Part shown: positions 1 to 64,000 of the stretch, one piece after another
How positions within the stretch are numbered: the stretch's first letter is position 1
Layout of the letters: every line of letters starts with the position of its first letter
Source of the DNA: Nannochloropsis salina CCMP1776
Lineage: Eukaryota > Sar > Eustigmatophyceae > Eustigmatales > Monodopsidaceae
NCBI GenBank assembly: GCA_004565275.1
Contig: SDOX01000159.1
Coordinates: forward strand, 3,002 to 67,001
Direction of reading: 5' to 3'
Length of the DNA: 64,000 nucleotides
The notes under the pieces: generated by a model
Told to the model about the DNA's origin: nothing
Seen by the model: only the letters and a program-made list of their open reading frames with translations
The model's database searches: none
Position numbers and translations under genes: made by a program

Positions 1-1573
1 AGGGAGGGAGCAATGGGTATCCCCCAACCCCTTCAACGGCCGTGCTTGGAACGAACCCCTCTCTCCCTCCCTCCCTCCCTTCCTCCCTCCCTACCAAGCT
101 GGTGCCCATGCGCGTCTCCTCGATGCGAACCAGCGGCCCCGCAATACCGGGAAGTAGCATGGACGCCCGCATGCATTGGGCGAGTTCGGCGAGCGTCTGA
201 AAGTTGCCGTCGGCGGAGGAGAGGGCCACGGGCTGCTGGCTTTGGAGGGCGCTGACCACCACCTGGGGAGGGAGGGAGGGAGGGAGGGAGGGAGGGAGAA
301 AGGGAGGGAGAGAAAGAAAGCGGCGTGTCATGGAATTGGAGCCTGCGGTCATCCTTGGCCTCACGAGCAAGAAAAGGAGGGAGGGAGGGAGGAAGTGAGG
401 GAGGGAGGGAGGAACGCCCAGGCACCTTCAAGGGTATCTGTTCCTGTCGCGTCCAGAACGTGCCCCACTCGAGCGGCATCAAGTTCTCGATCACGCTCTC
501 GAGGAGGAAGTCTAGGTTCAAGACCGGGCGGCCGGGCTGGCGGCGGAGGAGGGCCTCGTAGTTCTCCCGGCGGAAATCCAGAGCGCCCAAGCCGATGGAG
601 CGCATGATTTGGCGCTGGGGGAGGGGGAGGGAGGGAGGGAGGGAGGGAGGGAGGGAGGGGGAGAGGGAGGGAGGAAGGGAGGCTTATGGCCTTTCCAGGA
701 GCGACGATGCGGCAAGGAGGGGGCAAAAGGAGGAAGAAGGGAAACAGGGAGGGAAGTAGGGAAGGAAGGAAGGGGCGGGAGGGAAGGAGTACAGGCGTAG
801 GGGTGGGATGGAAGGAGGGAGGGAGGGTAGGAGGGAGGGAAGGAGGGAGGGAGGGATGGAAGGAGGGAAGGCACCTGGTCGATGAACTTCCGCCCGGCCT
901 GGGAGAGGATGTCGTAGTAGATCCCGGGTCCCTCGAGGGGGATCTGCCCGCTCAGGAAGTAGGCGCCCATCAAGGAGCCTGCGGAGGACCCATACACCAC
1001 GTCGAACGTGTCTCGGAGGCCCAAGTGGTTGAGCGCGGCGAGCATGCCCGCGCCCACGCACCCCCGCATGCCCCCGCCTTCAAGGGAGAGGCCAATCTTG
1101 AGCCCGTCGGTCCGGGCGCCGGGTGTGGAGCGGGAGGCGATCCGGGCGTGGATGGCGGCGGCGACGGGGTGGAAGGAGGGCGGGGAGGAGGGGGAGGGGG
1201 AGGGAGGGAAGGAGGAAGAGAGGAGGGCGGCGGTGGAGTCGCCCCGGACGTCCAGGTCCCGGAGGCGTAGACCGCCTTCAGGGGAGAGCTGAGGAGGGAC
1301 GAGGAGGAGGGAAGGAGGAGGGAGGGGGAGGGAGTGAGGGGAGAAAAGAGGTAGGCGGTCACGAGCAGGTGAGGGTGGAAAGATGGAAAGAGGGGAGGCA
1401 GGGAGGGAGGCAGCGATGCTGGGCGCGTCAAGTCAGTGTCACGTACCACCTGATGCAGCTGTTCCAAAGAGGTGACGCGAACGGATTTCCTCCGACGGTT
1501 CTCCGAGTCCACATCCGCTTCCTCTTGCTCCGAGGAGCGGCGACGAAGGGCCCAGAGTTCTTGTGTCCCGGGC
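1..1573 (-). CDS. Patatin-like phospholipase, partial (3' end beyond left edge)
   Basis: Acyl hydrolase of the patatin family, which uses a Ser-Asp dyad to release fatty acids from glycerolipids. Exons read on the minus strand: 1450-1573, 875-1288, 426-614 and 95-262, all joined in phase by GT-AG introns. The 875-1288 exon carries the oxyanion loop LEGGGMRG and the nucleophile elbow GSSAGS. The exon at 95-262 has the downstream helix motif CMRASMLLPG. The catalytic Asp (DGG/DGA) is not seen and should lie left of the window. All introns are packed with CCCT repeats in the sense direction. The N-terminus is unresolved: exon 1450-1573 starts after an acceptor in phase 2, and short coding-like pieces near 1676-1730 and 2049-2093 could be earlier exons. 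The family call is secure; the substrate (triacylglycerol, phospholipid or galactolipid) cannot be told. Confidence 0.85.
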
Positions 1574-2540
1574 CTGGGGGGGGCAAAGAGCGGGGAAAGA
1601 CGCCGCGGCTGTGCACGAAGAGAGAGAGAGAGTGAGGCTGGCTTTGTGGGGGGGAGGGGCGCGAGGGATGAGAACGGAAGCCCCTCAGGCCCGCTTCATC
1701 ATAGGCAAACACCCGACCCCTCCACGCACCTGTTCACCGCCTTCTGGAAAGCACTCCGCGCGCTTTATGTGCCCATACCGTGTTGTTTGATAATGTCTTC
1801 CTTTTCTTTCCCATTCCCATGATAGGCTGCCGCATCCCTCATAGTGGGATGGGATGAAAGCAGCAGAACACGCACAGAAGGAATAGGACGACCGCGACCC
1901 CCTACACGGGTATGTCGTCTCTGCCCCCACTGCACCCAGACACAAACCCACGAACACCTGCATGGACAGTACAAATGGATATTTGCATGTGCTTAGGCGG
2001 GCGCAAAACGCGGCATGAGAGGGAACCAGAGACACGAGTATGTGACATACCTGCCCCATCATCGTAATACGCCGCCTCCTTTGCTGATGCCAACCCTGGA
2101 TCCGTGAATTTGGGGCCTCATCTCCTTTCATACTGTGGCTCTCTGTCTGTGTGGGGGTCAATCGAGCGTGCATGACGGGAAAATGAGACAGGCTTTTGGG
2201 AAAGGGATAGAAGCAATGGCATGGCTACTCGAGGGGGCCAGCCGGAAGCAAAGGTGGGAGGAAGCCCAAAAATGACGAACTCCTGTCATTCTCAGCACAA
2301 TTCAGCAAATTTAGCGTCTCCTCCATGCATTTTGCAGAAGCATCGCGTGCGGGGCGTGCACACGAGGGCGGGCTTGGGCCATGGGGTATGCGAGACACGC
2401 CTTTTGGGGGCATCTCGGTGACCTCCCGGCGAGCAAGCGAGACACACGGGCCATGGGTAGCCGATCTCTTTGTCTTGAAAGGTACCAAAGTTTTCGGACC
2501 TCATCCATTGTAACGTGCCTGGCGATTTCTTGACAGGTCT
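1574..2540. other. Divergent 5' region between patatin-like gene and DPH7
   Basis: Intron or upstream sequence of the minus-strand lipase, then a shared upstream region. A good donor-like GTATGT on the minus strand near 2048 suggests an unplaced 5' exon. No recognisable protein was found. Confidence 0.4.
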
Positions 2541-4064
2541 ATGTCCCCCACGTCCTTGTCTCCGGCAGCAGGATTTCTGGGGGAGGTGCACGACACGGGT
2601 TACACTGCTTGCTCGGCCGAGTTTTGTCCCTGGGCAGGCTGGGAGAACTGGGCCGTTTGTGCGACCTATCAGCTTGTGAAGAGTCGTGAATTGGAGACCG
2701 AGGAAAGAAATCTAGCTAGGGAGGTAGACGAAATATATGGAGGATTTCATGGCAACGCAAGGGATGCGAAGGAGCAGGCAGAGGAGGCAGAGGAGGCAGA
2801 GGAGGCGGAAGAGGAGGAGGTGGTTGAAGGGGGGAAAGGCGGGGAGGACATTCGCAAAGGTAGTCTTCTCCTGTATTATTTGTCAGAAAGTAGACATCAA
2901 GTGGATCCGGACGGGAGTAACTCAGGCGGTCACCATCGATTGATCCCCGTAGAGACTGTGGAAGTGGGCGGTGGTGTGCTGGACTGCAGATGGTGCCCCG
3001 CATCCTTTTCCTCCCTGTTCTTTTCTTCCCCACCCTCTTCTCCGCCGTCTTCCTCCTCACCGATCCTGGCATGTGCGGTGTCAACGGGCTGCATTGTCTT
3101 CTACCGCCTGCAGGTGTCTGGATCGGAGGGATCATGCGGGTGGGAAGGCAATGAGGAGAGGGCCGAGGGCACCCGTCTACCGCGACGGACAGCACGGCTT
3201 GTGCGGCTTGGCGCCACCAGTGAGACCCTTCAGCCCTGCTCTCTGTCTTCTTTCCCCTCCTTCCCCTCCTCCTCCTCCTCCTCCTCCCCCTCCTCCTCCT
3301 CCTCCTCCTCCTCCTCCTCCTCCTCCATGTCCTCCTCGCCCATGGCTCTGTCCCTGGACGTGGCGCATGACTCAGTCCTCTCCAGCCACAGCGACGGCAG
3401 CATCGCCCTCTACCGCCTTCAGGACACGGGGGAGCTTCGTCTCCTTTCCCGCTGGCGGGCACACACGTTGTCGGGCCAGCCCGTGGAGGCCTGGACGGCG
3501 GTCTTGATGGATCCGGAAGGGAGGGGGGAGGAGGTTTGGAGCGGGGGGGATGACGCCGCCCTGAAGGGATGGGACTTAAGGGTAGGAACAAGGACACCGG
3601 TCTGGGTAGACAGGACCACGCACACGGCGGGGGTGACGTGTATCGCGAGGGAGAGGGGGAGGGAGGGGGCAAGGGAGGGGGGAGGGAGGGTGGGGGGAGA
3701 GAGAAAGGCGGTGACCGGGTCTTATGATGGGGTACTTCGACTGTGGGATGTTCGGGCCCTCGGGGTGCGGCCGATATGGCAGAGTGAGTGCGACGAGGCA
3801 GGAGGAGGGTTGTGGAGGATCAAGTGGCACCCATGGGAGCGAGGGCTCATGGCAGTGGCGGCAATGCACGGAGGTGCATGTGTCTTGAAGTACGAGGAGG
3901 GAAGGGGTTGGAAGAAGAAGACTGGGTACGATAGGCACGCTTCGATGGTCTACGGGATCGATTGGTGGAGGGGGGGGAGGCACATAGAAACGGCGGGGAC
4001 GGGGGTTTTGATATCTGCCTCATTTTACGACCGAGCCCTGCATTTGTGGCAGTATGGCGCGTGA
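2541..4064 (+). CDS. DPH7: Diphthine methyltransferase (DPH7/WDR85), WD40 protein
   Basis: Cytosolic WD40 protein that removes the methyl ester from over-methylated diphthine during diphthamide synthesis on elongation factor 2. One open exon encodes 507 aa. The N-terminus has the family pattern DTGYTACSAEFCP followed by CATYQL. Later blades read GGDDAALKGWDLR, GSYDGVLRLWDVR and GGGLWRIKWHP. The C-terminus has SMVYGIDW and SFYDRALHLWQ, both DPH7 hallmarks. The family is usually 400-450 aa; the excess comes from an acidic EEA/EEV stretch (about residues 75-100), a poly-Ser run from TCC repeats (about 3260-3327) and a Gly/Arg/Glu insert from GGGA repeats near 3650-3710. Upstream CTTGACAG could be an acceptor, so the first Met may be internal. 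Confidence 0.9.
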   Translation: MSPTSLSPAAGFLGEVHDTGYTACSAEFCPWAGWENWAVCATYQLVKSRELETEERNLAREVDEIYGGFHGNARDAKEQAEEAEEAEEAEEEEVVEGGKGGEDIRKGSLLLYYLSESRHQVDPDGSNSGGHHRLIPVETVEVGGGVLDCRWCPASFSSLFFSSPPSSPPSSSSPILACAVSTGCIVFYRLQVSGSEGSCGWEGNEERAEGTRLPRRTARLVRLGATSETLQPCSLSSFPSFPSSSSSSSPSSSSSSSSSSSSMSSSPMALSLDVAHDSVLSSHSDGSIALYRLQDTGELRLLSRWRAHTLSGQPVEAWTAVLMDPEGRGEEVWSGGDDAALKGWDLRVGTRTPVWVDRTTHTAGVTCIARERGREGAREGGGRVGGERKAVTGSYDGVLRLWDVRALGVRPIWQSECDEAGGGLWRIKWHPWERGLMAVAAMHGGACVLKYEEGRGWKKKTGYDRHASMVYGIDWWRGGRHIETAGTGVLISASFYDRALHLWQYGA

Positions 4065-5026
4065 CGTGCCGGAACATGGGAGGGGCGCAGCTTAAGACGT
4101 GTATATACTGTAGATCGTACAAAGTATCGAACGAAAAATCTTCTGCAGGCATCCTTCTCCGTGACAATGAAAAACGAAAACTAACGAATGTTTCAAATTT
4201 TAGATCAACAATCTCACCGTGATGGCTACCGGTAGCTCCCTTTACTGATGCATACACATGCAAAACTGAACGATTGAACGAAGGATGCCATCGTTGTGCA
4301 CCGAAGAATGGGAACAAATTCAAAAACCAAAAAGCTTACGGGGGGGGGGGAGGAGGTTGGTCGAAACCGGATGACGTCATCGCTTGCCAACAAGTCGCTT
4401 GTGGCGCACGGTGCTGGCGCCTCCGTGACTTTGAGTCTGCGGGCATGGAGCGGTTCCGATGGGATGGAATGGCGTTCGAAAGTCATTTTGAGCATTTCCT
4501 TTGTCCGCTTGTAACTCGTTACGGGGGTTTGTGCCCAGAATCTTTTTACCGACATCCTCCGGGTGATGGAAGTCGGTGACGGGGCATCGCCGCTTCTCGA
4601 TTAGCTGCTCGCAACGCATGTGTCTGTATCTGTGTCACGCTGTATGGGGCGCTGAGCACATTTGAGTCTTGGATTTGAGCTTTAGATGGAAAGTTTTTGC
4701 CTGTGTATGGCAATGGAGACAACAGGTGATTTTCGACGGACCCTGTGCTGAGGAGTCGTCGCATATCCATGTCTGTGCCAGGAATCATCGATTCGCTTCC
4801 TAATCCTCTGTTACCCTCATGTTCCAAAATGTGCGCGACTTGGCACCGTTCAATAGTGTCTTCAAATAAATCTGCCTCAAAAAGAATTCGATATTAATTG
4901 GAATACGATGACTTTATGAACACTGGGGTACCGCGAGTTTCTGAAGTATAAGGTTGCCCCTCCCAACCACACGCAATCCCACAGGCGGTTACGAGGATCC
5001 CCCACCGTCGGTGAGAATAGGGAGAT
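4065..5026. other. Intergenic region upstream of DGAT2
   Basis: About 960 bp between the DPH7 stop and the DGAT2 start, less GC-rich than the flanking genes. No conserved coding segment or RNA gene was seen. It should hold the DPH7 3' end and the DGAT2 promoter. Confidence 0.5.
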
Positions 5027-6736
5027 ATGACGCCGCAAGCTGAAACGAGTGTTTCTACGAACGGGGTGGCAAACCCTCAGACCGCTTCTAGCCCCCCCTC
5101 GTCCCCAGGTGTCCAATATAAGGCAGCGGGAGGCAAAATGATCAGGGTGGCCCTGGCGGCCCGGGACAACGGGGACATGTCGCTCTTTCGGGAGGCGCTG
5201 GCCATGCTGACGATGGGCGTGATGATGAGCTGGTACTACCTGGTGGTGATCCTCTCCCTTCTCTGCGTGGCGGGCCTCTTTTTTCCGACCTGGCGCGTCG
5301 TGGCAGGGACGGTCTTTGTGCTCATGTGGAGTGCGGCCTTCCTACCCCTGGATTACCAGGTACTGTTTTCGCATCTAGTCGGTGATGTCCGGCGTCTAAC
5401 ATGTCACTGCATCGACCATGGAGGAGCCCTCTGTTCACTTTCCCTACCCCACTCCAGGGATGGGATGCGTTTTGCAATTCCTTCCTTTTCAAGCTCTGGC
5501 GGGACTACTTCCACTACGAATACATTCTGGAGGAAGCAATCGACCCGAAGAAGCGGTATTTGTTCGCAGAAATGCCCCATGGCATCTTCCCCTGGGGAGG
5601 TACGGAAGAGAAACAAGGGGGGTTGAGAGTAAGGGAGAAAATGGAACCAGACGCTCTCTTGCATGGGGTGAAAAAGTGTATCGCTCATTTGGAAGGCAGA
5701 ATATACCTTATGCGGAGGCCATTGCCTTTCTCAGTGTTCCGCTTCTTTCCTAACCCACCCATCCACCCTCCCTCCCCCCCTCGCTCCCTCCCTCCCTCCC
5801 TCCCTTCCTCCCCTCCCAGAGGTCATTTCCATCTCCATCACCAAGCAGCTCTTCCCCGGAAGCCGCGTGGGCAGCATTGGCGCCAGCGTCATCTTCCTCC
5901 TCCCAGGCCTCCGTCACTTCTTCTCTTGGATCGGCTGTCGGCCCGCGTCCCCCGAGAACATCAAGAAAATATTTGAGGAAGGAGCGGACTGCGCGGTCAC
6001 GGTGGGGGGAGTGGCCGAGATGTTCTTGGTGGGCGGGGACAAGGAGCGGTAAGAGGATGGGGGCGGTCTGAGTGAGGGCAAAGGGTCCGTGGAAGGGGAC
6101 CAGGCCTGTCTGTGCCAGGGCTCGTGGTCTCACCCCGTCCTCCTCTCCCCGCCCTCCCCGCTGTCCGGCAGTCTGTATTTGAAAAAACACAAGGGTTTCA
6201 TTCGGGAGGCGATCAAAAACGGGGCGGATGTGGTGCCCGTCTTCTGCTACGGAAACTCGAAGCTCTTCAGCGTGGTCGGGGAGAGCAGCCGCTTGTCCAT
6301 GGGCCTCCTCAAGCGGCTCTCCCGACGCATCAAAGCCAGCGTCCTCATCTTCTACGGACGCCTTTGCCTGCCCATTCCCATCCGGCACCCCTTGCTCTTC
6401 GTGGTGGGGAAACCGCTACCCGTGGTCCAGAAGGACGCTCCTTCCAAGGAGGAGATCGCCGCCCTGCACGGTAGGTGGAACCCTCCCCCCCGGCCCGTCT
6501 CACGTTTTGTCCGGGCACCCCTCCCATCGCTTTTGTTTCCCGAGTGTGGCTCGAGGGGTCTCGCTGCCGGCCTGGGACGAGGAGCGCTCTCCTCGCTCTG
6601 TCCTGTCTCTTACCATCGTCCTAACTACCCGCACCTCTCTCCCACCCTTTACACAGCCCTGTTTTGCGAGAAGGTAGAGGAACTGTACTACAAATTTAGA
6701 CCCGAGTGGGAGACTCGCCCCCTCTCCATTGAGTGA
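5027..6736 (+). CDS. DGAT2: Diacylglycerol O-acyltransferase type 2
   Basis: ER enzyme that makes triacylglycerol from diacylglycerol and acyl-CoA. Exons: 5027-5359, 5458-5599, 5820-6048, 6172-6470 and 6657-6736. All are phase-consistent and give 360 aa, the usual length. Residues about 62-110 form the hydrophobic hairpin. The active-site block reads EMPHGIFPWG, with His152 kept but Met-Pro in place of the animal/fungal His-Pro. The block FPGSRVGSIGA follows, then EVISISITK-type and VGGVAEMF segments and the PVFCYGNSKLF block. The C-terminus is KFRPEWETRPLSIE. Introns carry CT-rich tracts, the second with a CCCT repeat just before its AG. Algae of this group have many DGAT2 paralogues; the isoform cannot be assigned here. 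Confidence 0.95.
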
Positions 6737-7545
6737 GCAGGGGCCCGTCGGGGGGCGTCGGGGGCGAGAGGTTTAGGAAGGCGGGCCTGAGACGCTGGAG
6801 ATGAGCATCGGAGGGAAGGGATGGACGGTGTAAGCGGGAGGAAGAGAGTGTGTCTGATGGAGGCAGGATGCCTGGGCAAGAAGTGTAGATTAACGGTCGA
6901 AGTTGTGGGAGGGCAGAGGGAGGGAGGGAGGGGGCCGCTTGGGGCACCCATTTCGGCGGGAAGACATGGAGACGGAGGGACTTGAAAGAAGAACTACGAA
7001 AGACTACAAGTGACCGGGGTTATGGTCAAGCCGAGCACTTTCAGGCACCACATCGCCTCGCCCCTCCGTATCCTGATTCCCTATTGATACGGAGGCTCCG
7101 TACGAGGAAAGGAAGGACAGAGAGAGGAACAAGGGGGACACGCGAGGAGCGAAGGCAACGAGAGCCGGTCTGTGCGGCCTGTGTGGATACCTCCGACATT
7201 GTACTTTAAAGCCTTTGTGTTTTCAGGACTGACAGTCTGCGTTAGCTTGCGAGTAGGTCCCTCCACCTCTTTCCTGCTCCTGCGCCCTTGCCAAGGCACG
7301 GAATCTTCAGGCGCCGGACTCAGGGCAGAATTGTAGACATGCACATGCAAGTAAGGCGGATCCTCCACCTTGACCGGGTTGAAACACAAGGGATCCCATC
7401 CCCTGTATTCTCTGCCTAACTCGTCTACATATTACCGCCTTCTCCCTCGAGCCCGTCTGGCCCCCTAGCTTCCTCCGGGGCCCCGCCTCCCGCCTCACTC
7501 CTGACCTCACTCCTCTCTACTGCCGCCCCGGACCTCGCCCTTCCT
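6737..7545. other. Convergent 3' intergenic region (DGAT2 / SGNH hydrolase)
   Basis: About 800 bp between two facing stop codons. Contains GGGA repeats around 6915-6935. No coding segment was supported on either strand. Confidence 0.5.
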
Positions 7546-8351
7546 TTAGATAGGCACGTGGTTCTCGAGCTTCACCTCCCAGATCCTCTCCGCCAGCATC
7601 TTGTAGCCCTCGTCCGTTGGGTGCACCCCGTCCCACCCGCGGGGGATCTGCAAGTCTCGCAGGTCGGCCACGTGGCAGTCGATCTTCGCCGTCGCGCAGG
7701 CCTCCGCCACCTTCTCCGTGCCGTAGTCTGCCGCCTTCTCCAAGCCACCGATGTAGAAGAAGCCCATCCAGATGACATGGGCCACTCCGTCTTCGTGCAT
7801 TTGCTCCAGCAGGTCGGAGCCGATGCTCACGGCCTCGTCGATTTGAAGCTTGCAGGCGTCGTCCATAGACTCGCAATCGCTGCGTTTGGAGATGACATCG
7901 TTCCCGCCCCCATCCATGATGATGGTGGTAGGCACCACAGTCTTGTCGAGCTCTGCGTATTCTGCTGGAATGCTCTCGGTCCACCCCTCGTGCAGCGAGG
8001 CACCGACGATGGCGATGTTCTCGATCTCATGCCCTGCCCATTCCTATCGGTACGCAACAAGGGGGAGGAAAAGGCGATCAAGAGTGACCGGTGAGTAGGA
8101 AAAGGCTGAGGAGCTCGACAATTTTCAAGGTATGACATCCCCATGCGTTTACAAGGGAGTTACCACCCATTTTGGTATGCACAGGCGAGGAACACGTTTG
8201 TGAGACAATTCCTGTTCATCGGGCGTACCTGAAGCCAATTATTGACCTTGCTCCCCCCGGCAAACATGGAGTCACCAATCATAACAGTGCGGGCCATGGC
8301 CATGGGCACAGCGGCGAAGAGGACAGAGGCGATGGAGGTAGAGAAGCGCAT
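7546..8351 (-). CDS. Secreted SGNH/GDSL hydrolase
   Basis: Esterase/lipase of the SGNH fold. Exons 8229-8351 and 7546-8043 join in phase 0 (donor CAG/GTACGC, acceptor ATAG/GAA) to give 206 aa. Residues 1-20 are a signal peptide ending AMA. Block I follows at once as VMIGDSMFAGG (Ser28). Block III is GGGND (Asn89). Block V is DGVHPTDEGY (Asp179, His182), so the catalytic set is complete. The small size and immediate block I resemble bacterial-type small esterases more than plant GDSL lipases, which are about 350 aa. The substrate is unknown; extracellular or endomembrane location is inferred from the signal peptide. Confidence 0.88.
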
Positions 8352-9121
8352 GATTAGGAAAAGATGTGACTGCGTGTGCGCGTAATGGGATTGAAGGCGA
8401 GCATAAAAAGGAAGCATAAAAAAAGAAGCCGAGTGAATGATGCGGATGTCAACCAGCCTTTGAAAGGGTGGGGGCGAAGAAATCAAGTGGCCTACGGAAA
8501 CGCTTTCAAATATTACGTCTGAGATCGAGCTGCCTTGACAAGATTTCAGCAATCCATTACAAAAAGTATATGCCTCATCATTACATTGCCCGAAAATTAT
8601 GCATGGCATCCTTGCATTTCCAAACATGAAGACATGCACACGCGCGTAACCGACAGTCCTGGTGCCGCCAGCAATGTGAAACCGCTCAACGGCTATCCCA
8701 ACGCCCCGAGCCGTTAAGAACCGTTACTCAGGGTCATGCCACCACGGTCACAAAAGCCCTCGTTTCGCAGTCCCAAATTCAGCAACAAGGTGATCATACC
8801 TGTAGGGCTGTGAATTATTTATTCTGAACAAATTTGAAGGCCTTACCTAGCTCCGGCATGGTGCATGATGTTCGGAAAAACGCTTCGTGTCCTCGAGACG
8901 AGAACGGAACTGTGTTGTCTACAAGCGACACTTGCAAACGTAATGTACTTTTCACTGGTCAACGCTTCACCTCATTTTTAGTAAAGAAAGCCTTTGATGC
9001 CATTTAATGCCACTCAAAAACGCGGACACGCCTTTTATATACGTGTGAATATCGATCCTCTTGTCCGCACGGTTATTTTACTTTGTTGCCATCGTTCATG
9101 CGCCCGCATCTATATACCTGA
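8352..9121. other. Intergenic region, SGNH hydrolase promoter / PPR 3' side
   Basis: About 770 bp, relatively AT-rich, between the start of the SGNH gene and the stop of the PPR gene. Short open frames here have no recognisable content. TATA-like motifs are visible but cannot be assigned. Confidence 0.45.
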
Positions 9122-12100
9122 CTATTGCTTGCAAAGCCACTGCCGCATGACATCGGCTGGCACTGTAAGGACACCTGGTTTTCTCGACTCCTCATCTGCG
9201 GGTAGTAATCCCTTCTCTGACAAAACCAAGCGCGCCAAAGCTTGCCGCGTCTCTGGCACCTGTCCGTGCGCCGCTCCCATTCCCTCCTTCCCCATCCCGT
9301 CTTGCCTGGGTCCACCGCCCGCTCCTCGCGCTCCCCGGACATCCGAGCCCGTGATCAACACCAGGTCCTGCACGTCGGGATCTTTGGTCCCCGCTGCCGC
9401 CTTCAACTGATGCCGGAAGTCCGCTACCAGCTCGCCCACAGAGAAGTCTACTGCAGCGCGCACGAGTTGGAATGAGAGTCGGGACAGGTCTTTCTCCCAC
9501 AGGGTGTCGAGGGGCGTGGTCATGAGCACCTGGGCACGGACCCCGTCCTGGAAAACCCGCAGTGCCTGCGCGTGTCGCCCGTGCCTCTCAAGGATGGAGA
9601 TAAGGACGGTGAAGCTGACGATGTCTGGGGTCACGGGAGACGGGGGCGGGAGAGAGCGTGGGAGCTGCTGCCCGCGTCGGTTATTTTTCCCCATAGACAG
9701 GGTCCCCGCGGCGTACTTGGCGGGGGAGTTGCCGCGCATCTCCTCGTAGAGGGCCAGGGCGTCGTCGGCGACCGAAGTCGAGGAAGAGGGGGAGGAAGAG
9801 GGGGAGGAAGGGGAGGAAAGAGGCCGCCCGTTCCCGGGCAAGTCACAATCCGCGGCCCGCAGCGCCTGCAGAACCACATTGTAGACGTACAGGTCGGGCA
9901 CGAGGCCCTCTTCCCTCATCCTCACGTACAGAGGCATCCCCTCCCGCGCGGCTGCCCCCCCGGCCAACCCGCAGGCCCGGATGGCGGAGGTGTAGTGCCT
10001 GACGTTCCGGCGCCGGATGGAGGCGAGCACTCCCAAGGCCTCCTCCCACCGGCCCATGGAGGCGAGGACGTGCAAAAGCTGCCCGTGCGTGATGTCGTCG
10101 GGTTCGATCCCGAGCCGGCGCATGTCCTCCACGAGCCGGAGGGCCATGCCCCAGTCCCGGCCCCGCTCGCAGGCCTTGGCGGCCGCCGTGTAGACGAAGT
10201 TGTTCCGGTGCGCGGGCGGGCAGGCTTGGAGGAGGGACCAGACCCGGGCCGTGGTCATGGGTCGTCGCGGGACCGGGGGGGTGGACGCTCGCATTGCCGC
10301 CGACGTGTCCGAGGCCGCCGGAGGCCCCGAGGGCGTTGGCGCCCTGCCCTCAGGGACCACGTCATTCCCACACGCCTGGACCAAGGCCCGGTAGACCTGC
10401 GCCGGCGCCTCCATCCCCCGCTCCTGCATCTCCTCGAAGAGCCGCAAGGCCGTCTCCCCCCAGCCCGCGTTGGGCCCCCCCCGTGCGCAGGCCTCGATGG
10501 CCGCCGCGTAGGCGACCGCGTCCGGCGTGACCTCTCCCCCGCCCTCCCTCGCTTCCTTCATCAGCTCCAGGTAGTAAAGCGCCTTCTTCACCTGGGACGG
10601 TCGGGCCTTGGAGCAAGCCTGGATGAGGCTGGTGTAAGTGATGACGTCAGGCCGGAGGTTTTTCCGCTGCAGAGTCTGCAGGACCCGCATGGCCTCTTTC
10701 CACTGCCCCGCCTGAGCGAGGGCGGCCAAGAGGGAGTTGTAAGTGACCAGGGAGGGAACGATCCGCCCACCTTCCCCTTCCAGCTCCTTGACCAGGCGCT
10801 GCGCGTCCCGGGGCCGGTGGCCCTTGGCGCAGGCGGAGATGAGGGTGTTGTAAGTGATGAGGTCGGGAAGGAGGGCGGGCAGGGAGCGCATCTCTGCCAG
10901 GAGTAGCAGGGCTCGCCGGGCGTCTCCCCGTCGCTCGCACATCTTCAGGACCATGTTGAACGCCAGCACGTTCCCGTGCCCGCGCTCCACCATCCCGGCC
11001 AACACCAGCAAGGCGGCCTCCAGGGCGCCGCCCTCCCTCCCTCCCTCCCTCCCGCCCTCGGTCCCTCCCTCCCAGCGGCCCTGACCTCCCTCCCGCCCTG
11101 CCCCTTCCTCCGCCGCCTTGCACAGGGAGAGCACCAGTAGGAAGGTACTCTCCGAAAACTCCCGCAGCCCGCCCCGTCCCTCCCCTTCCCCGTGAGCAGG
11201 GCCCGAGCTCTCGGCCTTTATGTCCCGCAAGACGAGGGAGACGACTGGCGCCACCCCCGTCCAACTCACCCGCCCCCCTTGCCACCGGAACACCTCCTCC
11301 ACCAGCACCACCGCCGCCGCGTCGTCCATCCTGTGCTTGGGCCGGCCCGTGCGCGGGTCCACACCGTAAAGTAAATCCAGTCCTGCAGCATAGGAGCCGG
11401 CACCGCGGTATACGCCGGACGTGCCGCCTCTCCCCTTCCCCTCCTCCCGCCCTTCCTTCCCTCCCTCCCGGGCCCCTCTCGAGGCGGCCCCCAACCCCTC
11501 CCTCCCTCCTGTCTTCCGTAAGAGAGGGGCCAGCAGGGCCCGATACATCCCCTTGGACGCCGGCACCCCCCAGGCCTTCGCCTCCTCCACCACGGCCAGC
11601 CCCCGCTCTAGTCTTCCCGCGCCTCCCAAGGCACGCACAACAGCCTCCACTATCTTCCCGTCGGGCCGCACGTTTGCCGCCAGCATGGCCTCGTACAATT
11701 GCAGGATTTTGGACCATCGCTCCCCTTCCTCCCCCCCTTCCTGCAGGGCCTCCAGCCCCGCCCTGTAGGTAGCAAGGGTCGGGGTCAGGCCCGCCACGGT
11801 CACCATGTGCCCCAAGACCGTCAACGCCCCGGCCCACTCGGCGTCCGCCACGCACAAGGCAAAGACCTGGTGGTAGACCGAGGCGGGGGGCACGACCTCC
11901 GCCTGCAGGCTTTCCAAGACACGCAGGGCCTGGAAGCTGCGCCTATCCGCTCCCTCTCTCTCTCCTTCCCCTTCCCGCCTCTCCCCTCGGATCAGGGCGC
12001 GAATGTCCCGAACTCGGGCTTGGAAGGCCGCCTCCGTTAAGGTCGAACTCGGATGCTTCCTTAGCCAGAACACGGGCTCTCCGTCCCCAAGCTCCAAGGG

Positions 12101-12489
12101 CTTCGTGCGAGATGAGGGAGGGGCAGAAGACCCGGTAGGTGGGGAAAGGGGGGGAGGGAGGGAGGGCGGGGGGCCGGGAGGCGGGTTAGCGCGCTTGGTG
12201 CTTGCTAGAGGCCGCCTTCCCCGAGCCCGAAGGTCCTCCTGAAAGCCAGTCCACCCTCCCCGACAATATGTCTGCGTCCGAGAAAGAAATGGTGCCTGTC
12301 GGTACATGTGTATGTCGTTGTGTTCAGGCTCGGGAGTGACTGGTATCAAGGCTCTCCCTGACATACTGGGGGAAGTGCTACGTTGCCACGTCCGTCCCGA
12401 TTCTACTACGGGCGCAGACTCCGTACCTGGGTCAGAAAAGCCGCCGCGTCGGCGTACGTTTTCCCGGCCACGGCAAAGGATGATAGCAT
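9122..12489 (-). CDS. PPR protein with a degenerate SMR-like C-terminal region
   Basis: RNA-binding pentatricopeptide protein, expected in plastid or mitochondrial gene expression. The open frame runs from 12607 to 9122, but I favour a start at 12489: exon 12427-12489 (21 codons, donor CAG/GTACGG) joined in phase to 9122-12271, giving about 1070 aa. About a dozen PPR units are readable, for example DLITYNTLISACAKG, SLVTYNSLLAALAQAG, DVITYTSLIQACSKA and DLYVYNVVLQALRAAD. The tail has the SMR order: DLSRLSFQLVRAAV, then DLVLITGSD, then LTVPADVMRQWL. This is as in plant PPR-SMR proteins (GUN1, pTAC2), but the DLHG and TGxG motifs are weakened. Low-complexity Gly/Glu/Arg inserts interrupt the middle. 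Targeting is not resolved. Confidence 0.88.
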
Positions 12490-12607
12490 GAGTGTGATGG
12501 CAGCAGTGCACGTATATAGTAGGCAGTGGCGTGTCGCGGTCATCCCTCCTCTTTCCTCCGTCAGCACGCGTGAAGTTCAACTCTGCAATGGATTGACAAA
12601 ATTGCAA

Positions 12608-13201
12608 AATCCTGCAACATCCTCTCTTACACTAAGAGGGCTCCTCATTGCTGCACCCTTTGCATGTCGAAGCAACGCCATGATTGCATTTGTGCTGCAT
12701 GGTCGGGCTGTGTACGCATGCACGGGGAGTCAATTCGTGATGAGTGGGAGGCGAGGGACCGTATGCGCATATAAAAGGCTTGACCACCCGCTTTTAATCA
12801 AAGGCTGCTTGCGTCAAATGGACTCTCAGACCCACGCAGCGAATCTCTTGATGACCGCCACCTCGTCCAGACACGAAAAGTAGGCAAGTCTGACGGCTCA
12901 ACGTCCTGCCTTTCTTCCCCTCTCTCTCGCTGGAACTGCGTGTTCCCAGACGCCAGGTTGGTGCGGAAGTGATCCCGCGGCGCCCAAACACCGGGCGTAA
13001 TTTTACTTCCTCTCATGCTCATTATCGTGTCCATCTTCATCGTGTTCCCCAGTGCTCCCAGGTACCTGTGAGGATTTGAAGCCCTTGACGCGACAGGGTG
13101 GTATGGCCCGTCTCCCCCGGCCCTAAATTCAGGCGGTGATCGTCCCTGCCACCTTTCTGTAGCTACCAGATCGTTCCCTCTTCTTTGCCGCCTCCCACAG
13201 C
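12608..13201. other. Divergent intergenic region (PPR / BLTP2)
   Basis: About 600 bp between two genes pointing away from each other, so likely both promoters. GTATATAG at about 12512-12519 is a TATA-like motif on the minus strand just upstream of the favoured PPR start. A second, ATATAAAAGG, is near 12770. No coding content was seen. Confidence 0.45.
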
Positions 13202-16200
13202 ATGTTCTTTCTCTCTGCCTTCGGAGTCCTCTGGCTTATCGTGGCGGTGGTCCTTGGCATTGCGTGGTGGTGTCTTCAACACTTCGTTCGCAGCATCGGA
13301 CCTCAATTTTTACGGGCCCATCTCCCAGGGCTTTCCTTCATCATCAACCCCTGCTGGGAACTGCATGTTGCAAGCTTCGAGTGCGGCGCGAGTTGTGTCC
13401 AATGGCGTGGTGGCAAGCTGTGCCTGTCGTTGGGAGGCTTCAGAACGACCTTGACCTTACGCCGCCGGGAGGGAGGAGAAAGCTCAGCGGGAAAGCGTTC
13501 GGAGCCTGGGAGCTTCGAGGACCAAGGCGAGGAAGGGGAGGAGCACGCCCTCCTTCGATCCCTGAGCCTGGCGAAGGGCGTGTCCTGGTTCGTCCAGGTC
13601 GGAAGTCGCTACCACCCGGTGTGGGAGTTGGCTGCCCCCTGGTTGCGTTTGACGCGGCCTTTCTTGCGTGTCATTGCCCTGTTGAGAGTGGAGGCTGGGG
13701 GCGGGACGGTGGAGGTACGGCTGGAAGGGGATGAGAGGGTGGAGCAAGAGGGAAGAGGGGTGGCGGGCGGGGCGGAGGAGGCGGTGCAGGGAGGGAGGCG
13801 GGGGGGCGGACGAGGGGTGAGTGGGGGCGGGAAGACGAGGTGATGGGGCGGGAAGACGGATGGCCCTCGCTGCTGGTGCAGGTGCAGACCCTGGTTTTCC
13901 AGCCCCAGGCTTGGACACGGAGGGAAGCAGATCCCCTCTTTGCCGACCCTGCTGCCCCGGGCGCCACGCCCTCCGGCGTCCTCTTCGAAGTTGGCCTCGG
14001 CGCGCCCCCCCCTCCCTCCCTCCCTCCTCCCCCTCCCTCCCTCCCTCCTCCCCCAAGACGCCACCCCCGTGTCTTCCTGCCCCATCACCCTCCACGTCTC
14101 CTCCACCGCCGCCTGCTCTCCTCCTTCTGAAGCAGCAGCCGCGCGAAGGACCTTCCGTGCTCATCCCCCTTCTGAGTGTGCAGGATCCCATCACTTTAAG
14201 AATGGACTTCCCCTGGCCTCCCGAGCGCGCGGGACAGGGCTCGACCGAGTCGGAGCCCGAGACAAACGAAGGCGGGAAGGCGGGGGGGAAGGTAGAGGAG
14301 GAGGCAGAGGAGGCATCGGAGGAGGAGGAGGAGGAGGAGGGAGGAAGCGAGGTACCGCCTCCGGCCCCGGGGCGACGGACGGGAAACGCCGAGAGGACGG
14401 TCCCGGAAGGCCAGAAAAAGGCCGAGAGGAAGGTTCTGGGAGGTTGGAGACGAGCACGGCCCTCACGTGGGACCTCGGGCAGCTTCGGCTTCCTGGCCCG
14501 CCCCCCCCTCCTCCCACGCTCCCTCTGCCTCCGTCTGGGGTCTGCGGCTCGGATCGGCCTCTGCCCCCCGACCTGGGCGCCCGCCTGGCAGGAAGTGATC
14601 TGGTCGGGGGTGATGGGGAGGGACGACACGGAGGGAGGTGGCCTCGTGCAACTACCGGCCCCGCCCTCCCCCCCTTCCTCCTCCTCCCCGCGCCCCCCCC
14701 TCAGACCTCCCGGGGTATCGCCCCTCCTCCAGCAGTACCTCCACAGTTTTCAGGAGCCAGCGCAGGCGGCCAAGGCGCATGCGCTCAGCCTCCCGGACCT
14801 CCTCCTCGCCAGCGAGTGGACCCAGTTCATGCTCGACTGCCCTTCCCTCCTCCTCAGCCTCCACCTCCCGCCCTTGCCGCGGGAGACTGGGGCGGCGGCG
14901 GAGGAGGGGTGGGAGGCGGTGATGGAATTGGAAGGTTTGGTGTTAAAGACGAGCCAGACCGCGGTGGAAGAGGACCGGCTCACGACGCTCTACCACCTTA
15001 ACCTTAGCCAGGCCCAGTGGCGCCTGAGAAAGGGCGGGAGGGAGGGTGGGAGGGAGGGCGGGAGGGAGGGCGGGAGGGAGGCGCCGGTGTCGCCAGCCTC
15101 CCTGTCCCTGGGGCCCGCGGAGGTGGAGGTAGGGGTCTCCCTCGCGCAGGAGGACGAGCTTCCCTCCCCCTCCCTCCCGCACTCCCTTGCTCCCTTCTCC
15201 CCCTCCCCGCCCGCCCTCAAGGACCGACCTCGCCTCCTCCCTCAGACCCGCCTCCTCCCTCAGACCCGCCTCCTCTATGACGTCTACGGCCTCCTCCTCC
15301 TCCATCGGCTCCGAGGGGAGGCACCGGCCGCCCTCCTTCCCGTCCTCCGTCGGTACCTCGCCCGGGTCCCTGGCCGGGCGAAGGGGAAGGCGGGGAGGCG
15401 AAAGGGAGGAGAGGAGGAGAAGGAGGAGGGGGAGGAGGAGGGAGAGGAGGAGGAGAAGGAGGAGGAGGAGGAGGAAGAGGAGGAGGAGGAGTCGCTTGTG
15501 CGGTGGAGTCTGAGCGCCCAGTGCCCGAGTGCGGAGGGCGTGTGTTGGGCGGTGGGGGAGGAGGGAGGGAGGGAGGGAGGGAGGGAGGGAGGGAGGTTTG
15601 CGTACACGCTGAAAGGGCTGGTGGAGGGGGCCCTGGTGGAGGGCGAGGCTCGGAGAAACGGGGAGATGATGGGGAGGGAAGAAAGTGTGTGGGGGGCATT
15701 CTGGAAGGTAAAGGGCAGGAAGCTGGGGGTGGAAATAACGATGGAGGAAGGCGGGGGGGAGGGCGGGGCCTGCCACGCGCCCGTCCTCTCCCTCAGCGAC
15801 TTGGTGGTGGAGGCGGGGGGGGGGTTGCAAGGGGAGGGGGAGGGCGGGGGGGAGGGCCAGGGGTCGGGGCCCTTGTCGGGCGTCCCGTCCGCGCCGACCG
15901 AGAGGGTCGTGCGGGTAGTGGCCGGCAAAGTCGGGGTGGATTGGAGTCCAATCCTGGTAGTGGGCCTGGCGAGCCTGGGCGGCCCCTGCCTGCTGCCCGC
16001 CTCCAAGAACAGAGCGCGGTGTCCAGCCCTCCCTCCTCCCCTTCCTCCCCCCGCTCCTCTCTCCGTCCCGGCAGTGGCGCGCCTTCTGGAGGGGGAGCTG
16101 GAGGCTGCCCTCCTTATGGGCCGTCTGACCTCGCTCAGCCTCTCCTTCCCCTCCTGTCTCACCCGCTCCCTGGGGGGCTTCTCGGAGGGAGAGGTCTGGG

Positions 16201-19200
16201 CCTGGTGGCAGGCGGGGAGGGAGGGCGGGAGGGAGGGCGGGAGAGAGGTGGTGGGGATTGAGGAGGCGACCTTCAAGGTGGGGCCCGGGCACGCGGACGG
16301 GGAGGAGAGGGACTGGATTGTGACGGTGCGGAACTGTCAGGTCGCGAGGGAGGAGGAGGAGGAGGAGGAGGAGGAGGAGGAGGAGGAGGAGGAGGAGGAG
16401 GAGGAGGAGGAGGAGGAGGAGGAGGAGGAGGAGGGAGTCGTTGGTAGGAAGGAGGCGTCGGCCGTCCGTTGTCGTCGGAGGCGGGCCGTGGCCGGAGCGA
16501 CGCCCCGGCCCGACAAGGAGGAGGAGGAGGAGGAGGAGGAGGAGGAGGAGGAGGCCCTACTGCCACGTCTCCCGCTTCGCCGTCCGGGAGCGACTCAAGG
16601 TGGTGGACGTTTGCGCGGGAGGCGTCCGGGTCGACTGGAGCCTTGGACAGCATCTGCGGGTCCACAAGGTCTCGCAGGACGTGACCTTGGGGGTCTGGGT
16701 CCTCCTCCTCCACCTCCGTCGGCGCCTCCCCCCCTCCCTCGCCCAGCGCCCCGGGGGCATGAACCCCCCCTTGGAGGACGCGCGGGCCTATGGGGAGATG
16801 CTCGGCGCCTTTCCCTTCCTGGTGGGCGCCAAGGGGACTCAGGTCCGCCACCGCCTCTTCGCCACCGACGTCCTTCTAGAAGCTTTCTTCCCGCCCGGGG
16901 CGGAGGGCGACGAGGGGCCCGGGCCGACCCCTGCCGAAACGGGAACCTCCCCTCCCTCCGCCCCGCCCTCACCCCCTTCCTCCCTCTCCTTGACCCTGAA
17001 GCTCGGCCTTTTCGCCTCGGAAGACCTGCCCGAGCTCTGGACCTTCGGGGACGTAAGCCTGGTGGTGGGGGAGGGCGGGGAGGAGGGCGGGAGGGAGGAG
17101 CCGACGCTGGTGGTGGAGGAGGTCCGGGTGCGGCACACGCTCCAGGACCGTCAGGACCTGGTCTTGGGCGAATTCCTGCAGGAGCTCCGCGTCCGGCACC
17201 GCCTGGCCGGTGGGCCCTCCCTCCCGCCCTCCCTCCCGCCCTCCTTCCCGCCCTCCCTCCTCCAGGGCCGGGAGGGCCACGCGGTCCGAGTCCAGGGGCT
17301 CCTCCTCCACCTCCGCTGGCACCTCCCCCTCGGCCCCTTCCTCCGCTGCGTCCTCCCCCAGGCTCGGGCCCTCCAAGAGAGCCTCGCTACCTCCCCCGGC
17401 CAGTGGACCCCCCCCCACCCCGACTTCGCACGCCTCTTCCACCGCCCGCATTGGCGCGCGGTGCCCACCCCGCCGCCCCTCCTCTGGGCTCAGGCAGAGG
17501 GGACGAGTCTGGAGGTGGGCGACGACCCCCTGGCATCCTGGCTCGCCTTCCTTCAGCCCTTGTGGACCCAGGAGCTCCAACACCGCGCGATCCGATCCGC
17601 CCAGACCTGGCGGCACGCGGCCCATGTCACCCGCACTTCCTCCACGGGGGTGCGCGAAGCCCCCTTCCTCCTCGCGGCCCTCCAGAACCATCTCCACGAC
17701 CTCGACGCCTCCTTCTACATCCGCGCCGTCCGCCGGCCCAATGCCTTGCCTGTGTTCCGATCCGCCCGCCCCTGTCTCCTGCGCCTGGAGGTGGGGGAGG
17801 TGGGGATGGAGATGGAGGCGATACCGTGTCGTCAAACCGGGGACCAGGCCGGAGGCGTGGAATGGATACCCGGATCGGGGGAAATGCGGGGGGTTCGCCC
17901 CCTCCCTCCCTCCCTCCCTCCCTCCCTCCCTCTTTCCCCGACCCCCTCTGCGGCCTCCGCCTCGCCCACGTGCAGGTCAGTCGGGTCCAGGCCCGCCACC
18001 GGTGGGACCCCAGCGACTTCCTCCTCCTCCCCTCCCTCCATTGCTGCGGCAGCCTCGTGCTCGCCTCCCATGCCCCCTCCTCCTCCCCGCCCCACCCCGA
18101 CGTGCGCGAGGAGGGGAGCGAGGGCGGGGCGGAGGGCCTGCTGCCGGGGCCTGCCGTCTTCCTGGACGTACAGATCGGAACGGAGGGGCTCGAAGCGGCC
18201 TTCACCCCGGGCCTGGAGTCCCTGCCTGACGAGGTGGGGGCCTGGGCCGCCCGCGCCCTCCCTCCCTCCCTCCTTCCCTCCCTCCTTCCCTCCCTTTTCC
18301 CCGCCCTCCCTGCCTCCCTTCCACCCCTCTCCTGGTGGGACCAGGTCCGCCACCGCCTTCGCGGTCGCTTTACCTTCACCGGGCGCGGAAGCTCCCTCCT
18401 CCTCCTCCTCCCTCCCCCTCCTTCCTCCTGCCCCTCCCTCGCCCCCTCCCTCCCGCACGCCACGGGGAGGGGCCGGACCGACCACCTCCGCCTGGAGCTT
18501 TCTTCTCTTCTCATCACCCACCAAGATGCCCTCCTCACCCTCCACATCCATCACGCCCGCCTCTACGCAGCTCTCCCCTCCCTCCCCTTCCTCCCGCCCC
18601 TCCTCTCCATCCCGTCCCTGCGCTGGTCCCTGGCCTTCCACTTTCATCACTTTCCCGCGGACTTCACGACTCCTAAGGAGGCGACAGCCACGGAGCAGGC
18701 GCTCCTGTCGCTGCCTTCCCACCGAACCTTCCGGGACTTGCTCAGTCAGGCGCTGGACGTGACGCTTCAGGTTCAAGCAGGCCCCCCCCCTCCTTCCCCC
18801 TCCCCTCCCCCCTCCCCCTCGACCTCGACCTCGCCCTCGGTTGAGACCGCGGAGGAAATCTCGCTGGAGGTGTACGGCCTGAGCCTTCCCGCCCTCGCCC
18901 TGTGGATCCGCCGCTTTGTCTCCGCCCTCAGGCGTCCTAAGGTGACGCCCCGAGGAGGAGGGAGCATCGGAAGGCGGGCGGGCGGGCGGCCGTGGAGCCG
19001 AGCCATGCGAGGTGTGCGGGCCCTGGTGCGCGCGGTGACGGTGGAAGAAGTGGGGATGGGGAGGACGAGGGTGCGATTGCTGGAGTCGTACCCGGGTGAT
19101 GAGGAGGGACGGGGTTTGGAGGTTCGGGTCCGGGACGGGGCGGCGCGCCTGTGTCTGGGCGAAGGAGGGGGGGAGGGCCCGGGGGAGGGCGTGGGAGAGG

Positions 19201-19671
19201 GCGTGCTGCTCGACCCCTTCCAGACCGGCTACCTCTTGGTGCCAGGCTCGGGGAAATCTCCATGGTACCTGCATGACGTGGCGGTGGAGATGAGGGGGGT
19301 GGAAGGGCGGCTCTTGGCGCCGGGGGAGGGCGGGAAGGAGGGCGGGGGGGAGGAAGGGGGGCCTGGGGAGCACCTGCTGTCTCTGGGCTCTTTTGAGTAC
19401 GCCCAGTGCAAGGCACGGCCGAAGGAAGGGCTGGACGGGTGGGAGGACGGGGGGAGGGCGGGGCCGAGGGAGGGCTTGGAGACCGGCGGAGCCTGCAGGC
19501 AGTCTTCGGGATCAAGCAGGGAGGGGAGGGAGTGGAGGGAGTGGAGGAAGGCGTCGGGAGTGGAGGGAGGGAAGGTGGAGGGGAGGAGGGGAAAGAGGAA
19601 GGGTTGTGCGAAGGGGCAGGGACGGACTCGGCCAGCCGAGACGCCGGCCCTTCCTCCCGCCCTTCCTCCCG
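13202..19671 (+). CDS. Bridge-like lipid transfer protein, FMP27/SABRE/Hobbit (BLTP2) type, broken by assembly gap
   Basis: Very large rod-shaped protein expected to channel lipids at ER contact sites. The N-terminus is a membrane anchor (MFFLSAFGVLWLIVAVVL) followed by VQWRGGKLCLSLGG, the family's first repeating beta-groove unit. Coding character continues for over 6 kb. Diagnostic pieces are ERLKVVDVCAGGVRVDWS, SWWDQVRHRLRGRF (the family's WWD motif) and GSFEYAQC. An intron is clear at 13817-13881 (phase 0). Frame changes near 14000-14140, 16440-16560 and 17880-17990 coincide with CCCT, GGGA or GAG repeats, and may be introns or indels. The homology is spread over two or three frames, so no full protein can be stated. 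Poly-Glu and GREGGREGG runs are translated repeats. The 3' end is lost in the gap. Confidence 0.8.
16346..16437. repeat. (GAG)n microsatellite in BLTP2-type gene
   Basis: About 90 bp of nearly pure GAG, encoding poly-Glu in the local frame. A shorter block lies at about 16517-16556. The coding frame changes across this interval. Confidence 0.9.
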
Positions 19672-19771
19672 NNNNNNNNNNNNNNNNNNNNNNNNNNNNN
19701 NNNNNNNNNNNNNNNNNNNNNNNNNNNNNNNNNNNNNNNNNNNNNNNNNNNNNNNNNNNNNNNNNNNNNNN
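19672..19771. other. Assembly gap (100 N)
   Basis: Exactly 100 unknown bases, a conventional placeholder for a gap of unknown size. It is flanked on the right by GAG/GAA microsatellite, which probably caused the break. It lies inside the BLTP2-type gene. Confidence 0.98.
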
Positions 19772-20275
19772 GAGGAGGAGGAGGAGGAAGAAGAAGAAGA
19801 GGAGGAGGAGGAGGAGGAGGAGGAGGAGGAGGAGGAAGAAGAAGAAGAAAAGGAGGGTTGGAGGCTGTCGTCGAACTCCTCGCTGAGCCCCGCTCGGCGT
19901 GCGACGTGTGGGAGGGGCGCCTCCCTCCTGACCCCTTCCTCCCCTCCCTCCCCCCCGTCCCCCGCTTCCCCTCCTTCCCCCCCTCCCGTTACCGCCCGCC
20001 GCTCCACTCCGCCCCCCGAGTCACATGTTCCTGGGAAGGAGGCGGGGGGGAGGGAAGGGCCAGCGAGCCTCCTCTTCGGGATGACGGGGGGAGGGAAGGA
20101 AAGCGACGAAGGGGAGGAGGCGGGAGAGGGGAAGGGGAGGGACGGGGGGAGTCCGCGGGCGGCGGAGCGGAAGCAGATGTTGTTCGGGGCCGAGGGAGGG
20201 AAAGGAAAGGGAGGCCTCTGGAGTCGTATGACGGGGGGGGGAAGCTGTAGCGGGGGCCGGAGGGCACTCATGTAG
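19772..20275 (+). other. Post-gap sequence, possible 3' part of the BLTP2-type gene
   Basis: Begins with about 85 bp of GAG/GAA repeat, then Ser/Pro/Gly-rich translation in two frames that stop at about 20250 and 20275. Neither frame shows family motifs, so continuity with the gene before the gap is only inferred from position. Confidence 0.3.
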
Positions 20276-20282
20276 AAAGCGG

Positions 20283-20402
20283 GGGAGGATGGGAGGGAAG
20301 GAGGGAGGTAGGTCGCTCGCAGTCCTTCCGTCCTCCTGGGGAGGATGGGAGGGAAGGAGGGAAGGAGGTAGGTCGCTCGCAGTCCATCCGTCCGCCTGGG
20401 GG
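20283..20402. repeat. Imperfect tandem duplication, about 60 bp unit
   Basis: Two adjacent copies containing AGGTAGGTCGCTCGCAGTCC followed by TCCGTCC and CCTGGGG. They differ by a few substitutions and a 4-base GGGA-type length change. Just downstream, CGAGTCAAGGAAAGAAA also occurs twice (about 20457 and 20508). Confidence 0.85.
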
Positions 20403-20583
20403 ACCTCGACGATACATGCTGAAGCGCCCGAGCGCTGCCTCTTTCAGATCAAATCTCGAGTCAAGGAAAGAAAAGAACGATTACTTTCCACGCAAATTTC
20501 GAGTCAAGGAAAGAAAGAAACGAATGGAGGCCCTCGCGTGCTTCTTTCTCCGACAGGACCCGTCCTTCCTCCCCACCTCCCCC

Positions 20584-21331
20584 TCATCTTCCGCCCCCCT
20601 GCCCCTTGACAAACTCCACCTTGCTCACGTCCACTGCCCCGGGCTCCTTCTCCTCGTACACGTAGCACATGACCTTGGGCCCCTGCACTGCCAGCAGAAT
20701 GAAGCTGGGCACCGCCTCCTCCCCCTCCTCCCCCGCCTCCCCCACCCGGCTCGAGTATGCTCCCGAGATGCTGCCCGGGTTCAGGAACCAGCGCCCCCCC
20801 CGCTCGCTCACCTGCTGCTTGTGCGTGTGCCCCGTAATGAGCACGTCCACATCCAACTCCCGCGCCAACCCGTCCAAGGCCGCCGCCTCCCCCCACGGAA
20901 GCACCTGGTGCCCGTGGCAGAGCCCGAGCCGGAGCTCCCCTATCGTCACCACCTTGGTGTCGGGGAAGGGGGCGGATGCCGGGAGGGAGGAGGGGCAGGC
21001 CTCGTCCATGTCTCCCCGGACCACGTGCACGTTGGGGGCCAGGGCCTTGAGCTCCTCGAGCTGTTCGTGACTGACAAGGTTGCCTGTTACGGGGGGGAGG
21101 GAATAGGCGTGGTCAGGAACGCGGAAAGCGCAGGATTTCACGGGAAGTACGCGTAAAGAGGTGGGGCTCTTCGCTCATCCGGTACCCTCCTGCCTGCCGC
21201 GTACCTGTACAGAGGACGTGCTGCATCTTGTTGGGCACTAGCATGCGCTTGAATTTCTCGGGGATGGCAGCAGCACGGTGAGGAATGTGCAAGTCACCAA
21301 GGACGAGCACCAGCTCACCAAATTCAGCCAT
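20584..21331 (-). CDS. VPS29: VPS29, retromer subunit
   Basis: Metallophosphoesterase-fold subunit of retromer/Commander, acting in endosome-to-Golgi sorting. Exons 21205-21331 and 20584-21083 join in phase 1 (ACA G/GC AAC) to give 208 aa. Family motifs in order: [44 protein letters not shown] and [11 protein letters not shown]. The metal-site positions are kept as in other VPS29. The protein is about 20 aa longer than usual because of a short Gly/Glu insert ([10 protein letters not shown]) before the last strands. The start is the first Met before the [11 protein letters not shown] core, as in the family. A coding-like stretch with a good donor (about 21665-21785, minus strand) could be a 5' exon but is unsupported. 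Confidence 0.96.
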
Positions 21332-22106
21332 CTTAAGTCGGAGGGTGCGAGGGATTAGAGAGGCACACGATGACGAATGTCAGCGAGGTCAAGGACGGCT
21401 CGATGTAGCCATGCCCCACACAACATTTTCAGGGTTTCCTCACGGTTATAAAATCTCAACCAAGGCAAGAGCTACATAGACTAGCCAAATCTCAGGGTCT
21501 TCGAATCCTCTCACCGTAATTAGACTTTACGAACGTCCTTCCAAACCAAAAATGTGATCGTACGACCCAGGGCGGCCGGAGGGGAAGAAACGCCGGTGCC
21601 TCTTGCTGCGATGAAAGCACTATATCCCAATGCAATGTAAAGCAACGGTCACCACCGCGTACCTGTCGATTCGCACATGTCGTTAGTAAGCTTTGGGGGC
21701 AAATATGTGCGGCATCGCGGGGCAACAAACAGCAAAGCTTTTCCTCGTTCTCGCCCTGGTCGAAAGCCTGCAAGTCATCGCTCATGGCGACTCCCTCGGG
21801 CCGATGTCTTATGCCGCCATATTGCTTTAATTTTCATGCCGCGCTTATTGAGAAAAGGTAGAGGCTAGATGAGCGTACATGGCAGCCTCCATCTAACTCA
21901 GCGTCTCACCGTGATGATTTTTTTTATGGCACACCGACAACGTCACCTCCGACTCACCCATGAAGCACATTCATTTTTCCCCTTACACGGCCCCCTTCGC
22001 CTCGGTCTGCCTCAAGGGACGTCAGGGAACGAGGCATATCGAGTAAAGCGGCATGTCCAGTGCGTAGCGAGCCAGTTGTGGACGGGGCAGGACGATTGAC
22101 TGGGAA
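21332..22106. other. Divergent promoter region VPS29 / poly(A) polymerase
   Basis: About 775 bp between two genes transcribed away from each other. It holds one donor-like open stretch on the minus strand (21665-21785) and otherwise no recognisable coding or RNA feature. Confidence 0.45.
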
Positions 22107-24254
22107 ATGGCGCACCCTCCCAGCACTGTCCCCCCCTTCTTGGGAGTAACGCCGCCCGTCAACGTGGATCCCCCCACGGAGGCTGAGAGGGAGGCGACTC
22201 GGCATCTGGAGGCATTTCTGAAGGAAGCGGGCTCGTACGAGAGTGAAGAAATGTCCGCGGCCCGCGTAAAGGTCATTGCCAAGCTGCAAAGGATGGCGGA
22301 GGCATGGTGCGAGGACCTGCATGGGAAAGCAGGCTCGTGTCCGGGGGCCGTGCCAAGGAGTGACGCCCTCTCTCGCCTCGCCACACACGCCGCTTCCAAC
22401 GACCGAGACGGCTCCACAGCGCACCCTCCTGCGGCCTCCCTCCCCTCCCTCCCCTCCGAACCCCGCCAAGCCTCCCACCCCAAGCCCCTCCTCCTCCCCT
22501 TCGGCTCCTACCGCCTGGACTGCCACGACCCGATCTCGGACCTGGACCTCCTCCTCGTCCTCCCCCAGGGCCTCGCCTCCCGCGCCGACTTTTTCCAGGA
22601 CTTCGCCGGCCGGGTCCTACGACACCACAGTGGCGTCAGCGGCCTCTGCCCCGTGCCGGAGGCATTCACCCCCGTGCTCAAATTCCGGATGGACGGGCTG
22701 GCCGTGGACCTCCTCTTCGTCGCCCTGCACCGGGCGGCGGGCGGGGCGAAGGGCGGGGGGGAGCTCTCGGGGGCCGACCTCCTGGACCCGAGCTTCCTGC
22801 GCGGCTTGGACGAGTGGGAGGTCCGGTCCCTGAACGGCGTCCGCGTGGCGGAGGCCATCCTCCGCCTCGTGCCTGAGCCCGCGACCTTCTCCCTCACCCT
22901 CCGCGCCCTCAAGCTATGGGCCCGGCGCCGAAAGCTGTACTCGAGCGTGCTCGGCTTCTTGGGGGGCGTGAACCTGGCCATCCTGGCCGCCTTCGTCTGC
23001 CAGAAGTACCCCCTCGCCACCCCCGCCGCCCTCCTCCTCGCCTTCTTCCGTGTCTACGCCCGATGGCCCTGGCCCTCCCCCGCCCACCCCGTCCTCCTCT
23101 GCCCCCTCCCCCCTCCCCCCACCCCGCCGCCGGCACCCGCCCCCTCCCCCCCTCCCTCATGACCATCATGACCCCCACCTTCCCCGCCATGAACAGCGCG
23201 CACAACGTCGGCCTGCCCCAGCTCCGACGCCTCCAGGAAGAGCTCCGGCGGGCGGAGTCCCTGACCCGGCCCTGGCTCTTGGATCCGCGTCTCTTAAGGA
23301 GGCTTCAAGGAGGCTGGCGGGCTCTGTGTGCGCCCGCGCCCTTCTTCGCGCGCTTTCAAAATTTCCTGCAGGTGGAGGTGTGGGTGGAGGGCGGGAAGGA
23401 GGGCGGGGGGAGGGGCAGGTGGAGGAGGGTGCCTTGGAGAGGTGGTTTGGGTGGGTGGAGTCCCGGCTTCGGCACCTGGTCAGCGCCCTCGAACACCCCC
23501 CCTTCCTCCAGTCGCACCCCTATGCAGAGGCCCTTCCCTCTTCCCCCCCGCCCTCCCCCCGCCCTCGAGGGCAAGGGCTCGCGAGCGGCTCTCCTTCTTC
23601 GTCGCGCTCGTCTTTGCCCCCTCCGTGGCCCGCTTCGACGTCTCTCCCGCGGTCGAAGGCTTCCTCCTCCAGGTGCGGTGGCCCTCCCTCCCGCCCTCCC
23701 TCCCTCCCTCCCCGCCTTGCCCCGGCCCTTTGCCTGGTCCTCCCTCTCCTTCTGGCCACGAATCTAGTCATGGCCGTTTTTTCGTAATCATACAGGCATT
23801 GATATTCTTTATATACGTATTGGGATCCTTTCATAATGATAGATGTGATTATATCCTGCTACTATTTTAAAGTTACGCCTTTCTCTTTTGCCTCAAAGCT
23901 CGCGCCTTCCGATCCTGGTCGATGTCTGTCACGATTAGTGGCCCTGCCTCGCACAACGCGCCTTATTCCTTCGCCTCTCTCCCTCCCTTCCTCCCTCCCT
24001 CCCTCCCTCCCTCCCTCCCCTCCCCTCCCTCCCTCCCTCCTTCCTTCCTCCCCCAGGTGAGCCTATGGCCGCACCGGACCTCCAGCATGCGCGTCGACGT
24101 CCGGCATGTCCCCCGCTCCTCCCTCCCCCCCTCGTGCCTCGCCAGGGAGAAAAACGCCTCCCTCCCTCCCTCCCTCCCTCCCTCCCTCCCTCCCTTCCGC
24201 CACGGGACCCCGACCACCCGCGCAGGAGGAAGGGAAAGACGAGGCTTGCTCTGA
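22107..24254 (+). CDS. Nuclear poly(A) polymerase (frame slips at C-tracts)
   Basis: Template-independent polymerase that adds poly(A) tails to mRNA in the nucleus. The nucleotidyltransferase core has LPFGSYRLDCHDPISDLDL (Asp145, Asp147) and MDGLAVDLLF (Asp201). The fold continues as VRSLNGVRVAEAILRLVP and LGFLGGVNLAILAAF. The central domain has MTIMTPTFPAMNSAHNVG and WFGWVESRLRHLV; the RNA-binding region has FFVALVFAPSVARFDV and MRVDVRHVPRSSLPP. Exon ends by phase: 23371/23419 (a 48 bp intron) and 23672/24057. Two further frame changes (23092-23160 and 23530-23580) have no usable AG or GT and sit in C-homopolymers, so one base is probably missing at each. A Ser/Pro insert splits the region around residues 75-127. 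The C-terminal end is uncertain. Confidence 0.9.
23982..24050. repeat. (CCCT)n tract at intron 3' end
   Basis: Long CTCC/CCCT repeat immediately before the acceptor CCCCAG at 24051-24056 of the poly(A) polymerase gene. It serves as an oversized polypyrimidine tract. Confidence 0.9.
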
Positions 24255-25197
24255 AAGGGCGCTTTGTGAGGATGGAGGGGGGGAGGCGAGGGGGGGAGGT
24301 GGAGAGGGAGGGTCGGAAGAGGAGACGCGCCTTTGAGGGTCTGGGGATCGCGTCTGGGGTGGGGGGAGGGAGGGAGGGGGGGAGGGGGCGCTTGAGGGGA
24401 TGGCAGATGATGAGCGTCGGTGGGCCCGGGAGGCGGGGAAGAGGGGCCAGGTGGGGGAGGGGCGGCCGGGGGAGAGGGAGGGTGCTGGGGGAGGGAGGGG
24501 TGGAGAGGGCGACGGGAGCGAGGGTGTCTGCGGTGTAAGGAGGGCAAGCGCAGTATCTTGGGGAGCAGCCACAGGAAGACATACTACGAGACTGGAAGCA
24601 GCCGTCAGAGTCGTCAGCACCGCGCAGTATGCACGCTCGTGGCGAAGCAAGGCGCAATGGGGAGGGAAGTAACGGTCCGGGAAGTAACGGTCCGGGAAGT
24701 AGCGGTCAGGGGATGTGGGAACGGGGGGTGGGAGGGGGAAGAGGGGGCGAGGGGGAACGGGAAGGGTGCCGCGGAAGGGGAGGGGGAGCGGGAGAAAGGA
24801 TGCAGAGGGGAAATAAAACAGAGGCGGCAGTGGGGGCACTTCCGGGAAGAGCTGCGGCGGGCGTAAGAGGGGTGGAGGGAGGGAGGGAAGGCGTGGCGGA
24901 AGGAGGGGAAGCGGGCAGGACGGAAAAACACATGGAGCGGGCGGGGCTGGGGCCCAGTGATGTCCTGCCGCTGGCCTCGCACACCCTCGCCCAGCCTCAG
25001 CCCCCCCAGGACCCGGGCCGCTGCCTGCTTCGAGCCCCGCCTTCCAGCCTCCCCCCCCCCCTTTCCCTACAGCGGACATCGCCCTTCTAGAAACGTTTCC
25101 CCCAGGAAGGGGCAAAGAGGGAAAGAGGGAGGGAAAGCAAGGAGGAGGCGGAAAGCGAGTTTTTGACCGTGTGTGCCTTTGCCATGGATTATAAGGT
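24255..25197. other. GC- and purine-biased region without a supported gene
   Basis: Long low-complexity frames of Gly/Arg/Glu on plus and Pro/Ser/Leu on minus are translations of GGGA-like sequence. No conserved motif was found. It lies between the convergent 3' ends of the poly(A) polymerase and IspF genes. A 15-bp unit (GGGAAGTAACGGTCC) is repeated about three times at 24664-24710. Confidence 0.5.
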
Positions 25198-25336
25198 GCT
25201 AATGTGTCCCAAGAGAACAAAGCATGCTAATGTGTCCCAAGAAAACAAAGCATGCTAATGTGTCCCAAGAAAACAAAGCATGCTAATGTGTCCCAAGAAA
25301 ACAAAGCATGCTAATGTGTCCCAAGAAAACAAAGCA
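25198..25336. repeat. 28-bp tandem repeat, five copies
   Basis: Unit starts GCTAATGTGTCCCAAGAAAA and is 28 bp long. Copies begin at 25198, 25226, 25254, 25282 and 25310 (the last is 27 bp). Copy 1 has one A-to-G change; the others are identical where complete. Each junction forms the palindrome GCATGC. The array ends about 30 bp from the stop codon of IspF, so it probably lies in that gene's 3' UTR. Confidence 0.97.
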
Positions 25337-25367
25337 CCCTCGGCACGCTGGACCCTTTCCTTGCCCT

Positions 25368-26096
25368 TCAGACCTTCTCCAAGAGTATGACCACGTGTAC
25401 CACCCAGCTCCTAGACTCGCCCACGCTGTCCACGTGCTCGTGTGTGCGCGCCTTGATGTTCACGCGGCTCTCCTCGGTCCCCAGCAGCTCCACCAGATTC
25501 GCCTTCATCTGCGGTTTGATGTCCTTCACCTTGGGCTTCTGCAAGATCAAGGTCACGTCCACGTTCCCGATGCGGTAGCCTCTCAGCGTCATGAGCCGGC
25601 GCGCCTCCCTCATGAACTGCGCCGAGTCCGCCCCCTTCCATTTCGGGTCGGTGTCCGGGAAGAGTTGTCCGATGTCGGGCAGGCCGATGGCTCCCAGAAT
25701 CGCGTCCGTCACCGAGTGGTACAAGGCATCTCCGTCCGAGTGCGCGGCCGACCCTTTTTCAAACTCGATTTTGACGCCCCCTATCACCAATGGCAGCCCC
25801 GCTTCCAGTCTATGGATGTCAAAACCGTGGCCGACGCGGAAAGGCGGGTCAGTGGCCTGCGGGACAGGCTCTGAATAAGCCGACATGCGGGGTGCCCCTT
25901 TCCTTGGAGGCGTCGACGTGGCTGTCGTAGCATCGTGAATGCCATCCCGCCCTTGCAAATGTGGAGATTGATTGTGTAGGGCCACGGTCGCAGGCCGCAC
26001 GAAGGCCAGGGCCGATGAGATGAGGCAGATTAGGAGGAAGATCTGCCGCCGGCGCGGCAGCTGGGATAAGGCAAAAATGACTTGACGATTGTACAT
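25368..26096 (-). CDS. IspF: 2-C-methyl-D-erythritol 2,4-cyclodiphosphate synthase, plastid-targeted
   Basis: MEP-pathway enzyme that cyclises CDP-ME 2-phosphate to MEcPP for isoprenoid synthesis in the plastid. A single exon encodes 242 aa. Residues 1-30 are a hydrophobic signal peptide ending SSALAF (Phe32), the ASAF-like cleavage motif of stramenopile plastid proteins. A Ser/Thr/Arg-rich transit stretch follows to about residue 80. The core has VGHGFDIHRL (metal ligands Asp93, His95), AAHSDGDALYHSVTDAILGA (His119), LPDIGQLFPDTD and THEHVDSVGE. The core matches the bacterial length of about 160 aa. No intron is seen. The 28-bp repeat array lies just past the stop. Confidence 0.96.
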   Translation of the reverse strand: MYNRQVIFALSQLPRRRQIFLLICLISSALAFVRPATVALHNQSPHLQGRDGIHDATTATSTPPRKGAPRMSAYSEPVPQATDPPFRVGHGFDIHRLEAGLPLVIGGVKIEFEKGSAAHSDGDALYHSVTDAILGAIGLPDIGQLFPDTDPKWKGADSAQFMREARRLMTLRGYRIGNVDVTLILQKPKVKDIKPQMKANLVELLGTEESRVNIKARTHEHVDSVGESRSWVVHVVILLEKV

Positions 26097-26573
26097 TTTG
26101 ATGCCTAGAAATCAGCATGACAATGGAAATGTGTTGTGTGCCGGGGATGGCCGTGGTAAGAGTGAGTAGAGGATGTCTTGTCCTCGAATGCTTGAAGGGT
26201 GCTCCTCTGACTCGTGAGGAAACGCCTGCAACGCGCTTAGATCATAAATAAACCCAAAAACTACCACATTTTTCAGGAAATTTGGTCGTTCATGTTTTGT
26301 GGCCCTTCAAATCGTGGAAGTAAGCCAATTGCATGAGAAGCCATGGGAAACGGATGAATCCTCTTTAACCTCCCCGTCCGGAAAAAAGATCGATACTATA
26401 CAATTGATTTTTTTTTTTGATACTTTACAGATTTTAACATGAGAAGATCAGTTTTTAAAAAAAATCGTTGTCGCGTACAGCATGGGACTTATGTTGCGTA
26501 TGATTGTACAATTTTGTTTGGTTATGCTTTGCATTTTGCATTCTGAGAGTGTAAGGACCCCGACGTGCGCGCT
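26097..26573. other. Intergenic region IspF promoter / APEX 3' side
   Basis: About 480 bp, AT-rich with a T12-type run near 26408. It should contain the IspF promoter. No coding or RNA feature was seen. Confidence 0.45.
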
Positions 26574-28463
26574 TCACACTTCCAGCAGCACGCCCACAGG
26601 GGCATGGTCACTCAACTTGGACACGGCAGGGTCCTGATCCAATATAAAGGAATCGAGCAGCCGCGGCACCCCTTCCCCCTCATCCCCTCCCCGCAACATG
26701 TTTTCACTCGCCAGAAAGTAATCAAGGCGCATGCCTCGGTTGTAGGGCCGGTTCCCTGCGCGCATGGACCAGTAGGAATAGCAACCGGTCACGTCGGGGT
26801 GATAGTGCCGAAAGGAGTCGACCATGCCCGCGCCTTCCAGGAGCCGCCCGAACGAGGCCCGCTCCTCCGGCGTCGTCCCCGCCGCTTTGGCCATGCGCGC
26901 CTCCCCCGGATTGTAAAAATCCGCGTCGAGATGCGCCACGTTCAAGTCGCCACAGCAGAGCACGGCCCGGTTCCCGTCGCCTGCCCCTTGCAAGGCCTCC
27001 AAATGCCGCTCGAACGCCCGATCCCAAGCCTGGGTCCGAAACGCTAGACGCCGTAAGCCCTCCCCGCTGTTGGGTGTGTAGACATTCACGAGCGTGAAGG
27101 CGCCCAAGTCCACCGAGATGACCCGCCCCTCGCCCTCGCCGTCTCCCTCCCCCTCCATGCCGCACGTCACCCCCCCCGGCCCCACCGCCAGCCCCGCCGA
27201 CTCCGAGACCAGCACGGAGGTGCCCGAGTAGCCCTTCTTGGCGGTGGAGCAGTGCCAGTTCCCCTCGAACATGGGCAGGTGCAGCTCCCGGAGCGCGGCC
27301 GCCACCTCGGCCACGTGCTCCTCCTGCAGCTTGGTCTCCTGGAGGCAGAGCACGTCGGGGCGCTCGCGGAGGAGGAGGGAGCGGAAGGCCTCGGCGGCGG
27401 TCTCGCCTTTCTTCAACAAGCCGCGGAGGCCGGCCACGTTCCAGGAGAGGAGGCGGAGGCGACGCCTGGGGCGGGAGGGGGAGGGGGATGAGGATGAGGA
27501 GGAGGAGGAGGAAGAGGAGGAGACGGGCGAGCCGTCCTCTAGTCGCGGAGTGAGGCCTCGGGGGATGGTTGCCCGTTGAAGGGGGGGGCGTTTGCTCTTG
27601 GGGACGGCGGAGCTGCCGGCGGAAGTAGGAGCGGCCGCGTCCTTCAATCTTTCTGTCGATACAGCCGTGCCTTGCGAGACGGCATCGTCCCCTTTACTCG
27701 AGCGTCCTTTCCGCGTTTTTTTAGGAGGGGAGAGGGAGGAAGAGGAGGGATCGGTGCCATTCATCGCCTCCGGGCTCGCAGCTGCCTTTCGTGAGCGTGG
27801 CTCCCTGCCTCTTCCCACCGAAGCCACCTCTTTCCTCGTTTGATCCCCATGGAGAGGCATTCGACACGCACTTGACTCTGCCCCCGCGACCACCGCGGCG
27901 TCTTGGGCCGACGGCTTTGGGCCCTTGGCCGGCCTTCCCCGCTTCTTTAACGGGTCACGCGCCCCCTCCGGCTCCGAGGGAGACATGTGGAGAGAGGCGC
28001 CGAAACTCTGTGCGAATTTGCGAGGCCCAATATCAGCACGTGCGCCCTCGTGACAAACATCTTACCGACGCGGCAAGCTTTGCCGGTCACATCACTGAGT
28101 GCTGTCCTGAAAGTGCTAGGCGCCTGAGGTGGTGCCCCTCGACCAAGCCCGCGAGCCCCCCCCATGTCCACAACTTACCGAGAAAACGCTTGTGGAAGTC
28201 CTGGTGCTTATTGATCTGCTGCTTTTCCGTTTTTGTGTACGTACAGTGGATGAAAATTCACCAAAAGACTCCCGAAAACGAGATGAGGAATGCCGTGAGG
28301 TCATGAGAGCTTTTGAGCTACAGCCTCTGCTCCAGGGGCCTGGCAAAAAGCACAAACTAGATACCAGGTTCACGCGGGTGTTTGGACCAAAGGCGTGGAT
28401 GATAGTGGGGCTGTTTAGCATGAAGGCAAGCTGGACAGGCAGAGTCAGCAGGGCAAGGAGCAT
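26574..28463 (-). CDS. AP endonuclease (APEX1/ExoIII family), possibly plastid-targeted
   Basis: Base-excision-repair enzyme cutting 5' of abasic sites. The main exon 26574-28007 holds the catalytic domain: LLSWNVAGLRGLLKKG, VLCLQETKLQEE, NVYTPNSGEGLRRL, CCGDLNVAHLDAD, MRAGNRPYNRGMRLDYFL and KLSDHAPVGVLLEV. The metal, Tyr, Asp-Asn and Asp-His positions are all present. Before it lies a 170-residue low-complexity region with an AT-hook/NLS-like KKRGRPAKGPK. The internal Met at 27986 is a possible start. Exon 28179-28463 (donor TCG/GTAAGT, phase 0, intron 171 bp) joins cleanly and would add a signal peptide ending HAFGPN, an ASAF-like motif, then a Ser/Arg-rich transit stretch. Alternative starts could give nuclear and plastid forms; the upstream exon is inferred. 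Confidence 0.88.
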
Positions 28464-28970
28464 GGAGAGGTACCGAGGCCTGATGCTGTCTGCAAAGACT
28501 ACCTTTTACTTCCGGTTTCGCTATTTTCCCCCTGCCCCGCCAGTACCTCCGTGTTGCAATCCAGTTGCACTGCTCTGTTTCAACCGTGTTGGCAAGGAAA
28601 AAACGCAGACGTGAGCCCCGCGAAGAAGTGTTCCGGCTCCGCGCGAGGCGTGGGGAGGAAGGCAGCGAGTGCCGCGGGAGAAACATCTTTACTGCATTTC
28701 AAGAGAGCCAAACGCCGACGCCGCGAGCACTCGAGAACTTGCCCGCCCCGCTTCCTTTTTCCTCCGCGAACCGAGGCATGCACTGATCGTGGGAGGACGA
28801 GGACGACGGGATGGTCGGGGCAGATGCCATCGTAAGCAAGACAATGGTTGGAAACCAGCAGCTCTTACGCCGAGCCCTCAGTCCTCTCGCACCCAAAGCA
28901 TCTCCGTCATGCCCTACGGACTCCGCGCCTCACGCCCCCCCTCCCATGCCGCTTTCCCCTATAGGACACC
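28464..28970. other. Divergent intergenic region APEX / ATP synthase f-like gene
   Basis: About 500 bp between two outward-facing genes, presumably both promoters. No conserved coding segment was seen on either strand. Confidence 0.4.
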
Positions 28971-29685
28971 ATGGAGTCTGTCAAAGCCGCGGCGAGCTTT
29001 GCCGCCTCCAACCTGACGAAACCGGTGAGTTCTATGCATGTGGTGACAGACATTTCTTTGTCGACCTTTCAGGGGAGGGACTAGGATGCTTGCTCTGTAT
29101 TACGGGATTCGTCAGGCATGGCGAGGATGCCCTCCCTTCGTACTCTCACAAATGTGTGTCATAGTGTAGAAGTTAAATTCCCGGCCCGTGCAACGCATTT
29201 GAACGTCAGAAGTAATTCCACTAAGGGGAGCCCCCAGGTAGCCGCCGGGCAGACAGTCCTCCTTGCTCGTTACTCTCCGTCTCGGCATGTTGCGCGGGAG
29301 CCGAATCGAGGAACCCGTCTCCTGTACCCAGCTTTCTTTTTCCCCCCTTTCGTGGAATTTTTCTCGCGGCTTGTCGCGGCGCATCTGTTCGGGGCGCGTG
29401 CGATGTCCTCTTGCCCCTCCGAAGCCATGTGGAGGCCTTCTAGCACTGACTCGGTACTCTTCCTTTCCATCCCAGTCCTACTACAAGCAGCAGTTCGAGG
29501 GGTTCGCCAAGTACTACTACTGGAAATACATCCGCCCTGGCAGCATCAAGCCGCTCGCACACCTGATGGTGCTGACCGGGTGCGTGGGCTATGCCGTCGA
29601 GTGGTACGCCCTGGGACAGCACCACGTGGCGCACAAGAAGGCGATCGTGGACAAGGCCCTGGCGGAGCACGGGCACGGGCACTAG
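28971..29685 (+). CDS. Mitochondrial ATP synthase subunit f-like small membrane protein
   Basis: Short two-exon gene: 28971-29024 (18 codons, donor CCG/GTGAGT) and 29476-29685, giving 87 aa. The second exon reads FAKYYYWKYIRPGSIKPLAH, then a single membrane span MVLTGCVGYAVEWYAL and a His-rich C-terminus. This aromatic YYxKY-xxGSI pattern before one transmembrane helix matches the f subunit of the mitochondrial F1Fo-ATP synthase stator. The N-terminus (VKAAASFAASNLTKP) could be part of the mature protein. The intron of about 450 bp is long for the gene. The identification rests on a short motif, so it is less secure than the large enzymes. Confidence 0.68.
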
Positions 29686-30327
29686 GAGGAAAGGGCGAGA
29701 GGCCGAGGGGGGCAATGGGATGGAGTGACGGCCGAGGGGTTGGAGAAGGCGGGATGGCTGAGGGATGGGAGACAAAAGGCCCGCAGGGCTTGTGGTCTGG
29801 GAGGCGAAGAGAAAGAAACAAAAAGTTAGGACTCGTGTGGCGTCGGGCTGCTCAATCTATGGTATAGAGTTCTTTAGCTTGATAGCGGTCACTCAGTCAC
29901 TCGTGCTGGATGGGTCTGAATTATTGCCGTCTCAGAGTCGTTTGCGCACATGCATTACTTCTGCCCAGAGTCTCTGGGGCCCGGTCCTATGTCCTTTGCC
30001 GGAATCGCGCTCCTCCTCTCTCCCGAAGCTTCCCGTCACCTGCCCCATTCACTTCTCATCCGGGAGGCCCCGATGGGAAGAAGCCCTCCCCCCCCCCTCT
30101 CCTCTACCTAGATACAAAGCGCGCGCGGAGCGAGTGAGCCCACAGACCTCCAAGGCTATGTGACAGCGCACGCCCCCGCCCGCCCCATGCCAAATCTCAA
30201 TCTACCTCTCGCGCCCCCATACAGCCAATCTCGCAGTCGACGTCTTCCTCCCCCCCCGCCCTCTCTCCCGACCCGCCCTCGTCTCACCGCTGCCCCCCTG
30301 CTCCCCCGTTCACCCCCTTCCTCCCCG
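29686..30327. other. Convergent 3' intergenic region
   Basis: About 640 bp between the stops of the ATP synthase f-like gene (+) and the lactonase-like gene (-). No supported coding or RNA feature. Confidence 0.45.
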
Positions 30328-31939
30328 CTAGCTCAACCTGAAGGCGGCTATGGCATTGTTGCCCGACTCGCTCACAAACAGGACGCTGTTCTCCGCGTCC
30401 CACGCCATCGAGTCCGGGCGCTTCAAGCCCCCCTCGCCCCCAGCCCCCCCCACCGCCCCCAGATAGGCCAGCCGCCCCTCCAGCTCCTCCACCCTCAGAG
30501 CCACATGCACCAGATTCTCCTTTTCCACGCTCACCAACAGCAGCGGCCCCAGCACCGAATGCTGGACGGCCACGGCCGAGGAGTACGAGCCTTGGGTGGG
30601 GGGCACGTCCATGCCCCCCGGATTGAGCGCCGGGTCGATGACGGTGGTCAGCTGCCCATCTGACTCGCGCCGGAAGACCCAGACTAGGTTGATGCCTGTG
30701 AGGGGTGGGGGCACAGGTCGGGGGGTGAGCGTGGGGGCATGGTTTGTACGCGGGAGGAGGGACAGGGGGAGGGAAGGAGAGGGGGAAGACAGAGGGCGAG
30801 AGCCAAACGAACGCCGTACCGAAGGTGGCGGTGCAGTAGAGGAATTCACCGGAGGGTGCGAAGGAGGCGGAGGTGAGCAAGGCGGATCGGAAGGGCCCGG
30901 CCTCCTGCTTGAGCTCCAGCGCCCCGTCCGCAGCCACCGCGTAGACCATGATGGCGCTGGTGGAGATGGCGAAGTTGTCGCCGATGACGTACACGTGCTT
31001 GCCGTCCGGGGCCACGGCCAGGGTGGAGGGCAGGACCCGGGCGGCGGAGGTGTTGTAGATGTCGATGCTCTGGAGGAGGCTGAGGCGGCCCGAGTCGGGT
31101 TCGCGGTCGAAGACCAGGAGGTGGTGGTCCCGGTAGTAGCCTCCGGAGGACACGTAGATGAAGCGCCCGTCCGGCGAGGGCGCGACTGAGTTGGCGCCGA
31201 TCATGCCCTCCACGTCCACGATGCCTTTGCGCTGGTCAACGCGAAGCTGTTGGACAAGGGCGAGCTCCCCCCGCGCATCCCTCTTCAAGACCGTGATGCC
31301 GCCCACGCCCGGCATCATGCTCGTGCCCACCGCGTACACGTTCTCCTCGTCCGGCGACAGGGCCAGCGCGGTCAGGCCCGTGAAGTACTCGACCGTCTTC
31401 CCATTCCGGTCCACCACCCCGTTCTGCAGCTCCTGGATCTGCTCCATCGTCCCGCTCCCGGGGTCCACGCTGAAGGCCAGCAAGGCTTCCGCGGTCATCG
31501 CGTACAGGTTCTTCTGATTCCCGGCCAAGGCCAGCGGACCCGGACCTTTAGTCAAGGCGTGCTGGTGGAGAAAGGAGACGTCCAGGGTGGGGAGGGAGAT
31601 GCTGCCGTTGCCCCTTTCAGGGCTGCCGGGGATGTCCCCCGAGGCAAGTATCCGGTAGTCTGGTACTTCGACTGCGACTCCGGCGGTGCCCGCGGGAGAG
31701 TATATTGGTGGATCAGAATTTGGCATTATTGTCTCCCCGTGCCGACGAACGTGCTGTCGTTGCGGGGGGTTGCTCGTGCTCAACCCCCCTTCCTCAGCAC
31801 GCTTCCCTGTCTGTCCTCTTTCCCTCACCCCACCCTCTGCTGCAGCGTTGCAAGGCTTTGCAAGGCCATACAGTACAAGAGCTATCATTGTGGTCTTTAA
31901 TAAGCTCCATAATGGACGAGTTGGGCAATACTGTGTCAT
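30328..31939 (-). CDS. Lactonase-like beta-propeller protein, secreted or membrane-anchored
   Basis: Seven-bladed propeller of the 6-phosphogluconolactonase-like (Lactonase, PF10282) type. Exons 30820-31939 and 30328-30695 join in phase 1 (TTC G/GC ATC) to give about 495 aa. Repeated blade ends are visible: LTALALSPDEENVYAVG, VAPSPDGRFIYVSSGG, LAVAPDGKHVYVIGDN, SASFAPSGEFLYC and SMAWDAENSVLFVSES. A hydrophobic N-terminal stretch near MIALVLYGLAKPCNAAAE looks like a signal peptide, so the start may be 31888. The open frame extends further upstream to 32137, without homology. This fold includes enzymes and pure binding proteins; no catalytic role can be assigned from the sequence. Confidence 0.8.
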
Positions 31940-33149
31940 TAAAGCGGATGTCGTCCCTATAGTCGCAATATGGCCCGCTGGGGTAGGGGGCTGGAACAAT
32001 GCGAGCTCGCGGTCCTGCGAGTTGATTTGGACGTGCGTGTTCTCAACCCTGTGCAACGAGGGGATGAGGAAATTATTCATGGAAAAAGCGGATGGCTGCG
32101 TGCTATCATGACATGGGTTGGGAGGGACGGGCGTCATGTAATCGCCTGGCAGCGGCCTCCCCGTCTCGAGGCTCGGGGCAGCCGTGAGGAAGTTGGTACG
32201 TCACAGGCGGGGCAAGGTATATAGGGACGTATTCACAGTGCCCGTAAAGGCGCTACCGGTCAGCCGTGACAGACAACAAGCATGAGGAGCATTCAAAAAA
32301 TACCCAAATATCATGGTGTCACCTTTGTCGGACGGCGCACCGCAAATCTGGAAGAGTCCTGGCACAGACGGCAACGTCCGGGGCGGGGCGAGACATGCAG
32401 CACTGAGTCTGGCGAGGCGGCGAAAGGGAATGAACGTGGTCGGTCACTGAGGCAGTGGAGGGGCATCGCGAGGGGCTACACAGGTCAATAGTGAGGATGA
32501 AAGATCGCCTCTGCCGTGTCGCAAGATTTTTGATGGCTCGCTCCTTGTCCGTGAGGGACAGTTAAAAAGAAGAAATGAGAAAAGGGTGATAGACATTTCG
32601 AGCATGGTTAGAAGAAATAGAAGACAGCGGGTAGGGTTTTGTTCTTTGGCACGACCACAGAGGCTGAGACAGGAAACAAGACGTTGTGATCTTGAAAAAA
32701 TACGTCTTAGCGGGCGCGCAAGGGTCATGCATCTCAACACTGACACATTTGTCATTTAAGGCCCATTTCCGTGAGCGGTCGCTCTTCGTTTTTTTTTCCT
32801 GAGAGGGCCCGACTGCTTGAGAAGCACGCTATGCGGCCATCTAGTGGCCTCTGGCGCTGTTAAGGTCTACAGTCTCTGGATTTCGAGTTTGGCCCATGTC
32901 TTGTCGAAGCTGCAGCAGGCACCACACGGCAACTTCTTACAGCCGCCTTTTCTCGTCCTGCCCTATCAGCACAGGGAACATGCTGTCATCGATGCCGCGC
33001 AGTGCCGCGCAGGAAGGCCCACGTACTAGATGGGTTGGAGCTCCCGACCCGGCGTCTGTCGCGGCCAGAGGGTGGCGGTAGGGAAGGCCTGTATGAGAGG
33101 CGAGCATGAAGCTCCCAGCTTGCGGGGGTGTACCAGGGCAATTGCGTCC
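31940..33149. other. Intergenic region, no supported gene
   Basis: About 1.2 kb between the lactonase-like start and the methyltransferase stop. The minus-strand frame of the lactonase gene stays open to 32137. Beyond that only short frames without recognisable content occur. Confidence 0.4.
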
Positions 33150-34771
33150 TCACGCCGGCACTGCCCAGCGGCCCCACCACTCCCGACCTTGCCGGGGAGG
33201 GATGGAGTCCGTCACAGGCCCCGTGAGCTCCAAGCACGTGAATCCCCCCCCCCCCTCGCCATCCCCCTCCACTAGCAGGTGCCGGTAGAGGGCGGGCGTG
33301 ACCTCGAAGGGGGGCCCTTGCAGCCTGTCCAGGGCCTGGAGGGGCCTTTGGGGCTCAGAGACGGGGAAGATGAGGGTGATAAGCTGGCCTGTGGAGGGGC
33401 ATAGTGCAGGGGGAGGCGTCGTGAGTGGAAACGTCGGTGGGCGTGGAGGCCCTTGGGGGAGGGAGGGAGGGAGGGGAGGGGGTCGGCCGGTTGATCGCGC
33501 CTCGCGGGCAGGAGCCCCCATTCAGAACAGAGCAACGGCAACATTACAAGCACCACGCTAATACACACGCCGCTGCCCCCTCGCGCTCGGCTGCCTCCTC
33601 CACCTAGTCGTCGAGACTGGCTGAGGGCCGCGCCTCGGAGACAGGCGCGGGCGCACGACAAGGAAAGCCAGACCCCCTCCCCTCCTCCCTCCCTGCCTCT
33701 TTCCACCTGTTCCTGGCGTCAACAACTGCCGCATCTGCTCGGCCCACCGGATACGATCGCGGGGTGGAAGGGCGCATAAAAACTGTGTCAGGGTTAGGGG
33801 ATGGGGTCGGGGGGGGGGATCACGGAGGAGAGTGAGAGGCGCACCGTTCAGTCCGTCCCCCATGGCCCTGCCCAGCCACTCACCGTGTAGTCGAAAATCA
33901 GGTCGAAGGTTCCTGTCAGCTCGAAAAAGTCGTCCTCACGGTAGCTAAGCTTGCCCGCTCTCCCCCCTGCGGACCCCCTGCCCCGCCCCTCCTCCTCCCA
34001 CAACGCCCTTGCGCGGGCCACGGCGGTTGGCGCCAGATCCACGCCCAGGACGTCCCATCTTGCTTCAGCCAGAGCCATGCACTCGTATCCACTGCCCGAT
34101 CCCGGCACTAGGGCGCGACTGAGGCCGGGAGAGGGCGGCAGGATGGGGGAGTCTCGGCGTCGGAGGTGGTTGAGGAGAGGCGGCGCCGCACCTGGGGGGT
34201 CGATGGACGGGTAGGACCAAGCAGATAAGACGACGATTGTAAAGTGGGTAAATTGCTCTTACAGACCTCGCCCGGGGCGTACCTCGTGTGTCCCACGGGG
34301 TAGTACCTCGCCGCCAGGTCTCCTCCCAATCGTTGCCCGCTTGCGACAGGAAATATCTTCGCGAGAACTGAACCTGAATAAAAAAGAGGGTAAGTCGACC
34401 CATGACTGTACGATATGAGAGCCTTTACCCTGAAGAGAAAGCTCTTCTTTTTGTCGGCAACAGACTCCCAAGCCTGTGGGTATACCCCCCACTCGCCCTA
34501 CCTGAGGCCTCGACGGGTGACGAGGGGACGGAAGCACCGACAACTGCCTTGTCCCCAGTGGCGTGTCACATCCACCAGAGAGAGCGAGATTCACGGATTT
34601 GGGCGACGAAGGGGAGTGGGAACAGGACGAGAAGAAGACAGGAGCTTTGTGAGGCACAAAAGCGACGGGCTTGAGCCGGGGGGAGGTTAACATGCTGGCG
34701 GCTTTGAATTCCATAAACAAGGCTTGCAGCTGCAGGTAGGACTGCCCGAAACTCTGGTTGCAGCGCGTCAT
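33150..34771 (-). CDS. SAM-dependent methyltransferase, thiopurine/thiol (TPMT) family
   Basis: Five exons assembled by phase: 34502-34771, 34283-34373, 33884-34191, 33707-33782 and 33150-33388, giving 327 aa. Family landmarks: GNDWEETWRRGTTPWDTRG near the N-terminus, the SAM-binding GSGSGYECMALAEA with VLGVDLAP, FDLIFDYTFLCALPP, LLTPGTGQLITLIFPV, and the C-terminal PRQGREWWGRW. Such enzymes methylate thiols, thiocyanate or halides, and in marine algae some make methyl halides; the substrate here is unknown. The first exon (about 90 aa, Ser/Pro-rich) is less certain and may be a targeting region. Exon junctions in the core are unambiguous because each restores family motifs. Confidence 0.88.
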
Positions 34772-34962
34772 GAAGACAGAGCAAAGATTTTTGATTGAAA
34801 AGATATTGCTGTCAGGAAAGTGGGGCGAAAGTGCACTTTACCAAACGACGACCGATATTGCTTGGTCTGGTGTGAATGAGAAATATTCATCGCAACTTGC
34901 ACTCATGATAAAACACGTTCACTTTCATAGTTCGCTCAGAAACGCTATTTTCTGGCGGAACG
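34772..34962. promoter_or_regulatory. Short divergent promoter region
   Basis: Only about 190 bp separate the methyltransferase start (-) and the hydrolase-CYTH start (+), so a shared bidirectional promoter is likely. This is inferred from spacing only. Confidence 0.4.
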
Positions 34963-36747
34963 ATGCTTTGGCACCGTCGACGCGGATTTTTATATTTAAA
35001 GTCTTCCGTGCTGAATTTCTTTGTCGTCGCTCCGTGCTTTCTCATACCCCCCCTCGCCCTGCTGGCCTCCGCGTGGCAACCAAACTTTTCCTTCTGCGTG
35101 CGGGACACGGGCATTCGAAGGCTTTTTTTGGGAACCGCAGCGACATTACACGGTCTAAAATCCCCACATATGGTCACCGCCACCGTCGGACCGACATCTC
35201 CCCTCGCCTCTGCATCTTTCCCCTCCCTTGCTCCGTCGCCCGCGTCCCCCACCTCAGGGACTGCAGCTTCACAGCCAGGGGGAGATCCCATCGTCAAACG
35301 CGTGTATGCGTATGCTCATGGCTTCCTTTCCGATGAAAACTCTTTCAAAGGAAGGCACCTTCAACAATTTTTGGCATCCCGCAACGCGCACCTCCATCTG
35401 CTCAACCTGAATGGCGGCGTCGGGGAGGGGATGGGGGGGATCAGCTATTCTCGAGGCCTGGCTGCGATTCGAGCTCTGTACGACAAGGAAGGAGGACGAG
35501 AGGGAAACGTAAAGTTGACGCTGGTGGGATCAAGTTTGGGGGGGTACGTGGCGGCGCGTTTCGCAGAGCTGTATCCGGAGGCCGTGGAGAAGCTGGTTCT
35601 TTTCTGCCCGGGCTTCGACTTGCAGGCTCGATGGCCCCGACGACTGGGAGGGGCAGCTATGCGCGCATGGATGAAGGAAGGGCACCGGGACTTCGAGGCC
35701 CGCCAGGGGGTGGTGCGAGTGCCATGGAGCTTCATAGAGGACGGCTGCCAGCACCCTCCCTTTCCCTCTTACACCGCGCCTGCACTCATCATTCACGGCC
35801 TTCGAGACGAGGTAGTGCCGGTAGAGACGACAACCGTGAGCCTGCTGGAGCAGGCCGGAGGCCAACTGAAGGAGTGGACGCAGGTGGTGCTCGTGGACGA
35901 TGACCACGGCCTTACCCAGCCCGCCACCCTGGCTGTGGCCTCGGGCGCCATCCTGGACTTTCTACAGATCCCTGCGCCTGCGGGTGACCCTGACGAGAAT
36001 GGGGCGGGGGAGGAAGGGGAGGGGCAAGGCGCGGTTTCAGCTGCTGACCACATCGAGGTAGAGGCCAAGCTCGCCCTTCCCGAGGACCGCCGGGCACTGG
36101 AGGAGAGCATCCTGGCGGCGGGTGGAGAGCTGAAGTGCACCGTGATCATGACGGACATTTATTGGGACTTGGGTGGCGAGGCCTTCAGTTTGTCCAACGT
36201 CTGGTTGCGGCAGCGTTCGGGTGTGTGGGAGCTGAAGGTGCCTGCCGTGGAGGGCGAACGTCCCAACACCCAGACCATCGCTTGCTACCGGGAAATCAAT
36301 GACGTGAGGGACATCGCCACTTGGCTTGTCAATGCATTTCCTACCCAACTGGGTCGATTACACCACCTTCCATTGGCCAAGATGCTGGCCGCTGCCGGGG
36401 CTCATCCGATAGCCTCCTACACAACACGAAGGAGCAAGTTCGTGATCAGAACTACCGATGACGATAAAAAAAAGGGCAGCGATGAGGGGAGGAAATCACA
36501 AAGCCATAAACTTTGCGTTGATATTGACGAAACATCATTCGGCTTCGGATTGGTGGAAGTCGAGGAGCTTGTTGCAGGGCACGGCGACATACCCGCCGCG
36601 AAGGCCCGTATTCAGCACTGTGCCCATGAATTACTGGGACTGGCTGAGATAGACGACGTTGTCCGTGGCAAGTTGGAGCGATACATATTGCTTCATAACC
36701 CGGCGCATCATCAGCGGCTCGTAAGACAGGGTGTTTTCAAGAGTTGA
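34963..36747 (+). CDS. Fusion of alpha/beta hydrolase (YqiA-like) and CYTH/thiamine-triphosphatase domain
   Basis: A single exon of 594 aa joins two enzymes. Residues about 110-335 are an alpha/beta hydrolase of the YqiA/UPF0227 kind: AHGFLSDENSFKG, nucleophile elbow LVGSSLGGYVAARF (Ser191), LIIHGLRDEVVPV (Asp282) and VDDDHGL (His315). After an acidic linker, residues about 362-590 are a CYTH tunnel domain: signature EVEAK (E365-x-E367-x-K369), DIYWDL, VWLRQRSGVWELKVP, RRSKFVI and VDIDETSFGFGLVEVEELV. This most resembles thiamine triphosphatase. The N-terminus is hydrophobic and ends LASAWQP, an ASAF-like motif with Trp for Phe, so plastid import is plausible. All key residues appear intact in both halves. 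The joint substrate is unknown. Confidence 0.9.
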   Translation: MLWHRRRGFLYLKSSVLNFFVVAPCFLIPPLALLASAWQPNFSFCVRDTGIRRLFLGTAATLHGLKSPHMVTATVGPTSPLASASFPSLAPSPASPTSGTAASQPGGDPIVKRVYAYAHGFLSDENSFKGRHLQQFLASRNAHLHLLNLNGGVGEGMGGISYSRGLAAIRALYDKEGGREGNVKLTLVGSSLGGYVAARFAELYPEAVEKLVLFCPGFDLQARWPRRLGGAAMRAWMKEGHRDFEARQGVVRVPWSFIEDGCQHPPFPSYTAPALIIHGLRDEVVPVETTTVSLLEQAGGQLKEWTQVVLVDDDHGLTQPATLAVASGAILDFLQIPAPAGDPDENGAGEEGEGQGAVSAADHIEVEAKLALPEDRRALEESILAAGGELKCTVIMTDIYWDLGGEAFSLSNVWLRQRSGVWELKVPAVEGERPNTQTIACYREINDVRDIATWLVNAFPTQLGRLHHLPLAKMLAAAGAHPIASYTTRRSKFVIRTTDDDKKKGSDEGRKSQSHKLCVDIDETSFGFGLVEVEELVAGHGDIPAAKARIQHCAHELLGLAEIDDVVRGKLERYILLHNPAHHQRLVRQGVFKS

Positions 36748-37015
36748 GCGTCATGTCAAAGAGCGACAGCTATTACAAAAGCACAAAATTTTGAGCAAAA
36801 GGAATCATGTGAATCGGATTTTGGTTTTCCGAGGTTCGAAAGAAGCATAAGATGACTAGCTTCACATTTCTTTCGGACGCCCTGTGCACGCAGCGGGTGA
36901 TCTGACTTAACATTGGGTATATTCCAGCAGGCCAACCTCCCGGCTAGGACTGGTATCAAGCAAGTGTTGAACGCGGGCCCGTCTCGAGTCCGCCTGATTT
37001 TTCCCACGCTTACCT
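36748..37015. other. Intergenic spacer
   Basis: About 270 bp between two plus-strand genes; no feature recognised. Confidence 0.4.
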
Positions 37016-38482
37016 TTGCTTTTTTGGCGGTTGCAAGTACGCAGGAAGCCTTGTTGCAGTCCAATGCGGCTAAGATGCCTCGTAGTTCTAGGCATGCGCT
37101 TGAGTTTGGCCGTGGGATTCGTCTACCCCCCGACTCATGGCGGCGCGTTCGGGAGGTACAGCCCCAGCGAGGAGATGCCCGGCAATGTAAAAGATCGTGC
37201 AGAAAGAGCACGGTACCCAATCAACACCTTCGTCTCAAGCCAAATATCTAGCCATGAAGCCTTGCGCTTGCAGGAAATGTCTAGAAACTCTCCAGAGGGC
37301 GTGTTTCTGGATTTAACTTCCTGCGGCTGGGGCCTACTTAGCGTGTCAGGAGAGGATAGGCTGCGCTTTTTGCACAATCAACTCACGAATTCGTTCGCAA
37401 ACGCGCAAGTTGGTGATGTTATAGAATCATCTTACACGTCTTCGGTGGGAAGGGCCATAGACTTGGTGACTGCGTACGTACTGGAGGATGAGGTCCTGCT
37501 TTTGTCCTCACCACCACGGCACGAGCACGTCTTCGAGTCCTTCCACAAGTATATCTTCCCCTTAGACAGGTAAGGAAGCGACGTTGTCGGACCTTTACCC
37601 CCGGTTATCCCAGGGAGCTATCCATGGTGCCTGACCTCGTTGACATTGCCTCTCGGCCATCTTTCCAGGGTCCAGGTACACAAGAAGCAATTGCAGGGTT
37701 TTTTCATATACATGGGCCCAGAGGCGGCCTTGGCGAAGCTCTCCAATCTGTTGGAACACAAGGTCCCGCCTCCACAAGCTCATTGTTGCCATGCCTTACC
37801 TTCAGGCCTGGTGGTGGCCGAGGGGTCTGGCCTGGCCCTTCCTGGCCTCACCATGCTCGACGTGAGCGGTTCCTCGGGCGTGGCGGCCGCCGTCTCCAGC
37901 GCGGACATTCGTCTGGGGGGTGGAAAGGAGTGGGAGGCTCTCCGCATCCTGCAAGGGAGACCGTTTCCCGATAAGGAACTAACGCTGGAGGTCACGCCGT
38001 TGGAGGCGGGGTTGTGGCACACCGTGGATCCCGAGAAGGGGTGCTACCTGGGACAAGAGACTCTGGCCAAGCAGGCCAACAACAAGGGGGAGCGGCAGAG
38101 ACTCTTCGCCGTGAGAGGAAAGGGCTTAGAGGAGAAGCAACGGATCCTGGACTCGGCGGGTGGTCGGTCCGGGGTCGTGACCTCCTGTCTGAGCGATGAG
38201 GGGCGCGCGGGTCTGGCCTATATTCGGAAGACGGTGGCCCACCCCACCACTGCCAGCTTGTTCAACGAGGGAGGCACCGAGCCGCTGCAGGTCTCGGACA
38301 TTCCCTACGCGACGAGGGAGGCGACCACAAAGAAACAAGGCTCGACAGTGACACAGGAGATTGGACAGGCTGCGGAAAATACAAGTGCTGCGGACAAAGC
38401 TGTCGAGGCGGAACGTAAAGCTAAGAAGCTAGAGGAGATGAAAAAACGTCTTGAAGAATTTCAGAGAAAAAATAAAAAGTAA
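37016..38482 (+). CDS. Folate-binding YgfZ/IBA57-like protein, probably organellar
   Basis: GcvT-related protein of COG0354, which supports assembly or repair of Fe-S enzymes using tetrahydrofolate. Exons 37016-37569 and 37669-38482 join in phase 2 (GAC AG/G GTC) to give 455 aa. The signature is PEKGCYLGQETLAKQ. Other landmarks are DLTSCGWGLLSVSGEDRLRFLHNQLTN (begins about residue 103) and LEVTPLEAGLW. The start has several Met choices; the N-terminus MRLSLAVGFVYPP is signal-like with a GF step, so plastid or mitochondrial import is likely. A charged Lys/Glu tail (KKLEEMKKRLEEF) with coiled-coil character is an unusual extension. Plants have both a mitochondrial IBA57 and a plastid homologue; which one this is cannot be decided. 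Confidence 0.88.
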
Positions 38483-39105
38483 GAGAATTATGAGACTTGT
38501 GCAAGCGAGCATATCCCTTGTGCTGTCCTTCCTACTCGAAGCTCACTGCAGATTCCCACTCCAAAGAGCTACGAGGAAATCTTGTGTTTTGAGTTTGGGA
38601 TTGACGTGATTATTTTGTATGAGCTTTTATTGTCAAAAGATCACTTCTACACTTTCAAAGCATAAATTGCTGCTCGACATCATGTCGCGGGCTCTCGGGT
38701 CGGCCGGATTTGTAAGACGTGTGGACTGGGGCCAGACACCCAGTGCTGCCCATTCCAGACATTCTCTTTCGCTCTATGAAATCAGAGGCTTTTTAAATAG
38801 ATCACGCCATCGTGTGGCTTGTGACCGACCACAGAGCGCAGTAATCGCGCGAAATATGATCAAAGAGTCGGCGAAGAACACAACATGATGTATCCCCTAT
38901 CAAGCAATGCCCTACTCGGCCACCATGCTCCGAGGCGATGCCAGATTTATTTTCTCGCATCTTATTCGTTCGTTAATATCGTACTTTTTTTTTAAAAGTC
39001 CCTGCTGCAGGATGCACGGCTCCCTCCCTATTCGCGCCGTATTTGATGGTCATCTCATCCCAAAATCAACACGAACCCCGCCCGTGCACTCCCCGCCATC
39101 CCTTT
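38483..39105. other. Convergent 3' intergenic region
   Basis: About 620 bp, moderately AT-rich with a T-run near 38985. No supported gene. Confidence 0.4.
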
Positions 39106-39975
39106 CTAGTTATGATCATCTGGCCAGTCACGCACATAGTTTGTCTCGAAGCGCACTTCCCTCACCCCCGCTATCTTCAAGTCCTCGATGAGCAACAGCT
39201 TCGTCCAGGCCTCCGCTCCGATCAGGTTCCTGACGTTTCCACTGTACAGGAAGCGCCAGATCCCGTCCTCGGTGGAGACCAGACGCAAGGATGCCCCGAA
39301 CATGTTCTCGATCTTCCCAAGCTGCTCCATGACGGCGGGGTCCACGATGCGGTAGCGCTGCGCAGGCTGGGGGCGCCAGTCGGGCAGGTCGATCTCGAAG
39401 CCATCAACGCTCCAGGGGGCTATCACGTCCTCGCTCTGACCCATCAGGTTGAATTTCTGCTCTCCAGTGTATATATCTCTCGCCCGAGACCCGTCCAAAA
39501 GCGCTTCGTCGAAGAAGGGAGCAGGGGCCTGCTCTTTGACTTTCCGCTTCCCTTTTTTTACCTTTTGGGGGGCCGCGGATGGTTTGCCTGAGTCTGCCGA
39601 TGAGGAGGTGGCAGAGGACGGCATGGGAGGAGGACTGGACTTGTTGCTGCTTGCTCCTCGCTTGCTCTTGGGCCCCGAAGCTTTCTTTTCTCCAGATGCC
39701 GCTTTTTTTCCCTCTCTGCTTTTCTCCGCGCCATCTTCCCCTTGAGAAACTGCCGGTAAAACGCCTAGCGCCTTCCTCCGTCCCCCCCTAACACCTAAAC
39801 ATCTACTGCTGCTGCTGCTCTTGAGAGTGAATCCACACGAAAGTAAAGCGTTTTCCTTCTGAAGAATGCTTCGTGGCCTACATTTTATTACAAATGCGGA
39901 CGTGGGCGCTGAATTTAGAAACAGGAACAGAGCTCCTGTGGTTTCCGAGTTGTTCAGGATAATGTTTTGGGACAT
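39106..39975 (-). CDS. Unknown protein with plastid-type N-terminus
   Basis: Not recognised. The frame is open from 40092, but the Met at 39975 starts a plausible signal: MSQNIILNN...LFLFLNSAPTSAFVIKC, where TSAF is a clear plastid cleavage motif. That gives 289 aa. Residues about 65-155 are Lys/Ser/Pro-rich and disordered. The C-terminal 135 residues are compact and look folded, with APWSVDGFEIDLPDW, MEQLGKIENMFGASLRLV, GIWRFLYSGNVRNL and VREVRFETNYVRDW. The alternating hydrophobic pattern suggests a small alpha-beta domain. It is intronless. The divergent RAD17 gene starts about 240 bp away. A plastid stroma or membrane-associated role is inferred from targeting only. Confidence 0.72.
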   Translation of the reverse strand: MSQNIILNNSETTGALFLFLNSAPTSAFVIKCRPRSILQKENALLSCGFTLKSSSSSRCLGVRGGRRKALGVLPAVSQGEDGAEKSREGKKAASGEKKASGPKSKRGASSNKSSPPPMPSSATSSSADSGKPSAAPQKVKKGKRKVKEQAPAPFFDEALLDGSRARDIYTGEQKFNLMGQSEDVIAPWSVDGFEIDLPDWRPQPAQRYRIVDPAVMEQLGKIENMFGASLRLVSTEDGIWRFLYSGNVRNLIGAEAWTKLLLIEDLKIAGVREVRFETNYVRDWPDDHN

Positions 39976-40217
39976 AAACGTACTCGTACGTGTCCTACAA
40001 CATGCAATCAATCTGTCAAAATTCCCTGCGTGCGCAAGTGGGTGACCTTGATCGCGCATGGGAACTGGAAGCATACGATAGTCTGCGGACACGGACGTGC
40101 CTTAACGCCCCGACCAATTCCCTCGATTACATAATGTTCCGAAAAATGACTCCACGTATCTCGAGGTTTTTCTTGCCTCTGCGGAAGATAAACCCTGCGT
40201 TAGGATAGGTCTGCGCC

Positions 40218-43200
40218 ATGACTTACCTAAAGATAGTGCAGCCACCGCTGATGGACGCCGACATCTCTTCCTATCGTGCTGCTCGCACCCAAAGTCTTGA
40301 GGTCTTCGGTGATCCTTTGTCGTCATGCGGCTATGCAATCTATCAAAACAAGATGCGAGAGAAGGCAAGTCTTAGAATGGAGGTAAGTTGTCGCGATTCA
40401 ACTGGCGCCGAAGTTGCCCTCTCTCGCCCCAGTCGCTCGCTCGCCGCCTGCAAGCCCAGCTTCCTCCGACCCGCCCTTAATGCATGCGACCTTACACAAG
40501 GAAAACGACAGGAACTGCTATCGAGTCGTAAGGCCGACTGAAAATAGCATCACACATTTTGACACAGTGGTCGGGGCGATGGTAGCAGCTGATGTCATCG
40601 AAATTTCCTCCTCCGAAGCCTCCACCTCCTCGTCGGACGAGGGGGAGGAAGCTGAAAGGGAGGGGGCGGACTCGGCGCTCCAGCCTCACGGGCAAAAACG
40701 GCGGGTCCGGTTGCGGCGGCCAAATCTTTCAAAAGCTATTGAAAATATTGAAGTCAAGAAGAATGATGCCATGGCCCAAAAGTCGAGAAAACGTTCAAGA
40801 CAGCGGCCCTCTCTTTCCTCTTGCAGTAGCAGCGACGAGGAAAAGACGAAAAGCAATCGGCACGCGTATGATGCAGGGGAAAACACTGATACTTGTGCAG
40901 AAGAATGCATCAAATCAAGTGTGCGGCGGTCGAACTTTTCCTCATGCGGTAAGGACAGTGGTAACGACATGGAGGGGGAGGATGAAGAGCAAGAGGAGGA
41001 GGAGGAGGTTGATGAGCAGGCGGGGTATGAAAAAATGGAGCCCGGTGGAAAAGGCATAAGACAAACTGTACGGCAAGGAAAGAAACGCATTTCAGTCGCG
41101 CTGAGAAGCGCGTCAAAGAGATCTCAGAGCCACGCGAAGAGCCCGGCGGGAGTCTCGGACGCCGGAAGCCTAGACGAGGAGGTGGGGCCCCCGCGGCGTC
41201 GGTCCCGGACCGCCATGACAGGTACCCCGCCTGCCTCCTCCTCCCCCGCTGCCGATACCCCAAGCCTCTTCCCATCTTCTACCAAGAAAGTTCCTAAAAT
41301 GGAGGCGCATGCCCGCCCTAGCGGGAATCATGTCAACGCTTTGCGCCTCGTGTTTGGCAAAACGCCACGGCCTGCTCTAGATAAAGCCTCCAGCAAACAA
41401 GCCCCTTCCAGACATCCACGCCATATCAAGGAGGAGCCCGCAGGAGGCAAATCAGGGGCTTTGGGTGCGGGCTCTCTGTGGACCGAGAAACACCGACCCC
41501 GCAAGGCAGCCGACCTCTCCATCCCGCCCAAGAAAGTGCGCGAAGTCCAGCAATGGCTGGAGGGAGCCCTTGGTCTGGTGTGTGAGGAAAGCGGCTTGCG
41601 TCCGGGCACGGATAAAGGGGGGGGCCAGAAGCTGCTGGTAGTGAGGGGGCCAGCTGGAGTGGGCAAGTCGGCTATGGTGCAGGTCCTAGCGGAGGCGTTG
41701 GAGCTGCCATTGCTACGGTGGACGGAAGAGACCCCCTGGGAGAGCCGCGAGGACGCGAAGAGAAAAAAGTGGGAGGGAGATGAGATGGAGATGGGCGGAG
41801 GTGGGGGGCAGTACGTCTCGCAGGCGGAGGGGTTCCGAGCCTTCGTGCGCGGCGCGGCCTATGGACCCCTGGAGGTGGCGCCATCGGCAAAGGCGGGCCT
41901 CGATCGATCCAGGGATGCGGGTGACCCGAATGCCTGCGGTAATGGGGCAGATCCGGGGGCAGAGGGTCGTCGTCAGGGCCCAAAAGGAGAGCGGAAGGGG
42001 GAAGACGTGCGCCGGGCGCTGCTTGTGATGGAGGAGGTACCTTACCATGCGACTGGGCGGGCCGCCGCCCATTTCCAAGCGGCTCTCACGAGCTTCCTGG
42101 CCGCGTCGGTACATCCTGCGGTGGTTATCTTCACGGAGGAGCACGAGGACAGGGCGGGCTCGGGCGCCCTGGAGCGCTTGCTGACCAGGCCATTGCTGCA
42201 GGCGAAGGGCGTGCGCCAGATCCACATAAACCCCGCCACCGACGGTAGGGAGGGCTGTTGGGAGGGGCGTGGAAGCCTGTTAAAGACTGAAAAGGCCGGG
42301 CGATAGACATACCAGGAGTCGTCTTCATCGACTTTCGCCTCCCGACACAGGAGGTGTCGCCACTCGTATCTCAGCAATGCACTCACGCTCTCTGCCTTCC
42401 TTTCCCCCTTTTACCCTTCCCACGCCTGTACTCCTGGGGCGCCAGCCAACATGCGCAGAATCCTGACGCACATCGCCTTGGCCGAGGGCCTGGGCCCGTC
42501 CAGGTCCGAGGTGGAGGCTATCGTTGCCTGCAGCCGGGGAGACCTCCGGCATGCCATCCTCACCCTCCAGTTGCAGCTTCAAGCGAGCCGGGCTGCCCCT
42601 AACGCTCCCCCACGGGCCCTGGCCAGGTCCGATGCTTCAGCTTCCTCCTCGCACCTGTTGCGACAATGCGCGGGGGGGCGAATGGGGGGTGGGGGCCGAG
42701 GGGAAGAGGACAAGGGGGGAGAGGGAAGGGGAGGAAGGAGAGTGGGGAGAAGGAGGGAGGGAGAGGAGGCGGAGAGGAAGGACACGTACATGTCCAGTTT
42801 CCACGCACTCGGCAAGGTCTTGCACGCGAAACGCTTGCCGGAGTCGGACGAGTCCTGGAAAGGGGAGGGCGATCCGCGCGGAAGACTATCTTTCGTGCCC
42901 GAGGAAGTGCTCAAGAGGTGCGAGATGGAGGCGGAGGGACTCTCCGCTTTCGTCCAGACCCACGCCCTCGCCCTCTTCGGAGACGTGGAGGAGCTGGCGG
43001 AGGCGATGGCATTCTTTGCCGACGCAGACGTGCTGCTGGCGCGTGTTTATAGCACGGCATTCGTGAGTGCGATATGATGGAGGGGGGAGGGGAAGCCTTC
43101 CGTGGAAGCTTTCCTTCTAATGACCGAGCATTGATCTTTTCCCAGAATTTCTGTCCTGCCCGATAGTATCATAGTCTTCGTCTCCCCTCACCCACCTCGA

Positions 43201-43821
43201 CTGTTCAAGTCCTCCTTCTTAGCTTTCTCATTCCCCTCTGCCCCTTCCCCACCATAGCATCGGGACCGGACTGACGCGACATTCCCTGAGGAATACGTCC
43301 TCTCGATCCTCGGGCGCACGGTGGCTCACAGCAACCGCCACCCTGTGGGAGGACAGGGCACAGGCTTTCGCGGGATGACCGCGCCTCGCTACTTCGAGGT
43401 CTTGCGGCAGCGGCGAGAGACAGGACGGAGACTAGGCTTGCTCTGTCAGGATTATATGGGGAAGGTGGCCAGGGCGGGAGGGGCAAGCTCAGTACGAATG
43501 ACAGTGGGGGAGATGGTGGGTGAGATGGTGCCCTTCGCAAAGCAAATAGGTATGCCACAGGACTTGAGGGAGGGAATCGGGGTGTCAATGTATGAGGGGT
43601 GGGGGGGAGGGGAAGTTGGAGGATTGAACATAGATCGAAGAGGGAGGGAGGATGGAGAATCGTCGTCATGCGAAGCGTCCTTAGCCAGCGCCTTGAGTTT
43701 CCTCCGCCTCTTCAACCAGCGCGTTTGCCCCTTTGAGCCCGCGGACGGGCCGGACGGAGATGGAGAAGAGCGCCTCGGTGCCCAGCCTTCGGACTTGGAT
43801 GTGGACGACATACAGGAGTGA
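40218..43821 (+). CDS. RAD17: RAD17-type checkpoint clamp loader
   Basis: AAA+ subunit that loads the 9-1-1 clamp at damaged DNA in the nucleus. Exons: 40218-40382 (inferred), 40501-42244, 42446-43062 and 43258-43821, giving about 1029 aa. Core landmarks: LWTEKHRPRKAADLSI (the RFC-box-like start), Walker A VVRGPAGVGKSAMVQVLAE, Walker B-like LLVMEEVPY, QIHINPATDANMRRIL across an exon junction, GDLRHAILTLQLQLQ, and FHALGKVLHAKRLPE. It is longer than the usual 650-700 aa because of an approximately 300-residue Ser/Glu/Lys-rich N-terminal region and Gly/Arg/Glu inserts. Exon 1 is supported by a donor (GAG/GTAAGT) and phase 0 but has no homology; the Met at 40414 is the alternative. Confidence 0.88.
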
Positions 43822-44272
43822 CGGCAAAAGGAGAGGGGCTTCCTTCTCGCAGTGGGTGCCATTGACTAGGCCTGAGCAATGGCGTGCTGGCCCTTGGACC
43901 TGGGGAAAGCGAGGGGAAGGACTATTTGTTGCGACCAATTTTGTGAAATGTCGATGGGAAAGGTGGCCAGGGTCATGAACAGTCTGACTCTCAGACAGAC
44001 GACCCACTTGCTTAAAAAGGCGTGTTGTCCCTTGTAAACAAAATCGAAACACACGAAACTCGGGGGGTAGACGCTCCATCATTGGCGCTCAGCTTTCTTC
44101 GAGGTGACATGGACTTTCAAACAGGCTGAAATTGGTATCGACATTTCCAAAAACGAGCTATTTATGCCTGCTGGGACCCAGTGGTGGATTTTAGATGCGC
44201 ATCAGCATGCATCCACTTGCCAGCGTCTAGGCCCTTCTGTACAATTCGCCACATGCTGGACAACCCCACCAA
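43822..44272. other. Convergent 3' intergenic region RAD17 / CRAL-TRIO
   Basis: About 450 bp between facing stops; nothing recognised. Confidence 0.45.
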
Positions 44273-45496
44273 CTACTTCTCTTTCTGTTCCGCAAAATTG
44301 CCCCACGACCACACAGGATCGGTCCCTCCCTTCCCCCCCGCCTCCTCCGCCACCACCGTGGCCACCCATTGCGCCCAGTCGAAGCCCTCCAAGCGGCCCC
44401 CGAGGCATGGAGGGAGCTGCTCGGCGTCGATATCTTCCTGCAAAGCCTCTTGATGAGACAGGACACGGACGCGCTTTCGAAGTTTCTTGCCGAGCATGGC
44501 CACGACCAGGCGCACCGCCTGCAGCAGCCACCTAGACCCCCCCACCACGTAAATCCGTTTGAGCTTGCAGGGGAAGGCATCTTGCCACATGCGCACCCCC
44601 CGTTTGGCGTCAGTCAGAGAGATTAAGGACCGGTATAGGCCCAAGGGCACGTGCGCCATGTTCACCACCATCACCAGGCCCGTCCGCTGCACCTCCTCCT
44701 CTCGGGTCAGGCGCTCCACCAGGTACGCTCCCATCTGCTGGTACCGCTCCAGGCTTCCCAAGCGAGTGTCAATGCGACCAACGTTGAAGACAAAAAGCCC
44801 GCGGCCCTCCTTGTCCTTACCCGGCAAAATCCAATGCGCCCCTGACTCCAAGGGTCCACCACTGATGTCGCGAGCTGTGAGGCGAAGCGGCCATCCAGCC
44901 CCCCGTCGGAACGCGAGGAAGTTCCGGGCCACCATCAAAGCTTCGTCGTACACTCCTGAACGGGACCGAAGGCATTGCAAAAGAAACCCATCAGGAAGTG
45001 GCGCAGAGGTGATATGGCACACATCTCTTTCTAGACAACGTTCGTCTCCCCGCAAATCGGAGCGCATACGCCCAACAAGAGCGTCGGCCTCCGCGTCCGA
45101 TAAGTGAGGAAGTGATTGCACGTCCTCATCAAAGGAGGAATTGGCATGGCTGAAAGGGGTTCCACTGTTTGCTGTAGAAAGTGATGGAACTTCGTCCGAC
45201 GGCTTTGGATGTTGACGGTGTTCCAATCCTTTCACTCCCTGGGTCCCCTCGTAACTACTGTTGCTCGTCTTAGCGTCCCGTGACGTAGGAGAAGACAAGT
45301 GCAAAAGCGCAGAGGGCACGGAAGGAGTCACAAGTCCTTTGCATGGTGATATGGGCAAATTTTTATCCGGAGGGACAGGCGCTGTTGGGGGCGACGTGGG
45401 TTTTCCCATCGCCTTTGTCACCTGATGTGGGCCCGAAATCACCTGTGGAGCAAGTAGGATGCGTAAGTCCACGAAGATGATGGTTGTGACATCCAT
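44273..45496 (-). CDS. CRAL-TRIO (Sec14-like) lipid-binding protein
   Basis: Lipid-exchange domain protein, expected to bind phosphoinositides or other hydrophobic ligands at cytosolic membranes. The frame from 45496 gives 407 aa. An N-terminal Ser/Pro-rich region of about 130 residues is followed by CRAL-TRIO-N-like helices (LLQCLRSRSGVYDEALMVAR, NFLAFRRGAGW). Then comes the lipid-binding core: GRGLFVFNVGRID, TGLVMVVNMAHVPL, FPCKLKRIYVVGGSRWLLQAV and VLSHQEALQEDIDAEQLPPCLGG. The C-terminus is WGNFAEQKEK. The sequence before about 45430 ends CTTGCTCCACAG, a good acceptor, so the first 18 residues may be intronic and an upstream exon or the Met at 45409 may be the true start. The ligand is unknown. 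Confidence 0.88.
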   Translation of the reverse strand: MDVTTIIFVDLRILLAPQVISGPHQVTKAMGKPTSPPTAPVPPDKNLPISPCKGLVTPSVPSALLHLSSPTSRDAKTSNSSYEGTQGVKGLEHRQHPKPSDEVPSLSTANSGTPFSHANSSFDEDVQSLPHLSDAEADALVGRMRSDLRGDERCLERDVCHITSAPLPDGFLLQCLRSRSGVYDEALMVARNFLAFRRGAGWPLRLTARDISGGPLESGAHWILPGKDKEGRGLFVFNVGRIDTRLGSLERYQQMGAYLVERLTREEEVQRTGLVMVVNMAHVPLGLYRSLISLTDAKRGVRMWQDAFPCKLKRIYVVGGSRWLLQAVRLVVAMLGKKLRKRVRVLSHQEALQEDIDAEQLPPCLGGRLEGFDWAQWVATVVAEEAGGKGGTDPVWSWGNFAEQKEK

Positions 45497-45968
45497 TCCA
45501 CCTGCATCCCACTACATTGCTAAAGCATAGGCTCCTACTCTGCCTTTTGATCCTTTTGATCGCGTCAGGGCTAATAAATAGGCCCTCGGGCTTCGCCGCA
45601 GCACTTCCTCAGGGAACGGAGGGAGGGGGCCGGAAGACGCTCGCTGATTGAAGCTGCGACACGCGGCCCGAAAAGCCCGTCCCGGCTTGTCTGCTCCTAG
45701 GCGCACATGTCTTGCCTTAAGAAGGAGGTGGAGGTGGAGAAAAATTTCTTACACAATAGGAGTAATTATTGATTCGTGAAGTCTGCCGTGCAGGCTTGGG
45801 TGCACTGCCTACACATGCGTATTTCACTGTCAAACGCACGAACACAATTTCCCGCCTGCTACTCGTGCTAGGTAGGGGTATCGCGCACACAACGCCAGCC
45901 TTCGTGATCATGAAAGATACAACGCCACAGAATGTACATATGTCTACACTATGCACCCTTACGCTTGA
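45497..45968. other. Divergent intergenic region
   Basis: About 470 bp between the CRAL-TRIO gene (-) and the coiled-coil gene (+). A minus-strand frame at 45512-45706 has coding-like composition but no homology; it could hold a 5' exon of the CRAL-TRIO gene. Confidence 0.35.
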
Positions 45969-47297
45969 TTGCTCTGTTCAAAAAGAGGAAATTGGCCTGG
46001 TGCGTCGTCGTCTAATTTTCGGTGTGCTACGCCCGGTCATAGCCGCCTTCTGCATACTAACACTTTTGCACTTTTTCAGTTACAAATGCATATGGCACCA
46101 ATGTATTGTCCTCCTATGAATGAGCCTTATTTTATAGAAGCAACGTCGTCAATCTCCCCTCTTTTACAGGCACCTAACTTCCATAGCTTCTTATCGCGAG
46201 CTATGTCGCCGTCCTCCTGCGCGTCGTCCCGCGATAGTGGCGCGCTTTACTCGGAAGTCACAGTGCCATTTCAAATCCGATTGCACAATAACGAAGTAGA
46301 AATTATCCCTGTAAGCCTCGATGATGATGTTCAAGAAGCTGCTGAGCGTTTTGCAGCCAGATACGACCTGCCGCCGGCCTTACAGGATAGGCTGGCTCAG
46401 ATGCTCCGAATCCGGCAACTTGACTTGGCACGGGAGCTGATCAAGGGTATGGATCAGGACATGCGCGTGGCCCTACGGGAGCATGTGGCATTGGTGGAGG
46501 ACAGTGCAGCGTGCGCTGAAGGGGGAGTGAAGACGGAAAACCTTGCTGAAGACCTCCAGGCTTTAGATGCAGAACTGTCCCGGCGGCTCAAACACATAGT
46601 TTTTTTGGAAAGTAAAACGTCCTTTGCTACGAGAGAATCCCAAAGAAACCTTGCCCACTTGACGCAGCTGCTTGAGGAGTCAAAGACATCGAACAGAAAC
46701 CTTGGTGCACGGCTCGCAGCAAAGGAGATGGAAATCCGGGAACTGGAGGCACTTGTGGCTTCTCAGGACCTTACTTTGAAGGGTTTGGCACATGCATTGA
46801 CGCGGGCCAGGGACCTCAACGGAGAGGTCAAACGTTTGGAGGCTTTGGTGGGAAGACAGAAGAAAGAAGGGAACAAGGCGGAGGATGGAGAACAGCTTGG
46901 CTGGAAAGCTCAAGGCTTAGATGAGGCGAGGCAGCAAACAAGGGAAATTCGCTGCGAAATAAAGGGCACACGGTGCAGACAAAGAGTATGCGGTAATCAC
47001 GAACGGTCTACCGCAAGTGAATGCCCCTCTGAACATTTTTCAGCCATCACCATTCCGCCACCCGCTGGCGCTCTGAATGTCCCAGCCGCACCCGGGCAAA
47101 AGGTCAATCATCTTCTCCCAAGAGATTATCCGCGCGCTGTCCAAAAGAAGGATTCGAAGGCGTACAACGTTGAAAGAGCCGGGCCTTGCCATGCAAGTCC
47201 CGATATCCGACGAATCGTCCTCGGGAGTCGGAGCACAACGATGCAAACGAAGGAGGACAGCGATGATATCTACCCAGACACTGCCTTGACTGTTTGA
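45969..47297 (+). CDS. Coiled-coil protein of unknown function
   Basis: Not recognised. The open frame runs from 45969; a more likely start is the Met at 46203, because TTTTACAG just before 46170 looks like an acceptor and the residues before it have no pattern. The N-terminal domain reads VTVPFQIRLHNNEVEIIPVS and DDDVQEAAERFAARYDLP, then a helix of LARELIKGMDQDM type. Such a beta-beta-helix start is common in ciliary and centrosomal coiled-coil proteins. It is followed by long heptad-rich stretches (LDAELSRRLKHIVFLESK, ARLAAKEMEIRELEALV, ALTRARDLNGEVKRLEALV). The last 110 residues are polar and disordered. A scaffolding or cytoskeletal role is inferred only. Confidence 0.65.
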   Translation: MLCSKRGNWPGASSSNFRCATPGHSRLLHTNTFALFQLQMHMAPMYCPPMNEPYFIEATSSISPLLQAPNFHSFLSRAMSPSSCASSRDSGALYSEVTVPFQIRLHNNEVEIIPVSLDDDVQEAAERFAARYDLPPALQDRLAQMLRIRQLDLARELIKGMDQDMRVALREHVALVEDSAACAEGGVKTENLAEDLQALDAELSRRLKHIVFLESKTSFATRESQRNLAHLTQLLEESKTSNRNLGARLAAKEMEIRELEALVASQDLTLKGLAHALTRARDLNGEVKRLEALVGRQKKEGNKAEDGEQLGWKAQGLDEARQQTREIRCEIKGTRCRQRVCGNHERSTASECPSEHFSAITIPPPAGALNVPAAPGQKVNHLLPRDYPRAVQKKDSKAYNVERAGPCHASPDIRRIVLGSRSTTMQTKEDSDDIYPDTALTV

Positions 47298-48232
47298 ATA
47301 TCGCCAGGTACTAATTGCCCCAGAATTTCCGATGGGAGAGGAAGGACTTTATGGGGATATATTTCTCATTGAGGTTTCGATCCGGGCTGCAAGAAACTGC
47401 GTCCTAAATATGTTTCTGATCACGAGGAACTCACAGCATCTTGAAAGATATCTGGTGATCATCGGCGAAATTTTTAGGTGATAGCAGGGGCGAGAGACGC
47501 AGCAAAACAACATCAAACGATATGATAACTGTCAGAGAATTTAAGACGGGATTGTCAAGGGCGAGATGAGCATTGGGTCTTCAGCACGAGGAGTACCGCT
47601 TCTGGGCCGCGAAAATGTAAATATACCATTAATTGAGAGGGCTTCTCTGCTGCCGTCCGATAGTAGCAGACAAGTGAAGTCTGTTTCAATAAGCGTCCAT
47701 CGTAATACTCCTACTCGTTTTCGGTCAATTTAATCATCTGACTCTTGCCCTGACCGGCTCAGCGCATCAAATCTTTTCTTATAGCCGCGAGAAAGAGAAC
47801 GGGCGATAGTGGCAAAAGAAAAAGCCAGTTTCCTCATTTTCATCTAAAATTACATCGCAAGGAGGTTGGTCCTTGATGACATGGTTTTGCGTTTCTACCG
47901 CGGCAGCGTTGTGCACCGTTGTTGACAAGAGTGAAACACAACCATGTGCACTTACTTCCAAGGGAACCAGATAGCTTTCCATGTCCAACCACGTTGTGAA
48001 TCTTATTTCTTTTACATAGAAAAGTATTGAAGAGCTCAATAAATGTCGAGCACCTTCATCACTGATGCCTCCTTCAAATTCCTAGACTGCACGCTTGTCC
48101 GTGTGATTTTTGAAGATACACCTCCACCAGCTCATGGGAAGAGTGGGGGCAAGGAGCACAGAAGATGCCTGCGTACATTTTAACCAAGTCGGCAACTCCG
48201 ACCGTAATATACATTCTAGAAGCTCACCACCT
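47298..48232. other. Intergenic region
   Basis: About 930 bp, moderately AT-rich, between the 3' ends of the coiled-coil gene and the GPC acyltransferase. A small minus-strand frame (47779-48039, 86 aa) has no recognisable feature and is left out. Confidence 0.45.
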
Positions 48233-50108
48233 TTACGACGCCTTACTCTTCCCTGTGGCTTCCCCTTCTCCTGCTGAGTCTCCCGACCCTTCGGCTGTGT
48301 TCCTCAGCACGGGGACCTTCCCAAGGCCGAACGGCCGCTCCCGTGGGTACTTTGACTGGTAGCGCACCGAGAAGACGTCAATGTAATAATTAGCCTGGGT
48401 GGTGTCATCGAAGAAGGGGGGGGTATGAGGATACCATTTTCTCACATATCGTGGAGGCGCATCGGGGTTGAGACACTCATCAAACTCATCAAGACGCCGG
48501 GGAAGACCGAATAACGCACCCCGTTGAAGACGGCGACCGTGAACATGCCCAGCCCGTAGGCGACATGCAATTGGAACGAATGATAGATGACAAGGGCGGG
48601 TAGACACGTCAGCAAAGTGTAGATGAACTGTGTAAGGATGAAGATCGACTTGGTCTTGAGCGTTCGGTGGTCAAAGCGCTCGTCGGGAGCGAGCACACCC
48701 GTGGCTCGGGTCAGGCGGAGCACCAGGCGGTGCAGGGCGTTCTTCTGGTCCTTCGCCAGCCAGCGCAAGCTTGTCTGCAGCTCCGGATCGGCTTCTAAAC
48801 GGGCCCTGTCCAGGATTTCGATTTTCACGTAGTACATGATTTGCCAAGCCAAGTACACGAAGGCCGCGGGGAGGAGGTCCTTGACTTCCATTGACCCACA
48901 GGCGTCCAGCGTTGCAGCTGCTGATGGTGAGGAGGGGTACCATCTGAGTGCATAAAGGAGGAGGCCCGGGTAAACGTGGATGTAAAGGCTGGTGATCTTC
49001 TCCAAGTCGTGGAAGACCAGACTGTTGCGCCACACAGGAACCGCGAAAGCCAGCGGCCCATTCGCGAGCAAGAAAATGGACTTGAGCAGGTTGCAGTTGG
49101 ATGGGAAAGCGTAGAGCTGGAGTATGCATAGGACTTGAACGAAATAGCCTGGAGTGCGTGCAGGTGGAAAAGCGTAACAAGAACAAGGGGCAGGGAGGGC
49201 GGTCATGAGGTCCCGAGAGTATGGGTCTACCCTGCGCCATAAGCGATACATGATCGCGACCCGGTCGAATCTCAGCAATGTTACCTATATCACCAGATTA
49301 GATCTTCATTGCTTGTATTTCTACGCAGCTGACGCACATGCACGTGAACCCCTCTAGCGGCTCCCAGGCACTTACAGAAGTCGAGGAGGAAGAATCCCCA
49401 CTTGAGAGAGCGGTAGTGCGGGATGCGAAAGAAGACCAGCACTGGAATCACAGCCATGTACCAGGCCCAGAAGACGTGAGGGAACTTGATGAGCATAAAC
49501 TCGCTCACTGTCAGGTTGAGCACGCCGAAGGTGAAGGCGAGCTTGTCCAGGCGCCGGGCCACGGGGGGTTCTCGGATGTGGTCCCGCACGCGCTTCATCT
49601 CGTCGCCCGTCACGGCCTTGCGCCAGCGCTTCTGCACGCTAGCCCGCAATAAAGCAGTAAGTTGCCGGCGCTGGTCCGCGATTCCCGCCTTGACCGAGCT
49701 GCTGGCGGCCTCCCCCTCCAGCTCCTTCAGGTCCCCGATCACCCTCCTCAACACCTCCCCGTTCATCGTCGCTGCTTCACTTGCCGCCGCTACCGTCGCC
49801 GCCGCACTCGTCAAGATATCTCCGTCGGGGTCGCCTTTCAACATATACATCCACAGATTCGACAAGAGGGAACGGAATAAGAGACATGCATGATTTCCTC
49901 ATGCCCATCCCGGCCGTGTATTTGGCAAAAGTCCTTTCCCACCAAATTCCTTACCCGCGAAAAGAAGGTCACGCTCATTGATCTTGTTAGAAGTATACAT
50001 CATTGAATCCGGACTAGCGGGTGCGGATACGCCCGGAGACGCGGATTCTTCCATGGAATCCGATGCGGGCGCCCCGCATCCTCTGTCACTGCCTTCGCCG
50101 TTGCTCAT
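48233..50108 (-). CDS. GPC1: Glycerophosphocholine acyltransferase (GPC1/GPCAT family)
   Basis: Multi-pass ER enzyme that acylates glycerophosphocholine to lysophosphatidylcholine, part of phosphatidylcholine remodelling. Exons: 49955-50108, 49376-49897, 48520-49148 and 48233-48394, phase-consistent, 488 aa. The family block is visible: LDKLAFTFGVLNLTVSEFML, FFRIPHYRSLKWGFFLLDFC, FLLANGPLAFAVPVWRNSLV, FHDLEKITSLYIHVYPGLLL and YALRW. The last junction restores VFNG/ANYYIDVFSVRYQSKYP, a family hallmark split by a phase-0 intron. About eight hydrophobic segments are present. The first exon (51 aa, Ser/Pro-rich) and its 57 bp intron are less certain. The C-terminal tail is Gly/Glu/Ser-rich. Confidence 0.9.
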
Positions 50109-51188
50109 AATCGTGTTGCAGATCCCAGAGTCGATTCTCTTACCAGCGCTCCAATTAAGTCGTCTTCCTCTTTTGCCCTTTGTAAGGCTATAAATTGTGA
50201 ACCAGACCCCCCCAAAATGCGTAGTCCAATGAGAACACCGCCTCTTGCAGGAACAGAGATGAAGCAAGGAGGGGAGGAAAACACGGACAGATGAGTCCTG
50301 ATACAAAGTTCCAGTCCAGTGTAACCACACAACTCTATTCACCGCCTAAATCAAGACGTACGACGCGCCTCTTTTCTGTAGACATTGACGGCTTTTCAAA
50401 CTCCATTGATGGTACTGTTCTCACGGCCTTTGCCATCCGGTCATACATCTTCAAGGACTCGGAAGGGAGAACGAGCGAGCGCGAGGAAGGGCGAAAGCCG
50501 CCAAGCTAAGAACACGAAAAAAGCTTCAAGGCCTTTTGGGAAAGAGAGACTGGCATGTCAAAGTGATAGTAATAAATAAAATGCCTCCTATGGAATTAAC
50601 CACTTATTTGATGGTGGAAGTTAATGCAGTACGCAATCAAAAAGGATTCCATTCGTAGTCCACATCTCTTTGTAGGAAAGCGGTGAGGACAGACGACTGC
50701 ATGTGTGAGGAAAAATTCCGTAAATATCTCCTGATACGGAGCGATACCCTCATATTTAGAAAACGACTACGTCCGATCAAGGAAATGGACGTAAGCAGTG
50801 GACAGACGTAATCGGTGCCTGGTAGGTTGAAGGACCGACTCTCGTCCGAGGGAGGCATGCACGAGTTGCTGCCTCGGGAGGCATGCTCTTAACCGTGAAT
50901 CACGAGTCATGGCAGCGACACGGCATTCATTTCGTGTGACTTGGCTCTTTCAAATCATTAATTTTGTAATCTCTTCTTTCAGTTGGCATTCTTATAGTAC
51001 AGAATGCGAATAGCATGCTACGCTCCAGGCCCGGGCGACTTCTCTGTGAGAAAGGTACCTGCCATTCCTCCTTGAAGTTTCTCGATCTACTGACCTCACA
51101 TCCATCGAGACTATCTCATAGCATGATCATCGCCCGCGCACTCCTACAGTCTAAACAGCGCTTAGTTGACAAGGCCTCTAAAGGCTCG
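50109..51188. other. Intergenic region
   Basis: About 1.1 kb between the GPC acyltransferase start and the hydroxylase stop, both on the minus strand. No supported gene. It should include the acyltransferase promoter. Confidence 0.45.
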
Positions 51189-52949
51189 TCATGACCACGG
51201 CTGCGCTTTTCGAGAAGAATCAGGTGGCCCCGCCTGCCCCATCATCTTCCGGTCGTACCGGACGCTAGTGTCTGGCGACTCCTTGCTTCCATCTTTGCTA
51301 ATACCCTCCCGACAGTTGCTGCTACATACCCTGATGGCCATGGCACCCTGAGAGTTGTCGTCACAGAAGAAAGGAGCTCTTTCACTACCGTCGCCGCTGC
51401 AGCTAGAGCTGGTGGTGCTGATAGTGCTCTTGGTACTATCAATGTTACTGCCATGCTCGAGCACCAAGTGTGGTCTCAGCTGGTCCTCATCGGAAACAAA
51501 CCCCTCTGGCTCCAGCACCTCGGTCACCCTGAGACCGCGATCCATCCCACCGTCCGCGCTGCCCTCCCCCTCCTCCTCCTCATTCTGCTCTGTCTCCTCC
51601 TCAACATCAGTCGACCCCTCTCTTTCGTCAGGCCAGGAATTCCTTGATGCCCCTGCAACCTCCTCCTGTTGATGCTTCCCGCGTCGAAGGCGCGGGGACT
51701 GCTGGTGGTCAAGAGGCTTGGAAATGGAATGGTGATGGGTGTAGAGGGTGCCGAAGATCGAGTCGAGGAATTCGAGCTCAGAGAAATTGTAGTCAATTCG
51801 AAGGTGATGGTCCCAATGATACCTGGTTAGGTGACGGCGTGTGTCGTGTGAGGAGTCATGAGTTTGTCGGGTGCTGCCAAGGACGGGATTCGAAGAGGTC
51901 AACCTTCTATCAGTAAGTCTCACCGTCATGAGCTTTCAAGCAACAACTTTTTTGACTGTTATACCCTGAGCTCACCCTCCTGATCAGGCGGGGGGCGACC
52001 CTCCTTACCTGCCGTCGACGATGGTCCCCGGGATGTAGAAAGCCGAGTGGTCGATGGCCGCGCCCACGCCGTTGACGAACGCAAACAGCACATGGAAGTG
52101 CCAAGGAAGAGGGTTGAAGAGCTGAGCGAAGAGGAAGACGCCAAACACTTCCATGAGTACGAACTCAAGAATGCTGTCCTGCCAGGCGGACAGCGCGCAG
52201 AAGTCGCGGATGCGGCAGTGATGGCGCTTGTGCACGGCGCGGTAGAGGAACTTGCTCTCATGCATGAGCCAGTGCACACCCATGGCCCACAGGCGGTTTA
52301 TCACGTTGTTGATGATGGCAGCCCCGAGCAATGCTGCGACGCGCACGCCGTTTTGGCGCCAGTCGGCGTGGGGTAGTAGCGGCTCGTAGAGCACTGCCTC
52401 GTAGACATAGCCGAAAGCCAGCAATGACGGGCCTAACAGACACACCACGTCAAAGAAAAAGGATGGCGCATGCTGCACGTAGGTGTACCAAGTGCTACGT
52501 TGATACTTGAGACTGTACTTGTCCCACCGACCAGAGATGTCGTGATAGGCTATGAAGAGCACCGTCAGCAGATGGCTCACGATCAAAGTAAGACATACAA
52601 CCCACGAGAACCACAAGGCTCGATCCATAGCTGGTGATGAAACGAGATTCGACACCCCTTCGTTTCCTTCTCCTCCATTATCTCCACTCCTTCGGCCCTG
52701 CCAGTCCGTAGAAGCGTGGCTGACGTCGTTTGTCCACACCGGGAGACCAGAGATAGAGAGCAACCAAAGCTGCAATGAATTACGCACTGTGTCCAAACCC
52801 ATGGGTCTGGCAACCCAGCCAGCTGGGATAACTGGAACTCCCCTTCCCCCTCCAGAGACGCCTGCCTCCCTGTCATATGCATGCGGACGGAGGCTGGTGA
52901 GTGCGTGGCAAGGGTCTATTTGACTTTGCGAGATGTGAGGTGCCCGCAA
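51189..52949 (-). CDS. Fatty acid hydroxylase superfamily enzyme (sterol desaturase/C4-methyl oxidase type)
   Basis: Membrane di-iron enzyme of the ERG3/ERG25 superfamily (PF04116). Exons 52009-52949 and 51189-51822 join in phase 2 (GGC AG/G TAT) to give 524 aa. All three His boxes are present: HWLMH, HKRHH and, immediately after the splice, YHWDHH. Hydrophobic spans include ALWFSWVVCLTLIVSHLLTV and FFFDVVCLLGPSLLAFGYV. The approximately 160 residues after the last box form an acidic, Ser-rich tail (EEETEQNEEEEGEGSADGG), not seen in typical members and probably disordered. The N-terminal 50 residues are also uncertain; the start could be an internal Met. Possible substrates are sterols, sphingoid bases or fatty aldehydes; the sequence does not decide. 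Confidence 0.85.
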
Positions 52950-53978
52950 AGTGGAGTACTCTTCGACAGGTATGTCAAAGGTTCAAAAGAAAAAAATATC
53001 TGTGAAGTTTGCCCAATTTTGATGCATTCAGTGCGCGCATGATACCCCATGGGGTCCAGGCCCGGCAGACGGGGATTTGCAGTGTGGCGATTGTCCACTG
53101 GCGAAAGTTGCCACAAGAAGTGTGGATGAGCCAAGGACTCATTTAGGGCGCGCGGACGCCGTTGTAATAAATACACATATCGTATGTAAAGGGCAAAGCA
53201 AGGTTGCCCCCCCAAGGAAATGGAGTGCCGGACATGAGGCGCGAGGCAAGGCAGGGACGGGGTAAGGAATTTGATTTCAGTTTGAACGGACAGAGAGCTT
53301 GCGCCGGCAGGAGGGAGGGGGGAGTTGTGAGCGGCCAGCGCCACCCACAATGCATCACGCATATAGATTAAGACTAGAATTTTGTAGTCGAATTAGGACC
53401 ATTGTTTTCTTGAGCGCAAATGGAGGTACGCGTTGAAGTGGGTTTAAAACAGGTGGTGGCTGGCAACGTGTTCCAGGTGAACGGCACAAAAACCGTTAGC
53501 TACTTGTGACCAGTCGTAGAACATACGATTTGTGCGCATTCCGATTTCACGCCAAGCTTTTCACAGTACCGCGTAAAATAAATCCACTATATGTTGGAAT
53601 CCAAAGCTCACTGTGTTTCTTAATTTTCGCGTGCGATGCGATCCAAAAAGACTGATACTAGTTAAACTAACCTTCCTTTTATATGTCGAGCTCTTAATGG
53701 AAAAGCCTCAGACATAATTTTCTGGCTTTGCAGCAACCGTCTTTCTGGTGACAAGTGTTATCGTCAAGGAATTACCTACGGTGCTGTCATATGATATGCA
53801 GTGATCGGCGTCTAAAACAGGATCTTGTACTTTTTCATTGCATATCAATTCTCAAGTATCTATTTGCCGCTCGTAATCAGATCTGTTGTAGTTCTTTCTA
53901 ATTTCTCCGGACTTTATGCGTTTTTCCGAGTGCTGCGATCCATTGGCGCTACGTTGCGAAATTGCGCGCAACACCAAG
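52950..53978. other. Intergenic region
   Basis: About 1 kb, turning clearly AT-rich after 53350. A minus-strand frame at 52916-53362 has no recognisable content. From here to the right edge, base composition is lower in GC. Confidence 0.45.
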
Positions 53979-55465
53979 TCAGGCCTCCAACGTGGTCAAT
54001 GCCTCCCCTCTACTACTCGTACTTATTTCACTGTCTGCGCTTTCACTAGTTTTTGCGCTACTGCTTCCGATACATACAGCAGAGGATCCGGCGATGTGCT
54101 GCTGTCCATTCAGTGCACGCGCAAGCTCTTCAGGCGTGGTGTGGAAGAGTTCCACGTATCTGGTTCCGAGCATGGATCGGTCCTTACTTTGTTGGGCAGA
54201 ACGGGCATCTTCCACACTTGAGAATGAGACGAAGGCCTCACCCGTCAAGCGGCCATCCGCGCGCAAGATGAGTTGGATGTCGTCCGAAAGCATGTTGAAA
54301 CCTACAATGTGGGTTTAAAAGGGGATTGATGGAAGAGAAATCAGCCAATTGATCGACCTTACACGCCTAGATCTTGACCAAAAATCAACATCACCCACCT
54401 TCGAAAAAATCTCGAATGTCGGTGTTACTGCATGTAAAAGGAAGTCCGCGAAGCTTCAGGATGCCGGAATTTTGTGCCCTCTCTGTCGCAGCAATGGCAA
54501 CCTCACGAGGAATAGTAGGTGCAGCAACGTTTGGCCCCTGGCGTGCAGCAAGCTTCCCTGTCTCTCCTGGTCTTTCGGTATCTGCAAGGCCAGTAGTAGC
54601 AGGACCGATGCCAGCGCCAGGGACAGTCTGGTATGATGGCTGTTGGTACGGAGTCATCTGTAATGCCCGATGCAGGGTGTGCGCTTGGAGGTGTGCTTGT
54701 GGATGTTGATACGGCTGATTGGGGTAGAACAGGGCAGCGTTGAAGTCGTGGAAAGACCCGTCTTGACTTCTCATCGTTCGCCAGGCAAGGCCGTGGACAT
54801 CCCCACGGAAGTGAAATCTATCAAGTTTGGCAAAGTTTTGTATGGGTGCACGTTTTATTAAGAAAGGATGAATGAAAGCTCGTCCTACCTGCGGTAATAA
54901 CCTTCCTCTGTGCGTTGGCGTACCGCGTGGTAGTAGTCAACACGCTTGGCCACGAAAATTTCTATGTATCTCCTCCCCATGTTTTGTCTGATAGATTGGG
55001 TAGAGATGTCAAAAAGTCAGTAAGTCAAAAAAAGACGGTAGCTAATCCTACTTATCCTCGCGTCTCCACAAACCTGTCTTTGCCTAGACCCAGTTGCACA
55101 TCCATGAGGGTGTTAAAAATAACAATGCATTCGCCCTTGCTTGTCATCACCACGTCCAGTACTCCCATTCCCTAGCAAAATTAAGAGAGTCGGAGGTTGA
55201 GAAGGTGTGTCTGCCGATGCAATCACTAGCTGGAGTAACTCACATGGAAAAAGGTGATGACGTCCCGGACTCCCGCGTCGAAAGGCAGGCCTCGGAGTCG
55301 TAGGGCTGGAAAGGGACCCAGAAGATCCTCCAACGTCTCTTCTGTATCTCTGTCTACAGCTTCGCTGTGCTCGAGCGGCCCCATATGGATCGGGGGGTAA
55401 TCTTCGCCCCAAATGGATATTGAGTGGGAAGTGTAAGCATCAAGGTGTCGGTCCAGAGCCTTCAC
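53979..55465 (-). CDS. hnRNP H/GRSF1/ESRP-like protein with two qRRM domains (5' end unresolved)
   Basis: RNA-binding protein of the quasi-RRM kind, which in animals binds G-tracts to control splicing. Exons: 55244-55465, 55074-55171, 54889-54987, 54399-54769 and 53979-54301, all phase-consistent, at least 370 aa. RRM1: FPALRLRGLPFDAGVRDVI, GMGVLDVVMTS, NMGRRYIEIFVAKR. RRM2: GILKLRGLPFTCSNTDIRDF, MLSDDIQLILRADGRLTGEA, MLGTRYVELFHTT. The RGLPF and RYxE(I/L)F motifs are diagnostic. A Gln/Pro/His-rich linker separates them. The exon starting at 55465 follows CTAG with an in-frame stop just before, so at least one more 5' exon exists; a candidate ATG (ATGTCGTCTTCC) lies near 55688. Confidence 0.87.
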
Positions 55466-57417
55466 CTAGATCATGCGCTTCCACCAGCAGTATGAGCAGC
55501 TCACTCTTCTTTTTCTCAAACAAGATCGAAAAGATCAAATTTAAGGTTGACACAACACGTCTTCATGCTTTCCAATCATTGGCACTTGTTACATTTATGC
55601 AAGGGGCAATGTCGATTCTTAACTTACTTGCAAACTGTCGCATGTGTGCATCTGAGGGCCAGAGGTGCGGTAAAGCGGAAGACGACATGGTTTGAATTGG
55701 ACCAAATGGGGATACAAGTGCTTGTCCTGGGGTCACACCGTACTGGATAATGGAATAGATAATACATCGGATGTGAATTTGCCACGGTGGTGCACAAAAT
55801 GATTTTCACCACGCAGGTGTCTCTTGGAGAAATGGGGCTCCTTCTTGTCAACAAAAAAAGATAATGCGCTAAAGTCTACTCCAAGACCAATAATGTAAAC
55901 CGTGGGACCCTCTCCATGCGAACACTGCATACCCGTACCATTTGAGGATGCAGCGGTGAATATTCGACTGCGCCTTGATGCGGCGCATCGAAGATAGATT
56001 GATTGGGATTTTGGCGTTCCATGATATTTCAATTTAAAATGGCTATATCATCCCTTGATAGGTTAAAAACGAAAGGCGTGGTGTACAAGCGGCCCTACGA
56101 ATGGAATCTGGGCCCTGCCGGAAATAGGGAAGGGGAGAGAATTATCTTAGGGATGATTCGATCACATACTGCCTGCCAGAGCAAAAACAATATTGTGGTT
56201 GAGACGATTACCTGTCTTCAGCACTCCGGTCACAGCATTAGAAAAGTACAAATCGACCCCCGGCTTCGTCGGTATCGAGTTATTGATACGTTTTCGGTTA
56301 TTGCGCAAGAGGCGGGACCTGCCTGTCTCCGGGGACCGGAAGTTACCGGAGTTTCTCCGAACAGAACAACGCAGTGTATGGGCGGCTGGATGCGTTTGAA
56401 TGAATCGTTTGCCTATACTATGAATACATAAGTAATAATATTAAGCCTGCTTATTTATCGTAGAAACTACTCTCTATTCAGAACCTAAAATTCATACTTT
56501 CGAGAGTAGCAATGAAGATATGTCCCTTCCTTGCGTATGCTACATGCATATGTATCGAGCTTGAATCTAAATTTGATTCAAATAAATAATCTGAGCAGCA
56601 ACACGTTTTAATCGAAAAGTATTGGTTCGTTGCATGTTAACTTCCGCTTTTAAATTAAAATTATTCACAAACGGATCATCCTTCTTTCACCTATGTAGCG
56701 TGTGTCTCCTGTAAGTAGCTTGACTCTCTTGTTACTTTCATTATCTCCTACCTTATCAAACAAAACATTATGAAAGAGATCTGCCTTGCAAATTCCTCTC
56801 CGAGATGTTCTCACGTGACACAATCTCAACACTTTGATTGCTCTGGAAATTGAGATAGAGATGATCTTCTGCGTTCAGATTAATTGAATGGACTGAGTGC
56901 CCGCAACCCACATGTTTTCGTACTTAAAACTGGCAAAACTCTTTACAATTAAGCCCAAATAATAGTCGATAGCTGTATCTAAAAAGGTTGAGCCCCATTG
57001 CATGCATTTTTACGACGTCAATGCTCATATTGAGCGTAATCTCTACCAATTCATCGTCAGCGAAGCGTGCGCAGCATGCGGTGAGAAAAGACATATTACA
57101 CGATTAACACTGAAAAGAGTGTGGCGCATGTTGTGAGAGATGTCATTCAAAGTAAAACGTGAAGGGCACCGTGACCAACGACATGATGCATGCCGCCTTT
57201 TATGTCCATTCCACACTTTCCGAGCCCCCGGAAAACCCAGTGCTCCCGTGCGGTTTATCGGAAATTGTTCTGATGGTTATTATTTCTTCTTTTTGCGTAG
57301 AATCGTGCTGTGCATTCTACCATTGCAGTGCTCCTTTTCACGTGGCTTCAGGTGACCGTGGGTTGAAACTTTGACCTTGCCACAAGCGGTCATGGATCGT
57401 CGACTTTCATGCACAGC
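55466..57417. other. AT-rich intergenic region
   Basis: About 1.95 kb, the least GC-rich part of the window (especially 56400-57100). It may hold the 5' exon(s) of the RRM gene near 55600-55700. Short open frames here carry no conserved motif, and no repeat array or RNA gene was seen. Confidence 0.45.
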
Positions 57418-59028
57418 TCATATGCGGTGCGTTGACCTTGTTGCATCGGAGTAAGAAGTGGCTTGGTAGGGTGCCTCAGACCCTCCTACCACGCTCGTAT
57501 ACACTTGCCCTCCCCGTCCTCCGCCCACTCGGTTACCAGTCCCTGGGAACCCACCCATGCGGAGATATACGCCGTAAGCCACGCCCGCACCAGCCAAGAC
57601 CAGCACCAGGAGAGACCCAAATATCCAGCCACCGGTCGAGCCCCTGCGTTTTGAAGTGTCCACACCGCTCAAAGGCTTATTTTGATGGCTATCGTTATTT
57701 TGATGGCTATCGTGACCCTTGCGAGGGGCCGACGACGGGGCGAGGACAGCGTCATTGCCCGCGCCACCCACACCCGCGCCTTCTCGGGGTTTCTCGCCTA
57801 GGACGGAGGCCTTACCCTGGCCGGGCTTCTGCCAGACACGGACGGACTTGACCTGCAAAGCAGAGTCTCTGCCAGCCCAGCTCGGATACCATTCATCTTT
57901 TGCTTTGGCAAAGAGGTAGGGGGCCCCCTTCCCCGTATTAGTCCACGGCTTTCCGTCCTCTCCGTCCTCGAAGAAGTTGCTTAATCCGCCCACGGCCACG
58001 TTGAGGACCAGGTAGAATGGTTGGTCGAAAGGAGCCGCATTCGGCCGGCCGATCCAGGGATTGCCCGTGCCCGGCACGTCAGAGAAGTCGCCACGCTCGA
58101 AGAATGGGCGGTCGAACTTGACCTCAAGGACCTTCTGGTCTTCTCTGTCTAGGTAGGTGTAGAGCCCCTGCTCGTTCCACACCATGCCGAAGACGTGAAA
58201 GTCGTCGTTAAAAGTACCTTTTCCCTCTGGTAAAGTGAAGCTCTCGCAAGTCATGTCGTACTTGTCAAGCGCGAAATAGGGTCCCCAATGCATGCAGCTA
58301 CCGAAGGAGTCGTAGCCGCCTTTCACATACCCAGGCTTGTTCCCCCGCGACTCCATCACGTCAATCTCCCCCGACGCAGGCCACTGTCCATATACATTCT
58401 TCTCAGGCAGCAGCCAGATGGCGGGCCATAGCCAGTCTCCTCGTGGCAGCTTGGCCTCCACCTCCAGGCGCCCGTACTGGAAGGTGAAGGTGCCTGTGGT
58501 CCGGAGGCGCGCTGACTGCACCGGGTTGATGACCAGCTGCGCCCCGGCGTCGGATATGCGTTCGCAGCCATAGAACGCGTTGGACGTGCATGCATCAGAG
58601 GGCCACATACCCCACATGTCGAAACGAAACGGCTTCTCACCCATCATGTTCGCCTCCCCGATGGTCTCCTCCGTGAGCGTTGGCTGCAGGTAGAGCACGC
58701 CTTCCTCGACAAAGCTGTTGCTGCGATTGTTCGTGTAGTACTGGAATTCCCAATTTCCACCACCCGCCATGGTGATGTCATGTGCCCATATCTCCATATC
58801 CAGCTCCTCGAATGTGTCCTCGAACACCAACACTTCCGCTTCAGCCCCTTCCACCGCCCTATCCCCCACGCTCTCCCCGTCCACCGCCCTACCCCCCACG
58901 CTCTTTTTTGAAAGCAGAGCCAACGAGCCTTCACCTCCTCGGCCTCCTCCAATTTCACCCACGCCGCCTAAATCACTCATAGCGAGCTTTTCTTCCCGCG
59001 CCTGCACAAGAGCCTCGCGCTCCGCCAA
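57418..59028 (-). CDS. GH16 beta-1,3-glucanase-like protein with C-terminal membrane anchor
   Basis: Glycoside hydrolase family 16 domain, probably acting on chrysolaminarin or wall beta-glucan. The frame from 59028 gives 536 aa; its first codon is TTG, so the real start is either Met17 (58980) or an upstream exon. The catalytic motif is GEIDVMES (Glu221, Asp223, Glu226), preceded by FQYGRLEVEAKLPRGDWLWP and IWLLPE. Further family motifs are DDFHVFGMVWNE, YLDREDQKVLEVKF and PFYLVLNVAVGG. After a Ser/His/Gln linker with a duplicated DSHQN unit there is one transmembrane helix (IFGSLLVLVLAGAGVAYGVY) and a short tail. In the same frame just upstream, a hydrophobic stretch CICPFSVSITC could be part of a signal peptide lacking its Met. 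Confidence 0.88.
   Translation of the reverse strand: MAEREALVQAREEKLAMSDLGGVGEIGGGRGGEGSLALLSKKSVGGRAVDGESVGDRAVEGAEAEVLVFEDTFEELDMEIWAHDITMAGGGNWEFQYYTNNRSNSFVEEGVLYLQPTLTEETIGEANMMGEKPFRFDMWGMWPSDACTSNAFYGCERISDAGAQLVINPVQSARLRTTGTFTFQYGRLEVEAKLPRGDWLWPAIWLLPEKNVYGQWPASGEIDVMESRGNKPGYVKGGYDSFGSCMHWGPYFALDKYDMTCESFTLPEGKGTFNDDFHVFGMVWNEQGLYTYLDREDQKVLEVKFDRPFFERGDFSDVPGTGNPWIGRPNAAPFDQPFYLVLNVAVGGLSNFFEDGEDGKPWTNTGKGAPYLFAKAKDEWYPSWAGRDSALQVKSVRVWQKPGQGKASVLGEKPREGAGVGGAGNDAVLAPSSAPRKGHDSHQNNDSHQNKPLSGVDTSKRRGSTGGWIFGSLLVLVLAGAGVAYGVYLRMGGFPGTGNRVGGGRGGQVYTSVVGGSEAPYQATSYSDATRSTHRI
57677..57712. repeat. 18-bp direct duplication
   Basis: TTATTTTGATGGCTATCG occurs twice in tandem, in frame in the linker of the GH16 protein, duplicating an approximately six-residue unit. 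Confidence 0.95.
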
Positions 59029-60477
59029 CTGTGTGCTCGTGCAAGTGATGGAGACGGAAAATGGACATATGCACAGTCAGACACGCCACAAGGTGCGGAA
59101 CCGTCTCGGCTTCTCGATCTTAAAAACGTATGTGTGGATATATAGCATCGTGAAGCGGAAACCGCTGAGTAGCAACCTCCGGGAGATTTCGAGAGGTATG
59201 AGGCTGGCCTTCATGGTTTAGTGAGCTTTACCTCAATGCGCCATTGCTCCAGCGCTTGAAGCCTCCTTTCAATTGTGGCAGCTGGGTTTACATCCGAGGT
59301 TGATGCCCTTATAAGATAATTGACGGAGGAAAGCATTATCAATGACGTTTACATTCCATTATTTCATCTCATAGCAAGCTCACCTAGTACGATCGCAAGC
59401 TGAGCAGATAGCCGTTGGAAGAGTGACTCCCGCAAGTAGTGCGAAGAGGATACGTCGACCGCCATAGCTCACTCCCATATCTTGCAACCTTTGCAAACCG
59501 TTTAATTTTTCTAATTTGCGGGGGCTGGTATTCGTTGAGCATGAAGGTCCCAAGAGAGAGTTTTACACCAATACAAAGCGGGATTGGAAAGGCGGACACC
59601 GCAACAATCGGGCTAGTAGTTCCCTGCCAAAGAATCAATTTGTAAACTCTTGCTTCTCTGAATTCGCATGATTTTTGTTTTTAGGGCTGCTTGTTGCAAT
59701 CGCACGTTTGCTTTGTTCTTGCTCCTGTTCGCCTCTCGGCTGATCTAGCCGTCGCTGTGGCTCCTGGCGAGCCTCGACCCAGGTACACCGCTTGTTACCA
59801 AGTCCCGCGGAAGGCAGCTTCTTTTCAAATTTTTTATCACTTGTAAAGGTCAACTTGCTCTGATCTGACGACGAAGAGTGATCCTACGGGCGAATGCCTG
59901 CTTTGAGACTGTTGAATACCTCGGACAACTTGAGCAAGAAGAAGCACGTTCAGTGTGACGGCATTATTCAGTAAACCCCGGAATATAGATGGCGGGCATG
60001 GCAATTTCGAACATTGTGTTGGTCGTATCCTTTGATTCCGGGCACAAATTAGTTATCATCCATGAGCAATTACTTGTCAATTCTCTGGTCATTTGAATGA
60101 AGCCTCGGTCGGCACATTATGTGGTCTCTGGTAAGGCTGGCTACCGGGAAGCCGGTTGTATGAACGACCTACTATATTTCTCCCACGAACTTGGTAACTT
60201 TCACGATTCACGCGTCACAATAGTAGCCCAAATTGCCTGTCCGTCCTACCCGTAGCTATCCATCATTCGTCTCGCTGACAGCACTTGGAAGTCAAGTTGA
60301 TGTTAACCTTATCAATGATGAAAGGAAGAGCGCTCTAGCATGGTACGTGACAAATCGGTGCGGAAGCCCCCTCTCATACTCACAAATAACATGCTGGCAA
60401 CATGGTGTGTGTTCCGATCTATGTTCAATTGAAGCTTACTTATATGTCGTTTGGCATTACAGCCAAAGAACAGCACA
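59029..60477. other. Intergenic region GH16 / SLC25
   Basis: About 1.45 kb, AT-rich. It should hold the GH16 5' exon or promoter (an ATG at 59214 on the minus strand opens a short frame) and the carrier's promoter. No other gene was supported. Confidence 0.4.
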
Positions 60478-61839
60478 ATGACAGAGCGTTCGAATGAATT
60501 AGCTCATCCGAAGTCGTCCCTGTCACCTTCTCGGCCCCGACATGCCCTTACACCTGTGTTTGCCGGGGGTTTGGCAGGCTGTACGTACCAATGCAATCCA
60601 TGTATGGTCATTTGAATCCATCTTCTGCGAGTTACTTTCTTTTTGACATAATTTTCGTTCTATCGCACATTTCTTCTTTCTGGCCATGCCCAGGGATAGA
60701 AATCTGTTTAACTTTCCCTTTCGAATTTACGAAAACTCAGGTTCGTCCCCACCCTTAAACACTCTCTCGAAAACCTTAGAGTTTTTGTGAGTATGTCTCC
60801 GACGTTTTTATTTCTCTATTTTATACTACTGCAGTGCCAGCTTAAACAGCACTATGCACTCAATGCCTTTACGGGACCTTTGGACTGTGTACGCTTCACC
60901 CTAAGAACCAAAGGCCCTCTAGGTTTATACAAAGGTCTCACACCATGGCTGGTATTTGCTTTCCCACGGTCCGCTGTCCGATTTTCAACCTATGAGTTCG
61001 TTAGTCAACGATTTCGGGAAACCGTCTCGAAAGAAAGCCAAGAAGGCGAATTGCAGAACGGGAAACTTGATCCATATCTCAGTATGACAGCAGGATCCAT
61101 CGCTGGTGCAGGTACATTATGTGAGGCGACAAACATATATGTTCTGCCAAAGTAATATGCGCACGATAGTAGTCCTCATGGAATCTATTGGATTTCTTGT
61201 TTTTACCAAAAATCCACAGTGGAATTCCTGACTGTTGGAACACCTATGCAATGCATCCAAGTCAAGATGGCGCATGATGCCTACTCTAAGGTTCCACGAT
61301 TTCACGGCTTTGTTAGTGCAATAGTAGGAATCGTTCGGGCAGAAGGTCTTTTGAAAGGGCTGTATGCAGGACTAGGTCCCACTGTGTTAAAGGGAGCCGT
61401 GAATAATTGCATCCGATTCTCAACTTTTTCAGAACTCAAATATGTTTACCAGAAATACAAATTAAATGTTGTTGCAGAAGACAGATTAATGGCTACGTTT
61501 GAGAACTTTTCAACATACCCGGAAAGCGACCATTTTCAGCCGGTCCCGGAAGCTACCTTGAATCCCCTGGAAACAATGTTGCTGGGCGCTATATCAGGAG
61601 GACTTTCAGCAATTGCAACGCATCCTATCGACACAGTTAAATCAAATATGCAGTCGTTGAGTGCTGAGAAGTATACATCATCCTGGAACTGTTTCCTGTC
61701 TATCTTACGCAACCAAGGTCTTCCTGGGCTTTATCAAGGTATGGCTCCCCGATTTGTCCGTGTTTGTCTTGAGATTGGCCTACACTTTTCGCTCTATGAA
61801 CAAATAGCCTGTCGTATTGACGAAAGCTGGTTCAAGTAA
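60478..61839 (+). CDS. Mitochondrial carrier (SLC25), citrate-transporter-like
   Basis: Six-helix inner-membrane transporter most like the tricarboxylate carrier SLC25A1/CTP. Exons: 60478-60580, 60694-60740, 60835-61111 and 61220-61839, phase-consistent, 348 aa. Repeat 1: AGGLAG, then WIEICLTFPFEFTKTQ (spliced), LYKGLTPWLVFAFPRSAVRF. Repeat 2: MTAGSIAGAG, TPMQCIQVKM, LYAGLGPTVLKGAVNNCIRF. Repeat 3: GAISGGLSAIATHPIDTVK, LYQGMAPRFVRVCLEIGLHF. The Pro-x-Asp/Glu-x-x-Lys signature is intact in repeats 1 and 3 but reads PMQCIQ in repeat 2. An insert of about 45 residues lies between repeats 2 and 3. Codon use is AT-richer than in the left-hand genes. Exon 3 could start 6 bases later at the next AG. 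Confidence 0.87.
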
Positions 61840-62968
61840 GGACTTGATGAAGCTTGCGTTCGGGAGGAGTGGGTCTCTCTTGTCAAACAAAGTATAAAAC
61901 CAACAATGTCTTTCGCCTTGAACGCTTCTGCCAGCTCCACTGAGACACGGAACACATCGTCCAAGCAATAGTACTTAATAAATGCAAAGCGGTCAGAGCG
62001 AGTATAGCGTTTGTAAATTTCTCATTCTGATTGCTGCAGTAAATGGATGAAGCAGTTGAATGTTGAGATGAGTTCTTTTCATACGTCATTTATAAAAAAT
62101 TAGGAAAAGGAATCATGGAATGAATGTCTCGTTGTTGTGGGGATGTGATTATTGAATCTTCAAGTTTTACACAATTTGTAAATGGTATGTCTCACATGGA
62201 CTCATAATGCGAGGAATAATTTTCGCTCCCATCGTTGATTTCTTTCTCAATCTACGAATGTTACTCTTGCTACCAGCAAATTTCGCAACATATAGAGAAA
62301 TTAGATCTTAATACTCTTAGAGTAAACACGAAACTGAAGTTTCGACGATGTTACAACACTTGTGAACTAATCGCAAATGTTTGCAATTTGAGAAGAAATC
62401 GACAACACGTGAAACCAATTTACAAGTGTCGCCCTCAAGTGTGAGTGCAGACTCGGTTATTTAGCCCCAAAAGCTCGTTTATTTGTTACCTGCGAACTTG
62501 AGGTCTGTCTGGCCCCAAAGTGTGAAGAGTGATGCTTAAGCTTGTTGCCCTCTTTCAAAGCTTTTGCCCACGCTGAATACTTCACGCGTCACGTTCCGAG
62601 GTCGCTGCTCAAATAAATACCAGTAAAAGCCAAAAAAAAGGTGATGAATGTATTAATTTAATAATTTAGTACATCTTTATAAAAATACTGAATGCTTACT
62701 TATATACATCTAGATGTATTCTTTTTCATTCCGTCCCTATATGAGCCCTGGTTGGGTATCCTACGAAATAACATTGTCTATATGAGGAATTTCTTCTTCC
62801 CAATTTGATGTACAACCATGAGACGCAGCTACCCAGCAAAACATCGCATAGTATTGACCTCCACGATGCTTTGCTGTGTCTTTCTTGTGCTTCATTGATT
62901 AAGCAGTGCTCAACACTTCCTCTTGAGTACAAAAGCATACAATACATGGAAGCCGTACGGCAGGTAGA
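61840..62968. other. AT-rich convergent intergenic region
   Basis: About 1.1 kb between the carrier stop (+) and the reductase stop (-). Strongly AT-rich around 62640-62720. No supported gene. Confidence 0.45.
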
Positions 62969-64000
62969 TTACCTTACTGGCAACGTACAACTGGTAAAGT
63001 CACAGAAACCTACTGGAACGTCTACTCCCAATGGCGAGCCGTAAGTATTTTTCTGGTAATCGTTTGCGACATCATGCCACTCTCCATCATTTAGTTGCTC
63101 CCATCGACGATATTGAGAGACTGCAGAAGCACCCATGATCTGAGTCCATTGCGCCCGAGTCATATGCAACATTGTTGCTGCTGCTTGCCATCTAAGCCTG
63201 TACGCATTCACAGTTCCCAAAAGCGGTACGATTCGCGAGGGGTGTCGAAGAAGCCATGCAACGGCTACTTGGTCAGTCGTCACATCAGGTCCCATTTCCG
63301 TTGCCACTTCTTGAAGAGCAGCTAGAATTCGCCCCTGCCGCGCACCATTCGGGAAGTTGAATAACCGGTTGACACCAGCAAGAGGGTCTCCTCCTAGAGG
63401 ACCCCACGCAAGGGGTGCAATCCCCAATTCTTGAAGCTGATCCAGGCGGCCGTCGAAAAGAGCCGTAGGAGTGAGGACAGAGCATTCCAGCTCGGAGGTT
63501 GTCAGACTCAATTGCTGCTTTTCCATAGCAGCTTGGAGGAGAGAAAGCTTGCTTGGAGGATAGTTGGCCACACCGAAATAGCGGACTTTACCCTCACTCT
63601 TCAACTTTTTAAAAGTGGTAACTAGCTCCGTCGCATCAAGTAGTGGATCAGGTGCATGAGGCATAAGAACATCTATGTACGTGGTGCCCAACTGAGCTAG
63701 AGCGATGTCGACAGCATTTGCCACGTACTGACCACTACTGTCGAGATATTGTACAGGAGCGTCCGGGAATACAATACCTGTCTTGTACACAATCTGGAAC
63801 CTTTCTCGTAGTCCTGGTTGTAACGCGAACGCCTGCCCTACAAGCTCAGCGCTAGTGTTATACGCATAGATGTCGGCCAAGTCCAGCAGCGTGATATTGT
63901 TTTGAAGCGCAACAAGAAGGAGGTCTCTGAGCGCTGTTGCACCTCCACTTGCTTGCAGCTCAGCAAAGTGAAGTCCCCCCAACCCAATTTGGGAGGTTTC
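62969..64000 (-). CDS. Aldo/keto reductase, partial (5' end beyond right edge)
   Basis: NADPH-dependent oxidoreductase of the AKR superfamily, closest in pattern to the bacterial YdhF-like group. The frame is open to the window edge, giving at least 343 aa, so the N-terminus is missing. The catalytic tetrad is visible: LLDLADIYAY (Asp and Tyr), VYKTGIV (Lys) and VLMPHAPDPL (His). Other family segments are SQIGLGGLHF near the visible start, GKVRYFGVANYPPSKL, APLAWGPLGGDPLAG, VAVAWLLRHPSRIVPLLGT and WEQLNDGEWH. The C-terminal about 30 residues (DVPVGFCDFTSC) extend past the family's usual end and contain two Cys; they may be real or read-through of an intron. The substrate is unknown. Confidence 0.88.
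   Translation of the reverse strand, partial: ETSQIGLGGLHFAELQASGGATALRDLLLVALQNNITLLDLADIYAYNTSAELVGQAFALQPGLRERFQIVYKTGIVFPDAPVQYLDSSGQYVANAVDIALAQLGTTYIDVLMPHAPDPLLDATELVTTFKKLKSEGKVRYFGVANYPPSKLSLLQAAMEKQQLSLTTSELECSVLTPTALFDGRLDQLQELGIAPLAWGPLGGDPLAGVNRLFNFPNGARQGRILAALQEVATEMGPDVTTDQVAVAWLLRHPSRIVPLLGTVNAYRLRWQAAATMLHMTRAQWTQIMGASAVSQYRRWEQLNDGEWHDVANDYQKNTYGSPLGVDVPVGFCDFTSCTLPVR

Follow-up and report, generated by a model that had tools for sequence, protein, structure and literature searches.

Does a single algal gene encode both a serine hydrolase and a CYTH-type triphosphatase, and, if so, do the two domains share one substrate, and in which compartment do they work? The question is raised by one frame in the 64,000-nucleotide stretch of Nannochloropsis salina CCMP1776 DNA analysed here (the window).

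Gene structure of the hydrolase-CYTH fusion

The frame and the segment that connects its two domains are as follows:
34963..36747, + strand: hydrolase-CYTH fusion open reading frame, 594 aa plus stop, single exon
35974..36045, + strand: acidic Gly-rich linker, residues 338-361, without in-frame ATG or stop; pLDDT below 50 at residues 349-375

Read from the DNA sequence, the fusion is one intronless frame of 594 codons plus a stop; an in-frame stop lies upstream at 34909, and the other two forward frames hold 22 and 15 stops. By base composition alone, the chance that 594 codons stay open from a fixed start is about 1e-9. Met occurs only at residues 1, 70, 157, 233, 237, 396, and 474 and is thus absent between residues 237 and 396; therefore, no in-frame ATG can begin a CYTH product that retains the ExExK motif (residues 365-369). 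The uninterrupted one-exon, one-polypeptide fusion described in a first-pass annotation of this DNA is borne out by the continuous frame, the distribution of stops, and the Met positions, and the frame also runs unbroken through the stop-free linker, where an intron or a frame error would have parted the domains. A single polypeptide appears to be by far the simplest reading of this frame.

Three Pfam models matched the predicted protein above their cut-offs: Hydrolase_4 (41.4 bits vs. a curated cut-off of 27; E = 1.3e-10), UPF0227 (PF05728; 39.5 bits vs. 21; E = 7.1e-10, residues 115-319), and CYTH (PF01928; 33.1 bits vs. a gathering cut-off of 23.2; E = 6.1e-8, residues 363-568). In a six-frame, exon-by-exon search of the alga's own genome (26.5 Mb, 103 contigs), the whole protein matched one place. 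PF01928 and PF05728 each gave one match at E ≤ 1, both at the fusion gene, in a profile search of the same six-frame, exon-by-exon design, which genes split by introns could escape.

The divergent upstream neighbour (33848-34108, - strand) is a frame matching thiopurine S-methyltransferase (PF05724, 6.7e-8). The downstream gene (37016-38482, + strand) has an aminomethyltransferase folate-binding domain (GCV_T, 1.8e-6) in 37016-37573, and its second frame (37640-38482, + strand), which has no Pfam match, resembles by eye an IBA57/GcvT C-terminal region (GCYLGQE); an intron may join the two frames.

The CYTH domain

The features of the C-terminal part of the protein are:
36046..36726, + strand: CYTH domain, residues 362-588, predicted thiamine-triphosphatase (ThTPase) type (Pfam, PDB matches, alignment, tree)
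36055..36069, + strand: EVEAK, the ExExK motif, residues 365-369 (alignment with mouse and human ThTPase)
36202..36216, + strand: WLRQR, the WxRxR ThTPase signature, residues 414-418, W414 equivalent to Trp53 (alignments; rule from excerpts of PMC8233210)
36556..36564, + strand: EVE, the ExE metal motif, residues 532-534 (three-row alignment)
36670..36678, + strand: K570-L571-E572; K570 equivalent to the mammalian Lys, E572 at mouse Met195/human Ile

At E ≤ 1, the whole protein matched 53 PDB sequences, five of which are CYTH proteins, all of them mammalian ThTPases (4e-14 to 2e-12); the other matches are named esterases, lipases, and other hydrolases. A three-row alignment with the mouse and human enzymes gave identities of 33% and 32%, respectively, across the CYTH domain. 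As in the mammalian 25-kDa THTPA (2jmu, 5a64, 5a65, 3bhd, 3tvl), counterparts of Glu7, Glu9, Lys11, Tyr39, Trp53, Arg55, Arg57, Lys65, Tyr79, Glu81, Arg125, the ExE pair, and Lys193 are kept in this alignment; the catalytic Tyr39, Lys65, and ExE correspond to Y400, K425, and E532/E534, and Tyr79 corresponds to Y442. In a larger alignment with 63 bacterial sequences, three of these places fall out of register with the mammalian residues, namely Tyr79 (gapped), Glu81, and, in ExE, the second Glu; the assignment of these three relies on the three-row alignment.

The Trp53 counterpart ties the domain to ThTPases in particular. In the available text of a study that clustered 38,246 CYTH (PF01928) sequences, WxRxR identifies ThTPases, which form their own cluster among the single-domain length range (PMC8233210), and in the ThTP-bound mouse enzyme, as described in excerpts of PMC4641920, Trp-53 and Met-195 make stacking contacts with the thiazole ring in a pocket that also includes Tyr-79. 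We sampled 64 CYTH loci of bacteria (5 in a set of 10 genomes, 29 more in one of 60, and 30 in one of 80, the last two samples comprising only best-scoring matches and two genomes, G009 and G001, each appearing in two samples), of which 63 could be aligned. None of these 63 has an aromatic residue at the Trp53 place, which is occupied by Ala (22), Leu (11), Val (11), Ser (7), Thr (6), Gly (4), Met (1), or Ile (1); a separate motif scan of the bacterial CYTH loci on both strands likewise found no Trp there. In a tree of the 63 bacterial domains with mouse, human, and the fusion protein, the latter three grouped together at 100/99; this tree has long branches and covers only bacterial domains, the fusion protein, and two mammalian ThTPases, which means that other eukaryotic triphosphatases could also fall into the group.

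Two substitutions count against a ThTPase: Glu572 stands in place of the Met195 that lines the thiamine pocket in mouse (Ile in human), and Val448 in place of human Glu85. A change at residue 85 is also carried by the weak pig ThTPase. The protein further differs from mammalian THTPA by the hydrolase and targeting-like segment in front of the CYTH domain and by insertions at about residues 438-441 and 494-503. For the CYTH part, in which an eight-stranded tunnel fold was sought, the AlphaFold model is of low confidence (block means 26-73). The absence of any CYTH entry among the 50 rows listed by Foldseek and by VIA-align carries no weight either way.

Two other CYTH identities were rejected. 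Class IV adenylyl cyclases (CyaB) are marked, according to excerpts of PMC8233210, by HF four residues before ExExK and by Ala in place of the second Glu of ExE; here, SAADHI precedes EVEAK and the ExE motif is EVE, and because no HF motif stands before ExExK, the domain is not class IV cyclase-like. Plant TTM1/2, described in the same text as the only other subfamily with W/YxRxR, lack ExExK and bear a phosphoribulokinase-type domain (PMC8233210), whereas the fusion protein has ExExK and an alpha/beta hydrolase as partner. YgiF (CYTH-CHAD) and TTM1/2 resemble the fusion in joining CYTH to a second domain but differ from it in what that domain is. The intact ExExK signature reported in the first-pass annotation is present as EVEAK, and its thiamine-triphosphatase-like assignment holds up on the PDB matches, WLRQR, the 100/99 grouping, and the lack of Trp in all 63 bacterial domains. 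The domain is, as predicted from its sequence, specifically ThTPase-like and a candidate enzyme.

The hydrolase domain

Upstream of the linker, the following features were identified:
35290..35973, + strand: alpha/beta hydrolase domain, residues 110-337, UPF0227/ABHD10-like
35533..35535, + strand: Ser191 nucleophile, in GSSLGG
35806..35808, + strand: Asp282 of the triad, in RDE
35905..35907, + strand: His315 of the triad, in DDHG

All three residues of the Ser191-Asp282-His315 triad, which the first reading had called complete, occupy invariant columns in a 33-row alignment of the fusion protein with bacterial relatives, fragments among them. The label "YqiA-type" given to this domain fits only loosely: the UPF0227 score is above its cut-off and the triad is the same, but the NCBIfam YqiA equivalog model (NF008291) scored 20.5 bits, far below its cut-off of 252. 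All 11 members of an alignment of hydrolase relatives match UPF0227. Bacterial UPF0227 (YqiA-YcfP-like) hydrolases share the triad and up to 45% identity (residues 104-291) with the fusion protein; unlike it, the best relatives among them stand alone, in frames of about 215-245 aa, without CYTH in the flanks read.

An AlphaFold model, built from the fusion protein and 32 relatives out of 61 fetched loci, is confident across the hydrolase part, where 20 of 23 ten-residue blocks (residues 111-340) have a mean pLDDT of at least 90 and the other three have means of 81-87; the structure prediction that had been proposed as a check of this active site was thus obtained with block means of 81 or more. 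The best PDB sequence match of the domain is ABHD10, an acyl-glucuronide esterase (6ny9, mouse; E = 2e-8), and Foldseek also placed ABHD10 first, with Klebsiella YqiA (9bi7; 18% identity) at rank 37. In VIA-align, feruloyl esterases and lipases reached similar or higher Z scores (25.3 for 7wwh vs. 22.5 for 6ny9). ABHD10, the mitochondrial mycophenolic acid acyl-glucuronide esterase, shares GSSLGG and an R-[VI]-P-[WY]-S-F-I segment with the fusion hydrolase; its identity in structure alignments is 22-23%, and the matched ABHD10 chain has no CYTH domain. ABHD10 also has a thioesterase role, and Ser-Asp-His hydrolases of the (thio)esterase type attack carbonyl (thio)esters. The domain is predicted to be a UPF0227/ABHD10-like serine (thio)esterase.

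N-terminus and plastid targeting

Three segments precede or overlap the start of the mature protein predicted for a plastid location:
34963..35073, + strand: signal-peptide-like segment, residues 1-37, with HRRR, a hydrophobic core at about residues 16-36, and an ASA end (hydropathy)
35065..35082, + strand: ASA|WQP, residues 35-40, an ASAFAP-like cleavage motif (ASAFind-accepted +1 residue; antenna N-termini of the same genome for comparison)
35074..35289, + strand: transit-peptide-like segment, residues 38-109, with 18 Ser/Thr and 2 Asp/Glu in 72 residues

The signal-like N-terminus with LASAWQP was found again at residues 34-40, with Trp at +1 after ASA and Pro at +3; the ASAFind rule, in the available text of PMC4329603, accepts F, W, Y, or L at +1. 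The binomial probability of so few acidic residues (2 of 72) in residues 38-109 is 0.003. When residues 2-110 were shuffled 100,000 times, the motif arose by itself in 2.0% and together with a hydrophobic core in 0.06%, figures to be read with both motif and threshold having been chosen after the sequence was seen. The alga is photosynthetic: an exon-by-exon search of its genome gave 34 matches to the light-harvesting family. In the four of these that were read by eye, the N-terminus is a short signal with STA|F, ASA|F, AAA|F, or (a second time) STA|F at its end, indicating that the alga uses an [AS][ATS]A|F motif, with Phe where the fusion protein has Trp. Several matches to this family are clustered at C6:829578-834272, where two oppositely oriented ones have equal scores.

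The plastid location claimed earlier is therefore upheld as to a plausible targeting signal (hydrophobic core, ASA|W, and a Ser/Thr-rich segment low in acidic residues) and weakened by the +1 residue, which may be Trp but is usually Phe and is Phe in all four antenna proteins read. The fusion protein is probably sent to a plastid of the complex type.

Relatives in prokaryotes, plasmids, and viruses

The nearest prokaryotic hydrolase relatives among the matches listed come from Acidobacteria, Myxococcales-type, Deltaproteobacteria, and Leptospiraceae records, comprising 61 loci among the matches listed (at least 598 stretches; best 38% at 1e-36). The nearest bacterial relative found is 45% identical over residues 104-291 (L133, G353:C227:10126-10668) and belongs to a genome of the same phylum as that of an Acidobacteria MAG locus (L004); this resemblance makes gene transfer possible. 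Within flanks of up to 4 kb per side, none of the 61 bacterial loci listed has a CYTH frame at E ≤ 10 next to its hydrolase, and no common function was seen among ten neighbouring frames from five of the bacterial hydrolase loci. Across 297 genomes of the phylum of L004 (47 with a match), with mostly four candidates scored per genome, no whole-protein match extended beyond residue 359.

A contig scan with the alignment of the fusion, mouse, and human CYTH domains confirmed none of 32 pattern matches as a prokaryotic ThTPase-type CYTH. The same alignment matched 3 of 282 genomes of one bacterial phylum, that of genome G003, with partial matches (E = 0.002-0.01); this search is weak, with at most 11 candidates scored per genome, and it missed a CYTH domain that PF01928 detects in G003. 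Four scans of viral contigs confirmed no relative, tblastn with the CYTH domain found no match in plasmids or phages at E ≤ 0.01, and the hydrolase domain had no plasmid match at 1e-5. At laxer limits, the hydrolase matched 14 phage records (best 4e-3) and, at E ≤ 10, 184 plasmid records; the matches, 30 of which were listed for the plasmids, are weak, partial, and generic.

Proposed function and alternative readings

The reading that we find best overall, and to which we would give roughly an even chance, is that a nuclear gene encodes a bifunctional protein, probably plastid-sent, whose CYTH part is a ThTPase and whose hydrolase acts separately. ThTP would enter the CYTH tunnel, where R416, R418, K425, and R490 would hold its triphosphate together with metals bound at E365/E367 and E532/E534, and its thiazole ring would stack on W414; a metal-activated water would then take off the gamma-phosphate to leave thiamine diphosphate (ThDP) plus Pi. 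This would rid the plastid of ThTP formed in the light and restore the coenzyme ThDP, and the hydrolase domain would work on its own as a serine (thio)esterase on some acyl substrate. The most likely role of the fusion is to tether two activities or send them to the same place, not to hand one substrate from domain to domain. In favour of this reading, thiamine pyrophosphokinase is present in the genome of this alga; against it, no TPP riboswitch was found in 30000-42000, where three Rfam matches at E ≤ 5 fall under their gathering scores.

A general inorganic tripolyphosphatase (or NTPase), which is likely the ancestral activity of the family, would retain Trp53 without ThTP specificity, a reading that we consider somewhat unlikely. 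In the available text of the literature, most of the CYTH enzymes that a review names as characterised from bacteria, archaea, and plants are tripolyphosphatases (PMC8615392), and plant TTM1/2 bear W/YxRxR yet prefer PPi (PMC8233210); the changes of Met195 to Glu and Glu85 to Val point the same way. The genome also encodes, elsewhere, a polyphosphate polymerase VTC domain (C93:177865-178599, 3.6e-55), so inorganic tripolyphosphatase stays the main rival. Against this reading, every CYTH chain of the PDB that matches at E ≤ 1 is a ThTPase, none of the 63 bacterial domains has the Trp, ThTPases cluster apart in the published network as excerpted (PMC8233210), and TTM1/2 lack the ExExK that the fusion CYTH has.

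Distinctly less probable is a CYTH domain serving as a ligand sensor, which would bind ThTP (or PPPi), turn over little of it, and regulate the attached hydrolase. Such a role would suit the substitutions at positions 85 and 195, the linker modelled at low confidence between the domains, and the report, in the available part of a 2021 review, that the fish and pig ThTPase orthologues are practically inactive (PMC8615392). The known catalytic residues are nonetheless retained, Tyr39, Lys65, and the ExE motif among them. We also know of no precedent for the regulation of a serine hydrolase by ThTP.

We regard as very unlikely that both domains act in turn on one substrate, such as an S- or O-acylated thiamine phosphate that would be deacylated before its phosphate is removed. 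The joining of the domains in one chain and the acyl-glucuronide esterase activity of the nearest solved hydrolase would favour this reading, and the first-pass annotation had suggested two-step processing of a phosphorylated ester. That suggestion finds no support, because a hydrolase of this type cuts carbonyl (thio)esters, which ThTP and polyphosphate, by what is known of these compounds, do not contain; to our knowledge, no acyl-thiamine triphosphate has been described, and CYTH frames are missing from the flanks of the 61 bacterial hydrolase loci listed. That the domains belong to different genes or transcripts, or were joined by chance in a faulty assembly, is the least credible explanation, rejected on a continuous frame of 594 codons that base composition would hardly leave open and on a Met-free interval with a stop-free linker between the domains.

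Novelty and significance

Both domains are of known families. Among the papers listed in the literature searched, the scope of which takes in few subscription journals, we found no report of a hydrolase-CYTH pairing and none of a ThTPase-type CYTH outside animals; excerpts of one of them, PMC7283521, describe CYTH-like domains in diatom Vtc3 and Vtc4. The fusion may already be present, unremarked, in annotated algal genomes. A bolder reading, which we hold to be rather doubtful, is that this protein would be the first ThTPase outside animals, housed in the plastid and fused to a serine hydrolase, forming a light-linked switch in which the removal of ThTP, as it is produced by the chloroplast ATP synthase, is coupled to plastid (thio)ester deacylation.

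The 2021 review, as far as its available text extends, knows no specific ThTPase from microorganisms, fungi, or plants, although it describes Arabidopsis plastids as making ThTP (PMC8615392), and a candidate plastid ThTPase is therefore of real interest. If confirmed, such an enzyme in the plastid of an alga would close the gap left in that text. An alga whose small genome combines a ThTPase signature and a plastid-like signal in one intronless, single-copy gene would allow the question to be tested directly, and the fusion partner would, if this reading is true, point to a candidate process linked to ThTP.

Follow-up and report, generated by a model that had tools for sequence, protein, structure and literature searches.

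A single open frame in Nannochloropsis salina predicts a fusion of an alpha/beta hydrolase with a thiamine-triphosphatase-like CYTH domain

We analyzed a 64,000-nucleotide stretch of contig SDOX01000159.1 from Nannochloropsis salina CCMP1776 (here called the window). Positions 34963-36747 of the forward (+) strand form a single open frame, including the stop, that runs from an ATG through 594 codons and requires no intron. The frame joins an alpha/beta-hydrolase domain to a CYTH domain, the fusion that a preliminary description of this DNA had proposed. We found no intron or frame error separating the two domains: the gene matched one contig (C36) of its own 26.5-Mb assembly at 100%, with zero internal stops. 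The domains are connected by a linker at about residues 339-362 (35977-36048, +), and model confidence was low in its middle (pLDDT <50 at model residues 241-250, which are protein residues 345-354). A profile search of the same genome, done exon by exon with the best candidates scored, found the fused gene as the only CYTH match and the only UPF0227 match, and because of that design it could miss a split paralogue. The genome also contains ThiC, thiamine pyrophosphokinase and VTC domains.

Several other features of the window are worth recording. The next gene downstream (37064-38482, +) consists of two open frames, likely separated by an intron; the first has a match to the GCV_T folate-binding domain and the second to no Pfam family at 1e-5. 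A 608-aa frame at 40480-42306 (+) begins with a long low-complexity N-terminus, followed by a Rad17 P-loop domain, and a frame at 48442-49251 (-) matches positions 59-111 of the 111 in DUF2838 (PF10998) and is probably an exon of a membrane protein. Two frames (13860-19886, +; 18937-20271, -) contain runs of X, that is, masked or unresolved sequence, next to long stretches of Arg/Lys or Ser. The repeats GREGGREGG and PSLPPSLP inside frames suggest simple-repeat expansion.

The hydrolase domain of the fused gene lies at 35305-35919 (+). UPF0227 (PF05728) matched residues 115-319 at 39.5 bits (cut-off 21), and Hydrolase_4 matched residues 133-236, also above its cut-off. The model of this half matched a feruloyl esterase (7wwh), a lipase (7q4j) and ABHD10 (6ny9). 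The predicted catalytic residues are Ser191 in GSSLGG (35533-35535, +), Asp282 in HGLRDEVVP (35806-35808, +) and His315 in VDDDHGL (35905-35907, +). This catalytic set had been proposed in the preliminary description, and all three residues are invariant in an alignment of the window protein with the related proteins P0005, P0009 and P0016. The hydrolase had also been called YqiA-type. That label stands at the level of the YqiA/YcfP-like UPF0227 family; with Hydrolase_4 enzymes as well, the protein shares the motifs GxSxGG, HGxxDxxVP and DDDH. It does not stand for YqiA itself, as the YqiA equivalog model (NCBIfam PRK11071) gave 20.5 bits against a cut-off of 252. An enzyme of the YqiA/YcfP family from Pseudomonas is described as active on short-chain p-nitrophenyl esters (PMC13230378).

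The CYTH domain (PF01928; 36049-36666, +) matched residues 363-568 at 33.1 bits, above its cut-off of 23.2. Its nearest solved relatives are thiamine triphosphatases (ThTPases), in keeping with the original suggestion that it is thiamine-triphosphatase-like. The window protein alone found mouse ThTPase at E 4.4e-14, and in a profile search of solved structures all five CYTH chains among the best 60 of 65 matches were ThTPases. A ThTPase fold is predicted with confidence for this half. The structure model drew on 31 of the 80 hydrolase loci from bacteria and on 15 of our 16 database proteins; an earlier model from 7 sequences (pLDDT 41) was set aside. An alignment that included six bacterial CYTH domains was also discarded: they fell on the hydrolase half, and they were removed before the second prediction.

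We compared the CYTH half to the sequence criteria of Vogt 2021 (PMC8233210). In that paper, W/YxRxR defines ThTPases and occurs elsewhere only in the TTM1/2 cluster, which lacks ExExK; an HF motif marks cyclases; and the remaining CYTH clusters carry small residues in place of the Trp. The window protein has ExExK (E365-V-E367-A-K369; 36055-36069, +), found intact as the preliminary description had it, WxRxR (W414-L-R416-Q-R418, corresponding to mouse W53, R55 and R57; 36202-36216, +) and a second acidic ExE motif for metals 1 and 2 (E532-V-E534, mouse E157 and E159; 36556-36564, +). By these criteria the predicted CYTH domain falls with the ThTPases. E365, E367, K369, W414, R416, R418, K425, E532 and E534 are invariant across the window protein, P0005, P0009 and P0016.

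We also picked 21 positions of mouse ThTPase for comparison, and 18 of these are identical in the window protein (E7, E9, K11, Y39, D41, W53, R55, R57, W62, E63, K65, Y79, R125, D145, D147, E157, E159 and K193). The three that differ are T143 (Cys), A192 (Gly) and M195 (Glu572). In the thiazole pocket, whose contacts are structural and are not given as a defining feature, the tyrosine is kept (Tyr442; mouse Tyr79) and Met195 is replaced by the glutamate. In the structure of the mouse enzyme this methionine packs against the thiazole (PMC4641920). Glu is present at this position in 10 of 10 relatives as well. The D41 position is Asn in P0005 and the Y79 position is His in P0016. Trp occupies the W53 position in 10 of 11 rows, with Phe in P0015, and in none of 12 bacterial CYTH rows. 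These 12 were drawn from 24 genomes that have a hydrolase relative and do not amount to a general survey; bacterial columns at mouse K65 looked misaligned and were set aside.

Assignment as a class IV adenylyl cyclase (CyaB) was rejected. Such a cyclase is recognized by the HF motif and by replacement of the first Arg of the RxR pair. The ten residues preceding E365 are QGAVSAADHI, with no HF, and R416 is kept. One relative, P0003, is named 'adenylate cyclase class IV' in its source (JGI). This is likely a misannotation, as P0003 lacks HF and has the ThTPase signature.

The N-terminus of the window protein may act in targeting. Residues 1-69 (34963-35169, +) are a predicted presequence. Its first 37 residues contain a hydrophobic stretch (mean hydropathy 2.5 over its best 13 residues, starting at residue 16), no acidic residues and a LASA end before WQP, so that LASAWQP (residues 34-40) follows the hydrophobic stretch, as had been noticed earlier. 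A Ser/Thr/Pro-rich stretch at residues 71-105 has 13 Ser/Thr and no acidic residues. A second in-frame start, Met70, is at 35170. The N-terminus resembles the ASAFAP-type start of ochrophyte plastid proteins (PMC5462543), and a plastid location is possible. LASA-WQP is also found in P0001, which shares 59 of 68 aligned residues with residues 1-69 of the window protein, with a one-residue gap, compared with 213 of 228 in the hydrolase and 223 of 233 in the CYTH domain. The gene models of P0004 and P0005 lack the presequence, P0002 and P0003 are modeled with other starts, and the start of P0009 is only mildly hydrophobic.

The fusion is conserved. Three protein searches yielded 16 distinct proteins, and eight of them (P0001, P0002, P0003, P0004, P0005, P0006, P0009 and P0016, with P0006 missing its start) combine CYTH with an alpha/beta-hydrolase family in a single chain. 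The fusion is thus not due to chance, nor is it lacking in relatives. Each search scored the 7992-7993 candidates sharing most words, and absence elsewhere therefore does not follow. P0001 is 93% identical to the window protein and of equal length (594 aa), and P0004 is a CYTH protein of Nannochloropsis oceanica by its NCBI name. P0009 and P0016 are only 38% and 33% identical, so the fusion extends beyond the close relatives of Nannochloropsis. If an assembly or gene-model artefact had joined two genes, one would not expect a single open frame, the same join in eight further proteins from several sources, or conservation in P0001 of 21 of the 23 residues between the domains. We consider such an artefact almost certainly excluded.

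Other proteins in the set are partial or match the hydrolase only. P0007 has the hydrolase end and CYTH, P0008 the hydrolase and, by alignment, the CYTH start, and P0015 is a CYTH piece. The longest contigs of P0008 and P0015 both measure 4031 bases, and the two proteins probably represent one gene cut by an intron. In this more distant relative Phe replaces the ThTPase Trp, and the intron is apparently inside the CYTH domain. Five proteins (P0010-P0014) match the hydrolase only.

We built a hydrolase tree of 94 rows, rooted at the midpoint; the rows were fetched by means of an alignment with P0011 at its head. Nine fused or part-fused rows (the window protein, P0001-P0005, P0008, P0009 and P0016; P0006 and P0007 were omitted as truncated) and the hydrolase-only P0010 form one clade (support 100/99). 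One stretch without a clean translation (L016) was kept in the tree and omitted from the structure model. P0010 adjoins P0016, indicating that P0010 lost its CYTH domain or that its record is incomplete. The simplest reading of this midpoint-rooted tree is one fusion event. The clade is inside a group of 25 rows, most of them from Myxococcota, with Acidobacteriota and proteobacteria also represented (support 83/85, with an open fork). This placement suggests a bacterial source for the hydrolase half, the half that the midpoint-rooted tree covers. The seven rows from cyanobacteria group apart in a clade of their own, and with rows fetched and rooted in this way the tree did not support a cyanobacterial (plastid) source for the hydrolase.

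Bacterial gene context gave no hint of a functional link for the hydrolase. None of the 80 bacterial hydrolase loci (each 3.3-12.7 kb long) had a CYTH-profile ORF of at least 80 aa, the profile's 12 positives in this test being its own training rows. In this, and in falling short of the YqiA equivalog model, the window protein is unlike its UPF0227 and Hydrolase_4 kin. A CYTH match was present in 12 of 24 bacterial genomes, always on a contig differing in size from the hydrolase contig. Among the best 25 of 72 neighbor families (from 67 ORFs, cut to 450 aa, in 35 of the 80 loci) there was no CYTH or thiamine-related family. In viral contigs, 34 pattern matches contained no relative. The best 50 of 1038 matches in a viral fold search were mostly alpha/beta hydrolases, with two CYTH proteins and a few others, at query-length TM-scores of at most 0.33.

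These observations bear on the earlier idea of a two-step reaction in which both sites handle one and the same phosphorylated ester. In its favor, the domains are in one chain, and both sets of active-site residues are kept in the aligned fused proteins. The lack of a CYTH ORF in the bacterial loci and the separate contigs in the 12 genomes count against it. In addition, we are aware of no natural substrate that is an acylated thiamine triphosphate or polyphosphate ester. We regard this idea as decidedly improbable.

The residue signature of ThTPases leads us to predict that the protein breaks down thiamine triphosphate (ThTP), which derives from vitamin B1. On a slim balance of probability, we favor a bifunctional enzyme in which the CYTH half converts ThTP to thiamine diphosphate (ThDP) and the hydrolase half cleaves an acyl ester or thioester; the plastid is a possible site. 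By analogy to mouse ThTPase, ThTP would sit in the CYTH tunnel with Trp414 stacked on the thiazole, the acidic motifs would hold the metals, Lys425 and Tyr400 would be the catalytic pair, and the site would release Pi and ThDP. The putative serine hydrolase would act on its ester or thioester. Tethering most likely sets a shared location or stoichiometry and probably serves co-localization rather than a shared substrate. Several observations weigh against our favored reading: Glu572 in place of Met195, the presence of W/YxRxR in the pyrophosphate-preferring plant TTM1/2 cluster (though without ExExK), the lack of the presequence in other gene models, and bacterial gene neighbors that offer no clue to the hydrolase substrate.

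It is possible, if on the unlikely side, that the CYTH half is instead an inorganic tripolyphosphatase or pyrophosphatase of the plant or bacterial TTM kind, acting in phosphate or polyphosphate turnover, with the Trp incidental. Several of the TTM proteins characterized from bacteria, archaea and plants are tripolyphosphatases (PMC8615392), W/YxRxR is shared with TTM1/2 (PMC8233210), and the replacement of Met195 by Glu and the presence of a VTC domain in the genome fit this alternative. However, the solved structures closest in sequence and fold are ThTPases, ExExK is intact, unlike in the TTM1/2 cluster, small residues take the place of the Trp in the other clusters described in PMC8233210, and the Trp was absent from all 12 bacterial CYTHs compared.

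It is also conceivable, though improbable, that the CYTH half is mainly a sensor, in which ThTP or another triphosphate in the tunnel gates the attached hydrolase. The two-domain model has a high pTM, a hint that the interface is fixed, and plant ThTP, reported mainly in plastids and mitochondria, has been suggested to signal ThDP sufficiency (PMC8615392). In contrast, the compared metal and phosphate ligands are kept, and catalysis is therefore expected. A further notion, which we offer as a long shot, is that in algae with complex plastids a ThTP-specific enzyme is wired to a serine hydrolase, such that photosynthetic ThTP is both erased and read out, gating acyl-ester or lipid hydrolysis in the plastid.

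If the CYTH half is a ThTPase, it addresses a gap. According to a 2021 review, microorganisms, fungi and plants had no known specific ThTPase (PMC8615392). A coral-associated green alga contained measurable ThTP, which rose at 32 C (PMC11326117), making ThTP turnover in algae a real question. A CYTH domain with the ThTPase signature, apparently outside animals, provides one named gene for the question of the missing non-animal ThTPase, and its fused partner is a direct route to asking what ThTP is for. Algae bearing this gene can be transformed.

The fusion differs from each of the known systems that it resembles. Mammalian THTPA (PDB 5a64, 3tvl, 3bhd), reported to be cytosolic in animals (PMC8615392), is 27-31% identical to the CYTH half; it is a stand-alone chain with Met195, whereas the window protein is fused and has Glu572. 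Plant TTM1 and TTM2 (uridine kinase-CYTH) are likewise two-domain CYTH proteins with W/YxRxR, but they have a kinase partner, have lost ExExK and prefer pyrophosphate (PMC8615392, PMC8233210). The window protein retains ExExK, and no kinase family was among its 8 Pfam hits to E 1. E. coli YgiF (CYTH-CHAD) also has two domains, but its CYTH domain is N-terminal, its partner is CHAD, and it is a tripolyphosphatase (PMC8615392, PMC8233210). The CYTH partners named in the available text of Vogt 2021 are HD hydrolase, exopolyphosphatase, nucleotidyl kinase and CHAD, and not an alpha/beta hydrolase (PMC8233210); nor did we find a description of a hydrolase-CYTH fusion in the open-licence literature. 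The family of each domain was already known. What appears to be new is their combination in one protein and a CYTH domain with the ThTPase signature apparently outside animals.
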